Shown: in pieces, positions 1 to 54,533 of the stretch
Numbering within the stretch: the stretch's first letter is position 1
How the letters are laid out: each line of letters begins with the position of its first letter
Source: an uncultured Bacteroidota bacterium
Lineage (GTDB): Bacteria; Bacteroidota; Bacteroidia; Bacteroidales; UBA12077
Assembly (NCBI GenBank): GCA_913055635.1
Contig: CAJXLK010000031.1
Span: 1-54,533, forward strand
Reading direction: 5' to 3'
DNA length: 54,533 nt
The notes under the pieces: model-generated
The model's input: only the letters and a program-made list of their open reading frames with translations
Told to the model about the DNA's origin: nothing
Databases searched by the model: none
Made by a program: the position numbers and the translations under genes

Positions 1-84
1 AACAATAAAAGCATAATATAATAAACTGGGGAAATAACATTGCGAAAATTTGATGGATATTTATTTGCTATTTACACCATCACC

Positions 85-396
85 ATGGAAACCCTTCAGA
101 AGATCATACGGAAAGTCTTTCCCGTGCTTAAAAATAAGTTCGTGCTGACCCTGCTGATCTTCCTGGTGTGGATCACCTTCTTTGACCAGAACAACCTGGT
201 GGACCGCTTCCGGCAAATGAATCGCCAGGAAGAGCTCAAAGAAGAAAAGGAATACTACCTCGACAAAATCCACCGGGACTCCGTCAAACTCCACCAACTC
301 AAAACCAACGAGGAAAACCTCGAGAAATTCGCCCGCGAAGAATACTACATGAAAAGGGAAAACGAGGATATCTTTATCGTGGTGGAAGAAAAATAA
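85..396 (+). CDS. DivIC/FtsB-like septum formation initiator
   Basis: Small bitopic division protein of the FtsB/DivIC/FtsL class, expected to act in the septal FtsQLB-type complex. From the ATG at 85 it has about 103 residues: a short basic cytoplasmic start, one membrane segment (around FVLTLLIFLVWITFF), then a charged coiled coil rich in Glu/Lys and a conserved end containing FAREEYYMKRENEDIF, typical of Bacteroidota members. An in-frame TTG at 40 would add 15 residues without family-like character, so the ATG is preferred. The 84 bases before it hold nothing else I can identify. A hairpin with a T-run follows at 474-508. Confidence 0.85.
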   Translation: METLQKIIRKVFPVLKNKFVLTLLIFLVWITFFDQNNLVDRFRQMNRQEELKEEKEYYLDKIHRDSVKLHQLKTNEENLEKFAREEYYMKRENEDIFIVVEEK

Positions 397-473
397 GAAA
401 ACTTCTTCGAGACCAGACCTCACATAACGTAACCAACGACCTAACAATCGAAAAATGCAACTAAACAGCTCTT

Positions 474-508
474 AATTCGTTCTATTATTGATAGAACACG
501 AATTTTTC
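474..508 (+). terminator. possible intrinsic terminator after the divIC-like gene
   Basis: AATTCG plus TTCTAT (474-485) pairs with ATAGAA (491-496) and CGAATT (499-504), with a two-base bulge and a five-base loop, followed by a T-run. It lies between the divIC-like stop and the toxin-antitoxin genes. The stem is AT-rich, so strength is uncertain; an operator for the toxin-antitoxin pair is an alternative. Confidence 0.4.
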
Positions 509-530
509 AATACTTTTAAATGTAGTTATC

Positions 531-749
531 ATGGAAAATTCCCTAACAAAGGAAATAAATAAGCATCTTAAGGCTATGAATTATAGCGACCTAAACAAGG
601 TATTGGATTATGTGCGTTCTTTGCTGAAAAGCAAGAGAAAAGAAGATAATTTTATGGTTTACCATGGGAGTCTTAATAGTAAAGATGCGGAAAAAATAAG
701 AAAAACCATTGAAGATGGCTGCGAAAAAATAGATCGGGATGAGTGGTAA
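531..749 (+). CDS. putative antitoxin of a VapBC-like pair
   Basis: A 72-residue, highly charged, mostly helical protein with no recognisable catalytic motif. Its role is inferred from position: its 3' end overlaps the start of a PIN-domain toxin gene by 11 bases, the usual arrangement for a toxin-antitoxin operon. The N-terminal part (MENSLTKEINKHLKAMNYSD) resembles short helical antitoxin segments that neutralise PIN toxins, but no known antitoxin DNA-binding fold can be assigned by eye. The surrounding DNA is distinctly more AT-rich than the housekeeping genes on either side, consistent with horizontal acquisition. It may now be an orphan because the toxin frame is broken. Confidence 0.6.
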   Translation: MENSLTKEINKHLKAMNYSDLNKVLDYVRSLLKSKRKEDNFMVYHGSLNSKDAEKIRKTIEDGCEKIDRDEW

Positions 750-1129
750 AAGATTCCTGCTGGATACCAATGTCATAATAGATTTTTTGCAAGGTCGTAA
801 TGATTTGAAGGATAAATTTCTATCTTCTGAATATATGGCTGTTCCCCATATTGCTACCGGTGAGCTGTATTATGGTGCTGAACTATCAAATAATTCAGCA
901 AAAAATCTTAAAATCATAAAAAAATCTGGATTCATTTGATATCTTATCAAGTGACGATATCACATCAACCTTTTATGCTAAAATAAAAAAGGAATTAAAA
1001 ATAAGGGGTAACCCTATACCCGAGAACGATATATGGATTTCTGCCTTAGCATTACAACATGATCTGATATTAGCCACAAAAGACAAACATATGCAACTTG
1101 TTGATAAATTGACAGTTGAAATATGGTGA
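739..1129 (+). pseudogene. PIN-domain toxin (VapC-like), frameshifted
   Basis: VapC-type ribonuclease gene broken in the middle. The first frame gives FLLDTNVIIDFL (first PIN acidic residue) and ATGELYYGAE (conserved Glu) but stops at 937-939. The rest of the domain is intact in another frame up to the TGA at 1127-1129, including NPIPENDIWISALA and LILATKDKHM, which carry the remaining acidic residues. Removing one A from the A7 run just before TCTGG would restore a continuous reading (KIIKNLDSFDIL) of about 129 residues, the normal VapC length. A true inactivating mutation, an assembly or sequencing error in the homopolymer, and transcriptional slippage are all possible. Confidence 0.8.
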
Positions 1130-1174
1130 TTTGTTTATCATGCTGTTTAGATAAAAACAAACCTGTAATAAAAT

Positions 1175-1225
1175 GTGGCACAATAAAACCGGAATCGGTG
1201 GCACATTTTGAACCAAAATAACCAT
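1175..1225. mobile_element. IS21-like terminal repeats (remnant, tentative)
   Basis: GTGGCACA occurs at 1175 and again 23 bases later at 1198, and the following bases are also related (AATAAAACCGGAAT against TTTTGAACCAAAAT). Multiple direct terminal repeats of this look are characteristic of IS21-family ends in Bacteroidota. No complete istA/istB is present. A reading starting at 1444 (MANKKLNMKKVREL) faintly resembles an IstA start but ends almost at once. The assignment rests on recollection of family ends, so it is tentative. Confidence 0.35.
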
Positions 1226-1236
1226 TAGGTGACCAA

Positions 1237-1437
1237 TTGAAGCTGAAAAAGGAAATAAAGCAGAAATATGCATTATCTCTATACCGGGATGAAAAAATTT
1301 TCCTTTCTGCCGCTGCAGAGATTGCAGAAATGGATCTTTATGAGTTTATAGCAGAATGTAAAAAGAATAATATACCCGTGATCGGTTATTCATCAGAAGA
1401 GCTGGATAAGGAACTGGACTTTTATACTAAAAGATGA
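1237..1437 (+). CDS. UPF0175-family protein, possibly 5'-truncated
   Basis: About 66 residues from a TTG at 1237; no ATG is available in the open frame, which is closed by a TAA at 1219. The sequence KYALSLYRDEKIFLSAAAEIAEMDLYEF followed by NIPVIGYSSEELDKELDF matches the UPF0175 core, a small helical family often encoded beside PIN/DUF3368 toxins and thought to serve as antitoxin. Usual members have roughly 15-20 more N-terminal residues, so the gene may have lost its start when the IS-like repeats just upstream arrived. No toxin partner follows it; instead IS debris does. Confidence 0.6.
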   Translation: MKLKKEIKQKYALSLYRDEKIFLSAAAEIAEMDLYEFIAECKKNNIPVIGYSSEELDKELDFYTKR

Positions 1438-1481
1438 TTAAGATGGCAAATAAGAAACTTAATATGAAAAAAGTAAGAGAA

Positions 1482-1547
1482 TTAACACCATTATGGCTGC
1501 AGGTTCCAAAGAAGCTTCTTTGGAACCTGTAAGCAGCATGGTGTTAA
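1482..1547. repeat. 66-bp inverted duplication containing a perfect 28-bp palindrome
   Basis: Arms of 33 bases (1482-1514 and 1515-1547) are reverse complements apart from about six mismatches. The central 28 bases (1501-1528, centre AAGCTT) are a perfect palindrome and the outer ten bases TTAACACCAT/ATGGTGTTAA also match. The right arm is coding sequence of the IS66 remnant (SFFGTCKQHGVN). The left arm read on the minus strand gives a diverged version of the same peptide (SFFGTCSHNGVN), so it seems to be an inverted fragment of a related transposase gene. Confidence 0.75.
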
Positions 1548-1644
1548 CCCATGGAAATGGCTCAAGCGTGTACTGGAGCTGATCCCTGAATATCCCGCCA
1601 ACCAGTTGGATGATCTCTTGCCCCAGAACTTGAAACTTGACTAA
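1513..1644 (+). mobile_element. IS66-family transposase C-terminal remnant
   Basis: A reading of about 43 residues ends at a TAA at 1642-1644 and contains SFFGTCKQHGVNPWKWLKRV and LIPEYPANQLDDLLPQN. This matches the C-terminal element of IS66 TnpC proteins (pattern S-F-F-x-T-C-K ... N-P ... W-L ... I-P ... N-x-L ... L-L-P). Everything upstream of SFF is missing and is replaced by an inverted copy of the same segment. No start codon or DDE core remains, so it is a dead fragment. It marks the end of the accessory patch next to the methyltransferase gene. Confidence 0.75.
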
Positions 1645-1722
1645 ATATCACCCCAAATTTTTTTGCTGCACAAGGGGTACTTGCTCGGATGGATACTTAC
1701 AAAAAGACCATGCAGCTCGCCA

Positions 1723-2913
1723 TCAGCCATCTACCTGCAGGATCAAACCTTTCAAATACTCTCCTTCGGGGTGATAGATGTTGATGGGATGATCAGCCGG
1801 CTGGTTCAGCTGACCCAGTATACGCACCCGCCGGCTGGTGTTGGCTGATGCAGCAAAGGCCATTTTTCTGAAATGATCGCGGCTCATCACCTGGGAACAG
1901 GAGAATGTAAAAATAATACCACCGGGGCGGATTTTTTCTATGGCCATGCGGTTGAGCTTCTTATACCCCTGGATGGCATTGGGCAGGACATTGTAATGTT
2001 TGGCAAAAGCCGGCGGATCGATTACCATCAGGTCGAAGCCCCCGCCATTGTGCTGAAGATATTTAAAGGCATCACGGGCCAATGCCTGATGGGCCATATC
2101 CTGGCCAAAGTTAAGGCGCATATTTTCTTCAGCTTGTTCAATGGCGACCTGGGAGCTGTCTACGGTAGTCACCGACCGGCAACCACCGGCTGCGGCATAA
2201 ACGGAAAAGCCACCGGTATAGCCGAAAAGATTCAACACATCGGCATTAAGGGCATAACCCCGCACCAGCTCGCGGTTCTCCCGCTGATCAATGTAAAAGC
2301 CGGTTTTTTGTCCTTCCTGCCAGTTTACCTCAAAGGTAAGGCCATGCTCCTTTACCCTGGTCGTTTGTTCAGCTCCCCACAAATAACCTTCCTGGCGGTC
2401 CACCTGGGCCTGATGCGGCAGGGATTCACCGCTCTTATTGTAGACAGCAACCAGGCGGGAACCCATCAACTCCCGAAGGATATGAACCAGCTGATTAAAC
2501 CAGCGGTACATACCCACTGAATGGGCCCGGATAACGGCAGTTCCGTTGTAATAATCAATGATCAACCCGGGTAGCCCGTCGCCCTCGGCATTGACCAGGC
2601 GAAAAACATTGGTGGCATCATCGTCCATCAATCCCGCTTTCTTCCTCAAATCAATGGCCGATTGCAACTTTTCCCTGAAAAAAGCCTGATCAATCCCCCG
2701 CTCTTCAAAGGTCAGCATGCGAACGGTTATGGCAGCAGGCTGGTAATGGCCCTTGCCCAAAAAGTGGTCCTTGTTGTTGTAAACATCTACCACATCGCCT
2801 TCCGTAAAAGATCCTTTGGTTTTTTTGACCGCCCCTGAAAAAACCCAGGGGTGGTAACGCATCAGGGATTGATCTTTGCCCGATTTTAAAATCACCCTTG
2901 GCGCTTCTGCCAT
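1723..2913 (-). CDS. class I SAM-dependent rRNA methyltransferase, RlmI-like
   Basis: Likely 23S rRNA m5C methyltransferase of the RlmI/YccW family; its 396 residues match the E. coli enzyme in length. The N-terminal 75 residues form a PUA-like RNA-binding domain (PWVFSGAV, GDVVDVYN). The Rossmann domain follows: FGYTGGFSVYAA is the SAM-binding motif, VTTVDSS binds the ribose, MVIDPPAFAK is motif IV, and FTFSCSQ carries the presumed catalytic Cys. It is monocistronic as far as visible, reading towards the IS66 remnant. The region upstream (2914-3100) shows no gene that I can support. Confidence 0.9.
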   Translation of the reverse strand: MAEAPRVILKSGKDQSLMRYHPWVFSGAVKKTKGSFTEGDVVDVYNNKDHFLGKGHYQPAAITVRMLTFEERGIDQAFFREKLQSAIDLRKKAGLMDDDATNVFRLVNAEGDGLPGLIIDYYNGTAVIRAHSVGMYRWFNQLVHILRELMGSRLVAVYNKSGESLPHQAQVDRQEGYLWGAEQTTRVKEHGLTFEVNWQEGQKTGFYIDQRENRELVRGYALNADVLNLFGYTGGFSVYAAAGGCRSVTTVDSSQVAIEQAEENMRLNFGQDMAHQALARDAFKYLQHNGGGFDLMVIDPPAFAKHYNVLPNAIQGYKKLNRMAIEKIRPGGIIFTFSCSQVMSRDHFRKMAFAASANTSRRVRILGQLNQPADHPINIYHPEGEYLKGLILQVDG

Positions 2914-3100
2914 AACCTTCTGATTTTATGAGTAGTTAATGAACCAACAAGGTACTGTGTTTTTGTCTGGCAGCTCCTGCTCAACTTTTTGACAGCCGGA
3001 TCGCTTCTGAGCACCGCCACCTTCATGATCTGCAAATGCGATCGTCGGGCCTTACTGACTTTTTGCTTTGTAATTTCCGGCCCCTTGCAGGTTAACAAAG

Positions 3101-3230
3101 ATCATCCCTGTCTTCACCGGCGATCATTCCTATCTTTTCCAGTTATCATCCATATTTTCCCCGGGTATCTTCTATATTCCCCGAAGAGCTTCCATATGTT
3201 CCCCTGAGATATTCCATATATTTCCCGGTT
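3101..3230. repeat. 22-bp degenerate tandem repeat, six units
   Basis: Six units lie at 3101-3122, 3123-3144, 3145-3166, 3167-3186, 3187-3208 and 3209-3230. Five are 22 bases and one is 20. The consensus is close to ATCATCCATATTTTCCCCGG plus two more bases. The array occupies the 3' flank of the exonuclease gene and its last unit runs into that gene's stop codon (3229-3231). Together with 2914-3100 this accounts for the 315 bases between the two minus-strand genes. No function is evident; it lacks a clear hairpin. Confidence 0.7.
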
Positions 3231-3816
3231 ACTGGCCCAGATCCTTCATCACCTGGTATAATTCGTAGCAGACCCAGGCATCGGTAGCGGCATATCTGAC
3301 CTGTTTGGGCCCCAGGCTTTCTGCTTCCCAGTTGGAAAGCCTTTTGGAACGGGCCTTGGAGATGCGAATGCCCAAGAATTTGGCGGCCAGTTTCTTTAGT
3401 CCATTATGGGGGACTTCATGGTGATTGGCCAGATCCTGCAAATCAACAAAACCGGCAGGCTTAAAATGGGCTAGGCGCTGAAGGCCGCTGACATCATCCC
3501 TCAGAGCCAGGCCGATCTTTTGTATGCCGGAATTTTCCAAAACGTTCCTCAGGGCTTTGGGCAAACCGATATGGTTGAGCCTGAACAGGAAAGCCCGCTG
3601 ACCGGTGGCCAGTTGCAAGAGGGAGACTTCATAATTCTTGCCTTTTTTGAATGAGGGTCGGGTCTCGGTATCAAAGCCCAGTATATCGGCCTCCTCCAAT
3701 AAAGGCATGGCCTGTTGAAGCTTGTTGAAAGAGTCAATTAAAAAAATTTCCCCGTCAAATTCCTTGCGGGGCAACTGCTTAATCTCTTCGTCGGTAATGG
3801 CAGCACGATGTTTCAT
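3229..3816 (-). CDS. 3'-5' exonuclease, RNase D-like (DEDDy)
   Basis: Single-domain DEDD exonuclease of about 195 residues. Visible motifs are ILGFDTETRP (Exo I, Asp and Glu), LALRDDVSGL with FVDLQDL (Exo II region) and VRYAATDAW (Exo III, Tyr-x3-Asp, hence DEDDy). It lacks the HRDC domains of full RNase D. An in-frame start further upstream exists inside the neighbouring gene, but the ATG at 3816 overlaps the DUF5063 stop in a TGATG junction and has GGGGAGAGG just before it, so this start is preferred and translational coupling is likely. The substrate (RNA or DNA) cannot be told. Confidence 0.88.
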   Translation of the reverse strand: MKHRAAITDEEIKQLPRKEFDGEIFLIDSFNKLQQAMPLLEEADILGFDTETRPSFKKGKNYEVSLLQLATGQRAFLFRLNHIGLPKALRNVLENSGIQKIGLALRDDVSGLQRLAHFKPAGFVDLQDLANHHEVPHNGLKKLAAKFLGIRISKARSKRLSNWEAESLGPKQVRYAATDAWVCYELYQVMKDLGQ

Positions 3817-4469
3817 CACCTCTCCCCTTTTTTGTATTGTTGTTTGGTTTGTTCGAACAGCCATCCCCCACGGGTGGTTTGTTCATCTTCATCCTGCTCC
3901 TGATCCGGCTTCTCCTGCTGCTCTTCCTCCTGGAGGTTCTCTTCACTGAAAAACAGGCGATGAAGGATACGCAGGGCGCTTAACAGCTTCGGCCCCCAAT
4001 ATTCTTCAAAATTCATCCGACATTCCCACAAAGCATCTACCATAACCTCCTCGTTCCCCATGCTGTAGAGGGTTACAAAATCCTTCATATCCTGGTAGAT
4101 ATCGGCAAAATTATCGGCCAGGCTAACAATGCTTACATCCTGATCCTCCCTGGCTACCGGATCATAAACATCTACATAGTCGTCATGATAACCAAGCTTC
4201 CGGTTGATCTGGTTGTAAATGCGGTGCCAGTCACTCTCATTGACATACTTCTCATTGACCCGATCAGTCACATTTGTGATGTCGGGCATATTTGCCATGG
4301 CGGCATACAATCCCGATAAAAGCCGGATGGATTTTTGAATGAAGTCGACCTTGGTAAAATTATCGACGTTCTCAGTTAGCGTACAATATTCGGCTGCCCG
4401 GGTGACAAATGCACTCACCGTTTCATCGTTGAGCAGCTGCTGATGGTATTGTTGTTCCTGCATAGACAA
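3816..4469 (-). CDS. DUF5063 domain protein
   Basis: About 217 residues, acidic and helical, without signal peptide or membrane segments. The core (residues 15-170, with NFTKVDFIQKSIRLLSGLYA and ALWECRMNFEEYWGPKLLSA) matches the Bacteroidota DUF5063 family. The C-terminus is a low-complexity Glu/Gln/Asp tail ending KKGER. It is translationally coupled by a one-base overlap to the exonuclease gene downstream, and this pairing recurs in the phylum, so a shared function in nucleic-acid processing is an inference. A promoter-like TAGTTTTG lies on this strand at 4481-4488. An alternative start is the second Met at 4463. Confidence 0.8.
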   Translation of the reverse strand: MSMQEQQYHQQLLNDETVSAFVTRAAEYCTLTENVDNFTKVDFIQKSIRLLSGLYAAMANMPDITNVTDRVNEKYVNESDWHRIYNQINRKLGYHDDYVDVYDPVAREDQDVSIVSLADNFADIYQDMKDFVTLYSMGNEEVMVDALWECRMNFEEYWGPKLLSALRILHRLFFSEENLQEEEQQEKPDQEQDEDEQTTRGGWLFEQTKQQYKKGER

Positions 4470-4480
4470 AAATGATTGGG

Positions 4481-4488
4481 CAAAACTA
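4481..4488 (-). promoter_or_regulatory. candidate -7 element (TAGTTTTG) for the DUF5063-exonuclease pair
   Basis: It matches the Bacteroidota -7 consensus TAnnTTTG on the minus strand, 12 bases before the DUF5063 start. No convincing -33 TTG is seen at the normal spacing, and the resulting leader would be very short. It is the best candidate in the 156-base gap after recQ. Confidence 0.3.
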
Positions 4489-4602
4489 TAAATTTCTTCT
4501 CAAGACCATAAACGAATAGAAAAGAAAAAATTTTACATCCAACGCAACGAAATGGGTTGAACGATCATCTTTATTAATGAATCACCTCCATTAGCATCGG
4601 CT

Positions 4603-4651
4603 CCAGGCAGGATAGAGTATCTTCCTTAACTTTTACCTGCCTGGTTTTTTT
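4603..4651. other. inverted repeat spanning the recQ stop codon
   Basis: CCAGGCAGG (4603-4611) and CCTGCCTGG (4636-4644) are perfect 9-bp arms with a 24-base loop, followed on the plus strand by seven T. The geometry resembles a terminator for plus-strand transcription, yet genes on both sides are minus-strand. The right arm encodes the end of RecQ (QAGKS), so it may instead act as a 3'-end structure of recQ mRNA. Confidence 0.45.
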
Positions 4652-6554
4652 GTTTCCATCGCCATTTTCCCGCCTGCGAAGTAACCAGTTTGCCGCTTTC
4701 GGTAAGCCAGTCTACCACTTTTATGACTTTATCTTCCTGGAATGGCAGGGCATCGACCAGTTCTTCGGTGGTGAGTTGGTGTTGGCCGAGCTGGCTGTGT
4801 ATGTGGCTCATGATTTGGTCAAATTCCTGAACCCCCAGCTGGCGTTCCTGTTTACGCATACAGACATCACACTGGCCGCAGGCTTGTGCATCGGTTTGGC
4901 TGAAATAGTGCAACAGGTAAAGGCTGCGGCACTGAGTGGAAGTATCGGCATAATTGACCATGGCCCTGAGTTTTTCCACATAGTGTTCTTTGCGCCGGGC
5001 ATATTGTTCGCGTGAGATGCGCAGGTTGCGGCGATCAAGCCTTTCTTCGGTATAGACGATCATCGGGGTTTTCCGCTGGGGGATATAATCCAGCAGTTTG
5101 AGTTTTTTAAGCTGTACCAGGTATTTGTAGATCACTTGTTGGTTGGTATTGGCTTTGCGTGCCAGGGAACGCTCATCAATCTTTACATATTCGGTAAAAA
5201 TGCCCGAATAGCTTCGCAACAACAATTTGATGAAGTTGTCATAACCCGAGCGGGTAAGTTGAAAATTGTAGAGGTCATCGCGGCTGACATGAAAGTGCAC
5301 CTTTGACTGGTTGGCCCATTCATCGGTCAGCTCCAGATAACCCTCTTTCTGGAGGAACTGTATGCTGCTGTATATGGTTGAAAGGCTAAAATGATAGCGG
5401 GAAGCAAATTCATACACATTGAAATCAAAAGCCTTGTTCTTCCCCCCTTCCACGGGTATTTGAAAATAATTGCCCAGGGCCTGATAGACGGCTTTTATAT
5501 CTTTTATCGGGGGAAAATTACGCTTGATGCGTGCCCGAGCCTTCACCTTATCGGTGTTGTTGTAGAGCAAGACGGCATAAGCTTTTTGGCCGTCGCGTCC
5601 GGCCCTTCCGGCTTCCTGGAAATAGGCTTCAATGGTATCGGGCAGGTCATAATGAATCACAAAACGCACATCCGCCTTGTCAATGCCCATTCCAAAAGCA
5701 TTGGTCGAGACCATGATGCGTTTTTGGCCTTTCTGCCATTGGTCCTGCTTTTTTTGACGGGTCTCATAGTCGAGCCCGGCGTGGTAGTAATCGGCCGCGA
5801 TGTGATGACGGGCCAAAAGCTGGGCTATCTCTTTGGTTTTCTTTCTGCTGCGAATATATACAATGCCATAGCCCTTGTTTTGGGATAATGTTTTAAGCAA
5901 ATACTTTGGTTTGTCTTCTATCTGGCGAACCAGATAAACCAGATTGGGCCGTTCAAAGCTGGTTTTCAGCAGATTTTTCTCTTTAAAAGCCAGCTTCTCC
6001 TGAATATCCTCAACCACCCGGGGGGTTGCCGTCGCCGTTAAAGCCAGGAAGGGGGGTTGGGTGGTCAGATAATCCCTTATTTGGGCAATTTTAAGATAGG
6101 AAGGCCTGAAGTCGTAGCCCCATTGAGAGATGCAGTGGGCTTCATCAATGGTAACCAGGTTCACCTGCATTTTCTCAACCCGGGCCTTAAAAAGATCCGT
6201 TTCAATGCGTTCGGGTGAAAGGTAAAGAAATTTGTAGCCCCCAAAAATACAGTTATCCAGTGCCACATCGATCTCCCGCCTGCTCATGCCCGAATGAATG
6301 GCCATGGCCTTGATTCCAAGCTGGGTAAGTTTATCGACCTGGTCGCGCATCAAGGCAATCAGGGGTGTCACCACCAGGCAAATGCCTTCGCGGGCCAGGG
6401 CCGGGATCTGAAAGGTCAGCGACTTACCCCCGCCGGTCGGCAACAATGCCAGGGTATCGCGATCGTGCATGACCGAATCAATGATCTGTTCCTGCAGCGG
6501 CCTGAATTCCTTATAACCCCAGTACCGATGAAGCAGTTGACGATATTTTTCCAA
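4626..6554 (-). CDS. recQ: ATP-dependent DNA helicase RecQ
   Basis: Superfamily 2 3'-5' DNA helicase of 642 residues. It has the Q-motif region near residues 15-22, Walker A LLPTGGGKS, DEAHCISQWGYDFRPSY (motif II plus the RecQ aromatic-rich loop), LTATATPR (motif III), and QEAGRAGRDGQ (motif VI). The RecQ zinc site is present near residues 545-570 (QCRSLYLLHYF, then ACGQCDVC). A winged-helix RQC region follows, but I see no clear HRDC domain, so it belongs to the shorter RecQ type common in Bacteroidota. It is divergently oriented to guaB across a 194-base region. Its product acts in recombination and fork repair. Confidence 0.95.
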   Translation of the reverse strand: MEKYRQLLHRYWGYKEFRPLQEQIIDSVMHDRDTLALLPTGGGKSLTFQIPALAREGICLVVTPLIALMRDQVDKLTQLGIKAMAIHSGMSRREIDVALDNCIFGGYKFLYLSPERIETDLFKARVEKMQVNLVTIDEAHCISQWGYDFRPSYLKIAQIRDYLTTQPPFLALTATATPRVVEDIQEKLAFKEKNLLKTSFERPNLVYLVRQIEDKPKYLLKTLSQNKGYGIVYIRSRKKTKEIAQLLARHHIAADYYHAGLDYETRQKKQDQWQKGQKRIMVSTNAFGMGIDKADVRFVIHYDLPDTIEAYFQEAGRAGRDGQKAYAVLLYNNTDKVKARARIKRNFPPIKDIKAVYQALGNYFQIPVEGGKNKAFDFNVYEFASRYHFSLSTIYSSIQFLQKEGYLELTDEWANQSKVHFHVSRDDLYNFQLTRSGYDNFIKLLLRSYSGIFTEYVKIDERSLARKANTNQQVIYKYLVQLKKLKLLDYIPQRKTPMIVYTEERLDRRNLRISREQYARRKEHYVEKLRAMVNYADTSTQCRSLYLLHYFSQTDAQACGQCDVCMRKQERQLGVQEFDQIMSHIHSQLGQHQLTTEELVDALPFQEDKVIKVVDWLTESGKLVTSQAGKWRWKQKNQAGKS

Positions 6555-6748
6555 AACAAACAGCCATTTAAAAAATAGAATTCCTGCAATTTAATGGTTC
6601 AAAAAATATCATGATCCACAAAATAACGTTATCAATAACAAACATTTGTCAGCGCCGCGGATCCAATATTTTTAGCAAGGAATCCCATTTATTTTCTCAT
6701 TTTTTTGTATTTTGGCGCGATTTAAAATTAACCAAAATTCATCAATCC

Positions 6749-8218
6749 ATGTCTTTCGATAAGGATAAAATACAGGCGGATGGCTATACCTTTGATGATG
6801 TGTTGCTGATTCCCCAGTACTCGGAGGTATTGCCCCATGAGGTAGATTTATCGAGCCACTTTTCGCGGAACATCAAGATCAATATACCGATTGTATCGGC
6901 TGCGATGGATACGGTAACCGAGGCGGAGCTGGCCATTGCCATCGCCCGGTTGGGGGGTATTGGTGTGATCCATAAAAACATGACCATTGAAGAGCAGGCC
7001 CGCCAGGTTAAATCGGTAAAGCGGGCTGAAAACGGGATGATCTATGATCCGATCACCATCAGGAAAAACAGCAGCATTGAGGATGCACTGAACATCATGA
7101 AAGAATATAAGATCGGGGGTATACCGGTGGTGGACAACCACAATGTATTGATCGGCATTGTCACCAACCGTGATTTAAGGTTTGAAAAGAATTTCAAGCG
7201 GCCGGTGGAAGATGTAATGACCAGTGAGCACATCATCACCACATCGCAGTCGACAGATTTGGAAGAAGCCACCGACATATTGCAGAAGCACAAGATTGAG
7301 AAGTTGCCGGTGGTGGATAATGGCTATAAACTGATTGGGTTGCTCACATACAAGGACATCACCAAGGTAAAGGACAACCCGAATGCCTGTAAGGATGAGA
7401 AAGGCCGGCTTCGCACGGCAGCGGCTGTAGGGACGACCCGCGATGTAATGGACCGGGTAGAAGCTCTGGTCAGGGAAAACGTGGATGCATTGGTCATCGA
7501 CACCGCGCATGCCCATAGCAAGGGGGTATTTTCCACCCTAAAAAGAGTTAAGCAGCGATATCCCGAGATGGAAGTGGTGGTAGGCAATGTAGGCACGGCC
7601 GAGGCGGCTCGTGACCTGATCAATGCCGGGGTGGATGCCCTGAAAGTTGGCATTGGTCCGGGCTCGATTTGTACCACCCGGGTGGTGGCAGGTGTTGGAT
7701 TGCCCCAACTCTCGGCCATCTACGATGTGGCCAAAGAATGTGCCAATACCGGGGTACCCCTGATTGCCGACGGCGGGCTGCGCTATTCAGGCGATTTGGT
7801 TAAGGCCATTGCCGCCGGTGCCGATTCCATCATGGCCGGTTCCCTCTTTGCCGGGGTGGAAGAGTCGCCCGGGGAAACCATCATTTACCAGGGCCGCAAA
7901 TTTAAAACCTACCGGGGAATGGGTTCGGTCGAGGCCATGCAGGAAGGCTCCAAAGACCGCTACTTCCAGGACCTGGAGGAAGACGTGCGCAAGCTCGTGC
8001 CCGAAGGCATTACCGGAAGAGTCCCCTTCAAGGGCAACCTCTCCGAGGTCATCTATCAGTTGATCGGCGGATTGAAAGCCGGAATGGGTTACTGCGGGGC
8101 CTCAACCATTACCCGCCTGAAAGATGCCCGGTTCATTAAAATTACCAGCTCCGGGATGACCGAAAGCCACCCCCATGACGTGTCGATCACCCGGGAAGCA
8201 CCCAATTACAGCAGATAA
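6749..8218 (+). CDS. guaB: IMP dehydrogenase
   Basis: Catalyses NAD-dependent oxidation of IMP to XMP, the committed step of GMP synthesis. The 490-residue protein starts at ATG 6749 ([20 protein letters not shown]); an upstream in-frame ATG at 6611 would add 46 residues unlike the family. It has the TIM-barrel halves around a CBS pair (about residues 95-215: [30 protein letters not shown]), the catalytic loop GPGSICTTR with the active Cys, GGLRYSGD, and the flap region around [10 protein letters not shown]. It begins a plus-strand run continuing with the SurA-like genes. Confidence 0.96.
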
Positions 8219-8246
8219 TGCCCATGAATGCTAAAACCCTCAAACC

Positions 8247-10211
8247 ATGAAGCTACGCAACCTGTTCTTTGTCATCCTGCTCATTCCTTTTAATGTCCTT
8301 TGGGGCCAGGAGCAAGAGGTGTTGTTGACCATTGATGACCATCAGATCACCCAAAAAGAATTTTTACGCATTTATCAAAAAAACCAACAAAACCTGGCCT
8401 CTGGCGATCAAACCCCTGTAGAGGATTACCTGGACCTGTTCATCGACTTTAAGCTAAAGGTCATTGAGGCAGAAAACAGCCAACTCGACACCCTCCCCTC
8501 CATTGAGAACGAGTTGTCCAAATACCGGGACGAACTGGCCAAACCCTACCTGATCGATCAAAAAGTGCTGGAACAGCTCATGCGGGAAGCTTATCAACGC
8601 AGCAAGCAGGAAGTCAGGGCCAGCCATATCCTCATCTCAATTCCCCGGCCCGCTGCCTACCAGGATACCCTGCGGGCCTACAACAAAATCAAATCCATCC
8701 GTAAGCGGATCAGGAAAAAAAAGACTTCGTTCAATGCCGTGGCCAAAGCCACCTCGGATGATCCATCGGTTAAAAGCAATTCCGGTAACCTGGGCTTTTT
8801 TACAGCCCTCCAGATGGTATATCCCCTGGAAAACAAGGCTTATCAAATGAAAACCCATCAAATCAGCCAGCCTTTCCGCACCCGCCACGGATACCATCTG
8901 CTGAAAAAAACCGGCGAAAGAAAAGCCAAAGGAAAAATTAAGGTTGCCCACATTATGCTGCTGGCCCCTGAATCCATGTCGGAAGCCAAGCGCCGAGAAA
9001 AGAAAGAAAAAATCAACGAACTTTACCACCGCATCAAACAGGGGGCTTCCTTCGAAGAACTGGCCCGCAAACATTCAGAGGATAAAACATCGGCCCGCCA
9101 GGGCGGTGAATTGCCCTGGTTTGGAGTAGGCCGTATGGTACCCTCCTTCGAAAAAGCCGCCTTTTCACTCGAACAAAAAGGAACCATTACCCAACCCGTC
9201 AAAACCCGTATCGGATGGCATATCATTAAACTCCTGGACCGCAAAACCCTGAAGACATACCAGGAAGAAAAAAGCCAAATCAAACGCAAAATCACCCAGA
9301 GCCCACGCTACGAAATTGCCCAGGATTCACTCATTGCTGAACTAAAAAATCAATACCGGGTCAAAGAGAATAAGTCCCATTTCAACAACCTCTTACAATT
9401 CGTCGATGAAAAAGCACACCAGGTTCAGTGGGATCGCCTGAAATCAAGGGCCCCCAATAAAACCCTGTTTTCCATTAAAGACCAAAATTATTCGACCACC
9501 GATTTCATCGCCTACCTCCAGAATCTGCCCGATGAGCTGGAAGGAAAATTCCGCGGCCATTATCTGATCGATACCGCTTATCACAGCTTCCTGAAAGATA
9601 AGATCCTCGACTACGAAAAGCAACGCCTTCCTGAAAAATATCCCGATTATCAATACCTGCTGCAGGAATACCATGACGGGATTCTGCTTTTTGAGATCAT
9701 GGACCGCCAGGTATGGTCGAAAGCATCGCGCGATACCACCGGCCTGAGACAATATTATCAAAACCATAAGAACCAGTATATGTGGGGCGAACGCTTCCGC
9801 GGTAGAGTCTATCTGTGCGATGATCAAAAGACCCTCAAAAAAGTACGCAAAATGAAAAAAGGCGGGTTGTTCCGTAAAAAGTATTCCGACCAGCAGGTGC
9901 TCGATGAACTCAACAGCGACAAAGAGCAACAGGTCAGGATCCAATCGGGCACCTTCAGCAAAGGAGAAAACCAGGTGATCGATTACCATGTTTGGAATAA
10001 AGGCAGTGAAAAGCAGGTTCAGGATCAAAAACCCTTTCTGGTCAAAGGGGAAAAGATTCCGCCCCAGCCCAAATCGCTGGATGAAGCCCGGGGTGCTGTG
10101 CTTGCCGATTACCAGAATTACCTGGAAGAACAGTGGCTGGAAAAGTTGAAAGAAAAATACACCATACAGGTCAATGATCAAGTGCTCGAACAGATCAAAC
10201 AAAACCAATGA
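8247..10211 (+). CDS. periplasmic peptidyl-prolyl isomerase, SurA/PpiD-like, two parvulin domains
   Basis: A 654-residue secreted foldase. A signal peptide (MKLRNLFFVILLIPFNVLWG) leads to a SurA_N-like helical region, then two parvulin (PpiC) domains starting near residues 122 (VRASHILIS) and 232 (VAHIMLL), each with the F(A/V)xx(A/S)...S.D and G..G..... pattern (NSGNLGFFT; GGELPWFG). A long helical C-terminal part (about residues 370-654) has no obvious named domain. The gene runs directly into the next PPIase gene with a 4-base ATGA overlap. It probably assists outer-membrane protein assembly with the two following genes. Confidence 0.88.
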   Translation: MKLRNLFFVILLIPFNVLWGQEQEVLLTIDDHQITQKEFLRIYQKNQQNLASGDQTPVEDYLDLFIDFKLKVIEAENSQLDTLPSIENELSKYRDELAKPYLIDQKVLEQLMREAYQRSKQEVRASHILISIPRPAAYQDTLRAYNKIKSIRKRIRKKKTSFNAVAKATSDDPSVKSNSGNLGFFTALQMVYPLENKAYQMKTHQISQPFRTRHGYHLLKKTGERKAKGKIKVAHIMLLAPESMSEAKRREKKEKINELYHRIKQGASFEELARKHSEDKTSARQGGELPWFGVGRMVPSFEKAAFSLEQKGTITQPVKTRIGWHIIKLLDRKTLKTYQEEKSQIKRKITQSPRYEIAQDSLIAELKNQYRVKENKSHFNNLLQFVDEKAHQVQWDRLKSRAPNKTLFSIKDQNYSTTDFIAYLQNLPDELEGKFRGHYLIDTAYHSFLKDKILDYEKQRLPEKYPDYQYLLQEYHDGILLFEIMDRQVWSKASRDTTGLRQYYQNHKNQYMWGERFRGRVYLCDDQKTLKKVRKMKKGGLFRKKYSDQQVLDELNSDKEQQVRIQSGTFSKGENQVIDYHVWNKGSEKQVQDQKPFLVKGEKIPPQPKSLDEARGAVLADYQNYLEEQWLEKLKEKYTIQVNDQVLEQIKQNQ

Positions 10212-11062
10212 TTGCCATGAGATACCTGATAACAGCGATGATGCTGGCGGCCCTGCTGTCCGGGGGATGTCAGAATCAACAAAACAAGAACAAAAAGCCC
10301 ATCGCTAAAATTCACGATAAATACCTTTACCTGTCTGACCTGAACGATGTGATCCCGGACCAAAAATCCAAACAGGACAGCACGATGATCGCCAAGAATT
10401 ACATCAACGACTGGATCAAAAAGCAACTGCTGCTGAAAAAGGCGGAGAAAAACCTGGATCAGCAAAGCAAAGATATACAGCAACAAATAGAAAATTACAG
10501 GGCTTCCTTGCTGATTTACCGCTACCAGCAGCAATTAATCGACCAGAAACTGGATACAACAGTAAATCCGCAGGAAATCAAATCCTATTACCAGCAGAAT
10601 ACTTCCAATTTCACTTTGGACCAAAACCTGGTAAGGGTCCTCTACATCAAACTCTCTGAGAATTCGCCCAATATGGACCGGGTAAGAAGATGGTATAAGT
10701 CAAATGACAGCGAAGATCGGGCCCGGCTGAAAGACTATTGTTATCAATACGCCGAAAAATTCGACGATTTCAACAACAAGTGGGTGGAATTCAGCGGTTT
10801 AATTAACAACCTCCCTCTACAGGTAGATGATCCGGAGCATTTTATCAAAAACCGCAAATACGTGGAAATTAAAGACAATTCGGTTTACCACTTTTTACGC
10901 ATTCACGATTATAAGCTAAAGGGCAGTGAAGCCCCGTTGAATTATGTAAAAGAGCGAATCAGAAGCATCATCATCAATAAAAGAAAGCATCAGTTGTTGG
11001 AGAAAATGGAAAACGATATTTACAACGAAGCACTGAATCACAACGAATTTGTCATCTATTAA
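10208..11062 (+). CDS. putative lipoprotein, SurA/PPIase-related
   Basis: About 284 residues, beginning with a lipoprotein-type signal (MRYLITAMMLAALLSGGC), so probably lipidated at that Cys. The body is helical and SurA_N/trigger-factor-like (LSDLNDVIPDQ, NYINDWIKKQLLLKKAEKNL), with a short ending like the tail of parvulin chaperones (PLNYVKERIRSIIINKRKHQ). I see no intact parvulin catalytic domain, so it may be a chaperone-only paralogue. The start overlaps the previous stop (ATGA); the second ATG four codons in (10217) is equally possible. It is sandwiched in a three-gene chaperone operon. Confidence 0.75.
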   Translation: MIAMRYLITAMMLAALLSGGCQNQQNKNKKPIAKIHDKYLYLSDLNDVIPDQKSKQDSTMIAKNYINDWIKKQLLLKKAEKNLDQQSKDIQQQIENYRASLLIYRYQQQLIDQKLDTTVNPQEIKSYYQQNTSNFTLDQNLVRVLYIKLSENSPNMDRVRRWYKSNDSEDRARLKDYCYQYAEKFDDFNNKWVEFSGLINNLPLQVDDPEHFIKNRKYVEIKDNSVYHFLRIHDYKLKGSEAPLNYVKERIRSIIINKRKHQLLEKMENDIYNEALNHNEFVIY

Positions 11063-11075
11063 AAAAGCAAAATTT

Positions 11076-12416
11076 ATGCAGGCACCAATGAAGCAGATCA
11101 TATTGATCACGCTTTCTCTTTTTACTCTCATACCAGCTAGTGAAGCCCAGAACGGCAAGCTTATTGACCAGGTGGTAGCTATAGTGGGAGATAAGAAGAT
11201 ATTGCAATCCGACATTGAGAGTCAACGGATGCAGTACCGGGCAAGAGGTATGAACAAGGATAACTTAAGCTGCCAGTTGCTGAATGATCTGGTGACCCAG
11301 AAACTGTTGCTACGTCAGGCCGAGGTGGACAGCCTGGAGGTCAGCGAAAACCAGGTACAATCGCAACTGGACATGCGGTTAAGGTATTTTATCCGCCAGA
11401 TCGGCTCGCGCGAAAAGCTGGAACAATACTACAATAAGAGCATTCCTGAAATCCGGCAGGACTTCAGGGAATTGCTCCGCGAGCAAATCCGAACCCAGAA
11501 AATGCGCCAGCAGCTGATCAGCGATGTTTCGGTTTCCCCTAAGGAAGTCAGGGCTTTTTACCGGAACATGCCGCAAGACAGCATTCCGATGATCAACAAA
11601 AAGGTTCAGATCTCACAGATTGTGAAATACCCCCCGCAAAGCGTTCAAGCTGAGCGACAAGCCCGCCAGCGGTTGCTGGAGCTGAGAGAGAGGATTCAAA
11701 AAGGCGACAAATTTTCCACCATGGCGGTGCTTTACTCTGAAGACCAGGGTACGGCCAGCAAAGGCGGCGAACTGGGCTTCCGAACCGCCCAGGAGCTTGA
11801 TCCGGCCTATGCCGATGCCGCCTTTAGCCTCCAGGAGGGAGAAATCAGCAGTGTGGTCCAGTCGGCCTACGGTTATCATATCATCAAGTTAATTGATCGG
11901 CGCGAGAATGAAGTCAATACACGCCATATTCTCATTAAGCCTGATATCAAGGTCGCTCAAAAACAAAAGGTAATGAACCAGCTCGACAGCATTGCCACAG
12001 AAATACGAACGGGCAATATATCTTTCGAGCAAGCCGCCATTAAACATTCAGACGATAAAAAATACAAGATGAATGGCGGGATCATGGTCAATCCCAAAAA
12101 TGCCAGCAATGAATTTGAACTGGATGAATTGCCTCAACCCGACTACAATGCGGTGAAAGACCTAAAGGTGGGCCAAATATCCGATCCTTACGAAGCCAAG
12201 GATGACAAAGGCAAAAGCATCTTTAAAATCATCCGCCTCACCTCCAAAACCGACCGCCACAAGGCGACCATTGAGGAGGATTATAGCAAGCTCAGCCAAA
12301 TGGCCAAACGCAAAAAGCAACAAGAGATCATTCAGAAGTGGATCAACGACAAAAAGAAAGAAACCTACATCCACATTGATGAGGCATTTCAGGATTGCCA
12401 AATCACAACCCATTGA
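11076..12416 (+). CDS. surA: SurA-type periplasmic chaperone / peptidyl-prolyl isomerase
   Basis: About 447 residues with a signal peptide (MKQIILITLSLFTLIPASEA), a SurA N-terminal domain opening with LIDQVVAIVGDKKILQSDIE (classical SurA start), and two parvulin domains beginning near residues 175 (VQISQIVKYP) and 281 (NTRHILIKPD), with SKGGELGF and NGGIMVNP loops. This is the closest of the three tandem genes to true SurA. Starts at 11076 or 11088 are both plausible; an earlier in-frame ATG at 11049 lies inside the upstream gene. Downstream sit palindromic repeats and then the OstA-like gene, matching a conserved outer-membrane biogenesis order. Confidence 0.9.
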   Translation: MQAPMKQIILITLSLFTLIPASEAQNGKLIDQVVAIVGDKKILQSDIESQRMQYRARGMNKDNLSCQLLNDLVTQKLLLRQAEVDSLEVSENQVQSQLDMRLRYFIRQIGSREKLEQYYNKSIPEIRQDFRELLREQIRTQKMRQQLISDVSVSPKEVRAFYRNMPQDSIPMINKKVQISQIVKYPPQSVQAERQARQRLLELRERIQKGDKFSTMAVLYSEDQGTASKGGELGFRTAQELDPAYADAAFSLQEGEISSVVQSAYGYHIIKLIDRRENEVNTRHILIKPDIKVAQKQKVMNQLDSIATEIRTGNISFEQAAIKHSDDKKYKMNGGIMVNPKNASNEFELDELPQPDYNAVKDLKVGQISDPYEAKDDKGKSIFKIIRLTSKTDRHKATIEEDYSKLSQMAKRKKQQEIIQKWINDKKKETYIHIDEAFQDCQITTH

Positions 12417-12440
12417 TTTTCGTTGACCCCGATTTTTCTG

Positions 12441-12518
12441 ACCCCGCTAAGCGGGGGTTGAAAAAAATAAGACCCCGCTAAGCGGGGTCAGAAAAAACAT
12501 CACCCCGCTAAGCGGGGT
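12441..12518. repeat. palindromic repeat array A (three units, 30-31 bp period)
   Basis: Cores CCCCGCTAAGCGGGG lie at 12442-12456, 12473-12487 and 12503-12517, separated by 15-16 base spacers rich in A. Degenerate half-sites flank it (GACCCC at 12426 and CGGGGTGG near 12526). It occupies the 134-base gap between surA and the OstA-like gene. Each core can form a 7-bp GC-rich hairpin. The same unit recurs at 21.2 kb (inside a gene) and 52.3 kb. Confidence 0.9.
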
Positions 12519-12550
12519 GCAAAAACGGGGTGGCAGAAAAATTCCGCAGG

Positions 12551-14185
12551 ATGAAAAAAACCTCCCTAAAATTCGGCCTGCTCCTAGGGGGATTGATATG
12601 TGTAATGGCCAGCGCCGGGGCACAGGAACAACAGCCTGGCAAAACCCGGAAAATTGAAATCCTCCATGCCAATTCGCTGGTTTATAACAAAAAGATCAAC
12701 CCCGATGTGCGGCGCTTCATCGGCGATGTCAAATTCAAACATAATGAGTTCATTATGTACTGTGACAGCGCCTATTCCTATACCGGCCAGAACAAGATCG
12801 ACGCCTTCAGCAACGTACATATTACCCGGGGAGATACCCTTCACCTTTACGGAGATTATCTCAGCTATAACGGCAATACCAACCTGGGGAAAGTCCGCCG
12901 CAACGTCAAGTTAAAAGATCCCCAGGCCAGCCTCTACACCGATTCACTCAATTTTTACTCCGGGCGCAATTATGCCTATTATTTCAACGGGGGTAAGATC
13001 ATCAATCAGGACAAAACCATTACCAGCCGGGAAGGTCATTACTACTCGGACCGTAACATGGCCCATTTCAAAGACAGTGTCAAGATCAAGGACCCGGATT
13101 ACCGGGTTCACGCCGACACGCTCAATTACAACACCAAAACGGAGATTGCTTACTTTTTCGGGCCTACCCGAATATACAGTGATGAAAACTACCTCTATTG
13201 CGAAAACGGGTGGTACAAAACCATTCCAAACCAATTCTTCTTCAGAAAGAATGCGTTGTATCAGAAAAATGACCGGATCATCAAAGGTGATACCCTTTAC
13301 TATGATGATTCCCTGGGCTACGGCGAAATACGGAGCAATGCCGAAATCAGGGATACCACCAAAGACATCATCTTGCGGGGAAATTATTCGGAATATACCG
13401 ACGAGCCTGAAAAAGCCTATATGACCGACAGTGCCCACATGATCGCCGTGGATAAAGAATCGGATTCGCTATACCTTCATGCCGATACCCTTCGCTCTTT
13501 GATGGACTCCACCGGAGAACACCGGCTGTTTAAGGCCTATTATCAGGTCAAGATCTTCAAATCGAATATGCAGGGTAAATGCGACTCCCTGACCTTTGCC
13601 CAGCGCGACTCAATCATACGGATGTACCGGGATCCGGTCATCTGGAGTGACAGCACCCAGATCACAGCCGATTTCATCAAAATCTATACCCGCAACAACA
13701 ACGTCCGCAAGTTTGAACTGGAAGAATCGGCCTTTATGGTTAGTATGGAGGATACGGGACGCTTCAACCAGATCAAGGGCAACAACATGACCGGCTATTT
13801 CAGGGAAAACCAGCTGCGGCGGGTCCTGGTCAATGGCAACGGCCAAACCATCTATTATGCGAAGGATAAAGAAAATGTGGTGGGGGTGAACAAAGCCATC
13901 AGCAGCAATCTGCGCATCAAATTACTGGACAATCAGGTGATTAGTGTAACGCTCCTCAACGAGCCGGAAGGAACACTTCATCCGGTGGGCAATCTGAAGG
14001 AAGACCAACTTTCCGGTTTCCAATGGCTCATGGGCCAAAAGCCTAAAAGCAAATACGATATATTTAAGAAAGATCAATTGATGAGGCCTGAAAAGAAGAA
14101 GTCTGAAAAGAAGAAGTCTGAAGAGCAGGAGGCTGCGGAACAGGAAGCCACATCAAAGGCAGCCCCCCCGGCCTCAGGCCGTTAG
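12551..14185 (+). CDS. OstA-like (LptA/LptD-N type) LPS-transport protein
   Basis: Exported protein of about 544 residues with a signal peptide (MKKTSLKFGLLLGGLICVMA) and repeated OstA-type beta motifs through most of its length, for example FIGDVKFKHNEFIMYCDSA, YADTLNYN-like and IIKGDTLYYDDSLGYGE segments. Such proteins bind lipopolysaccharide in the periplasm or form the N-domain of LptD. The ATG at 12551 is preferred over a GTG at 12530 that lies in a degenerate half-copy of the upstream palindrome. The C-terminus is a charged low-complexity tail with a perfect 15-bp tandem duplication (14090-14119) encoding EKKKS twice, probably disordered. Confidence 0.85.
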   Translation: MKKTSLKFGLLLGGLICVMASAGAQEQQPGKTRKIEILHANSLVYNKKINPDVRRFIGDVKFKHNEFIMYCDSAYSYTGQNKIDAFSNVHITRGDTLHLYGDYLSYNGNTNLGKVRRNVKLKDPQASLYTDSLNFYSGRNYAYYFNGGKIINQDKTITSREGHYYSDRNMAHFKDSVKIKDPDYRVHADTLNYNTKTEIAYFFGPTRIYSDENYLYCENGWYKTIPNQFFFRKNALYQKNDRIIKGDTLYYDDSLGYGEIRSNAEIRDTTKDIILRGNYSEYTDEPEKAYMTDSAHMIAVDKESDSLYLHADTLRSLMDSTGEHRLFKAYYQVKIFKSNMQGKCDSLTFAQRDSIIRMYRDPVIWSDSTQITADFIKIYTRNNNVRKFELEESAFMVSMEDTGRFNQIKGNNMTGYFRENQLRRVLVNGNGQTIYYAKDKENVVGVNKAISSNLRIKLLDNQVISVTLLNEPEGTLHPVGNLKEDQLSGFQWLMGQKPKSKYDIFKKDQLMRPEKKKSEKKKSEEQEAAEQEATSKAAPPASGR

Positions 14186-14403
14186 TATTCATCTTCATTG
14201 AAAAAGAAATCATCTTTGCTGGGGTAATCTGGCCAGATGTCCTCAATGCTCTCATAAACCTCTCCCTCATCTTCAATCTCCTGCAAATTTTCAATCACTT
14301 CCATTGGAGCACCGGAACGTATGGCATAATCAATCAGCTCTTCCTTGGTCGCTGGCCATGGGGCATCTTCCAATTTGGAGGCTAACTCAAGTGTCCAATA
14401 CAT
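14182..14403 (-). CDS. DUF2795 family protein
   Basis: A 73-residue acidic protein almost entirely made of the conserved Bacteroidota sequence beginning MYWTLELASKLEDAPWPATK and ending DDFFFNEDEY. Family function is unknown. It converges on the OstA-like gene, the two stop codons overlapping by a few bases. The very high conservation of this small protein in the phylum supports it as a real gene. Confidence 0.88.
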   Translation of the reverse strand: MYWTLELASKLEDAPWPATKEELIDYAIRSGAPMEVIENLQEIEDEGEVYESIEDIWPDYPSKDDFFFNEDEY

Positions 14404-14476
14404 AACAATTCTATATTTTATAGGTTTTTCAAAGCGTCTGCAAATTTACAATTATTACGTTAAAACCAAAATTTTA

Positions 14477-15025
14477 TTATTTGTTGGGTTGCCATTTCAC
14501 TTCATGAACATCGAGATCTTTCGACAATTTTCTGGACAGCACAAACAAATAATCGGACAGGCGATTCAGGTATTGGATGACCAATTCCGGGAATTCTTCC
14601 TCTTCGAACAGGCGTATGGCATTGCGTTCAGCGCGCCGACAGACATTGCGGGCAATATGGCAATAGGATACGGTGGTATGACCACCGGGTAAAACGAAAG
14701 ACTGAAGCGGGGGTAATTCGCGATCCATGCGGTCCATATTGGCCTCCAAACCGGAGACATCCTCTTCATCGAGTTGCGGCAGTTGGCTTTCACAATCGTC
14801 ACATTCTGCGGCCATCAGCGAGGCGCAAACCATCAGTCGCTCCTGCACGGATATGAGTTCCTCCCGGATGCGTTGTGAGACATTCTGATCGCGGATGAGC
14901 CCGATATAGGCAATCAATTCATCTACCGTGCCATAGGCTTCAATGCGCAGGTGGTACTTGGGCACCCGTTTGCCCCCAAGCAGTGATGTCTTCCCCTGAT
15001 CGCCTGTTTTGCTGTATATTCGCAT
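14477..15025 (-). CDS. cob(I)yrinic acid a,c-diamide adenosyltransferase (PduO/MMAB type)
   Basis: ATP:cob(I)alamin adenosyltransferase, 182 residues, producing adenosylcobalamin. The N-terminal ATP-binding motif IYSKTGDQGKTSLLGG and the second motif YGTVDELIAYIG are intact. The C-terminal helix has ARNVCRRAERNAI, containing the conserved Arg residues of the active site. Length fits the PduO-type family. No cobalamin riboswitch is recognisable in the short upstream gap, and the ABC ATPase gene lies 38 bases upstream on the same strand, so co-transcription is possible. Confidence 0.93.
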   Translation of the reverse strand: MRIYSKTGDQGKTSLLGGKRVPKYHLRIEAYGTVDELIAYIGLIRDQNVSQRIREELISVQERLMVCASLMAAECDDCESQLPQLDEEDVSGLEANMDRMDRELPPLQSFVLPGGHTTVSYCHIARNVCRRAERNAIRLFEEEEFPELVIQYLNRLSDYLFVLSRKLSKDLDVHEVKWQPNK

Positions 15026-15063
15026 AATTTTTTCCGGCTATAACAGCGCCATACCCGATTTGT

Positions 15064-15771
15064 TCACCCATTGCCCGATTCCATAGCCGCATTCGATGTA
15101 TCGGCCTCAATCCGGCCATCCTTCAGACGGATGACGCGATGGGCATGTTTGGCGATTTCCTCTTCATGGGTGACAATGATGATGGTATTGCCCTGTTGTT
15201 GTATTTCGTCAAAAAGTTTAAGGATGTCTTCTGAAGTTTTGCTGTCGAGGTTACCCGTGGGCTCATCGGCCAGGATAATGGCCGGGTGGTTGACCAGGGC
15301 CCTGGCCAAAGCCACACGCTGGCGCTGGCCGCCGGAGAGTTCATTGGGCTTATGCTGCATCCGCTCGCCCAGGCCCACCCGGGTAAGCACTTCCTTCCCC
15401 CGCTGTGTCCTCTTTTCCTTGGATAACCCGGCATAGATCAATGGCAAAGTCACATTGTCCAGGGCCGTGTAGCGGGGCAACAAATTGAAGGTCTGAAAAA
15501 CAAAACCAATCTCCTGATTGCGAATCTCGGCCAGCTGGTTGTCACCCAACCGGCTCACATCCTGATTGTTTAAAATATACCTTCCGGATGTAGCCGTATC
15601 CAGGCAACCCAACACATTCATCATCGTCGATTTACCTGAACCCGAAGGCCCCATGATGGCTACATACTCATTCTTATCGATGGCCAGATCAATCGATTGA
15701 ACCGCCCGGATGGTTTCAGCCCCCACGTAATAATACTTGCACAGCCCTTCAAAAGTAATGATGTTTGCCAT
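15064..15771 (-). CDS. ABC transporter ATP-binding protein, LolD/MacB type
   Basis: A 235-residue nucleotide-binding subunit. Walker A is GPSGSGKST (near residue 41), the Q-loop is [17 protein letters not shown], the signature is [15 protein letters not shown], Walker B is [12 protein letters not shown] and the H-loop is IIVTHE. The Q-loop sequence and GNLD after Walker B are typical of the MacB/LolD/FtsE group that drives lipoprotein release or efflux with FtsX-like permeases. No permease gene is adjacent, so the partner is elsewhere and the substrate is unknown. Confidence 0.92.
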
Positions 15772-15819
15772 GATCGTCTCCTGATTCGTCTATACGAATA
15801 TATAAAAATTCCCCATCAT

Positions 15820-16632
15820 TCAATATCTGATTTTAAAACTTTGCCGCGATAATTCCTCTTTAAAAAACAACATACCCATCCGGTAAAGGTCGATGCTCAG
15901 GCGAACCCTTTCATCCTGGCTAATGGTCTGCCATGCCTGGCTCATCGGCTTGGACCAGTGGATATCATCGAGGATCAACAGGCTGTTGGCATGAAGGTAA
16001 GGACAGATCATATTGAAATAGCGGATGGTGGCATTCTGGCGGTGGTCGCCATCTATAAAGGCCATATCCACTTTGTTGATTTGGTGCAGCACTTCGGGCA
16101 AGACCTTTTCAAAAGGACCTTTCACAGGGGTGATGTTGCCACATCCCAGCTCCTGCAGGTAGGCCCCGGCCAGGTCCTGCTTGTGGGGGCAACCCTCTAA
16201 CGTATAGATGTGTGCCCGGGGTGCGCCCTGGCACAAATACAGGGTGCTGACCCCCACCGAGGTGCCAAGCTCCAGGATGGTAGCCGGTTGAAGCTCCCGG
16301 GCACAGGCATACAAGAGTTTCCCCTGTTTAAATGAAACAGACGAGCGGCGAACAATCCGGCCTAATGGGGCTTTGCTGCTGCCGGTAAATGTCGGGCCTG
16401 CCCCATAATCACCGCTACAGCTCACCAACCGCCTGTCCCGCTTCATCCCTCTTACCCTTCGCCTGAGATCCTTCAGGTTAGCATCGGGGCGATAGGCCAG
16501 CACCCGGTGATAAAAACGATACAAAAAAGGTGAATGAATGCCATACCCCCAGCGATGACCATGGGTGAATAAATGTCTGAAATAACCGAAAAACCGGGCA
16601 ACAAGCCTTTGCAGGAGGATAAAAAATTGCAT
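15820..16632 (-). CDS. class I SAM-dependent methyltransferase (O-methyltransferase-like)
   Basis: About 270 residues. ILELGTSVGVSTLYLC is the SAM-binding glycine loop, HIYTLEGCPHK places the acidic ribose-binding residue, and KVDMAFIDGDHRQNATIRYF is the metal-binding IDGDH motif seen in catechol/caffeoyl-CoA-like O-methyltransferases (Methyltransf_24). An N-terminal stretch of about 75 residues, aromatic and basic, may contact a membrane or substrate. It is divergent from recG over a 55-base AT-rich gap. The substrate cannot be predicted. Confidence 0.85.
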   Translation of the reverse strand: MQFFILLQRLVARFFGYFRHLFTHGHRWGYGIHSPFLYRFYHRVLAYRPDANLKDLRRRVRGMKRDRRLVSCSGDYGAGPTFTGSSKAPLGRIVRRSSVSFKQGKLLYACARELQPATILELGTSVGVSTLYLCQGAPRAHIYTLEGCPHKQDLAGAYLQELGCGNITPVKGPFEKVLPEVLHQINKVDMAFIDGDHRQNATIRYFNMICPYLHANSLLILDDIHWSKPMSQAWQTISQDERVRLSIDLYRMGMLFFKEELSRQSFKIRY

Positions 16633-16687
16633 TGAATTTGAAGATTTCTATTCTATGAATATTATTTTTATACAAATTTTCCAGCCC

Positions 16688-18796
16688 ATGAGCGTTCCTG
16701 TCTTGAACAAAGATATCAAATATCTGCCGGGGGTCGGGCCCAAACGGGCCAAATTATTGAGGGAGGAACTCAGCATCACCACCTATGAGGATTTATTGTA
16801 CTATTTCCCTTACAAGCACGTAGACCGCACCACTTTTCACCAGGTCAGGGACATCACCCCGGGCATGTCGAACATTCAGCTTCAAGGGAAAATCGTCAAA
16901 TTTGAATTGGCAGGCAAACCAAACAAAAGGCGGCTTATTGGTTATTTCAGCGACGATACCGGAATCATTGAGCTGGTATGGTTCCGGGGGATTCAATGGA
17001 TCCGTAAGTCTTATGAGGTAAACCGCACCTATGTGGTTTTTGGCAAGCCTACCCTTTTCAATCAAAAAGTGAATATGGTTCACCCGGAAGTGGAATCGCT
17101 GGAAAATTACCAGGGGAAGATTCAACAAGGGTTTGAAGCCCACTATCAGACCACCGAACGGCTCAAGAAGCATTATATCAATTCCCGCACGCTCCGGAAG
17201 CTGCAAAACAACTTGCTGCAGGAGGTCAAGGATGAGATCACCGAGAGTCTTCCTTCCGGGCTGGTGGAAGAGCTTAAACTCATGCCTTTAAATCAGGCGC
17301 TTTTAAACATCCATTTTCCAAAAGATCAGGAGATGCTGCGCAAAGCCAGCTACCGGTTAAAATTTGAAGAACTCTTTTACATCCAGTTGAACATCCTTCA
17401 ATACAAAAACCAGCGGATTCAGCGTTTCAACGGCTTTGTTTTCCAGCAGGTGGGAAATTTGCTCAACACCTTTTACCACGATCACCTGCCTTTTCCCCTG
17501 ACCAACGCTCAAAAAAGGGTACTCAAGGAAATCCGCAAGGACCTGGGCTCGGGGCAACAGATGAACCGTCTGCTGCAGGGAGATGTGGGCAGTGGAAAGA
17601 CGCTGGTTGCGCTGATGAGCATCTTGATTGCCCTGGACAACGGTTACCAGGCGTGCATCATGGCGCCCACTGAAATACTGGCCATCCAGCACCTCCACAG
17701 CATCCGCAAGTTTGTCAATCAATTGCCGGTATCGGTACGGCTGCTGACCGGTTCCACACCTCAGGGCGAGCGCCGGGAGATCCACGATCAATTGCAGCGG
17801 GGCGAGCTGCAGCTGCTGATCGGCACCCATGCCCTGATTGAAGACACCGTTCAGTTTTATAACCTGGGGCTGGTGGTCATTGACGAACAACATCGTTTCG
17901 GTGTCGCCCAACGGGCCCGGCTCTGGAAAAAAAACACCAATCCGCCCCATATACTGGTGATGACGGCCACCCCCATCCCCAGAACCCTGGCTATGACCGC
18001 ATACGGCGACCTCGATGTGTCGGTCATCGACGAGCTCCCGCCGGGGCGAAAACCGGTTAAAACAGCCCATTTCTACGAATCCAAACGCTACCGGGTCATC
18101 GAATTCATGCGGAAAATGATCCACCAGGGCCGCCAGATCTTCATTGTCTACCCCCTGATCACCGAATCGGAAAAGCTTGACCTTAAGGCCCTGGAAGAAG
18201 GTTACGACAATATTCTGCGCCATTTCCCCCCACCCAAATATGCCGTTAGCGTGGTCCATGGCAAGATGCGCCCCGAGGAGAAGGACCGGTCCATGGAGCT
18301 GTTTGTCCAGGGGAAAACCCATATCATGGTCGCCACCACCGTCATTGAAGTGGGCGTGGATGTGCCCAACGCTTCAGTGATGATCATTGAAAATGCCGAA
18401 AGATTCGGCCTCTCACAACTCCACCAACTGAGAGGCCGCATCGGCCGCGGCCGGTTCCAATCCTACTGTGTGCTGATGTCTTCCGATAAACTCTCCGGTG
18501 AAGCCCAAAAAAGACTTCAAACCATGGTGCGCACCACCGATGGATTTGAAATTGCTGAAGCCGACCTTAAAATAAGAGGCCCCGGCGATATTGAAGGAAC
18601 CCAACAAAGTGGCATACCTTTTGAATTTAAAATAGCCAACATCACCCGGGATAATGAACTGCTTAAAGTGGCCCGTAACATGGCCATGCAAATTCTTGAA
18701 GAAGATCCTGAACTGAAACAGGAAAAAAACCAAATCCTTGCTGAGCAGCTCCAGGCTATAGCGAACAAAAAGAAGAATTACAGTGTTGTTAGTTAA
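16688..18796 (+). CDS. recG: ATP-dependent DNA helicase RecG
   Basis: Fork-reversal helicase of about 702 residues. The N-terminal wedge/OB domain begins KYLPGVGPKRAKLL and contains the DDTGIIELVWF strand. The helicase part has the RecG-specific region before LLQGDVGSGKT (Walker A), VIDEQHRFGVAQR (motif II), MTATPIPRTLAM (motif III), TVIEVGVDVPNA (motif V) and QLRGRIGRG (motif VI). The ATG at 16688 is chosen over an upstream in-frame start at 16655 that adds eleven atypical residues. It is followed 12 bases later by the DUF3108 gene, a possible operon. Confidence 0.96.
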   Translation: MSVPVLNKDIKYLPGVGPKRAKLLREELSITTYEDLLYYFPYKHVDRTTFHQVRDITPGMSNIQLQGKIVKFELAGKPNKRRLIGYFSDDTGIIELVWFRGIQWIRKSYEVNRTYVVFGKPTLFNQKVNMVHPEVESLENYQGKIQQGFEAHYQTTERLKKHYINSRTLRKLQNNLLQEVKDEITESLPSGLVEELKLMPLNQALLNIHFPKDQEMLRKASYRLKFEELFYIQLNILQYKNQRIQRFNGFVFQQVGNLLNTFYHDHLPFPLTNAQKRVLKEIRKDLGSGQQMNRLLQGDVGSGKTLVALMSILIALDNGYQACIMAPTEILAIQHLHSIRKFVNQLPVSVRLLTGSTPQGERREIHDQLQRGELQLLIGTHALIEDTVQFYNLGLVVIDEQHRFGVAQRARLWKKNTNPPHILVMTATPIPRTLAMTAYGDLDVSVIDELPPGRKPVKTAHFYESKRYRVIEFMRKMIHQGRQIFIVYPLITESEKLDLKALEEGYDNILRHFPPPKYAVSVVHGKMRPEEKDRSMELFVQGKTHIMVATTVIEVGVDVPNASVMIIENAERFGLSQLHQLRGRIGRGRFQSYCVLMSSDKLSGEAQKRLQTMVRTTDGFEIAEADLKIRGPGDIEGTQQSGIPFEFKIANITRDNELLKVARNMAMQILEEDPELKQEKNQILAEQLQAIANKKKNYSVVS

Positions 18797-18808
18797 AACA
18801 TTTTGAAA

Positions 18809-19639
18809 ATGAAAAGTTTATTCCGCATATCTCTCCTGCTGGTTTTGATGGGATGGGCATTGACCGGAGAAGCTCAAAAAGATGGACCCTCATGTATTCC
18901 GGCTTACAAAAATTTTCAGTCCGGAGAAAAAATCAAATATGTACTGACCTATAACTGGTTCATGGTGTGGACTGATGTAGGGGAAGTAACCTTTGAAGTG
19001 GAAGAAAAGGAGATCAATCAACGCCCGGCCTATCACCTGGTGGGCAAGGGCAAGACCTACGGCTTCTATGACTGGTTCTACGAGGTTCGTGACATCTACG
19101 AAACGTGGGTGGACAAGGAGACGCTCCGGCCCTACTACTATAAGCGGGATGTCAATGAAGGGGGCTATAAAATCGACATCATTTACCGCTACAATTGGGA
19201 GGATAGCGTGGCCTATGCCCAGTCCAAGAAGACCCGCCAGCCGTTTAGAAGGGATACCATTGCCCTGAACAACTGTACCCATGACATCATGTCGATCATC
19301 TACTATGCCCGCTCAATCGACTTTTCCAAGTACGAAAAAGGGGAAAAGATTCCCCTGAACTTGTTGCTCGACAGCCAGATAGAGCCGGTTTACATTCGAT
19401 ACCAGGGCAAAGAAGAAAAAAGGGTCCGCGGCATGGGCAAGTTCAACTGCATTAAGTTCTCAGGTTATCTTGTTCCGGGAGATGTCTTTAAAGGCGGTGA
19501 AGACCTGGAAGTTTGGGTGACCGATGATCCCAACCGCCTGCCGGTTTGGATCGAAAGCCCCATTAAGGTGGGAAAAATCAAGGCCCGAATGGTGGATTAT
19601 AAGAACCTTAAGTACGATTTAAGCTCTAAGATTGATTAG
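18809..19639 (+). CDS. DUF3108 domain exported protein
   Basis: About 276 residues with a signal peptide (MKSLFRISLLLVLMGWALTGEA) and one DUF3108 domain spanning the rest: FQSGEKIKYVLTYNWF at the start and PNRLPVWIESPIKVGKIKA near the end. DUF3108 proteins are periplasmic or outer-membrane-associated beta-rich proteins of unknown function. The ATG at 18809 is used rather than a TTG two codons earlier. The gene ends facing the minisatellite and the convergent polysaccharide locus. Confidence 0.85.
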   Translation: MKSLFRISLLLVLMGWALTGEAQKDGPSCIPAYKNFQSGEKIKYVLTYNWFMVWTDVGEVTFEVEEKEINQRPAYHLVGKGKTYGFYDWFYEVRDIYETWVDKETLRPYYYKRDVNEGGYKIDIIYRYNWEDSVAYAQSKKTRQPFRRDTIALNNCTHDIMSIIYYARSIDFSKYEKGEKIPLNLLLDSQIEPVYIRYQGKEEKRVRGMGKFNCIKFSGYLVPGDVFKGGEDLEVWVTDDPNRLPVWIESPIKVGKIKARMVDYKNLKYDLSSKID

Positions 19640-19692
19640 GCAAAGCCCCCAACGCCGTCAATTTTCATGGCAGGATTTACACCAGGGTCCTT

Positions 19693-19995
19693 TTAGCTGT
19701 TGCCTGCCGTTTTTCTGCGGTCTGCCATTATCTGCTATCTTGCCATTAGCTGCTGTCTTGTCGTTAGCTGCTATCTTGCTGTTAGCTGCTATCTTGCCGT
19801 TATCTGCTGTCTTGCCGTTAGCTGCTGCCTTCCATTATCTGCTATCTTGCCATTAGCTGCTGCCTTCCATTATCTGCTATCTTGCCATTAGCTGCTGCCT
19901 TCCATTAGCTGCTATCTGCCGTTAGCTGCTATCTTGCCATTAGCTGCTGCCTGCAGTTAGCTACTGTCTGCCATTAGCTGCTGCCTGCCGTTTTT
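19693..19995. repeat. 17/18-bp minisatellite, 16 units, overlapping a ligase gene's 3' end
   Basis: Sixteen units starting TTA(G/T)CTGCT follow one another, mostly 18 or 17 bases (typical unit TTAGCTGCTATCTTGCCA). Units 7-8 and 9-10 repeat as a 35-bp pair. The first unit (19693-19714) and the last (19974-19995) share a 22-base sequence, TTAGCTG(T/C)TGCC and onward, with one mismatch. The last unit is the coding end of the O-antigen ligase-like gene, including its stop codon (KTAGSS-stop). The array fills the 334 bases between two convergent genes; I see no other gene there. Confidence 0.92.
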
Positions 19996-21479
19996 GAGCT
20001 TTTCACCGCGATACCATTCATCACCAAAAGTCCATAAAAGAAAGCAAACGGTAAGATTCCGGGCAAACGGTTGAGCATGGATTCAAACATAAAATGCAGC
20101 ACAAATAAAAGAATCAATCCTGCGGCCAGATAATCCTTCTCTCTGAAAGAAATAATCAGCGGCCAGATCAGCAACATTAGCAACAGGATCAGCCCGAAAA
20201 AACCGGTTCCCATATAAGTTGATAAATACTGGTTGTGGGGATTAAAATTGTGGTCCATATACTGGCGGATGTTCCTGCGCTGATAGGCCCGGTTCAATTC
20301 TTTCTGTACATCGCCCGTACCCATGCCCCACCAGCAATGTTCGCGGGAAAGCTCGAGGCTGGTTTCCCAGATTAAAAAGCGCAGGGCATCGTTTTCTATC
20401 AGCTCCTGATGGCTAACCTGGTGTCCCTGTAGTAACTTCCGGCCCAGATCCAGGTAATTGTCGAAACGATAATTGGTTAACCCCAACACGGTGACCACAA
20501 CCAAACCGGCCGTTAAGACCCCTTTAAGTTTGCGTCCCCGGGCATAATGCACGATGGTATAAGCGAACAAAACAACCAGTCCGATGATCCCGGCCCGGGA
20601 AGAAACCAGAAAAATCATCAGGGTGAAAAAAACGATCAAACCGGCTATCCATCTTCTGCTTACCGGGGGATGCGGCCGGTGATACAAATAGAACAGAAAA
20701 GCCACACACAATTCCATGTGAAGCGCATAATAAGTGGATTGATTAAGCAATGCAAAATCCGTATATATCCAGTAAAGGGGATAATCCACAAAATCCCGGA
20801 AATATTCGGGATGACTCAGTTTGCCCAGATAGAAACCAATGTAAAACAATGAAATCGCAAGATTGGCAGCAATAAAAGAAGCCAGGATATCATCCTTTCG
20901 CTTGCCCCGGAGGGCGGAAAGGGTTGAAAAGGCCAGCGGCAATAGCAGAATGGTCAGTTTGCGTTCCAGATCAAACAGGGCATGGCCAAAATCAGAAGAG
21001 GTCCATAAACTCACAACATGAAGCAAATAAAAGGCGATCACTATATAAAGAAGGGATTGACGGCCCCGGGTGGCGGAGGAAACCGTTACCGTGGTTTGTG
21101 GTAAGAAATGTTTTACCCCCGATGGCTGTATTCCCCCCCATTTTGGCCTCAATGGCTTTAACCTTGATGGTTCCAACCCCGCTAAGCGGGGGTGGGCATT
21201 TTTGAACCCCGCTAAGCGGGGTGTCATATTTTCAGACCCCGCTAAGCGGGGTGGGGTGAATTTCGACCCCGCTAAGCGGGGTATTACGATGCGCAGAAGC
21301 CACACCCCCATCACCCCGCCGGTCAGATAGCGGGTCAGCTCGATGTGAAAAGGCATGGAAAAAGCGGTCATCACAAGTAAGATGAATAGCCACTCATCCA
21401 AAGACCTTTCCCTTAACCTGCGAAAAAAACGAATCACACTCTTTTCAGGATACTTCATAATCCTTGCTAATCCATACAT
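19974..21479 (-). CDS. O-antigen ligase/polymerase-like membrane protein with in-frame palindromic repeats
   Basis: Polytopic Wzy/WaaL-type protein of about 500 residues with many hydrophobic segments, a large loop containing the FNPHNQYLSTYMG signature (about residue 415) typical of O-antigen ligases, and SRAGIIGL. Between the second and third membrane segments (about residues 67-107) lie four exact decapeptide repeats starting PRLAG, encoded by the palindromic repeat array, then a further unconserved stretch to about residue 135. The C-terminus (KTAGSS) is encoded by the neighbouring minisatellite unit. Starts at 21488 (GTG), 21479 (ATG) and 21458 (ATG) are all possible. It would polymerise or ligate the glycan on the periplasmic side. 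Confidence 0.85.
   Translation of the reverse strand: MYGLARIMKYPEKSVIRFFRRLRERSLDEWLFILLVMTAFSMPFHIELTRYLTGGVMGVWLLRIVIPRLAGSKFTPPRLAGSENMTPRLAGFKNAHPRLAGLEPSRLKPLRPKWGGIQPSGVKHFLPQTTVTVSSATRGRQSLLYIVIAFYLLHVVSLWTSSDFGHALFDLERKLTILLLPLAFSTLSALRGKRKDDILASFIAANLAISLFYIGFYLGKLSHPEYFRDFVDYPLYWIYTDFALLNQSTYYALHMELCVAFLFYLYHRPHPPVSRRWIAGLIVFFTLMIFLVSSRAGIIGLVVLFAYTIVHYARGRKLKGVLTAGLVVVTVLGLTNYRFDNYLDLGRKLLQGHQVSHQELIENDALRFLIWETSLELSREHCWWGMGTGDVQKELNRAYQRRNIRQYMDHNFNPHNQYLSTYMGTGFFGLILLLMLLIWPLIISFREKDYLAAGLILLFVLHFMFESMLNRLPGILPFAFFYGLLVMNGIAVKSSKTAGSS
21176..21282. repeat. palindromic repeat array B (four units, exact 30-bp period, in-frame in a CDS)
   Basis: Cores CCCCGCTAAGCGGGG lie at 21177, 21207, 21237 and 21267 (first bases), each separated by a 15-base spacer of differing sequence. 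The exact 30-base period keeps the ligase reading frame open: on the minus strand each unit reads PRLAG plus five variable residues. The spacers vary much more than the cores, as expected if the palindrome itself is the conserved or recently copied unit. Confidence 0.95.
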
Positions 21480-21506
21480 ATCTGCCACTTTACCCCAGGC
21501 TTTTAA

Positions 21507-22529
21507 TTAAACGGCCCCGGCCAGCCGCCTCCAAATGCCTTTGGCTGCGAGCACAGGCAAGTTCACCAACCCGGCCAGGGAACCAAACCCGTATGAAAAG
21601 TGAAGCACAATAAACGACCACATGATGGCGCCAACAGAGGTGGAGCGGTCATTGATCCGAAAGGCCGTGATTAAAAGCATGCCCATATAAACCAATAAAA
21701 CAGCCAGAATCAGCCCATACATAAACGTATGGCCCATTAAACCAAGTACGATGCCGGCGAATATAAAAATCATAAAAAGAAGTGGCACCACATGGCGAAG
21801 GCTTATGGAAAAGACATTGCCGGTAAAATACACCGCCAGAATGTTCCACAAGCCATTCCTGAAGTTTGACCGGGCCAGCAGATCATAACCTCCTTTAAAA
21901 TAATAATGACAACGGATGGTTGGGATAAGGTACAATTTACCAACCCTTCGGATGATCCGTTTGGAAAATTCAATGTCCTGATTTCGTACCAGGCGCTCAT
22001 CGTAGTAACCGACCCGATCAAAGACGTGCCTTTTGTATAATCCAAAAGGAACCGTATCGACGGAAACGGGGTGTTTCATATTCAGGCGGAAGAGGGAATT
22101 CCCCACCCCCATTCTGTTTGAGAGGGTTTTGGCGATCGATTGGCCGATAACAGAATCATCGGAACGGGTGATCATACTGCCTCCCACCCCGGCCGCATCA
22201 AGGTGCTCCAGATGCTGAACCAGGGTACTGATGTAATTTTCAGGAAATGTTGTATGCGCACCGGCTACCATAATATAGCTTCCCCGTGCCCGGGCGATGC
22301 CTTTATTCAGGCCAGTGGGCGTGATAAAGGCAGGATTGTCGAATACCCGGATATTGGCATGGTTTTGTTCATAACCGGACAACACCTCTCTGGTGCCATC
22401 ATCACTCAAACCATCTACCACAATGATTTCCAGTGAATTATAATCATTGCCCATCAGCGAATCAAGGCAGGAGCCAATGTAAGGCCGCTCATTGCGGCAG
22501 GGTACAACCACAGATACCAACGCACTCAT
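21507..22529 (-). CDS. family 2 glycosyltransferase, membrane-anchored
   Basis: About 340 residues. The N-terminal GT-A domain shows VSVVVPCRNERPYIGSCLDS, IIVVDGLSDDGT and a metal-binding/acceptor region around MVAGAHTTFPENYIS (the usual DxD is replaced by AGAHT, as in some succinoglycan-type GT2 enzymes), then RNQDIEFSKRIIR, an ED/QD acceptor motif. The last about 110 residues hold three or four membrane segments (VVPLLFMIFIFAGIVLGL). The start overlaps the previous stop by four bases (ATGA). It probably transfers a sugar onto a lipid-linked repeat unit. Acceptor and donor are unknown. Confidence 0.87.
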   Translation of the reverse strand: MSALVSVVVPCRNERPYIGSCLDSLMGNDYNSLEIIVVDGLSDDGTREVLSGYEQNHANIRVFDNPAFITPTGLNKGIARARGSYIMVAGAHTTFPENYISTLVQHLEHLDAAGVGGSMITRSDDSVIGQSIAKTLSNRMGVGNSLFRLNMKHPVSVDTVPFGLYKRHVFDRVGYYDERLVRNQDIEFSKRIIRRVGKLYLIPTIRCHYYFKGGYDLLARSNFRNGLWNILAVYFTGNVFSISLRHVVPLLFMIFIFAGIVLGLMGHTFMYGLILAVLLVYMGMLLITAFRINDRSTSVGAIMWSFIVLHFSYGFGSLAGLVNLPVLAAKGIWRRLAGAV

Positions 22530-23638
22530 GAAGCAAGCAATTTTTCATAGAGGCCCAGGAGCTTTTTCTCCTGGCCGGTCCAGTTATATGTTGATTGAAC
22601 AGCCCGGCGGCCGTTGGCACCCATCCGGGAGCGCAGGTCAGGGCGGTTCATCAGGTAGTCGATGGTGGCGCCCAGTGCTTCAGGATCGCCCGGTTCTATG
22701 CAGAGGCCACATTGGTTGTTCTCAATTATGGAGCGCCAAAGGGGAAAATTGGAGGCAATCACCGGCAATCCGGCGGCCATGTATTCAAAGAGCTTAACGG
22801 GCAGGGCCACCTGGTGGTTTTGTCCCGGCAAGAGGGTCACCAGGCCTATTTTTGACCGGCTGAAGATCCTGCTCAGGCCCTTGCGGTTGACCACCCCATG
22901 GTATCTGATCCTCGGGCGGTGGGGTGAACGTTCAATCTGCCCGGCCAGCTGCGGGGGATAAAAATATCCGGCCAGCTCCAGGAGGGCCCCATGGTGGTCC
23001 AAGCTGCTTAAAAGGGTCTCAAAGCCCCTTTGCCGGCTGAGGGCCCCAACATAGCATACGGCTGCCTCCCGGACCTCTGCAAAGGCTTCACCTTTAATAT
23101 CTTCAAACTCCCGCAGCCTGGGATAATTCCTAACCTGGATGACGCGTTTTTGCAATTTATCAGGAAAGGCCTGCTCCACCCCTTCGCTTACCGTGACGAT
23201 CGCATCAAAAAAACGGGCAGCCATGTTTTCCAGCTGCCTTACCATCCAGGACACGCCCTTGCGAACCCACCGGGCCATATAGTATTTGGCCATAATTTGA
23301 CGGGAAGTGTCTTCATGGGCATCATAGATAACTTTCTGACCGGATAGTTTCAACAAAAAACCAGTGGCCAGCAATTCCGGGTCATGTAGATGGTAAAGGG
23401 CTGCCCTTTGCCTGAGGGCATAAATAAAAAACAGGAAGGGGCTCCCGAAGATTCTGAGGATGCGGTTTTGAAAGCCGGGCAGATTCACCATATCAACGCC
23501 TTCCAGCTGAATTCCTTTATGTCCGCTTACCATGAGGAGCACATGATAACCGGCTGCAGACAGCGACCGACATTCCTTATGATATATCCGCACATCTTCA
23601 GGGGGATGGGCCGATGTGATATGGCATATTTTGGTCAT
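22526..23638 (-). CDS. family 4 glycosyltransferase
   Basis: GT-B enzyme of 370 residues, starting MTKICHITSAHPPEDVRIYH, a start seen in many exopolysaccharide GT4 proteins. HLHDPELLATGF and VIYDAHEDTS lie in the acceptor domain, and KLFEYMAAGLPVIASNFPLW carries the E-x7-E-like donor-sugar phosphate motif. ATGA overlaps with both flanking genes show tight translational coupling. The retaining mechanism is inferred from the family; the sugar is not known. Confidence 0.88.
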   Translation of the reverse strand: MTKICHITSAHPPEDVRIYHKECRSLSAAGYHVLLMVSGHKGIQLEGVDMVNLPGFQNRILRIFGSPFLFFIYALRQRAALYHLHDPELLATGFLLKLSGQKVIYDAHEDTSRQIMAKYYMARWVRKGVSWMVRQLENMAARFFDAIVTVSEGVEQAFPDKLQKRVIQVRNYPRLREFEDIKGEAFAEVREAAVCYVGALSRQRGFETLLSSLDHHGALLELAGYFYPPQLAGQIERSPHRPRIRYHGVVNRKGLSRIFSRSKIGLVTLLPGQNHQVALPVKLFEYMAAGLPVIASNFPLWRSIIENNQCGLCIEPGDPEALGATIDYLMNRPDLRSRMGANGRRAVQSTYNWTGQEKKLLGLYEKLLAS

Positions 23639-25728
23639 CGGAGCAGCTTTAATGTTTTGCCTTCAATATAAGCAAACAGGAAGGGCAGGTTGGTAAACAG
23701 AACAAAAGCCGGGACACTAAAATGGCTGTTGCCGCTGACTGCTACAAACACACCGGTAAGCAGAAAGAGTGCCAGCAAGAGGGGATGTTTGGATCTGTAG
23801 CGAATAAAAAGGACCAGGGCCCGGGCCAAAAAGGCCAGGTATAAAACCGCTCCGAGTGCCCCGGAATATAGCAGGGTTGATATCATGGGGTTATGGGGAT
23901 AGTCATAATACCGGGGATCGCTGTAGAAGACCTGGCCGTAGAGGGGCAACCAGCTCAAGCCAGCCCCGAAGATTTTTTGGCGGTTGTTGTAATGTTGATA
24001 GATCCGGGTGGCGAGGCGCCAGCGGTCAATGCGGTTGTCCTGATAATTCCCCGGGGCATCAGCTAACCAGGCTGTATCAATGGGCAGGTTGGCCTCCTTT
24101 TTGACCAGGGTCTGTTTCAGCCGAGACGGGATGGATATCAACTGCCCATCAGAAGGATTGGCTGGCTGCGTTTCCATGTCTTGTGGGGGGCCATCGGATT
24201 CAACCAACCTTGGGGCGAAAGCCCGTTTTATGTGTTCACCGGAGATCTCGGGCAATTGATGTGGGAGGATTTTTTCGTTGGCCTGATCACCGTAGCGATG
24301 CCCTCTTCCGCCGCGCACCCGGATGCCACTCCAGCAGGAAAAGCTGGGGGATGGTTGTGGTCCACCGCCGCCAATCCACAGGGGCAGGCTGCCAAAAACA
24401 TCATAGACCACTTCCATTTCCAACCGGTGCCACTGGCCGTCTCCCTCCCATTGGGCAGGCGGACGGGCACAGGCCGGTTGATGGTTGTCCCGGTCGGGAA
24501 TGCACATGCGCAGGGCCGGGCTCCACTCCAATACCTTAACCCAGGCGGAAACATGAATGGTATCCCCTACATCTGCATAAAACCTGCGGCTGACCCCCTC
24601 ACCCGAAGTTGCAGCCCGAATGGCCAACATCCCGGGGCCTGGGTTGCCTTCAGGCAATATATCTGTCCGCGGATTCCCCTTAACGCGAAAATCGCCCATG
24701 CCATCGCGGAAAGATTGATCGACCAAAAAGCCGGAAGGCTCATGACGGCCACCCTGCCCATGACCTCGTTCCCCGCCCGAACGCCAAAGGCTGAAATAAG
24801 CCCCCCTAAAATCAAGTTCCGGTTTAACCAGCCTGCCATAGCGACAATACAGATTGGTGATGCGGCTGCGCAAATCAATCTTATAGAGGCCGCTGGAAAT
24901 CAATAATTTCTTTTTAAAACCCGGTGAAGTAAACTGAAAGAACAAGCCCATCCCCAAAATGCCCACCAATACAATAACCAGAAAATAATCCAAACGCCTG
25001 ACCCTTCTCAGGGAACGCCGGTGGTGAACAAGCTCCCCGGCAATCCTGGCCACCAGTAAGACAGCCAGCAGGAGCAAAAAAACCACCATGCCCCTTCTCG
25101 AGGGCACCAGGGCAATATTGAAGGCAAAAACAAGCATGGCCGCATTGGTGAACAGAAGTTGCCTGCGGCTTTCTCCTTTTCGACCCAGCATATGATATCC
25201 CCCCAAAACCAAACCATAGAGCAGGGTGAGCACGTAAAAATTATAATCACTGGCCGTGGAAATCAGGCTTTCACCAGGGGAAGTATCCACATCCCCCTTT
25301 ATGATTGCCATTACAAGCTTTCCCAGACCCACCAGGGCCATGACCAGGGCAACCCCAAAAATCTGCTGAAAAAACCGGGCTTTCAATGCCTTAAAGTCTT
25401 GAGGCGTTCTTACCCAATAAAAGATCATCACAATGATCACAAGCATCTCCAGGGCATTGGCGATCTCTATCCAGGGCCGGATAAAAGGGGTATGAAAGAC
25501 GGCGGCAGCAATAAAGATGCCGAGCAAAATCAGGAAGAACAGTTGGTGTTTGAGTATTTTGCCCATGGCATGGTAATCCCTTGCAACCACCAAATGGTAG
25601 ATCAGCATTCCTGCGAAAAGGGGATAAAAGACGTATCTTACCGCAGGGAATGACATACGGAGGATAAAGGAGACCACCAAAGCGGCCGGCAAATGATATT
25701 GCAGTAAAGGGTTATTTTTCAGCAACAT
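23635..25728 (-). CDS. O-antigen ligase-like protein with large extracytoplasmic insertion
   Basis: A 697-residue polytopic protein. Residues 1-270 form about eight membrane segments with SRRG near 210, and residues 618-697 form the last helices. The ligase/polymerase signature YPHNPMISTLLYSG sits at about 610-622. Between them lies an extracytoplasmic part of roughly 330 residues; its section at about 360-480 (MLAIRAATSGEGVSRRFYAD, TIHVSAWVKV, WHRLEMEVVYD) looks like a carbohydrate-binding beta-sandwich. Normal family members are about 400-500 residues, so this domain is an addition. It overlaps DegT by 10 bases upstream and GT4 by 4 downstream. Confidence 0.82.
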   Translation of the reverse strand: MLLKNNPLLQYHLPAALVVSFILRMSFPAVRYVFYPLFAGMLIYHLVVARDYHAMGKILKHQLFFLILLGIFIAAAVFHTPFIRPWIEIANALEMLVIIVMIFYWVRTPQDFKALKARFFQQIFGVALVMALVGLGKLVMAIIKGDVDTSPGESLISTASDYNFYVLTLLYGLVLGGYHMLGRKGESRRQLLFTNAAMLVFAFNIALVPSRRGMVVFLLLLAVLLVARIAGELVHHRRSLRRVRRLDYFLVIVLVGILGMGLFFQFTSPGFKKKLLISSGLYKIDLRSRITNLYCRYGRLVKPELDFRGAYFSLWRSGGERGHGQGGRHEPSGFLVDQSFRDGMGDFRVKGNPRTDILPEGNPGPGMLAIRAATSGEGVSRRFYADVGDTIHVSAWVKVLEWSPALRMCIPDRDNHQPACARPPAQWEGDGQWHRLEMEVVYDVFGSLPLWIGGGGPQPSPSFSCWSGIRVRGGRGHRYGDQANEKILPHQLPEISGEHIKRAFAPRLVESDGPPQDMETQPANPSDGQLISIPSRLKQTLVKKEANLPIDTAWLADAPGNYQDNRIDRWRLATRIYQHYNNRQKIFGAGLSWLPLYGQVFYSDPRYYDYPHNPMISTLLYSGALGAVLYLAFLARALVLFIRYRSKHPLLLALFLLTGVFVAVSGNSHFSVPAFVLFTNLPFLFAYIEGKTLKLLR

Positions 25729-26861
25729 GATGCGATCCGGAATGTCTTTTTGATCTCTTGCACCACTTTATCGGCATCTTCATCGGTAAGGTTGGAACCG
25801 GAAGGCAGGCACAAACCCTTCTGAAAGAGATCGGTTCCTGTTGCGTTGAGGTATCGGGGATAGGCTTCAAAAACCGGCTGAAGGTGCATGGGTTTCCACA
25901 GGGGACGGGAATCGATTTGTTGGGCATCCAGATTGCGGCGCAACACCTCTTTAGAAATGCCCCGGCCGTTGGGGTGAACCAGTATGGTGGTCAACCAGTA
26001 ATTGGATTGGCAACCGGCAGGTTCCTCCAGAAAACTGATTTCCTCTATATCTCCAAGGGCCTGTTTGTAATAATGAAACCGGTGTCGTCGTTGTTCGATG
26101 CGCTTGTGGAGAACTTCCATCTGTGCCCTGCCGATACCGGCCAATACATTGCTCATCCGGTAGTTGTAGCCAACTTCCGAATGCTGGTAATGGGGAGTAT
26201 CATCTTTGGCCTGCATGGAAAGATAAAGGGCATGGTCGGCATAATCCTTGCGCTTGCTCACCAGAGCCCCACCTCCGGAGGTGGTGATGATCTTATTGCC
26301 ATTGAAAGATAAGATGCTCATATCAGCAAAGGTTCCAACCAGTTGCCCCTGATACCTGCTGCCCAGGGCCTCGGCAGCATCTTCAATCAAGGGGATTTCA
26401 TACCGGCGGGCAACAGAGCGGATCTGATCAATGCGGGCAGGCATGCCGTATAAATGAGCCAAAATAATGGCCCGGGGCTTTTTTCCTTGTTGAAGGCGAT
26501 CTTTGATGGCCTCTTCCAGCAATTCAGGGTCCATGTTCCAGGTGGAGGGCTCACAATCCACAAAAACAGGGACAGCCCTTTGGTATAATACGGGGTTGAC
26601 ACTGGCAGAAAAGGTAAAATCAGACACGATGACTTCATCCCCCCGGTCCACTCCCACATTAATCAAAGCCAAATGCAGGGCGGAGGTACCGCTGTTGAGA
26701 GCCACCACATGGGGCATCTTCAAATATTGTTGAAGGGCATTTTCCAGTTGGGTGATGTTCTCTCCTACCGGTGCCACATAGTTCTTTTCGAAAGCCTCCT
26801 GAACGTACTTTAACTCATTGCCCGACATATGGGGAGAAGAAAGGTGGATGCGTTTGCTCAT
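25719..26861 (-). CDS. DegT/DnrJ/EryC1 PLP-dependent aminotransferase, PglE-like
   Basis: About 380 residues, fold type I. GTSALHLAL binds PLP phosphate, EDAAEALGS holds the ring-stacking Asp region, and SFNGNKIITTSGGGA contains the catalytic Lys. The start (LSSPHMSGNELKYVQEAF) resembles PglE/UDP-4-amino-sugar aminotransferases of bacillosamine-type pathways. It is directly followed on the operon by the second ligase-like gene and preceded by a PglC-like transferase, a PglE-PglC pairing that suggests a 4-amino-4-deoxy sugar as the first residue. The matching dehydratase (PglF) and acetyltransferase (PglD) are not in the window. Confidence 0.9.
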   Translation of the reverse strand: MSKRIHLSSPHMSGNELKYVQEAFEKNYVAPVGENITQLENALQQYLKMPHVVALNSGTSALHLALINVGVDRGDEVIVSDFTFSASVNPVLYQRAVPVFVDCEPSTWNMDPELLEEAIKDRLQQGKKPRAIILAHLYGMPARIDQIRSVARRYEIPLIEDAAEALGSRYQGQLVGTFADMSILSFNGNKIITTSGGGALVSKRKDYADHALYLSMQAKDDTPHYQHSEVGYNYRMSNVLAGIGRAQMEVLHKRIEQRRHRFHYYKQALGDIEEISFLEEPAGCQSNYWLTTILVHPNGRGISKEVLRRNLDAQQIDSRPLWKPMHLQPVFEAYPRYLNATGTDLFQKGLCLPSGSNLTDEDADKVVQEIKKTFRIASCC

Positions 26862-26866
26862 GTGTG

Positions 26867-27451
26867 CTAGGTTTTAATCAGGGTTTTCAACGTGCGGGAC
26901 AACACCCTGAACTCATCAACAATCGAATAATCCATCAGTTCCCGATCAAGGACCGCCTTTTTCGGAATGGTATGGTTGATGTATTTTTCCCGGGGATTTG
27001 AAACATCCACATACAATTCAGGTTCACGGAAGAAGTAATGGGACGAGGGGCTGGTTAAACCTGGTTTCATTTCGAAATGGCGGGGGTTATAGCGTTTATA
27101 CACCTCGTTGTAACCGGGTACATCGGGACGCGGCCCCACCAGGGTCATATCGCCCTTGAGCAGGTTGATCAGCTGGGGTATTTCATCAAGTTTGTAGCCT
27201 CTTAAAAACCGCCCTGCCCGGGTAATCCTGGGATCGCTCTCGCCGACGGTTATGCCGGCCTTATCATTATTGGCCTTCATGGTCCTGAATTTATAAACGG
27301 TTATCAGCCGCTCATACTGTCCTACCCGTGTACTCCTGTAAATAACGGGTCCCTTTGAATCAAGGCGAATCATGATTGAAATGATCGCCCATAAGGGCAA
27401 GGATAATATCATCAAAAAAATGGACAGCACGATGTCTAATCCCCTTTTCAT
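26867..27451 (-). CDS. initiating polyprenyl-phosphate sugar-1-phosphate transferase (PglC/WcaJ family)
   Basis: Monotopic phosphoglycosyl transferase of about 194 residues. One N-terminal re-entrant hydrophobic segment (LDIVLSIFLMILSLPLWAI) precedes the catalytic core: VYKFRTM, LDEIPQLINLLKGDM (catalytic Asp-Glu) and LVGPRPD, the family signature. It moves a sugar-1-phosphate from a nucleotide sugar to undecaprenyl phosphate, starting repeat-unit assembly at the inner membrane. The ATG at 27451 follows the GT2 stop by one base; an upstream in-frame start within that gene is less likely. The C-terminal extension after PGLTSPSS is longer than minimal PglC. Confidence 0.92.
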   Translation of the reverse strand: MKRGLDIVLSIFLMILSLPLWAIISIMIRLDSKGPVIYRSTRVGQYERLITVYKFRTMKANNDKAGITVGESDPRITRAGRFLRGYKLDEIPQLINLLKGDMTLVGPRPDVPGYNEVYKRYNPRHFEMKPGLTSPSSHYFFREPELYVDVSNPREKYINHTIPKKAVLDRELMDYSIVDEFRVLSRTLKTLIKT

Positions 27452-27452
27452 C

Positions 27453-28196
27453 TTAGTAAATCCTTTTGCGGGTAGCGTGATAGGCATAATGTAAAAAATT
27501 CACCACACTGGGCAAGAAACGAATCTGTTCGATATCGCGGTATACTTTCCAGACATCCTGGGCTGCCCGGAGTTTACGTGCGGTGTTGGAACCGGGCAGG
27601 ATTCGGTAATACGCCAGGGTTTCCGGCAATCCATAGGCTTTAAAGCCACGCTTGAGGATGTCACACCAAAGGGCCATGTCATGGCTGGAGCGGATGTTGG
27701 GCATCTTCAAAGGGCCTGTTTGGTGGCGGTCGATCATAACGGTGAGGGTTCCAATGATCGTATTTTTCAAATAATGTTGGTAATCGATGGCATGGGGGGC
27801 ATGAATCACATTCAGAGGTCTGGCCCTGGGGCCTTTGATCCGCTGGTAACTGGTAAAAGTAAAGGCGTAACCGTGGTTCGCCATAAAGGCCATTTGTCGC
27901 TCCAGTTTTTGGCGATGCCAAAGGTCATCGCTGTCCAAAAAAGCAATATACCGCCCGTTGGCTGATCGAATGGCCAGGTTACGGGCCCGGGCCGGCCCAA
28001 TATGTTCATCGGGGTGAATCAGCCGGATGCGTGCATCCTGCTGGCTGTATTGTTGCACAATGGCCCCGGTACGGTCGGTGGAGGCGTCATTGACCACCAC
28101 CATCTCCCAGTCATTAAAGGTCTGAGCCATGACCGAAGCCATGGTTTGCTCGATATAGCGGGCTGCATTGTATGCCGGGGTTATGATTGAAACCAT
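27453..28196 (-). CDS. family 2 glycosyltransferase
   Basis: Soluble GT-A enzyme of 247 residues. The nucleotide-binding start is VSIITPAYNAARYIEQTMAS with VVVNDASTDRT, and the metal-binding motif is FLDSDDLW (DxD). The order and length match Bacteroidota capsular GT2 enzymes that add the second sugar after a PglC-type initiator, consistent with the initiator gene lying one base downstream. A 59-base gap separates it from the next upstream gene. Confidence 0.9.
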   Translation of the reverse strand: MVSIITPAYNAARYIEQTMASVMAQTFNDWEMVVVNDASTDRTGAIVQQYSQQDARIRLIHPDEHIGPARARNLAIRSANGRYIAFLDSDDLWHRQKLERQMAFMANHGYAFTFTSYQRIKGPRARPLNVIHAPHAIDYQHYLKNTIIGTLTVMIDRHQTGPLKMPNIRSSHDMALWCDILKRGFKAYGLPETLAYYRILPGSNTARKLRAAQDVWKVYRDIEQIRFLPSVVNFLHYAYHATRKRIY

Positions 28197-28255
28197 AATA
28201 GAGGGTTAGTCGCGAAAATAAGAATAATTGTCGCAACTACCGCTACTACAGGATG

Positions 28256-29374
28256 TCATTTTGGGGATAAAAACTTATTGTAGACCTTTAACATGGTATT
28301 GAGGCTGGATTGGAGGGAATAGTGGCGGCAGACCCAAGCCCTGCCCTCCTGGCCCATCCTACTGCGAAGCGCCGGATCCTGAATCAGCCGGTACACCGCC
28401 CGGGCTGTTTGTTCACTATCGTCCGGATCTACAAGAAATCCGGTTACCCCCTGGCGAACCACCTCGGAGAGCCCCCCCACCCCAGTGGCTACAACAGGCC
28501 TACCACACGCCGAAGCTTCCAGGACAGAGACCCCGAAGCTTTCAGCCCGGGAAACATTCACATAGATGTCCAGTTTGTTGTGGTATTCTGCCACCCGTGA
28601 ATAGGGTAAATAGCCCGTAAAATCGACCGCATCGTCCAGGCCCAGGCTGGAGACCAATCCTTCCAACCGGCTGCGCTCGCTCCCATCCCCGACCAACAGC
28701 AAGCGCAAAGGTTGATGCGGTAGCTTCTCGCGTAACCTTTTAAAGGCCCATACCAGGATATGGATGCTGTATTCAGGTTTCATCTTCTTGATGGTACCAA
28801 TAACAAGGGGATCGGAGTTTTTGTGCCCCGGCCGGTGGTTTTGGTCATAAAAAATCGTAGTGTCTACGCCAAAAGGGGTTATCCAGGAATTTACTCCGGC
28901 CAGCTTTTGAATCTTCCGGGCCATAAAATGGCTGGTGCTCAAAACAGCATCCGCCCGACGCAGGATGAAAACCATCATCCGCCTGTGAAGGGGAGAAACA
29001 TAAGGAAAATGGGTGATGTCGCTGCCCCATGCCGAGAGGATAAAAGGGCGAAAACCGCTCAAAGCCCCAATCAAACCGTATCCGGAAGCATAATGAGCAT
29101 GTACCACATCCGGACGGTGGTGCTTGATCACCCGTCTTAGCTTAGGTAGTACCCGCAAATAAAGGAGCTTGGAAAGATTGCCCTCCCGGCCGGTGATCAA
29201 TTGATTGGAAAAACCACAGTCATAAAAAGTGATGTTCGAACCCCTCCCATAACATCCGGGATCGCCCCGGCTGAAACTAAACAGTATAACCTCCACGCCC
29301 TGGGGTTCCAGGGCCGTTGCCCACTTAATGATATGGGGCTCATGAGGATCCCCCAACAACAACAATTTCATCAT
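28256..29374 (-). CDS. family 4 glycosyltransferase
   Basis: GT-B enzyme, about 372 residues. The acceptor half has LLLLGDPHEPHIIKWATAL and HAHYASGYGLIGAL; the donor half has LVGDGSERSRLEGL and the motif RAESFGVSVLEASACGRPVVA, with both conserved Glu residues of the E-x7-E signature. It starts with an ATGATG overlapping the stop of the gene upstream. Sugar specificity is unknown. Confidence 0.9.
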   Translation of the reverse strand: MMKLLLLGDPHEPHIIKWATALEPQGVEVILFSFSRGDPGCYGRGSNITFYDCGFSNQLITGREGNLSKLLYLRVLPKLRRVIKHHRPDVVHAHYASGYGLIGALSGFRPFILSAWGSDITHFPYVSPLHRRMMVFILRRADAVLSTSHFMARKIQKLAGVNSWITPFGVDTTIFYDQNHRPGHKNSDPLVIGTIKKMKPEYSIHILVWAFKRLREKLPHQPLRLLLVGDGSERSRLEGLVSSLGLDDAVDFTGYLPYSRVAEYHNKLDIYVNVSRAESFGVSVLEASACGRPVVATGVGGLSEVVRQGVTGFLVDPDDSEQTARAVYRLIQDPALRSRMGQEGRAWVCRHYSLQSSLNTMLKVYNKFLSPK

Positions 29375-30513
29375 TGCAGAATTTTTTCCATACTCCCAAC
29401 CCAGTCAAATTCGAGGTCTTGGCGCCGCCGGGCACACAAATCATGCAATGTTTCAAACTTACCGGGTCTTAATAAAGATTTCAGCCGGTTATACAAATGG
29501 TTCGGGTCAGGCTCAAAAAGCAAAGTTTCATAATGCAACATCTCGGGGATTCCCCCTTTTCTTGCCCCCAGTACAGGTATACCAAGATAGAGGGCTTCCA
29601 TGACCGTATTGGGGAAAGAATCGGAGAGAGAAGGAACCACCAAAAGATCCATTTGGGAAAGCATCGAGCTGGGCGCCTTGACATGTCCATAAAAAACAAT
29701 GGACGAATCCTCCTGATAGCGGTTTTGATAGAACGGCAACAGGCGCCCGCCCCCCATCACATGCAAACGGCCACTAAAACTTTCCGCCATCAACCGGACA
29801 AAAGCCCGCAACAATATGTGCAATCCCTTGCGCCTGTCATCCAGATTGCCGATAAATCCGATATCCCAGTGCTCCGAATTGACCCTCGGCTGAAACTTTG
29901 ACCCTGCGGTACTATCAAACTGACGGATCCAGGAAGGGTTGACATTGTTGGGAAGTACCAGGGTGTGCCGCCTTAAAAAACCCGCCAGGCGTGGGTGTCT
30001 CTTTAAAAGGACATCCCGGTCGTACCGGCATTGCACAATAATGCGGCCGCTGTACTTCAACGACCACCGCTCCATCAGCCGCCATAACAACCATAAAGGC
30101 CTGATCAGATAATTGGGGTAACCCCTTGATTCTAATCCAATTTGACGGTACTCGGGAAAATCTTCCCACAAGATCAAAGTATATCCCCTTAAACCAGCCA
30201 ATACCGCCTGTATGGCATAAGGCACTGATATGAGCACCAACCGTTTCCGTTCCATGCTTTGAATATGACGCCATTGCCGGTAATTGCCAACAAAATTCAA
30301 CAGCCCATTGGGCAACCAGCGGGCAGTCTTTCTTCGCAGGGGGTATCTGATCAGGTTCTTGTGTTCAGGAAAAATTGCATGGCCCGGAATGAACAAATGG
30401 ATGCGGTGCCCCCTTTCCAGCAACCCGGTAACCAACTCCCTGAATCTACGGGTGCCGCCGGTAACCGGGTTGTTGATAAAATCATCGTTGGTGTAAAATA
30501 TGTATTCGGCCAT
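29371..30513 (-). CDS. family 4 glycosyltransferase
   Basis: About 380 residues. The N-terminus (YFIFYTND-like: AEYIFYTNDDFINNPVTGG) and the long basic acceptor domain are more divergent than in the neighbouring GT4 genes. The donor domain is clear: FIGNLDDRRKGLHILLRAF and SDSFPNTVMEALYLGIPVLG with the E-x7-E spacing. It is coupled to the next gene by a 4-base overlap. The 207 bases upstream lack a gene and hold an inverted repeat. Confidence 0.85.
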   Translation of the reverse strand: MAEYIFYTNDDFINNPVTGGTRRFRELVTGLLERGHRIHLFIPGHAIFPEHKNLIRYPLRRKTARWLPNGLLNFVGNYRQWRHIQSMERKRLVLISVPYAIQAVLAGLRGYTLILWEDFPEYRQIGLESRGYPNYLIRPLWLLWRLMERWSLKYSGRIIVQCRYDRDVLLKRHPRLAGFLRRHTLVLPNNVNPSWIRQFDSTAGSKFQPRVNSEHWDIGFIGNLDDRRKGLHILLRAFVRLMAESFSGRLHVMGGGRLLPFYQNRYQEDSSIVFYGHVKAPSSMLSQMDLLVVPSLSDSFPNTVMEALYLGIPVLGARKGGIPEMLHYETLLFEPDPNHLYNRLKSLLRPGKFETLHDLCARRRQDLEFDWVGSMEKILQ

Positions 30514-30652
30514 GATTGGGAAATATCCCCGGTTAATTTTACATTAATTTGCCAATGATTTGCTGCCTTTAATAAGAATATAATTCAATTAATAGTTTGT
30601 AAATCAATTTGATATAAATGTTAAAACAGACATTATGTGATCAATCATTGTG

Positions 30653-30703
30653 GAACCCGCATGTATATCCATGTCCTTGTTGTGTAAGTCCTTGCATGCG
30701 GGT
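30653..30703. other. inverted repeat inside the polysaccharide operon
   Basis: AACCCGCATG (30653-30662) and CATGCGGGTT (30694-30703) are perfect 10-bp arms around a 31-base loop that itself carries GTCCTTG twice. Near-identical short sequences TTGATATAAA flank it (about 30608 and 30708). It lies in the 207-base gap between a GT4 gene and a sulfotransferase gene. No T-run follows on the minus strand, so a standard terminator is unlikely; a partial terminator or mRNA processing structure is possible. Confidence 0.5.
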
Positions 30704-30720
30704 TTCATTGATATAAAGAC

Positions 30721-31701
30721 TTATTGAAGTCCCATTTTATCATAATCCGGTTCGGGTTGGTCGGTATAAAAATCCAGGCCAAACCGGTGGGTTACCTCCA
30801 GTACTCTTTTGATCTGATCCGGGCTCAAGTGGTGTTTCCAATGGTTCAGGGTGCTAGGGTCCCTATCCAAACGGGCAGGGCTGGAAGCCCGGCTGGGTTT
30901 TTTCAACAGCTGATCCGGCTGTTGAGGGGGATCAACATTCAGCCGGCGGGCTATCCCGTCTAATTCTGCGGCCCCGTGAGTAACCAGCCGTTCGTAAGGA
31001 ATCACCTTCACCCTGGGATGCTTCAAATGGAACAATGGAATATAATAATCAAAGCCCCAGGTGACCGCCATTTTCTCTTCAGGGGTTAACCTTTTTTTCA
31101 GCAAAGGTTCCACCTGGGGCAACCGGTCTAAAAATTCGCGGTTCACTATCGGATAACGTTGATCATTGAGGATCTTTTGCGGGTTCCAGGAAGGATGATT
31201 CAACTGAGAAGCCACTACCGCACAAGGGTGACGGATGATCAGAAAAACCATGCCCGGAGAAAAGCGTTCAAGCAACCAGGGCAAAATGCGGTTGGCCCTG
31301 ACAAACTTGATCAGAAGCCGGGGGCGGGGTAAAAAGTAATTCAGCAGGTGAAGCGGGTATCCCCGGTATATGGTATCAATACGGGCATTGCGTCCGGAAA
31401 GCAGATCGGCAAAAAATTTGATATAATCGGTATTGTTGTTGTCAGGTGGAAGATAGGGGCGCATGGTATAGGTAAGTTCGCGCATACGGGGATACTTGCT
31501 CATCCTCAGGGGTTCCCATAATCCCAGTGAACGGGGAATCATCCGCATAAGCATCTCGAAAAGCCAGGAAGTACCACTTCGGGGTGCACCTGCTATAACA
31601 ACAGGTTGCTGCATGGGATGGCTGTTAAAACGCCACTGATTGATCTCTTGCAGGGGATAATCCAAAAGCGGCTTGAGCATATGGTTTAACGATTTGTTCA
31701 T
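30721..31701 (-). CDS. sulfotransferase (PAPS-dependent), first of three
   Basis: About 326 residues. The 5'-phosphosulfate loop is VVIAGAPRSGTSWLFEML, and the 3'-phosphate-binding segment is MVFLIIRHPCAVVASQL; both are typical of the Sulfotransfer_1/3 families. It transfers sulfate from PAPS to a hydroxyl or amino group, presumably of the polysaccharide made by this locus. No signal peptide is visible, so it should act in the cytoplasm on lipid-linked units or precursors. It is 6 bases downstream of a GT4 gene. Confidence 0.87.
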   Translation of the reverse strand: MNKSLNHMLKPLLDYPLQEINQWRFNSHPMQQPVVIAGAPRSGTSWLFEMLMRMIPRSLGLWEPLRMSKYPRMRELTYTMRPYLPPDNNNTDYIKFFADLLSGRNARIDTIYRGYPLHLLNYFLPRPRLLIKFVRANRILPWLLERFSPGMVFLIIRHPCAVVASQLNHPSWNPQKILNDQRYPIVNREFLDRLPQVEPLLKKRLTPEEKMAVTWGFDYYIPLFHLKHPRVKVIPYERLVTHGAAELDGIARRLNVDPPQQPDQLLKKPSRASSPARLDRDPSTLNHWKHHLSPDQIKRVLEVTHRFGLDFYTDQPEPDYDKMGLQ

Positions 31702-31707
31702 GAGGCC

Positions 31708-32796
31708 TTATATTACCCGCTCAATCAATTGTTGCCACTGCTCCATTATGTGGTCTTTGTTCAATTGCCGGTGAATATCTTTTTGTGCCTGTCGGCCCAA
31801 TTGGGTGGCCCAATCGGGAAAAGCGGCCAGCTCATGCATGGACCTGGCCAGGGAAGCCACATCTTCGGGACGAACGAGCAGACCGTTTTTGCGGTGGTGA
31901 ATCATCTGGCCCGGACCATACGGACAATTGAAGCTGATGCAGGGCAGGCCGGCGCCCATGGCTTCGGCCAGGGCATTGGGAAAACCTTCATAGCGGGAGC
32001 TCAGCACAAACATGGAGGCCCGGGCTAAATATCCGTTAATATGTTGGGTTAGCCCGGGCATATCCACTGCCGGGGCGACACCTAAGGAGCGGGCCAGGTC
32101 TTCGAGCCGTTGGCGTTCCTGTCCTTCTCCGGCCACCACCAGCCGCCAATGAGGGAACAGTCCCGAACGGGCATACGCCTGCAGCAGCAGGTCAAATCCC
32201 TTCTGGCGGGTCAGTCGGCCTACGGCCAAAATCATACGCTGAGGCGCCCTGGCCTGGTCCACTCCATTGCGCAGGGGATTGGATATAACCTGTGGGGTGA
32301 TGCCCCATTGGCGGTAAAAGTCAGCTACCGGCCCGGTCTGAACAACCATCGCATCGGCAAAGGGATAAAGCACCCGCCGGGCCACCCTCCACCTGAAAGG
32401 AATCCGGTGCGCCCGGGGATGATTGCGCTCCGAGATGATCAGCGGCACAGCCAAACCCCTTACAGCCAGAACCGTCAGCGCATTGACATCGGCCACAAAA
32501 GAGATCACCACATCCGGGTTCAACCCACGCAGGGTCCTCCTTAACGTACGTACCCGCCTGTATGTATTGGCCAGGCCATGGACAAAATTTGCCGACTCCC
32601 TGGCGATGCCCAGTTGGAGCATCTCAACCCGCTCATCAGGCTTATAGAAAGGAGGCTCATCTTTCAGGCTTACAATGGTCACCCCCTGGCCATGATCTAC
32701 CCAATGATCTGCCATCTCACATATAACACGCTCACTTCCGCCGGGCTTCAACGAATCGGTCAATATCACGATATGCCGGGAAGGATCCATCACCAT
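31708..32796 (-). CDS. family 4 glycosyltransferase
   Basis: About 363 residues with the GalNAc/GlcNAc-transferase-like start IVILTDSLKPGGSERVICEM. It has VISFVADVNALTVLA, VGRLTRQKGFDLLLQAY and the donor motif SRYEGFPNALAEAMGAGLPCIS. The ATG at 32796 shares one base with the stop of the preceding sulfotransferase (TGATG). Being enclosed by two sulfotransferase genes suggests that the sugar it adds may be a sulfation site; that is inference. Confidence 0.9.
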   Translation of the reverse strand: MVMDPSRHIVILTDSLKPGGSERVICEMADHWVDHGQGVTIVSLKDEPPFYKPDERVEMLQLGIARESANFVHGLANTYRRVRTLRRTLRGLNPDVVISFVADVNALTVLAVRGLAVPLIISERNHPRAHRIPFRWRVARRVLYPFADAMVVQTGPVADFYRQWGITPQVISNPLRNGVDQARAPQRMILAVGRLTRQKGFDLLLQAYARSGLFPHWRLVVAGEGQERQRLEDLARSLGVAPAVDMPGLTQHINGYLARASMFVLSSRYEGFPNALAEAMGAGLPCISFNCPYGPGQMIHHRKNGLLVRPEDVASLARSMHELAAFPDWATQLGRQAQKDIHRQLNKDHIMEQWQQLIERVI

Positions 32797-33845
32797 CAAA
32801 TATAATGAAGCAAATGCGAACCGAATGGATCAGCACTTGAGCCTTTTTTTAAAAGGCCTTTCAAAAACCGGTAAAAACCAGGCATGGTATCTTTAAAACC
32901 CTTTTTGAGCCGGAACAGCAAAAGGTATCTGAGGGCCCGGCTTTTGTTCGGCAGCCCCAAGAAAGGTATATCCATCAACTGCCGGCCGCTTTCTTTAAGG
33001 GGCCGGCGCAGGGCCTTTTGCAAAAACCAGACCTCCTCGGGGCTCAGCTCTTTCCGCCAGGCATGGGCCCGTTCAGGCATCACTTCCTCCTGCAGGTTCA
33101 CATGCTGCTTCTGCTGAGCTCGCGGTATTTTCTGATAATAATGCTCCTTTTCCCGGGGAAGCTTTTGATCAATCCCCAAAAACTCCAGCAAATGTGCCAT
33201 TTGTCGACGGGGTTCATCGAGCAGGTCTTCATAGCGGACCAGGTAAAAATAGGGGGCATCTGCGTATTGATTCATCTTTGAATGGGCCTGGAGGTATTGA
33301 AAAGCAAAAGTGATCGGGTGTTCAGCCATGATTGCGCCTGTGGTGCTGCGGGGGGTTTTTTTCTGCGAATTATAGATGGCCCTTGGATCCCGGTCAATGT
33401 GGATGAACCGTGCCCGGGGAAACAACCTTTTCACCTGCCGGACGTGCAGGTAATAAGGGCCTTTCTTATGAATGCGGCAAATGACCCGGCCCGGGGTAAA
33501 ATATAAATCGAGCAGGGCCTCAAGCACATCACTGAAATGAAGGGGAAAACGGTGGTTCCGGGTGAGTTCATCCCGAAGGGTTTTTTTGGTGACAGGCCAG
33601 CCGGCCATTTTTGTATCCTGAAACGCTTTGTCAAGGTAAGATTCAAGCTGCCCGGGATCATGCAAGGCCACCGGCCGGCCCCACACAATGCCGTCGGGCA
33701 AAGCCTCTTCAATGCCAACGCCTACCCCTTCTACCCGGTCCAGCTCGCGTGCCAGAAGCGTCGAGCCGGATCGGGCCATGTGGGTCAAAAAACAAATACC
33801 CCGGCAATACACATCAGAAGCCTTATTTAAGGTCTCCCCGCTCAT
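32796..33845 (-). CDS. sulfotransferase (PAPS-dependent), second of three
   Basis: About 349 residues. The 5'-phosphosulfate loop is FLTHMARSGSTLLARELDR and the 3'-phosphate site is ARFIHIDRDPRAIYNSQKK, where the R-D-P-R-A-x-x-x-S pattern is the family hallmark. Unlike the first one it lacks a GxPRSGTS start and has a long C-terminal basic tail (FLGLPNKSRALRYLLLFRLK). It is translationally coupled to the next GT4. A candidate promoter lies 44 bases upstream, so this may be an internal transcription start. Confidence 0.87.
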   Translation of the reverse strand: MSGETLNKASDVYCRGICFLTHMARSGSTLLARELDRVEGVGVGIEEALPDGIVWGRPVALHDPGQLESYLDKAFQDTKMAGWPVTKKTLRDELTRNHRFPLHFSDVLEALLDLYFTPGRVICRIHKKGPYYLHVRQVKRLFPRARFIHIDRDPRAIYNSQKKTPRSTTGAIMAEHPITFAFQYLQAHSKMNQYADAPYFYLVRYEDLLDEPRRQMAHLLEFLGIDQKLPREKEHYYQKIPRAQQKQHVNLQEEVMPERAHAWRKELSPEEVWFLQKALRRPLKESGRQLMDIPFLGLPNKSRALRYLLLFRLKKGFKDTMPGFYRFLKGLLKKGSSADPFGSHLLHYI

Positions 33846-33888
33846 TTTACTGTAGAATTATGATGGATCATTAAAGGGCCTAAGAATC

Positions 33889-33896
33889 CAAAAATA
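33889..33896 (-). promoter_or_regulatory. candidate internal -7 element (TATTTTTG)
   Basis: It matches TAnnTTTG on the minus strand in the 199-base gap between two sulfotransferase genes. No convincing -33 element is seen at the usual spacing. Apart from this the gap (33846-34044) shows nothing I can name. Confidence 0.3.
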
Positions 33897-34044
33897 GCCG
33901 TTGATGCCATTCACATTCCATATTGTAAATTTGTCATTCAGGGTAAAATCATATAAGCGACACAAAAAAACAAAGGGTCCAGGCTGCATGGTATTTGAAT
34001 CTACATGGTACGGCTTAAGAAAATGCCTCCCGCCGCAGGTCTTC

Positions 34045-35088
34045 TTATAGAAAGTAAAGCAAGCGGTTGGCCAGGTAAACCCAGGGTTTGTACTCAGAGC
34101 GGTGAAAAGGCGCCCAGATGGAGCCGCTGGTTTCCAGGAGCTCGAAATAATCCTGAATAAGCCGGTTAAAATGGCGGTTCACGAGACGAATCTCCCCCGC
34201 CCGGATATGCTGTTTCCATTGTTCTAAAGGACGCCGGTCGATGCCCTCAAAATCGCCGTTAAACCAACTGTTGCCTTTCCACGGCCGTTCCATAAGGGTG
34301 GGGCGAAGAAGCACCTCATCAAAACGCAGGTCCAAAAAACGGCACAACCGCTCCATCTCCCTGCGGGGGTCAGCAATCAAATCATCATATACCAAAACAT
34401 AAAACCGGTCAGGATAAAGGCGGGCATATTTTTGCATGAAATAGTAGGAATGTTCCATCCTTTTTAACTCCGGGCCCAAAAAAGGGTAAGGATGGGTCAG
34501 GGCTTTCAGGGTCATTCCTTCATAACCATCCCTTTTATTGGCTTTACCCGTATGGGTGCGCATGGAACGAACCGCTGAAACGAAATGGGCATAAGGATTC
34601 CTCAAAACATAAATAAACCGGGAGTCGGGAAACATTTGTCTGATTTCGGGGAAATATTCTGTCTCCAGCACCGATTTGGAGACCCCCCTCAGGCGATCGG
34701 GCATGGACTGTTTATAGATGGCCTGGTACATTGCTTGCATCAGACCCGTAAACACCTCATGTAAACGGATTGGCTTATGCGGGTCGATTTGCCGATTGAT
34801 TTGCCGGTCAAAAAGGTTTGAATCAAATTCAGGCAGGTAGAAGCTGCTGGTGCGATCGGCCATTCTTCTGACGAAAGGGGTCTTCGCCACGGCCTGAAGC
34901 AGCCTGGCCGGCTGCTTGTAGCGGGCAAGCTTGTCTTTGACCAACGCAGGATGGTCCGAATACCTGAACAAGTGAAGCTCATTGGGCGGATAGACAAATA
35001 AATCGGGATGCCCGTCCAGCAATGACTTCACCAAAGATGTTCCTGATTTTCTCAATCCGGAAATGAACACCGGCGCATTCATCGGCAT
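34045..35088 (-). CDS. sulfotransferase (PAPS-dependent), third of three
   Basis: About 347 residues. VFISGLRKSGTSLVKSLLDG is the 5'-phosphosulfate loop with the following GHPD typical of heparan-like sulfotransferases; RFIYVLRNPYAHFVSAVRSM is the 3'-phosphate motif (R-N-P...S). MERLCRFLDLRFDEVLLRPT is the usual distal segment. The three sulfotransferases differ clearly from each other, so they are not recent duplicates and probably modify different positions. It lies between the flippase gene upstream and the internal promoter gap downstream. Confidence 0.88.
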   Translation of the reverse strand: MPMNAPVFISGLRKSGTSLVKSLLDGHPDLFVYPPNELHLFRYSDHPALVKDKLARYKQPARLLQAVAKTPFVRRMADRTSSFYLPEFDSNLFDRQINRQIDPHKPIRLHEVFTGLMQAMYQAIYKQSMPDRLRGVSKSVLETEYFPEIRQMFPDSRFIYVLRNPYAHFVSAVRSMRTHTGKANKRDGYEGMTLKALTHPYPFLGPELKRMEHSYYFMQKYARLYPDRFYVLVYDDLIADPRREMERLCRFLDLRFDEVLLRPTLMERPWKGNSWFNGDFEGIDRRPLEQWKQHIRAGEIRLVNRHFNRLIQDYFELLETSGSIWAPFHRSEYKPWVYLANRLLYFL

Positions 35089-35154
35089 GGATTTTTTTTA
35101 AGATCCTGTATGATCAATGGGTTCAGTATTTTAAATACACTCCCGCAAATGGTT

Positions 35155-36594
35155 TCAGGAACGGATTACATGTAATATCTTGTTGTTCAATCGATTCCAT
35201 CCATTTACAAGGTATTGTTGTTCAAATTTGCTAAGAAACACCTTATAAGTATAAATCAGGTAAAAAATCAGGATCAGCTCGCGGATCCAATAGCTTTCAA
35301 TCCAGTAGCCCCCTACAAGGACACCGATATAAATCACAAAATTGGCGATCAGCCGCATGTAGGGATACGTGAGTTTCAGTTTTTGAGCGATGAGCCTCAG
35401 CATGATCAGGGGTTTCAAAAGGAATGAAGTTGTGGTGGCGATGGCAGCCCCATAAAGACCAAGGCGGGGCACCAGCAAAAGGTTCAACAATACATTAACA
35501 GTCAGGATCAACCAGTTGACCCAGGCGCTCACCGAAGGCATTCCCCTGGCGGTAAAAAGGGTTCCCACGGAAGTGACCACTGCTTTGGGGATGACCCCCA
35601 CCAATAGGATCAGCAAATAAGGCACCAATTGGGTATAAAAGGAAGGCAACAGCAGGTCGATGATCTTTCCGGCATGCATAAAAAACACCAGGGCAGCAGA
35701 AGTCAGGAAAAAAAAGGTAAAGTTCAGGGAAAAGCCAAACAAGTGGCTGACATCTTCGGAGGCGGAAGCAAAGGCTTTGGTAAAGCGGGGATAGGTTACC
35801 CTGGAAATGCTCCCGCCAAAGAGCACAAACAAGAGGGCAAATTTCAGGACATAATCATACAGGGCCACATCCTGATTGTCGAGGAAGTGAGCCACAAATA
35901 TCAGGTCTATTCGCTGGTCCAGCAGTACGGCAATGGATCCGGCAAAGATGATGGTGCTGAAACCGGCAAGCTCTCTGAGATGGAGCCAGGTATGGCGGTT
36001 AATAGAGAAACCATGTCTTTTGATGCTGAAATATGCAAGCGGTAAGATGGCCACAAGGGCGCTGCTGTAGAGCCCCCAAAAAACCCCTTTCAGATCAAGC
36101 CCCAAAAACAGAAGCAGTAGGGTGACCAGGATCTGGGCAATTGCAGCAGCCACGTTAATCAGGGTTAAAAAACGAAACCGCATCTCAGCCTGAAAGACAT
36201 GCGAGAAATAACTGCGCAGCATCACCAGCATCAGCAGGGGATAAGTCATATAAAAGACATCGCGGGCTCCGGGTATTTCAAAAAGGCTGATCAGGGGGTT
36301 TTTCAGCAGGTAAAACCCAGTTACACCGATGAGCGAGAGCAATAGTACCGCCAATAATCCGGCCGTAAAATAGCGGGCAGGTTCCTGGGGGCCAGTCCGG
36401 GCATTCATCTTTTGCACCAGGCCGCCCCCCATGTTCAGGGTAAAAATATTGGCCGCATAAGTGATCACCAGCAACAGGGTTACAAACAGACCCAGCTCAC
36501 CCGGCAAAAGCAAATTACCGATGATCAGGGAAAAGATAAAGGAAAAACCTTTGCCCAGCAATGCATTTGCCAGGCTCCAGGCAACATTTTTCAT
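35155..36594 (-). CDS. polysaccharide flippase (Wzx/MATE-like)
   Basis: A 479-residue protein made of about 12-14 hydrophobic segments with the PST/MOP-type start NVAWSLANALLGKGFSFIFS and the internal LFGYSLNF-like repeat (SHLFGFSLNFTFFFLTS). It should move undecaprenyl-linked repeat units to the periplasmic face, where the two ligase/polymerase-like proteins act. The start overlaps the upstream glycosyltransferase stop (ATGA). Confidence 0.9.
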   Translation of the reverse strand: MKNVAWSLANALLGKGFSFIFSLIIGNLLLPGELGLFVTLLLVITYAANIFTLNMGGGLVQKMNARTGPQEPARYFTAGLLAVLLLSLIGVTGFYLLKNPLISLFEIPGARDVFYMTYPLLMLVMLRSYFSHVFQAEMRFRFLTLINVAAAIAQILVTLLLLFLGLDLKGVFWGLYSSALVAILPLAYFSIKRHGFSINRHTWLHLRELAGFSTIIFAGSIAVLLDQRIDLIFVAHFLDNQDVALYDYVLKFALLFVLFGGSISRVTYPRFTKAFASASEDVSHLFGFSLNFTFFFLTSAALVFFMHAGKIIDLLLPSFYTQLVPYLLILLVGVIPKAVVTSVGTLFTARGMPSVSAWVNWLILTVNVLLNLLLVPRLGLYGAAIATTTSFLLKPLIMLRLIAQKLKLTYPYMRLIANFVIYIGVLVGGYWIESYWIRELILIFYLIYTYKVFLSKFEQQYLVNGWNRLNNKILHVIRS

Positions 36595-37970
36595 TTCAGG
36601 GGATGCGATTTTTGATAGACCTGGTGAAGGAGCTCAATCAATTCGTTGATGCGATTTTCATAGTGTACATGCTGTCGCAGCCAGTGGCGGATCCGGGCTG
36701 AATCGGGCAATGGCCTTTTGTTGTTCGATAAGGCTTTTCCCGGACCGGTCAATGGTTGGTTCGAATCCTGCAGGGTTTCTCTATCCTGCATTGCGTTTGA
36801 ATCCCGATTGGCATTTATATCCGAAAACCTTTCCTCTGCCTCCGGCCCTGAATGGGTCTCCGCCCCCCCTTCTCTATCAGGCCCGACTGTTGTATCCGGC
36901 CCCGCTTCTGTATCCACCGTTTTTTCCAGAGAACCATTGTAAGCGACTTTTTCCATCGCAGCCACAATCTCTCCCTGATCAAAAGCTGGGATGAGCGGAC
37001 AACCCGCCCCATAAGCCTTTACAAATTCCCGCGAGCGGATATCCGTGGAAGAGACCACCAACCTTCCCAGGGCCATGGCTTCCCGCTGAAGGCCACCCAA
37101 AGCATTGAGATTATAGGAAAACTGATCAAATACCACAACCTTTTCCAGGGAAAGCCAGGCATGTAAATCAGGTAGGGTCAAATGGCCCGTATATTCCATA
37201 TAGGATTCCAGACCCAGTTGCCTGACTTTTTCCCGGAAAGCCTCCGGGTGAAGCCCGTGAAGGCCACTTACCATTACAACAGGCTTGTCCGGATGAAGGT
37301 CCATAAACCGTCGGTAGGCCATCAGCAATTTATCGACCCCTTTATAATCCATCCGGCCGGGATCCATGTTTTTGCGGGTGGGATTGAAAAAAATACACTC
37401 ATAATCCCGGTATTTTTCCAGGAGTTGCTGACGCAAGTCCTCATTGATCCCTTGTTCAATGCCATCCATATCGGTTAAAAAGGGGAAGCGGTATACCCGA
37501 TCGCCTACCCCAAGCAACCGGGCGGACCAGACACAATCTTCCTGTTCACTCAATATAGCCCGTACTTTATGAATTCTGCGGCTATAAAGAAGGCCATGAA
37601 GCCTGGCTACCAGTTTACCCGACCAAAAAGGCATCTGGGAAAGATCCCGGCCGGCAGGAAGGAAAACCACAGGTTTATTGACCCGCAAGACCGGCAAAAC
37701 AAGGAATCCTGTCGTTAGAATCAAATCGTACTGCCGGGCCATTTTTTTAATCTTAGGATTTAAAAAAAGATAGGGCCAGCGGGTTTCACGATAGGTTAAA
37801 ATCCAGGAAGGGTAACGGCCTTTTAACTGTGGATCCTCCCACTCGGGGAAACTGCGTGAATGGTTGAAGTTATAGGGAAAAAGCAATGTGGCATCCACAC
37901 CTGCCTGGTTAAGCCATTTAACAATACGGTAGCCGGTGTTTCCCTGATTTCCGACAAAAAGTATCTTCAT
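36591..37970 (-). CDS. family 4-like glycosyltransferase with low-complexity hexapeptide insertion
   Basis: About 459 residues. The GT-B body is recognisable: ILFVGNQGNTGYRIVKWLNQ, FFNPTRKNMDPGRMDYKGVD, VVMVSGLHG and the donor motif ALGGLQREAMALGRLVVSS. From about residue 350 to 425 there is a hydrophilic insertion beginning with six-residue repeats (TEAGPD, TTVGPD, REGGAE, THSGPE) and continuing Asn/Asp/Gln-rich, before a normal-looking helical end (ARIRHWLRQHVHYENRINEL). The insertion interrupts the C-terminal domain near its final helices. The enzyme may still be active if it forms a surface loop. Confidence 0.8.
   Translation of the reverse strand: MKILFVGNQGNTGYRIVKWLNQAGVDATLLFPYNFNHSRSFPEWEDPQLKGRYPSWILTYRETRWPYLFLNPKIKKMARQYDLILTTGFLVLPVLRVNKPVVFLPAGRDLSQMPFWSGKLVARLHGLLYSRRIHKVRAILSEQEDCVWSARLLGVGDRVYRFPFLTDMDGIEQGINEDLRQQLLEKYRDYECIFFNPTRKNMDPGRMDYKGVDKLLMAYRRFMDLHPDKPVVMVSGLHGLHPEAFREKVRQLGLESYMEYTGHLTLPDLHAWLSLEKVVVFDQFSYNLNALGGLQREAMALGRLVVSSTDIRSREFVKAYGAGCPLIPAFDQGEIVAAMEKVAYNGSLEKTVDTEAGPDTTVGPDREGGAETHSGPEAEERFSDINANRDSNAMQDRETLQDSNQPLTGPGKALSNNKRPLPDSARIRHWLRQHVHYENRINELIELLHQVYQKSHPLK
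36838..36918. repeat. 18-bp imperfect in-frame tandem repeat
   Basis: Units such as TATCAGGCCCGACTGTTG and TATCCGGCCCCGCTTCTG follow each other with 18-base spacing, four to five copies with decreasing similarity. On the minus strand they encode the x-x-x-G-P-(D/E) hexapeptides of the glycosyltransferase insertion. Confidence 0.7.
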
Positions 37971-38052
37971 TCAATGTTTTTTTTGGACATCAGAAGCTAT
38001 CAGAATAGAAGTTAAGCCCAAAGCCGTGAGCGGGAATTTATAATTAAAACCA

Positions 38053-39102
38053 TCAGGCTTTCAACTGATCAAACGGCACCACATAGCAATAAGGGAAAGC
38101 TCGCTGGATATCCGCTTTGCTGTAATTTAAAATGCGGGGGTCATAAATTCGGTGATAGTAGTAATAGGGCATTTTTCGGGTATTCCATCTTTTTTTGAAC
38201 CGGTAAACCCCGGGTTGTGTGGGCCACGTTCCGCCCCAGTTCCAGTATTGGTAGCCGCGGGTCGCAGCCTCCTGCATGGCCCGGTAAATGATGAGGCTTT
38301 GGGCCTGAAAATTTCGGTATTCCTGTAAAATGGCCGGTATATAATATTCCACACTCCGGTTGTAATACAACAGGAGCAAGGCAGCAATCATCTGGTCATC
38401 GACAAAAGCGGTCCAAATCTTATAATCCACCGCTGGCTCAAAAGCATCGGCCAGCAGTTCAAAAAAGGCGTCAGGTTTAACCTTGCCGCCAATTTGCTCC
38501 ATATTTCGGCGGTGGACGGTAGCCAGAAAATCCCGGGCCTGAGGGTCGTTTTGTTCCTTTACCGTGACCCGGTTTTTTTGTGCTTTGCGGATCATTCGCC
38601 GGGTAAAAGGGTGAAAATATTCGTACAGATCTGTGCCGTTGGCCTGGTTAAGGGAGGACAAAACGGTGACCTGACCAAACCGCTTATCGGAAGGGCCTTC
38701 CCAATCGGTATATCTTTCATACGTATGCAGCTGGTCCTCAAAAGGGGAAGTAATGATGTTGGAAGTCAGACATTGACTCGAACGGGCATAACGCTCAAAG
38801 GCTTCCAGCAGGCTATGCCTTACCTTTTGATTGCCGCTCAATTCAATGATACCTCCATTGCTGCCAAAAAAAGGCAGGGAATTCAAACAGCTTCCCAATT
38901 CGCTCTCGCAACGGAAAGCCGGTAACGCCCCAACAATCTTCCCGTCTTGCCAGGCAATGAAATAATGGTCTTCCCCTTTCAGCAGTTGTTTAAGCAAATG
39001 TCGAAACCGGGTGGAATGGTAGAGCAGGCTGTGTTGATCCTGTGCCAGGAAACGTTCATAAAGTTTTTCATCCTGATCGGTGAGTTGGCGCACCGTAAGC
39101 AT
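38053..39102 (-). CDS. FemAB-like GNAT acyl/aminoacyltransferase
   Basis: About 349 residues with two GNAT-like halves as in FemX/FemAB proteins. HSLLYHSTRFRHLLKQLLKG and VGALPAFRCES lie in the first half; RMIRKAQKNRVTVKEQN, FVDDQMIAALLLLYYNRSVEYYI and YQYWNWGGTWPTQPGVYRFK in the second. It is a member of the FemAB/CelD-type group found in exopolysaccharide loci rather than in peptidoglycan bridge synthesis. The ATG at 39102 is two bases after the asnB stop; a GTG at 39108 is the alternative. It may transfer an amino acid or acyl group onto a sugar amine. Confidence 0.8.
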   Translation of the reverse strand: MLTVRQLTDQDEKLYERFLAQDQHSLLYHSTRFRHLLKQLLKGEDHYFIAWQDGKIVGALPAFRCESELGSCLNSLPFFGSNGGIIELSGNQKVRHSLLEAFERYARSSQCLTSNIITSPFEDQLHTYERYTDWEGPSDKRFGQVTVLSSLNQANGTDLYEYFHPFTRRMIRKAQKNRVTVKEQNDPQARDFLATVHRRNMEQIGGKVKPDAFFELLADAFEPAVDYKIWTAFVDDQMIAALLLLYYNRSVEYYIPAILQEYRNFQAQSLIIYRAMQEAATRGYQYWNWGGTWPTQPGVYRFKKRWNTRKMPYYYYHRIYDPRILNYSKADIQRAFPYCYVVPFDQLKA

Positions 39103-39104
39103 GT

Positions 39105-40988
39105 TCACGATTTAAATGTTTTCAGCCACCATTCAAAACTGAGCAAGGACCAGATGAACAGGCGGTCGTTCTTTTTGCCGGAGAGATGCTGGGAAATTCG
39201 GTTCATCACCTTTTCCGGCTGAAGGTAATCATAGATGCGGGCGTGCTTGTCATAAAGCAGGCTCTTGACGTATTCGATGCTTTCTCCTTTGAACCAGCTG
39301 GCATCGGGGGCTGAAAAACCCTGCTTTACTCCATTGGCGTATTGATGGGGTACATAGCGGTTGAGCACGTTGCGCAGGAGCACCTTTCCATCATTGGTTT
39401 GATGGAAATACCGGCGGGTTTTGGGTCCGGGATCGTTCTCGTTGATGCGCACCACTTCATTGAGGTTTTTCAGGTTATAGCGCACCGGCACCTTCATGGC
39501 AAAGTCCACCAGGTCGTTATCAAGGAAAGGCACCCGCAATTCAAGGCCATTGGCCATACTAAGCTTGTCTTCGACCATCAGCAGGCCATGCAAAAATGTT
39601 TTGATCTCAAAAAACAGGCTGTTGTTGATGTACTCTTCCGGGCTGCTGGGTTCGATGGGGCCGTGGGGATTGCTCAGTACCTGGCGAAAGACCTGCCTGG
39701 CCGGATGATTGATAAGTCCCTGGTAAACCTGTGGGCGGAAGAAATGGGACTTCTCGTGGTCGGCCACCAGCCGGGTCCAGTAATCATAATATTTGTCAAT
39801 ATAATGGTTGAAATCGTGGTTCACCACCGTTCGGTAATAGCGCCATGGATAACCGGCAAAAAGCTCATCCCCGCCGGTACCGGCCAGGGCCACTTTAACA
39901 AACCGCGAAGCCAGGCGGTGGACATAATAATTTGGATAACACTGCCCGACCCTTAGATCTTCCAGGTGCCAGATCAAACCGGGCATCACCTTCTCCATAT
40001 CCCCGGCCTTAAGGACCACCTCGTACTGTTCGGTTTTATACTGATTGGAAAGGTACTCGGCCTTGGCGCGTTCATCAAAGCCCATCTCCATTCCCGAAGC
40101 CGACGACAAATCAAAACCGGCGGTAAAGGTTTTCAGACCGGGAAAACGCTCGGCGGCCACACTGGTAATGGCTCCCGAATCCATGCCTCCACTCAGGTAG
40201 GAACCCATCTCCACATCGCTGTATAGCTGACGGTCGACAGCCTGTCGGAATAACCGGTCGAGCTCTTCTACATACTCGCCCTGATCAGCAAACAGATCCG
40301 TATCCTGAAAATGAAAATCCCAATACTGATGATCCCTTACCCGGCCGGAGCCCAGCTTAAATGTCAGGCAATGGGCTGCAGGTAAAATGCGAATGCCTTT
40401 AAACAAGGTCAGATCCGTAAAAATATTCTGAAAGGTGAAATACTCATTTAATGCCGGATAGGAGACTTCGGTGGTATAGTCGGGATGTTGAAGGATGGCC
40501 TTTATTTCTGAGGCAAAGACAATTTTTTGCCCCTCGTCCCAGTAGTATAGCGGTTTAACCCCATACCGGTCGCGCGCAAGAGAAAGTTCGTTGCGCAGGC
40601 GGTCCCAAATGGCGAAGGCAAACATACCGTTAAAGCGCCTCAGGGCTTCCCTGCCCCAACAGCGCCATGCCTGAAGCACGACTTCGGTATCGGTATGGGA
40701 ACGAAAGGGATATCCTTTCTGACGGAGTTCTTTTCTTATTTCGCGGAAATTATAGATCTCTCCGTTATAGACCAGCACGTAACGTTTTTGATCATCCTTC
40801 ATGGGTTGAGCTCCGGCCGGAGACAGATCCAGTATTGCCAGCCGTCTATGGCCCAGGCCAATGTGTTGGTTGTGCCAGAACCCTTCACCATCAGGCCCCC
40901 GATGGGCTAAAATTCTGGTCATGGGGGTTAACACATTGGGATCGATCGCATCTCCCCTATAATTAAATATTCCGGCAAATCCACACAT
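39105..40988 (-). CDS. asnB: asparagine synthase (glutamine-hydrolysing) family amidotransferase
   Basis: About 627 residues. The ATG at 40988 gives MCGFAGIF, placing the catalytic Cys at position 2 after Met removal; a GTG one codon earlier would not. Glutaminase motifs RRLAILDLSPAGAQPM and YNGEIYNFREIRKEL are intact. The synthetase domain has the PP-loop SYLSGGMDSGAI and GTGGDELFAGYPWRYY. It may supply Asn or, by context, amidate a carboxyl group of a uronic-acid sugar, as proposed for AsnB homologues in O-antigen loci. It is coupled to the upstream aminotransferase by a TGATG overlap. Confidence 0.9.
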   Translation of the reverse strand: MCGFAGIFNYRGDAIDPNVLTPMTRILAHRGPDGEGFWHNQHIGLGHRRLAILDLSPAGAQPMKDDQKRYVLVYNGEIYNFREIRKELRQKGYPFRSHTDTEVVLQAWRCWGREALRRFNGMFAFAIWDRLRNELSLARDRYGVKPLYYWDEGQKIVFASEIKAILQHPDYTTEVSYPALNEYFTFQNIFTDLTLFKGIRILPAAHCLTFKLGSGRVRDHQYWDFHFQDTDLFADQGEYVEELDRLFRQAVDRQLYSDVEMGSYLSGGMDSGAITSVAAERFPGLKTFTAGFDLSSASGMEMGFDERAKAEYLSNQYKTEQYEVVLKAGDMEKVMPGLIWHLEDLRVGQCYPNYYVHRLASRFVKVALAGTGGDELFAGYPWRYYRTVVNHDFNHYIDKYYDYWTRLVADHEKSHFFRPQVYQGLINHPARQVFRQVLSNPHGPIEPSSPEEYINNSLFFEIKTFLHGLLMVEDKLSMANGLELRVPFLDNDLVDFAMKVPVRYNLKNLNEVVRINENDPGPKTRRYFHQTNDGKVLLRNVLNRYVPHQYANGVKQGFSAPDASWFKGESIEYVKSLLYDKHARIYDYLQPEKVMNRISQHLSGKKNDRLFIWSLLSFEWWLKTFKS

Positions 40989-42175
40989 CACAGGTTAAGT
41001 TTTCGGATTTGATCAAAGAGGTATTGTTTTTCTTCGGGGCGCATGGTGGGATAAAAAGGCAGAGCAATGGTCAGGCGGTCGGCGGCATAAGCCCGGGGAA
41101 AGTCCATCTTCTGGTAGCCATATTTGTTTTGGTAATGCTTTTGAATAGGGACGGCATGGGTACCGGGGCGGGTGATGATTCCCTGGGAAGCCAGGCGCTC
41201 CATCACCTGGTTGCGCTGTTGGTGGAGGGTTTCCAACTTGCGGGCATCCCTGTGTTCAATGGCCTGATATGTTTCATGGGGTTTAAAAAGGGTACAGTAG
41301 GTTTGAAAGCCATGTTGATGGCCTGGGGGGATGTCAGGCAACTGCAACCAGGACAGGTCAGCGAGTTGATCCCGGTATTGGGCGGCCATTTCATTTTTGG
41401 TTTGCAGTATTTCGTTTAGTTTTTCATACTGGGCCACACCAACAGCTGCTTGCAAGTCGGTCATCCTCATGTTGAAGCCCGGACGGGTATAATTGCTCAT
41501 CTGATGGGGCTTACCGCTGGTATGGCGCTGATGGTCGCTTTTATCGGCACCATGTTCCCTCAGGCTCATGGCTTGTTGTTGAACCTCGGGGTCATTGGTG
41601 ATGATCATGCCCCCTTCGCCGGTGGTGATCGATTTTCTGGGGTGAAAAGACAGCACACCGGCCTGGCCGAACAAACCGGCATGGGTACCGTTCAGGGAAG
41701 CGCCCAGGCCACAGGCTACATCTTCGACCACCCTTAGGTTATATCGCCGTGCGATTTCCATAACCGCGGGCATATCGGCGGTAAGGCCAAACAGGGAAAC
41801 CGGATACAGGGCCCGGGTGGCTGGCCCGATCCGCTTTTCCATATCCTCTGGATCAAGGTTAAAAGTGGCCAGGTCAATGTCACAAAAAACAGGCCGGGCT
41901 CCCTTGTACTCCACCGCATTGGCCGTAGAGATCCAGGTAAAGGCCGGCAGTATGACCTGGTCGCCGGGCTGAAGGGCGATGATCTCAGACATGATCATTT
42001 GCCCCGAGGTGCAGGAATTCAGGGCCACCGCATAACGGGCTCCGGTGAACGCGGCCATGCGCTGCTCAAATTCCTTAACCCGCGGGCCCTGGACCAACCA
42101 GCCGGATTGAAGCGATTCGCGGACCAATTCATACTCCCGGTCGGTGATGTAAGGCCTGGTGATGGGGATTTGCAT
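40988..42175 (-). CDS. DegT/DnrJ/EryC1 PLP-dependent aminotransferase, WbpE/ArnB-like
   Basis: About 395 residues. LNSCTSGQMIMSEI is the phosphate-binding region, EDVACGLGASL carries the ring-stacking Asp, and LSFHPRKSITTGEGGMIIT contains the catalytic Lys. The ATG at 42175, giving MQIPITRPYITDREYELVRE, starts four bases after the upstream epimerase stop. Because the same operon begins with UDP-sugar dehydrogenase and a WbpB-like oxidoreductase, a 3-aminotransferase role on a UDP-3-keto-uronic acid (WbpE-like) is plausible, but a C4 amination cannot be excluded. Confidence 0.9.
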   Translation of the reverse strand: MQIPITRPYITDREYELVRESLQSGWLVQGPRVKEFEQRMAAFTGARYAVALNSCTSGQMIMSEIIALQPGDQVILPAFTWISTANAVEYKGARPVFCDIDLATFNLDPEDMEKRIGPATRALYPVSLFGLTADMPAVMEIARRYNLRVVEDVACGLGASLNGTHAGLFGQAGVLSFHPRKSITTGEGGMIITNDPEVQQQAMSLREHGADKSDHQRHTSGKPHQMSNYTRPGFNMRMTDLQAAVGVAQYEKLNEILQTKNEMAAQYRDQLADLSWLQLPDIPPGHQHGFQTYCTLFKPHETYQAIEHRDARKLETLHQQRNQVMERLASQGIITRPGTHAVPIQKHYQNKYGYQKMDFPRAYAADRLTIALPFYPTMRPEEKQYLFDQIRKLNL

Positions 42176-42179
42176 AAGA

Positions 42180-43163
42180 TCATTGTCTTGTCTGGGAGGG
42201 GTCATTGCGCCAGTCGATCAACTCCTTAAGGCCATCCCTGAGGCTGTAGCGCGGGGTGAAACCCAGCTCCTGGCTTGCCCTTTGGGTCGACCCGATGCGG
42301 TTTTTGACCAGTTGCCGGCTGTCACCCTCGGAATAGGGCTGATAACTCACCTGCAGACGGGAATCTTTCAGTTCAAGGAGGGTATTGCACAGTTGCCGGA
42401 CCGAAGTCTGCACCCCGGTACCCACATTGTAAAAACGGTCTGGTTGACCATAGAGGGCCGCCAGGACATTGGCCCGTGCAACATCCTTCACATAAACAAA
42501 ATCATAAGCCTGACTGCCGTCGCCGTGAATCACCGGGGTCTCATTGCGGTCAACCTTGTTCAGCATGATGGGGATAACCCCACTATAGACCGACTGCTGA
42601 TCCTGATGGGGACCGTAAACATTCATATACCGCAAACCGCTGTAAGACAAACCGTAACGTTCATGAAAAGCCCGACACATCGCTTCCCCGCTTATCTTGG
42701 TGGCGCCGTAAAAATTGCGGTTGTTGAAAGGATGATCTTCGCTCATGGGCACCTCCTCGGCATTCCCATAAACAGATGCAGAGGAGGAAAATACCAGCCT
42801 GCCTACCCCATGGCGCACACAAGCCTCCAAAACATTATAGGTCCCGCGCATATTGACCTCAAAAGCGGTGCGGGGATAATCCCGGCAATGCAACAACCAC
42901 ATAGCGGCCAAATGGAAAACCACATCTTTGCCTTTGACCGCCTCATCCAGAACATCCGTGTCCCGGATATCACCACCGTGGGCAAAAAGACGGCACCGAT
43001 CGTCTTCCAGTGCCCCACTGATGTGCCGGTATTTGCCGCGGGCAAAATTGTCATAGATCACCACCTCTCCCACCGGATGCTTCAACAATTCACCGACCAG
43101 AAAACTTCCTATAAATCCGGCACCTCCTATAACCAATACTTTTGCATCTTTTAACTCTACCAT
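42180..43163 (-). CDS. NAD-dependent epimerase/dehydratase (SDR), UDP-sugar type
   Basis: About 327 residues, extended SDR. VLVIGGAGFIGSFLVGEL binds NAD, VVFHLAAM is the N-A-A-like motif, SSSASVYG holds the catalytic Ser, and FYGATKISGEAM is the Y-x3-K pair. The start at 43163 (MVELKDAKV) is preferred over an extension starting upstream at 43223, which reads through sequence without SDR character. UDP-glucose/UDP-GlcNAc 4-epimerase-type activity is the best guess from the family; exact sugar unknown. Confidence 0.88.
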   Translation of the reverse strand: MVELKDAKVLVIGGAGFIGSFLVGELLKHPVGEVVIYDNFARGKYRHISGALEDDRCRLFAHGGDIRDTDVLDEAVKGKDVVFHLAAMWLLHCRDYPRTAFEVNMRGTYNVLEACVRHGVGRLVFSSSASVYGNAEEVPMSEDHPFNNRNFYGATKISGEAMCRAFHERYGLSYSGLRYMNVYGPHQDQQSVYSGVIPIMLNKVDRNETPVIHGDGSQAYDFVYVKDVARANVLAALYGQPDRFYNVGTGVQTSVRQLCNTLLELKDSRLQVSYQPYSEGDSRQLVKNRIGSTQRASQELGFTPRYSLRDGLKELIDWRNDPSQTRQ

Positions 43164-43304
43164 AGGTTTCAACGATTTGACGATATTCCTATAGAGGGTT
43201 GCCCCCCTACCGCTGATTACCAATAAACAATTTTAAGAACAATGCCCCTTCGCCATCGTTCATTTGACCGGGCAGCCTGACTAAAATCAACCACCATGTA
43301 AGAC

Positions 43305-44369
43305 TCAGCTGTACTTCAGTTCATGATAATAAGCCCGGTACCAGTCAACAAAACGACCCACACCGGTTGAAATATCCGTAGCCGGTTTATAATCAAAATC
43401 CTTCATTAAATCAGAGACATCCGCCCAGGTTTTCTGCACATCACCGGGCTGCATGGGCATAAATTCCTTGATGGCCTCCTTGCCGATTTTTTCTTCGATG
43501 GCCCGGATAAAATCCATCAGGTGTACGGGGCTGTTGTTGCCAATGTTGTATATTTTGTAGGGGGCTGGCGAAGAGGAAGGATCGGGATCTCGCGGGGTCC
43601 ATTGTGGATTACCGGAAGGGAGGTGGTCAATGACGCGGGTCACCCCCTCGACAATATCATCGATATAGGTGAAGTCGCGCTGCATCTGCCCGTTGTTGTA
43701 TACATGAATGGGCTGATCTTCGAGGATGGCCCGGGTGAATTTAAACAATGCCATATCGGGCCGTCCCCAGGGACCATAAACGGTAAAAAAACGCAATCCG
43801 GTGGTAGGCAGTTCATAAAGATGGCTATAGGTATGGGCCATCAATTCATTGCTTTTCTTGGTGGCTGCATACAGGCTCACCGGATGGTCGACATTGTCAT
43901 GGGTGGAAAAAGGCATCACTTCGTTCATCCCATATACACTGGAACTGCTCGCGTAAACCAGATGCCGTATTTGGTTGTGGCGGCAAGCCTCCAGGATGTT
44001 CATAAATCCCACCAGGTTGGCCTCAACATAAGCATGGGGATGGGTCAGGCTGTAGCGTACACCGGCCTGCGCAGCTAAATGGCAAACCCCGTCAAAGGAT
44101 TCCTGCCGGAAGAGTTCCATCAGCGGCTCCTGATCCTGCAGATCCAACTGAATAAAACGGTAATTGGAGTACCGGGAGCTGCCAACCAACATCCCGTATT
44201 GAATGGATTCCCCGTCAATGCCACTCTGCTTTAACCGGTCATACTTAAGACGGGGGTCATAATAATCATTGATGTTGTCCAAACCGATCACCTGATCGCC
44301 ACGTTCCAGCAAGTGACGGGCAAGATGATATCCGATAAATCCGGCTGTTCCGGTAATAAGTATTTTCAT
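43305..44369 (-). CDS. UDP-glucuronate 4-epimerase-like (CapI/GAE) SDR
   Basis: About 354 residues. [20 protein letters not shown] is the NAD site; [20 protein letters not shown] is the signature of the UDP-uronic acid 4-epimerase subfamily. [22 protein letters not shown] and [11 protein letters not shown] complete the SDR catalytic set. It would give UDP-galacturonate or an N-acetylated relative from the product of the dehydrogenase encoded upstream. The 141-base gap before the next gene shows no clear signal. Confidence 0.92.
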
Positions 44370-44622
44370 AATTCAGGCTTGTTAAATCAATATCTAAATC
44401 AATGTTGTAGAGATGAACCACAGGGCCGATCAATGGCTGAAAAATTCACCTCCCTCTGACCCGGCCCGACCCCGTTGCATCAAGGCTACCCTTCTTTGCA
44501 ATTTCTTCCCCGAAAAATAATATGTAAATATACAGCTCCGCCTCCTCGGTCACAAATGGTTAACCGATGATACCGCCTAACCCAACAAGTCAGATGGTAA
44601 ATATATTTAAAATAGGAAGAAA
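44370..44622. other. 253-base gap inside the polysaccharide locus, no gene seen
   Basis: AT-rich in parts (for example around 44500-44530 and 44590-44615). I find no coding sequence, no TAnnTTTG element on the minus strand and no strong hairpin. It may be an mRNA leader for the epimerase gene. Confidence 0.5.
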
Positions 44623-45915
44623 TCACAGGCTCCAGTAATCCAAATGATGGATTTTATTTCTATAAATGCCCTTTACATCCACAAACAAGGCATCCGGAGC
44701 GGCCCGTTGGATAAATTCCTGCTCCGGCATATCGGTAAATTGATCGTGATTGACCGCCAGGATGATGGCATCGTAAGGCCCGTCGTTGCTTTCTGTAAGC
44801 TCCAGGCCGTATTCTTCCTTCAGCTCTCTGACCGAAGCATAGGGATCCATGACATCGATTTTTTGAATGCCGTAGGATTTCAGTTCATCGATCAAATCGA
44901 CTACCCGCGAATTCCTGATATCGCTGACATTTTCCTTAAAGGTAGCCCCCAGGATCTGAATGCGCATTTGCCGGGGGTGCTTATCTTTGTTGATCAGTTT
45001 TTTAACCACCTGTTTGGCCAGGTAGCGGCCCATCGAGTCGTTCACATAGCGACCGGCATTGATGATCTGGGCATGATAACCCAGTTCCTGGGCTTTGTAG
45101 GTCAAATAATAGGGATCCACCCCAATGCAATGGCCGCCCACCAGGCCGGGATAAAATTTCAAAAAGTTCCATTTGGTGGCCGCCGCCTCAATGACTTCAA
45201 AGGTATTGATGCCCATCCGGTTAAAGATGATGGAGAGTTCATTCATGAAGGCAATGTTCAGGTCGCGTTGGGTATTTTCAATGATCTTGGCCGCTTCGGC
45301 CACTTTGATGGAACTGGCCTGATGAACGCCGGCCTGAATGATCATATCGTATACCCTGGATATTTCGCGGGCTGACTCCTCGTCGCAGCCGGAAGTTACC
45401 TTTTGGATGGAAACAAGGGTATGGTTCTTGTCGCCGGGATTGATCCGCTCGGGTGAGAAACCGACCTTGAAATCGCGGATGTATTGGAGGCCCGACTCGT
45501 TCTCCAAGACCGGTACGCACTCCTCTTCAGTAGCCCCTGGAAAAACAGTGGACTCGAACACGACATAATCTCCCTTTTTCAGCACTTTTCCCACTGAATG
45601 GGTGGCATTGAGCAATGGCGTCAGTTCCGGTTCATTGTGTTCGTTGATCGGGGTGGGTACGGTAACAATATAAAAACGCGCTGATTGGATATCCTGCGGA
45701 TCAGAAGTATAAGCTATATCGACCCCTTCAAAGGCCGAGGGGGGCATTTCCTTACTGGGATCCTGCTTTTGGCGGATCATCTCAACGCGGTCCTGCTTCA
45801 GGTCAAAACCGATGACCGAAGCTTTCCTGGCAAATTCCAGGGCAATTGGGAGCCCGACATAGCCCAGGCCCACCACAGCAATGGATGCTTGTTTGGACTT
45901 AATTTCTTCGTACAT
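44623..45915 (-). CDS. UDP-N-acetyl-hexosamine 6-dehydrogenase (WbpA/WbpO/TviB family)
   Basis: About 430 residues of the UDP-glucose/GDP-mannose dehydrogenase family. AVVGLGYVGLPIALEFAR is the NAD-binding loop, FYIVTVPTPIN is the family VTVPTP motif, FESTVFPGATEE follows, and YPGLVGGHCIGVDPYYLTYK holds the active-site Cys. The GGHCIGVDPYYL form is typical of UDP-GlcNAc/GalNAc dehydrogenases rather than UDP-glucose ones. It makes a UDP-N-acetyl-hexosaminuronate, the substrate of the next enzymes. Ten bases separate it from the first gene of the locus. Confidence 0.93.
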   Translation of the reverse strand: MYEEIKSKQASIAVVGLGYVGLPIALEFARKASVIGFDLKQDRVEMIRQKQDPSKEMPPSAFEGVDIAYTSDPQDIQSARFYIVTVPTPINEHNEPELTPLLNATHSVGKVLKKGDYVVFESTVFPGATEEECVPVLENESGLQYIRDFKVGFSPERINPGDKNHTLVSIQKVTSGCDEESAREISRVYDMIIQAGVHQASSIKVAEAAKIIENTQRDLNIAFMNELSIIFNRMGINTFEVIEAAATKWNFLKFYPGLVGGHCIGVDPYYLTYKAQELGYHAQIINAGRYVNDSMGRYLAKQVVKKLINKDKHPRQMRIQILGATFKENVSDIRNSRVVDLIDELKSYGIQKIDVMDPYASVRELKEEYGLELTESNDGPYDAIILAVNHDQFTDMPEQEFIQRAAPDALFVDVKGIYRNKIHHLDYWSL

Positions 45916-45925
45916 GAATCCAGAA

Positions 45926-46885
45926 TTATTTTAGATGGTTACATAATGGATGGTATTCGCCTTTCAAACCAATGGGGGTAGCATTCCTGATGGTGTAAAC
46001 CGTTTCGATCGATTTTCGCGAATCTTCCAGGCCAAAACCTTTTCCGGCAAGTATCTGCTGGTACGTAAGGGTATGCAAATCGGTGAACCCCCCGGAAAAT
46101 TCTATCTGCTCACCGTCGACGGTGATCGAACGGAAGGTGGTTTTGCCTTCGCGTTGAACCGATTCGGGCAAATCACCGGAATCCACACTTAAAAACCACC
46201 GAACCCGGGCACGTTCCAGATCCAGATAACCGGCCGCTTTGTCCTTTTGATAAATATGAACCACATTCTGCCTGACATCGCCAAAAATCCAGGTCAGCAT
46301 ATCAAAAAAATGGACCCCAATGTTGGTGGCTACGCCTCCGGATTTTTGCTCATCGCCCTTCCACGATATAAAATACCAGTTGCCCCGCGAGGTGATGTAG
46401 GTTAAATCAATATCATATACTTTATCGGAGGGCCCCTGTTCAATGCTTTGCTTTAACTCCACAATAGAAGGGTGAAGCCTTAGCTGGAGGATGTTATGGA
46501 CCTTTCTTCCGGTTTCTTTTTGGATCTCAATCAGGGCATCCAAATTCCAGGGATTTAAAACCACCGGCTTTTCACAAATGGCATCGGCTCCCTGTCGAAG
46601 GGCAAATCGAATGTGGGAATCATGCAGGTAATTGGGGGTACAGATACTGACATAATCAATGCGGATACCCCGGCGTTTAAGTTTGTCCAGATGCCGGTCA
46701 AACCGCTCATATTCGACAAAAAAATCGGTATCGGGAAAATAACTGTCAATCACCCCTACACTATCAAACCTGTCCAGGGCAGCTACCAGGTTGTGGCCCG
46801 TTTCTTTAATGGCCTTCAGATGCCTGGTGGCTACATATCCGGCAATGCCTATAATGGCAAAATTCTTTTGCTCCAAAGCGCTCAT
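45926..46885 (-). CDS. Gfo/Idh/MocA oxidoreductase, WbpB/WlbA-like
   Basis: About 319 residues. FAIIGIAGYVATRHLKAI is the Rossmann loop in the WlbA-type form (GxAGYxAxRH), DYVSICTPNYLH and CEKPVVLNPWNL contain the family's EKP motif, and ITSRGNWYFISWKGDEQKSG with NIGVHFFDMLTWIFG matches WbpB/WlbA. Such enzymes oxidise C3 of UDP-GlcNAcA before transamination. The ATG at 46885 has AGAGG upstream; an in-frame start at 46909 lies across the promoter-proximal region. It appears to be the first gene of the polysaccharide operon. Confidence 0.92.
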   Translation of the reverse strand: MSALEQKNFAIIGIAGYVATRHLKAIKETGHNLVAALDRFDSVGVIDSYFPDTDFFVEYERFDRHLDKLKRRGIRIDYVSICTPNYLHDSHIRFALRQGADAICEKPVVLNPWNLDALIEIQKETGRKVHNILQLRLHPSIVELKQSIEQGPSDKVYDIDLTYITSRGNWYFISWKGDEQKSGGVATNIGVHFFDMLTWIFGDVRQNVVHIYQKDKAAGYLDLERARVRWFLSVDSGDLPESVQREGKTTFRSITVDGEQIEFSGGFTDLHTLTYQQILAGKGFGLEDSRKSIETVYTIRNATPIGLKGEYHPLCNHLK

Positions 46886-46910
46886 TTGTACCTCTTTTTT
46901 AAATAACACT

Positions 46911-46918
46911 CAAATATA
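46911..46918 (-). promoter_or_regulatory. candidate promoter -7 element (TATATTTG) of the polysaccharide operon
   Basis: Exact match to TAnnTTTG on the minus strand, 26 bases before the first gene's ATG. A TTTG at 46945-46948 (minus) could be the -33 element, though the 26-base spacing is longer than usual. The remaining gap up to 47117 shows no gene. Confidence 0.5.
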
Positions 46919-47117
46919 CTGAAAAAATATCATCCTTGTCACAGCAAAGCACGATAATTGGTGCACAAAAAAATCTCCTCCCTCCCACTAAAACGAAGCA
47001 CTCAACAAAAAAAGTCATCGTCCGGGAATCTTTCCCGCCAAGGGCCCTTCATCTCATTTTAATTGGCAATATGGCCTATTAAGGGCTCAATGGAAGGGTA
47101 ATTTTTCCAGATCATCA

Positions 47118-47149
47118 TTGCACATTTTATTAATTTTTTATTAACTTTC
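47118..47149 (+). promoter_or_regulatory. candidate promoter of the small HTH gene (TTG - 21 - TAACTTTC)
   Basis: TTG at 47118-47120 and TAACTTTC at 47142-47149 fit the Bacteroidota -33/-7 layout with a 21-base spacer and one mismatch in the last -7 position. The ATG follows 31 bases later. Confidence 0.4.
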
Positions 47150-47179
47150 AATGAATTCTCAAATTAAAAGATTTGACTT

Positions 47180-47437
47180 ATGACAATAACATTCAATGAG
47201 TTAAGGAAAATCAAAGACAGCCTGCCCCATGGAGCCATCCGAGAAATCGCCGATCGCTTAAATTTAAAAGAAGAAACCGTTAGAAATTACTTTGGAGCTA
47301 CCAATTACGAAAATGGCGAAAGTGTGGGCATCCATTTTGGTCCGGGTCCCGATGGCGGCGCTGTTACGATTGATGATCCTACAATACTCAATATGGCCAA
47401 AAAAATAGCCTCTCAGGAAAATGGCCATGTCAATTAA
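47180..47437 (+). CDS. small conserved putative DNA-binding protein
   Basis: An 85-residue protein. Residues 5-45 (FNELRKIKDSLPHGAIREIA, then LNLKEETVRNYFGA) look like a helix-turn-helix; the rest contains a glycine-rich stretch (VGIHFGPGPDGGAVTIDDPT) and a final helix. Proteins of this pattern are widespread in Bacteroidota and annotated only as DNA-binding. It stands alone with its own candidate promoter and a strong terminator, divergent from the polysaccharide operon, so it could regulate that operon; there is no direct evidence. Confidence 0.8.
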   Translation: MTITFNELRKIKDSLPHGAIREIADRLNLKEETVRNYFGATNYENGESVGIHFGPGPDGGAVTIDDPTILNMAKKIASQENGHVN

Positions 47438-47458
47438 GGCATTGCTCTAAACAGGAAG

Positions 47459-47492
47459 AAAGCAGGAAAGTGCGTCTTTTCTGCTTTTTTTT
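47459..47492 (+). terminator. intrinsic terminator after the small HTH gene
   Basis: AAAGCAGGAAAG (47459-47470) pairs with CTTTTCTGCTTT (47476-47487) with one G-T pair and a five-base loop, followed by further T. A good rho-independent structure on the plus strand. Confidence 0.75.
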
Positions 47493-47503
47493 ATGGCACG
47501 CAC

Positions 47504-48523
47504 ATGAACACCCTCCAAAAGCATCTGCAAAAGATTGAAGCCCAATGGCTCTCGGGGTTATTTCACCATAACCGCAAACATTTTATCTCCACCACACTGC
47601 CCTCTCACAATCACTGGCATCATTACCGGGTATGGGTCTATATCAAACAATTGCTCGGGGCCCTTCACCAGGAGCATATCCACTATAGTGAAGATGAAAT
47701 GGAGGGGTTGATCATTGCGGCATTTTTTCATGATCTTGGCATGCATCTTACATTCAAAGAAGAGCATGGCCAGCGGGGTGCTGATTTGTGCAGCCTCTAC
47801 TTCAGGCAGAATCAATTATTCCAGCCCTGGTGTATGGGTGAGGTTCTGAAAGCAATCGAAAAACATGACGACAAAGCCTATACTTCCAAACATTCCGGGA
47901 ATAATTCGGTTTCCAAAAAGAATTCAGCGATCAAAAATAACAATGGGGAATTCTCCGGGAAAGCGACATATAGAACGGGGACCCCAGAGAGCCAGCCCCC
48001 CGGAAGGGAAAGCTCCGGCATGGATAAGGCCGGCGGGGTGCCAGACAGGGAACCTCCCGGGAAGAAGGACACCGGTATGGAGAAGCCGGGGATTGATGTA
48101 TTGCTCGCCATTGCCGACGACATGGACGCTTTTGGCTACACCGGCATCCTCCGATACAGTGAAATCCTGCTGCTCCGGGGATTTACTACAGACCAGATAC
48201 CAGCTAAGGTGCTCCAAAATGCCGCATCAAGAATGAAGCATTTGCGCTTGTCGTTTGCGCTAAACCGTTATATTATTGAAGCCACCCAAACACGTTATGA
48301 AATATTGCGGGATTTCTTTGCTTCCATTCAAGCAGACAATGACCAGGGGCACCTGAATCATAACATTCTGCTAAGGATCAGAGACAACCTTGAAAAGAAT
48401 ACCCAAATGGAAAATCTTACCCAATTGATCGATCCGCCCAATACGGCATATCTGTCGGAATTTAAAGAAAGGGTCGAAACGGAACTGGCAAAGTTTCCGG
48501 GCACTGATCCTACTTCACCCTGA
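47504..48523 (+). CDS. HD-domain phosphohydrolase with low-complexity insertion
   Basis: About 339 residues. The HD metal site is visible: SHNHWHHYRVW (residues 34-44), AAFFHDLGMH (His76-Asp77), EKHDDK (about 119-124) and AIADDMDAFG (about 202-211). Between the third and fourth motifs, residues 125-196 form a hydrophilic insertion (Ser/Asn/Lys-rich, then a doubled motif PPGRESSGMDKAG / PPGKKDTGMEKPG), which separates two parts of the catalytic site. HD proteins of this kind hydrolyse nucleotides or cyclic dinucleotides; the substrate is unknown. The 3' end overlaps the convergent FAA-hydrolase gene by 14 bases. Confidence 0.8.
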   Translation: MNTLQKHLQKIEAQWLSGLFHHNRKHFISTTLPSHNHWHHYRVWVYIKQLLGALHQEHIHYSEDEMEGLIIAAFFHDLGMHLTFKEEHGQRGADLCSLYFRQNQLFQPWCMGEVLKAIEKHDDKAYTSKHSGNNSVSKKNSAIKNNNGEFSGKATYRTGTPESQPPGRESSGMDKAGGVPDREPPGKKDTGMEKPGIDVLLAIADDMDAFGYTGILRYSEILLLRGFTTDQIPAKVLQNAASRMKHLRLSFALNRYIIEATQTRYEILRDFFASIQADNDQGHLNHNILLRIRDNLEKNTQMENLTQLIDPPNTAYLSEFKERVETELAKFPGTDPTSP

Positions 48524-49121
48524 AATCAAGCAGCACCTGGTCTTCCACATAAGCCCTCAGGCGGTCTTCGATCTGAACCGGCCCGACTCCGGCCGGCGTA
48601 CCGGTAAAAAGCAAATCACCTGTCTTCAGGGTAAAATAACGGGATACATAAGCGATCAGATGGTCAAAAGAAAAGATCATCTCGCGGGTGTTGCCAGATT
48701 GTACTGTTTCCCCATTGATCTCCAAACCAAAAGCAATCTGTTGGATATCCTCAAACTGGCTTTTATCGATAAACCGGCCCAGGGGGGCAGAACCTTCAAA
48801 ACCCTTGGCTATCTCCCACGGCCAGCCATTTTGCTTACATTTTTTCTGAAGATCACGGGCGGTGAAATCAATGCCCACGGTCAACTCCTGATAATACCGA
48901 TGGGCAAAACCCGGATCGATATGTTTACCCAGGCGGTTGATCCGAATGACCAGTTCGGTCTCATAATGAATGTCTTGCGAGAAATCCGGATAAAAGAAAG
49001 GGCGGTTGCGGGTAATAATTGAGGTATCAGGCTTGAGGAAAAAAATGGGGAAATCCGGGACCTGATTGTCAAATTCCCGGGCATGCTCGGCATAATTGCG
49101 GCCAAAACAAATGATCTTCAT
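48510..49121 (-). CDS. fumarylacetoacetate hydrolase family protein (FAHD1-like)
   Basis: A 203-residue enzyme. IICFGRNYAEHAREFDNQVP is the family start; FFLKPDTSII, HYETELVIRI (metal-binding Glu residues) and TVGIDFTARDLQ follow, and GDLLFTGTPAGVGPV is the C-terminal signature. Members hydrolyse acylpyruvates or decarboxylate oxaloacetate. The length matches the short FAHD1 type. It follows the DnaQ-like exonuclease gene by 16 bases on the same strand. Confidence 0.92.
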   Translation of the reverse strand: MKIICFGRNYAEHAREFDNQVPDFPIFFLKPDTSIITRNRPFFYPDFSQDIHYETELVIRINRLGKHIDPGFAHRYYQELTVGIDFTARDLQKKCKQNGWPWEIAKGFEGSAPLGRFIDKSQFEDIQQIAFGLEINGETVQSGNTREMIFSFDHLIAYVSRYFTLKTGDLLFTGTPAGVGPVQIEDRLRAYVEDQVLLDFRVK

Positions 49122-49137
49122 AGCCCTTACGAATGAT

Positions 49138-49905
49138 TTATTGGTTAAAAGCCCTGAGTTTGATGGCAGTCAGCACTTTCTTGGTATATAAAGGAAATTC
49201 ATTGTTGATGATCCATCCGTAATAGCCGGGATCTTTCTTCAATACATCTTCGACCGCTTGTCCCTTGTATTTGCCAAAGTTAAAAACTTCCCGGTCATTC
49301 TCATCATAAATGATCCGCCCGGCATAGTCGGCGTGGCGGTTATGAGAAGAAAAACGGGAGAGCTTTTCCATGTCATTTTCCAGGTTGTCGTAGTGATCAA
49401 TCTGGGCTTTGAGGATTTCATAGGTGGCCTGGGTATCGGCTTCCGCGCTGTGGGCGTTTTTAAGTTCCTTCTGGCAATAGAAGCGGTAGGCAGCTGCCAG
49501 GGTGCGTTTTTCCATTTTGTGGAAAATGACCTGCACATCTATAAACCGCTGGTTTTTAAGATCATATTCAACATCGGCCCGCAAAAATTCTTCTGCCAGC
49601 AGGGGCAGATCAAAGCGATTGGAGTTAAAGCCAGCCAGGTCGCAACCTTCTATGAATTGTTGAATGTTTTTGGCCACCTCCTGAAAAGTAGGGGCATCCT
49701 TCACATCCTCATCGCTGATTCCATGGATGGCTGTTGATTTGGGATCAATCGGGATGGTCGGATTGATCTTCATGGTCTTACTTTCCTGATCGCCGTTGGG
49801 GTATATTTTCAACAAGGAGATCTCTACAATGCGGTCCTTTACAATATTGGTTCCCGTTGTTTCCAGATCCAAAAAAACAATGGGCTTGGTCAGATTAAGC
49901 TCCAT
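49138..49905 (-). CDS. 3'-5' exonuclease, DnaQ-like (DEDDh)
   Basis: About 255 residues. IVFLDLETTGTNIVKDRIVE is Exo I, LAGFNSNRFDLPLLAEEF is Exo II and NAHSAEADTQATYEIL is Exo IIIe with the catalytic His. The C-terminal 60 residues (REVFNFGKYKGQAVEDVL, DPGYYGWIINNEFP) form the small domain commonly fused to Bacteroidota exonucleases of this type. It probably acts in proofreading or repair and lies downstream of dnaN, from which it is separated by a terminator. Confidence 0.92.
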   Translation of the reverse strand: MELNLTKPIVFLDLETTGTNIVKDRIVEISLLKIYPNGDQESKTMKINPTIPIDPKSTAIHGISDEDVKDAPTFQEVAKNIQQFIEGCDLAGFNSNRFDLPLLAEEFLRADVEYDLKNQRFIDVQVIFHKMEKRTLAAAYRFYCQKELKNAHSAEADTQATYEILKAQIDHYDNLENDMEKLSRFSSHNRHADYAGRIIYDENDREVFNFGKYKGQAVEDVLKKDPGYYGWIINNEFPLYTKKVLTAIKLRAFNQ

Positions 49906-49922
49906 ACTGAGGGTATCATTAT

Positions 49923-49948
49923 AAAAAAAGGGGCCGGGAAGCCCCTTT
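49923..49948 (-). terminator. intrinsic terminator after dnaN
   Basis: On the minus strand AAAGGGGC pairs with GCCCCTTT around a six-base loop and is followed by a T-run (A7 at 49923-49929 on the plus strand). It sits between the dnaN stop and the exonuclease start. Confidence 0.85.
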
Positions 49949-49952
49949 CCAT

Positions 49953-51098
49953 TTATTCCACTTCTGTTTCTGATTCGACCATCATAGGCATGAGCAACAT
50001 CAGCACATCTTCATTTTCCTCCGTTTTTTCTGCCGGATAAAGCAGTCCGGCCCTGGATGGATCGGACAGTTCAACCAGTACCTCGGAGGCATTCAGGTTG
50101 GCGAGGATTTCCTGCAAAAAGGAAGATTTAAAGCCAATCTCCATGTCATCGCCTTCATACTGACAATTGAGGGTTTCGCGGCCTGAAACGGAAAAATCGA
50201 TATCCTGGGCAGAAACGGTAAGCTGATTGCCCTTCAGGGAAAGCTTGATCAGGTTGCTGGCCTGATTGGAAAAAACAGAAACCCGTTTGATGGTATTATA
50301 GAATTCCAGGCGATCGATCGTCAGCTTAAAGGGATTATCAGAGGGGATGACGCTGTCATAGCTGGGATAATTTCCTTCGGTTAAACGGGAAATCATACGG
50401 TATTTGGGCAGTACAAACTGCACATTTTTGTCGTCAAAACGAACATCCACTTCAGCATCCTCTTTGCTAAGGATGTTCCGCAAGAGGGAGGCCGGTTTTT
50501 TGGGAAAAATGAAAGCCGACTCTTGCTCAGGGGTGATGTCGGTGCGGCGATAACGAACCAGTTTATGGGCATCAGTAGCCACAAAGGTGACGTTGTCCGA
50601 CTTGAGCTCTACATAAATGCCATTCATAACCGGGCGCAGCTCATCATCAGCGGTAGCAAAGATGGTTTTCCCAATGCCCTGATGCAATGCGGCTGAAGGC
50701 AGTTGAAAGTGGCTCTCCTGCTCGCTCTTGATCTCCGGGAGTTGAGGGAAATCTTCGGCGTTGGCCCCGGTAAGGTTGTATTTTCCGTTTTCCGAATTGA
50801 TATCAATCTTGAGGGTTTCCATATCCACATTGAAGGTCAGGGGTTGCTCGGGAAACTCCTTGAGAATATCCATCAAAATGCGTGCGGGTATAGCCACTTT
50901 TCCCTCATCGGTGACGTTTTCCAGATCGATGGTGGTCACCAGGGTGGTTTCCAGATCGGAAGCTGTAATCTGCAATTGATTGCCGCTCAAATCAAAAAGA
51001 AAATTGTCCAAAATGGGCAGGGTATTTTTCGTACTGATCACCTTGCCGATCAACTGCAGGTGTTTTAACAATTCGGTACTGGATATAACAAATTTCAT
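49953..51098 (-). CDS. dnaN: DNA polymerase III beta subunit (sliding clamp)
   Basis: A 381-residue ring clamp subunit. Three repeated clamp domains are visible in order: MKFVISSTELLKHLQLIGKV with TLPILDNFLFDL, then FATADDELRPVMNGIYVEL and VATDAHKLVRYRR, then RMISRLTEGNYPSYDSVIP. The C-terminus ends VLMLLMPMMVESETEVE, with the usual LMPM element. It confers processivity on the replicative polymerase. It is flanked by a terminator and preceded by the DUF4340 gene; no dnaA or origin-like sequence is nearby. Confidence 0.96.
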   Translation of the reverse strand: MKFVISSTELLKHLQLIGKVISTKNTLPILDNFLFDLSGNQLQITASDLETTLVTTIDLENVTDEGKVAIPARILMDILKEFPEQPLTFNVDMETLKIDINSENGKYNLTGANAEDFPQLPEIKSEQESHFQLPSAALHQGIGKTIFATADDELRPVMNGIYVELKSDNVTFVATDAHKLVRYRRTDITPEQESAFIFPKKPASLLRNILSKEDAEVDVRFDDKNVQFVLPKYRMISRLTEGNYPSYDSVIPSDNPFKLTIDRLEFYNTIKRVSVFSNQASNLIKLSLKGNQLTVSAQDIDFSVSGRETLNCQYEGDDMEIGFKSSFLQEILANLNASEVLVELSDPSRAGLLYPAEKTEENEDVLMLLMPMMVESETEVE

Positions 51099-51186
51099 CT
51101 TTCCGTTTTTTTTGGTTTGAATTTTGGTTTAACAAATCATGGGGTTGATGGGATTTAACCCTTTCTAACCCTTTGATTGTGCTGGT

Positions 51187-52182
51187 TCATTCATTTTCCC
51201 GAAAATAATTAATTTCTTTTAACAACGGGTCAATTTCGGTATAATTTATTAACAGAATTTCCTCCGATTGCTCGAATCGTCCATAAAGGAAATTCAGGTC
51301 ATAAGGGGGGTGTTGTCCGAAGGCATCTTCCCGGGTGGTGGCGGGTTTACGGTAGGTGGAGAGTTTCCGGGGGTTGCCCTTGACATCGGTAATATGGATG
51401 GTGCAGAAGGGCTGGCTTTGGGCCAGGGAATCCCTCAGGTGGGAGTCATCCATGATGATCGAATGGAAACGGACATTGCCGAAATAGCTGAAATAGCGCG
51501 CCGCTTTGTTGCTGCTGAAACGATCCGCCCATTGGTTCCGGGCAAGGTCTTTCAGGAGGAATTCATCTTCCTGGTAAGTGAGCAGAAAAGATGAAGCGGT
51601 ATCCTCGGGATAAATCACTTCAACGGCCTTTATATCGAGGCCTGAATAATCAAACAGGGTGCGGTCGCGCCAGTATGAGACATCCACCCGATAAAGATCG
51701 GCCAGATCTCCCTGGTATCCGGGCAAACTCATCAAATAAGGATGCGAGCTGTTGCGCACCATCATATAATTGTGGTGCTTGCGGGAAGGACTTTGCTCTA
51801 CCAGGTAATCGCGGATCAAACGGTCGTTTTGATAAATTTTGACCGATACCCGGTGCTTGCGGATCTCCTCAACCAATATCTCCCGTTTATCCGCTGCTGC
51901 AGGCGCTTCAATCCGTATATCCTCGAGTAAATTAAAAAACTGCTGCACGGCCTTCTTACGGGCATAGATCTGTTCATTGACATACCACTTACCGCCCCTG
52001 CGGTGAAGCTTAATGCGATTCCCGTTGCTGCTAAGCAACACTGAATCAACCTGTTGATCCTGACCCAGGCCAAACCGGGTATACTCAGAATCCAAAGTGC
52101 CCTGCTGATCCTTTACGTAAAGATAGGCCGCCACAGCAACCAACAAAACCAAAAGCACGATGTATACAACGGATTTTTTCAT
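51187..52182 (-). CDS. DUF4340 domain membrane-anchored protein
   Basis: About 331 residues: an N-terminal membrane anchor (MKKSVVYIVLLVLLVAVAAY) and a periplasmic DUF4340 region (VNEQIYARKKAVQQFFNLLE, YLVEQSPSRKHHNYMMVRNS, YWRDRTLFDYSGLDIKAVEV). DUF4340 proteins often accompany GldG/ABC-2 type transporter genes, as here, where gldF and gldG lie upstream on the same strand. The palindromic array C lies in the 150-base gap between gldG and this gene, so it may modulate their co-expression. Confidence 0.85.
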   Translation of the reverse strand: MKKSVVYIVLLVLLVAVAAYLYVKDQQGTLDSEYTRFGLGQDQQVDSVLLSSNGNRIKLHRRGGKWYVNEQIYARKKAVQQFFNLLEDIRIEAPAAADKREILVEEIRKHRVSVKIYQNDRLIRDYLVEQSPSRKHHNYMMVRNSSHPYLMSLPGYQGDLADLYRVDVSYWRDRTLFDYSGLDIKAVEVIYPEDTASSFLLTYQEDEFLLKDLARNQWADRFSSNKAARYFSYFGNVRFHSIIMDDSHLRDSLAQSQPFCTIHITDVKGNPRKLSTYRKPATTREDAFGQHPPYDLNFLYGRFEQSEEILLINYTEIDPLLKEINYFRENE

Positions 52183-52253
52183 TTGATGCGCTTTTTACTT
52201 TTTGTGAACAAATACAATTTCACCTTCCTTCTTCGTTTACCCCGCTTTCATGT

Positions 52254-52318
52254 ACCCCGCTTAGCGGGGTCAAATGGTTCGAACCCCGCTTAGCGGACCC
52301 CGCTAAGCGGGGTTCGAA
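52254..52318. repeat. palindromic repeat array C with perfect 19-bp inverted repeat
   Basis: CCCCGCTTAGCGGGG (reverse-complement orientation of the core) lies at 52255-52269. Then a truncated CCCCGCTTAGCGG (52284-52296) meets a full CCCCGCTAAGCGGGG (52298-52312) head to head. As a result TTCGAACCCCGCTTAGCGG (52278-52296) and CCGCTAAGCGGGGTTCGAA (52300-52318) form a perfect inverted repeat around three bases. A half-site ACCCCGCTTTC is at about 52240. It lies between gldG and the DUF4340 gene. Confidence 0.92.
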
Positions 52319-52332
52319 CAAGCAGGGCTTCA

Positions 52333-54030
52333 TCAGAAGCGTTTATACTTGAGGCGCCGCCAATAATTCTTGATCAAACCAAAGACAAGGATCAACAGGA
52401 TGGGCACCCCGACATTGATGAGCTGCCATTTCATCCTTTGATTGGCCACTTTTTCCTTATCCAGCAGGCGCATCTTCACTTCCCTGGAACGAATGCCAAT
52501 GAGCCCTTCCTTGTTGGCCAGATAATGCACGCAATTGACCAAAAAGGGTTTGTTGCCATAGGTTTGCCGGGTATACTGATCGTAGCCCAAAGGGCTGATC
52601 ATGGTTCCATTGGGTTGATGGTTGACTTCATTTTCAATCATATCTCCGTCTGAGATAACAATCATCCGGGTCTGGCTGCTGGATGCCCGCAAGGGCAGGT
52701 TCGTGTTTTTTTCCAGGTTGGAAGTGAACCGGTTTTTAAAGACCGATTGGAATTTGCCTTCCAGCAAAACCCCGGTGATCAGGTTCTTTTGGTCATAGGC
52801 CCGGGGATTGGGTTTGCCGGAGATCTCGCTCAAATCCACCAGGGTTGGCGCCTGGATGGTCTTGGAATGCTCCGAGGTGGTTAGCAATACCTGTTTATGC
52901 ACCCCGGGGGAAGCGGCAACAGTGTCGATGGAACTGATGAATTCGGTTCGGATCATGTTCAGGTTCTTGTTGATGGCATGGTTGTTTGGTGAAGACAGCA
53001 ACGGGAAATAAGGCCACGGGGAAGGAGAAAAGTCGGGCTCATCTCCTTTATAGGCTGTATTAACCGGTATAACGGCACATTGCATGTCTTTGACCAGGTT
53101 GGGGTTGATCCGGACCCCATAGTTGAAGAGCTGATCGCTTAAATTGAGCTTGTTGATGGTAGCCATGGTCGAGCTGCCAACCCTGAGGCTGTCCATGCGG
53201 AGGTGGACCCGGTCAATCATCCAAAGAATACGCCCCCCGCGCATTACATACTGATCCAGGGCATATTTGGAAGTTTTAGAAAAAGCCTTCCTGGGCTGGG
53301 CCACAATAAGGGTTTGGTAATCTTTTATCCGGGGAAGTTCCCCCGGAAGATTGAGCCGCTCCACCTGGTAATAATCCTGCAAGGTCTTGGTTATATCGCC
53401 TACCTGATACTTATCGAGTTCCCCCTGACCGGTGATGAAAGCAATGGGCTTTTTCTGCTCCAGGGTAAGTTTGTAAATGGCATCAATCAGCTTATATTCA
53501 AGGGCCTGGATGGAATGGTTCAGGTTCTCACTGCCCGAGAGCCCCGGGTTGTTCTTGAGCAAATTCACCGCGGTCTGCTCTTCTCCCTGGTTGACAATGG
53601 CCCCGGGAAAAATCAGCTTCTGGGTATAGCCCCCTCCTTGTTGCCGGCTCCTGACATTGGTCGGCTCCAGGCCCTTATTCCGCAACTCCTCAAACAGCGC
53701 CTGCCGATTCTTCTGATCATTGCCAGCCGAAGGATTGATGAAGCGGTACTGGATATGGTCGCCGGCATATACGCGAAACTCATTGAGCATCTCCTTAATC
53801 CGCGTCTGCATCCGCTTCAAACCAATGGGCATATCCCCCGCCAAATAAACTTTAAAATAAACCACATCATCCAGTTCCTTTAAAACCGTTTTGGTCTTTG
53901 GCTTTAAAGTATACCGGTTGTCGGCTGTCAGGTCAAAACGGTGATAGACCCTGGAAAAAATCACGTTCAGAACAATGATGATGGCAAAAAGCAATAAAAA
54001 TTCCAGCAGATTTTTCCTTTTTCTTGACAT
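52333..54030 (-). CDS. gldG: gliding-motility-associated ABC transporter substrate-binding protein GldG
   Basis: About 565 residues. An N-terminal membrane helix (LLEFLLLFAIIIVLNVIF) is followed by the SRVYHRFDLTADNRYTLKPK segment characteristic of GldG, a large periplasmic ABC-2-type auxiliary domain (IAFITGQGELDKYQVGDITK; GGRILWMIDRVH; LIVAQPRKAF) and a C-terminal helix (VPILLILVFGLIKNYW). With GldF and the ATPase GldA it forms an ABC transporter required for gliding in some Bacteroidota, although many non-gliding species carry it too. The 11-base gap to gldF suggests an operon. Confidence 0.93.
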   Translation of the reverse strand: MSRKRKNLLEFLLLFAIIIVLNVIFSRVYHRFDLTADNRYTLKPKTKTVLKELDDVVYFKVYLAGDMPIGLKRMQTRIKEMLNEFRVYAGDHIQYRFINPSAGNDQKNRQALFEELRNKGLEPTNVRSRQQGGGYTQKLIFPGAIVNQGEEQTAVNLLKNNPGLSGSENLNHSIQALEYKLIDAIYKLTLEQKKPIAFITGQGELDKYQVGDITKTLQDYYQVERLNLPGELPRIKDYQTLIVAQPRKAFSKTSKYALDQYVMRGGRILWMIDRVHLRMDSLRVGSSTMATINKLNLSDQLFNYGVRINPNLVKDMQCAVIPVNTAYKGDEPDFSPSPWPYFPLLSSPNNHAINKNLNMIRTEFISSIDTVAASPGVHKQVLLTTSEHSKTIQAPTLVDLSEISGKPNPRAYDQKNLITGVLLEGKFQSVFKNRFTSNLEKNTNLPLRASSSQTRMIVISDGDMIENEVNHQPNGTMISPLGYDQYTRQTYGNKPFLVNCVHYLANKEGLIGIRSREVKMRLLDKEKVANQRMKWQLINVGVPILLILVFGLIKNYWRRLKYKRF

Positions 54031-54041
54031 GACAGATTGAA

Positions 54042-54533
54042 TTAATTGCGGTTCTGTATGATGGTCCTGGTCAAAAACAGGAAGAGGGCAATCACACTAA
54101 TAAAATAGACAATATCGCGGGTATCGATCACCCCGCGGCTCATCGAACGATAATGGGCATTGATGCCCAGATCCACCAGAAAAGTGTCCATGTTGCTGAA
54201 AACCCACATACCAGCCAGGAAATCAAATCCCATGTAAAAAACGAAAGCGATCAACACGGCAATGATGAAAGCAATGATCTGGTTGCTGGTGAGCGAGGAG
54301 GCAAAAATGCCGATGGCGGCGTATATGGCAGCAAGAAAAAACAAACCGATATAGGAACCCACTGTACCTCCAACATCGACATTACCTGGGGGATTGCCCA
54401 TCTGATAAACCGAGTAAAAGTAAATCAGTGTCGGAACCAGCGCCAGCAATACCAGCAAAAGAGAAGCCAGGTACTTGGAGACAACGATCTGCATATCGGA
54501 TATGGGGCGGGTTAAAAGCAGCTCCATGGTGCC
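54042..54533 (-). CDS. gldF: gliding-motility-associated ABC transporter permease GldF, partial
   Basis: The C-terminal about 163 residues of an ABC-2-type permease; the 5' part lies beyond the window end. ELLLTRPISDMQIVVSKYLA is the conserved LLL-x-x-P-(V/I)-S cytoplasmic element of this family, followed by four membrane segments (LLLVLLALVPTLIYFYSVYQ, IGLFFLAAIYAAIGIFASSL, IIAFIIAVLIAFVFYMGFDF and the final VYFISVIALFLFLT). Its adjacency to gldG fixes the assignment. Confidence 0.9.
   Translation of the reverse strand, partial: GTMELLLTRPISDMQIVVSKYLASLLLVLLALVPTLIYFYSVYQMGNPPGNVDVGGTVGSYIGLFFLAAIYAAIGIFASSLTSNQIIAFIIAVLIAFVFYMGFDFLAGMWVFSNMDTFLVDLGINAHYRSMSRGVIDTRDIVYFISVIALFLFLTRTIIQNRN

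Follow-up and report, generated by a model that had tools for sequence, protein, structure and literature searches.

A palindromic repeat of a probable atypical REP/RAYT system in a Bacteroidota genome, with one array read in frame inside an O-antigen ligase family gene

We begin by considering the locus itself, which lies in a stretch of 54,533 nucleotides (hereafter the window) from an uncultured bacterium of the Bacteroidota. We denote its genome as G000 and four genomes of the same genus as G001, G002, G003 and G004. The gene of interest is assigned to the O-antigen ligase family by a Pfam match (PF04932, 79 bits over residues 284-437) and by a match of residues 280-449 to a polysaccharide polymerase/ligase (PDB entry 7tpg, E 4.1e-5). 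The assignment also agrees with the gene order: in both G003 and G002 the ligase gene adjoins a DUF3108 gene (79% and 80% identical, respectively), and a glycosyltransferase gene (65% and 58% identical) is also found beside it. The features of the window are collected in Table 1. Between the DUF3108 gene and the ligase gene of the window lies an 18-bp tandem unit in about 15-17 copies (positions 19693-19989), an array that runs into the last codons of the ligase; the unit has no match elsewhere in the G000 DNA examined.

Table 1. Coordinates of the ligase gene, its loop and the palindrome arrays in the window
Feature	Position	Strand	Basis or context
Intergenic array, three copies	12442..12517	.	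between PPIase gene (11049-12416) and OstA_2 gene (12530-14185)
O-antigen ligase family gene (Wzy_C), 504 aa, array in frame	19974..21488	(-)	PF04932, 7tpg, synteny
Lineage-specific long loop, residues 66-145, 80 aa	21054..21293	(-)	alignment with orthologues
Palindrome copy 1	21177..21191	+	exact CCCCGCTAAGCGGGG in window
Palindrome copy 2	21207..21221	+	exact CCCCGCTAAGCGGGG in window
Palindrome copy 3	21237..21251	+	exact CCCCGCTAAGCGGGG in window
Palindrome copy 4	21267..21281	+	exact CCCCGCTAAGCGGGG in window
Intergenic array, two exact copies and one damaged	52255..52312	.	pattern matches in window

The ligase frame contains four exact units of the 15-bp palindrome CCCCGCTAAGCGGGG with a period of 30 bp, and in each unit the codons CCC CGC TTA GCG GGG are read as PRLAG. 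The initial annotation had described this array, its decapeptides starting with PRLAG and two intergenic arrays of the same palindrome at 12.4 and 52.3 kb, and all of these are present as described. The array at 52.3 kb is flanked by a DUF4340-like gene (51187-52182, with 24.8 bits against a cut-off of 25) and an ABC_transp_aux gene (52333-54030). While the four cores in the ligase are identical in DNA, the 15-nt spacers between them are just 40-47% alike, which is near the 38% seen between different arrays. Either this array is older and its cores have been kept alike, or its units arrived separately. The array has a DNA hairpin z of -7.8. When the ligase protein is compared with its own genome, ten matches are obtained, one to itself and nine confined to the repeat region.

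The protein search gives matches to the ligase in 49 of the 59 relative genomes, of which only 28 loci are used further; 27 of these are aligned, one (L088) being dropped without a usable ORF. The array block is absent from all 27 homologues, and none of them keeps the PRLAG repeats. The loop concerned has 80 residues in G000 and only 23 and 19 residues in the syntenic orthologues of G003 (L064) and G002 (L065), a gain of 57 and 61 residues, of which the four palindrome units account for about 40. The other 20 or so residues are not palindrome units and have no other match in the G000 DNA examined, which counts against the REP/RAYT reading given below. The insertion first placed at residues 67-107 is thus lineage-specific, but the extra stretch is longer than the array. 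On its two sides, residues 20-71 and 143-491 match the orthologues with the fewest differences at codon position 2, which indicates that both sides are translated.

The initial annotation had further proposed that a surface loop is added, and this part is unsupported. The stretch of residues 53-144 contains 15 lysines and arginines and 2 aspartates and glutamates, and by the positive-inside rule such a composition suggests, with some uncertainty, a loop in the cytoplasm. The membrane side is uncertain because the count of the preceding membrane segments is not settled: one hydrophobic segment is scored (34-52), and a second (53-71) is a reading by eye. In the two orthologues, palindromic repeats are seen just upstream of the ligase gene, which may mark a favoured place or may be due to chance. 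In L064 several damaged palindromes are located upstream of the gene (2755-2900), and the first residues of that ligase frame may be read from a damaged palindrome.

We turn our attention to the palindrome as a repeat of the whole genome. In the window, CCCCGCTAAGCGGGG gives 19 matches with up to two mismatches (most sites being counted on both strands), compared with 0.14 in shuffles. When the search suggested in the initial annotation is extended to the whole genome and its relatives, 540 exact copies are found in G000 (4.08 Mb in 77 contigs) with none of the reversed control, and among 59 relatives, four of them of the same genus, there are two copies in G002 and none in the other 58. Of the two results that the initial annotation named as refuting its reading, neither was obtained: the genome is rich in further copies, and PRLAG repeats are missing from every aligned homologue. 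A two-copy pattern gives no match in genome_contigs, from which the own and near genomes may be missing, and none in viral_contigs.

As a sample, we use the window and 40 fixed stretches of 20 kb at pre-chosen coordinates, 854,533 b in all and 85% coding by the same gene caller. The sample has 90 exact cores, and cores with one and two mismatches number only 5 and 12; for these three classes one shuffle gives 0, 0 and 3, respectively. The exact cores form 28 arrays, of which the three in the window were known beforehand: the neighbouring genes are in tandem for 13, convergent for 9 and divergent for 4, and the remaining 2 lie inside called ORFs, namely the ligase and an unsupported 91-codon ORF. 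A called gene edge is located within 30 bp in 20 of the 26 intergenic arrays, and in 8 of the 9 convergent arrays the nearby edge is a 3' end. A larger set of 88 distinct arrays, covering 315 of the 540 cores, was partly chosen for palindromes and is biased to first-listed and period-30 loci; four of its arrays are set 30 or more codons deep in an ORF of at least 120 aa, and only the ligase among these is a recognisable gene. The other three (ORFs of 120-211 aa) have no Pfam family at E 0.01 and are counted as unsupported. The earlier notion that a palindromic element of this lineage can enter genes is therefore borne out by the ligase and by the lineage-specific, high-copy nature of the repeat, but as an exception, with one of 88 arrays in a recognisable gene.

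One clean intergenic empty site is seen between two convergent genes: in G003 the gap between them is about 24 bp, and in G000 it measures about 145 bp and contains an array. We also considered whether the palindromes of G003 and G000 occupy the same gene edges, and this is unsupported: a G000 palindrome is within 150 bp of the orthologous edge at 4 of 15 palindrome edges of G003 and at 6 of 40 edges without one (Fisher p 0.43). An earlier comparison over 19 loci looked better, part of its G000 DNA having been chosen for palindromes.

The internal structure of the arrays is informative about their growth. For the 171 pairs of adjacent cores in 72 arrays, the commonest spacings are 30 bp (41 pairs) and 31 bp (23 pairs), and in 132 of the 171 the two cores have the same centre base. 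The 15-nt spacers within one array are on average 80% alike (43 pairs), compared with the value between arrays given above, which indicates that many arrays grew by tandem copying. The base frequencies beside 178 oriented cores contain no canonical GT[AG]G foot 5' of the hairpin, and no constant T-run is found after the stem. The stop-free reading frame that was thought to make an insertion tolerable is indeed open in the ligase, but the repeat gives no guarantee of it, since 30 of the 52 arrays with at least three cores have no open frame.

The genome also contains a RAYT-type HUH Y1 gene, which is split over two contig ends, C51 (75 aa) and C64 (144 aa), with 25 residues common to the two pieces (the last of the C51 piece and the first of the C64 frame). 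Because the gene is visible only as these two overlapping contig ends, its intactness is presumed. The two contigs break off within the gene and share about 75 bp there, and this shared end suggests an assembly fork, perhaps with more than one RAYT copy. Palindromes are located beyond both ends of the gene, on one side past a further gene: the array on C51 (478-558) is about 250 bp from the RAYT piece, and that on C64 (1149-1299) is about 710 bp past the RAYT stop, beyond another gene (530-1057). The motifs NHFH (HUH) and YIHQNP, together with a match to NCBIfam NF047646 (REP_Tyr_transpos), mark the product as a putative RAYT relative, where the scores of the C64 piece (47.9 bits), the G003 protein (60.8) and the G002 protein (52.1) are all below the cut-off of 80. 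The match to Pfam Y1_Tnp is also below its cut-off, which weighs against a REP/RAYT reading, and the TnpArep structure (PDB entry 4er8) gives a weak profile match (E 3.1e-4, the best stretch covering 27 residues).

In G002 and G003 the RAYT gene is whole (194 aa). The RAYT genes of G000, G002 and G003 have the same neighbour genes, one of them 73-75% identical, which we take to be a TPM-like gene, and the second 64-69% identical. The RAYT of G003 (L124) is directly flanked on both sides by CAGCGCTAAGCGCTG, which has 42 copies in G003 and none in G000; this repeat and the G000 palindrome have different stems around the same GCTAAGC centre. The repeat flanking the G002 RAYT (L125) is a 12-bp tandem with CCCTTAGCGG, and neither this RAYT nor its named near-copy L204 has a GCTWAGC within 500 bp, which again goes against the REP/RAYT reading. 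Arrays of 12-bp units in G002, with the unit CCCCTTAGCGG containing A or T, are seen upstream of the ligase (L065, about 1215-1315) and at both flanks of the RAYT region (L125, 1157-1245 and 2786-2872). In L124 the gene beside the RAYT reads into a palindrome (137-163), so that its last residues are QRLAQR followed by a TAA stop; as the sequence reads, this is a second protein with an apparently repeat-derived end.

The shorter motif CGCTWAGCG is found 623 times in G000, 214 times in G003, 88 times in G002, 32 times in G001 and not at all in G004 (which is 57% complete), with reversed controls of 25, 13, 17, 2 and 6, respectively. The other 54 genomes have 0-32 occurrences compared with 1-47 in the reversed controls, so that high copy numbers are confined to this genus within the set of genomes searched. 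In G001 and G004 the RAYT match shares only 37-39% identity with the G003 protein, and the repeats around it are mainly of other kinds. Since the match in G001 is only 37% identical, the 32 occurrences in that genome lack a close RAYT, and we regard this as counter-evidence.

A scan with the RAYT alignment gives 80 named loci, nearly all from Bacteroidota judging by their names, the closest being that of Bacteroidales bacterium GSL_GSL3510_15 (100% identical to the G003 protein). The RAYT tree has 94 rows, 84 of them different, and the RAYT of G000 is not among them; five of 99 loci were dropped (four short, one without a match), while the long branch L142 and the near-copies were kept. At least two GCTWAGC are present within 500 bp of the RAYT in 22 of the 94 rows, and this label requires 5 changes on the tree compared with 19.9 for shuffles, none of 500 shuffles being as low. 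The GCTWAGC centre therefore largely belongs to a RAYT clade while the outer stem changes, with G002 going against this pattern. Repeat-flanked RAYTs also occur in several genus g2 and named genomes. In genus g2, TGCTWAGCA pairs 18 bp apart are found at 5 of 13 RAYT loci, and the fold of one of these pairs is a hairpin mismatched at its centre. The 10-29 occurrences of TGCTWAGCA per genome, compared with 5-40 in the reversed controls, give no large genome-wide increase, which indicates that a RAYT and hairpins are insufficient for a burst.

These observations can be compared with known systems. Of the broad marks of a REP/RAYT system, we find a RAYT-type gene, repeats flanking it, many and mainly extragenic copies, and a repeat specific to the RAYT lineage; a GTAG foot was looked for and is absent, and we therefore file the palindrome as a variant and not as a canonical REP. 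As far as the text of PMC6006769 describes it, the TnpAY1 subclass 2.6 (RAYT group 5) of Bacteroidetes has atypical hairpins without GT[AG]G and with copies elsewhere in the genome, and the present system agrees in its phylum (by the named relatives), its Y1 HUH gene, the YIHQNP and SS motifs, the flanking hairpins without GT[AG]G and the copies elsewhere. It differs from that description in the HUH motif (NHFH, where the paper has NH[LIV]H), in the W region (WQ in the paper), in the palindromic nature of each arm, in the 30-31 bp arrays and in the 540 exact copies (PMC6006769). A similar hairpin may stand in the supplementary table of that paper. Like the REPINs or BIMEs, as the passages of PMC6006769 define them, the present repeats form hairpin pairs or clusters near gene ends and are dispersed in a RAYT-bearing genome; unlike them, most pairs of adjacent cores agree in the centre base, and a single arm is already a palindrome, by which the orientation of the repeat is nearly lost.

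The parallel drawn at first was with the Rickettsia palindromic elements, and it stands in that palindromes are inserted in frame inside protein genes, though rarely here; the nearest kind is rather REP/RAYT, given the palindrome-framed RAYT-type gene, and the Rickettsia elements belong to another phylum. We know of no RAYT for these elements. RPE-4 and RPE-6 are counted among the repeats of PMC3733652, where REP clusters inside coding regions encode 43-82 residues in Thauera and R. conorii and most copies are intergenic. The ligase array resembles these in being a palindromic repeat in a coding region with most copies intergenic, but those repeats are GTAG or CGTC REPs and many lie in genes of DNA synthesis or repair (PMC3733652), while the present repeat has no visible GTAG foot and is carried by a polysaccharide ligase gene. 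Going by what these two sources describe, REPs inside genes and atypical Bacteroidetes REPs are both already published, and the present case combines the two. The present system departs from the known ones in its self-palindromic arm, its arrays with a period of 30-31 bp, how many exact copies it has, and a repeat around an orthologous RAYT that changes from one congener to another; in the library searched, no paper on the GCTAAGC palindrome in a Bacteroid- context was found.

Combining this information, we read the case as a REP/RAYT system of an atypical kind in which one protein is decorated by REPs, and we consider it probable that the palindrome is a non-autonomous repeat of such a system, similar to subclass 2.6 of the Bacteroidota. 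The split RAYT gene is likely the engine of its spread. The RAYT would recognise single-stranded hairpins, for which each 15-mer can fold alone and neighbours can also pair, and by cutting them would let new copies arise, which would be tolerated mostly between genes; that RAYTs copy hairpins is a proposal made for REPs in general, according to the text of PMC6006769. Many arrays would then expand by tandem copying with a favoured period of 30-31 bp. In the ligase, the array would have inserted where the gene encodes a loop close to the N-terminus, and it may have survived because its frame is open (PRLAG), its units are spaced by multiples of three and it lies within a loop. The ligase would thereby have gained about 60 residues of a basic loop, probably cytoplasmic and probably neutral. 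The data show neither a target-site duplication nor cutting, and this counts against the REP/RAYT reading.

The alternatives can be weighed with the same evidence. The palindromes could be regulatory or termination hairpins of the host that selection keeps identical, with the RAYT as an incidental neighbour and the ligase array as a copying accident. The positions of the intergenic arrays at gene edges, and at 3' ends where genes converge, would fit such a role, as would the strong hairpins (that of the ligase array included) and the cores being far more uniform than the spacers. We nevertheless regard it as improbable, given that the congeners searched have few or no copies of the palindrome, that the orthologous RAYT of G003 has a different stem around it, that the stem has no constant T-run after it, and that 4 of the 28 sampled arrays lie between divergent genes. 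That the 15-bp cores are almost perfectly identical across many contigs could also point to binding sites of a DNA-organising protein or a defence factor with a preference for the odd palindrome, multiplied by selection and not by transposition. Arrays with a 30-31 bp period and copied spacers are against this, and the same motif frames the RAYT gene and is associated with RAYTs across species, so that we give this explanation very little weight.

Two further explanations concern the ligase array. If PRLAG were an ancestral or functional protein repeat of the ligase, with the identity in DNA due to codon preference, then the ten-codon period, the single reading frame and the shared codons would all follow; we find this hardly credible when none of the 27 aligned homologues has the repeat and the genome contains hundreds of copies of this DNA, almost all of them intergenic in the part examined. 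A mis-join of an intergenic array into the ligase gene during assembly deserves consideration because repeats did trouble this assembly, as its 77 contigs and the RAYT split at contig ends indicate, and because palindromic repeats stand just upstream of the same gene in G002 and G003. The frame stays open across the array, and on either side of it the gene agrees with the orthologues in the order of its segments and in synteny, which makes such an error very unlikely.

For the REP/RAYT reading there is also a broader version, in which RAYT and hairpin change the stem together between species while the GCTAAGC centre stays, and the arms in this genus became self-palindromic, array-forming and protein-readable units, so that a transposase-linked repeat would supply loops and tails to proteins; we hold this version to be doubtful. 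The evidence that RAYTs spread REPs is still largely associative. In the present genus, three genomes have an orthologous RAYT with the same neighbours, differing flank repeats and 88, 214 and 623 CGCTWAGCG, and such orthologous RAYTs with different repeats in near relatives make recognition, burst and stem change testable. The ligase, with orthologues that lack the insert, is a clear case of protein growth by such a repeat.

Finally, many of the more distant RAYTs have other repeats common to both flanks (38 loci examined). Those of L222, L223, L225, L226, L228, L233, L236 and L240 share flank repeats, for example with GTGNCACGG or GGTATGCCATACC, and these look like families of their own. In a named strain, Gaoshiqia sediminis (L213), the RAYT is flanked on either side by many copies of self-palindromic arms of the form CCGCTTAGCGG.
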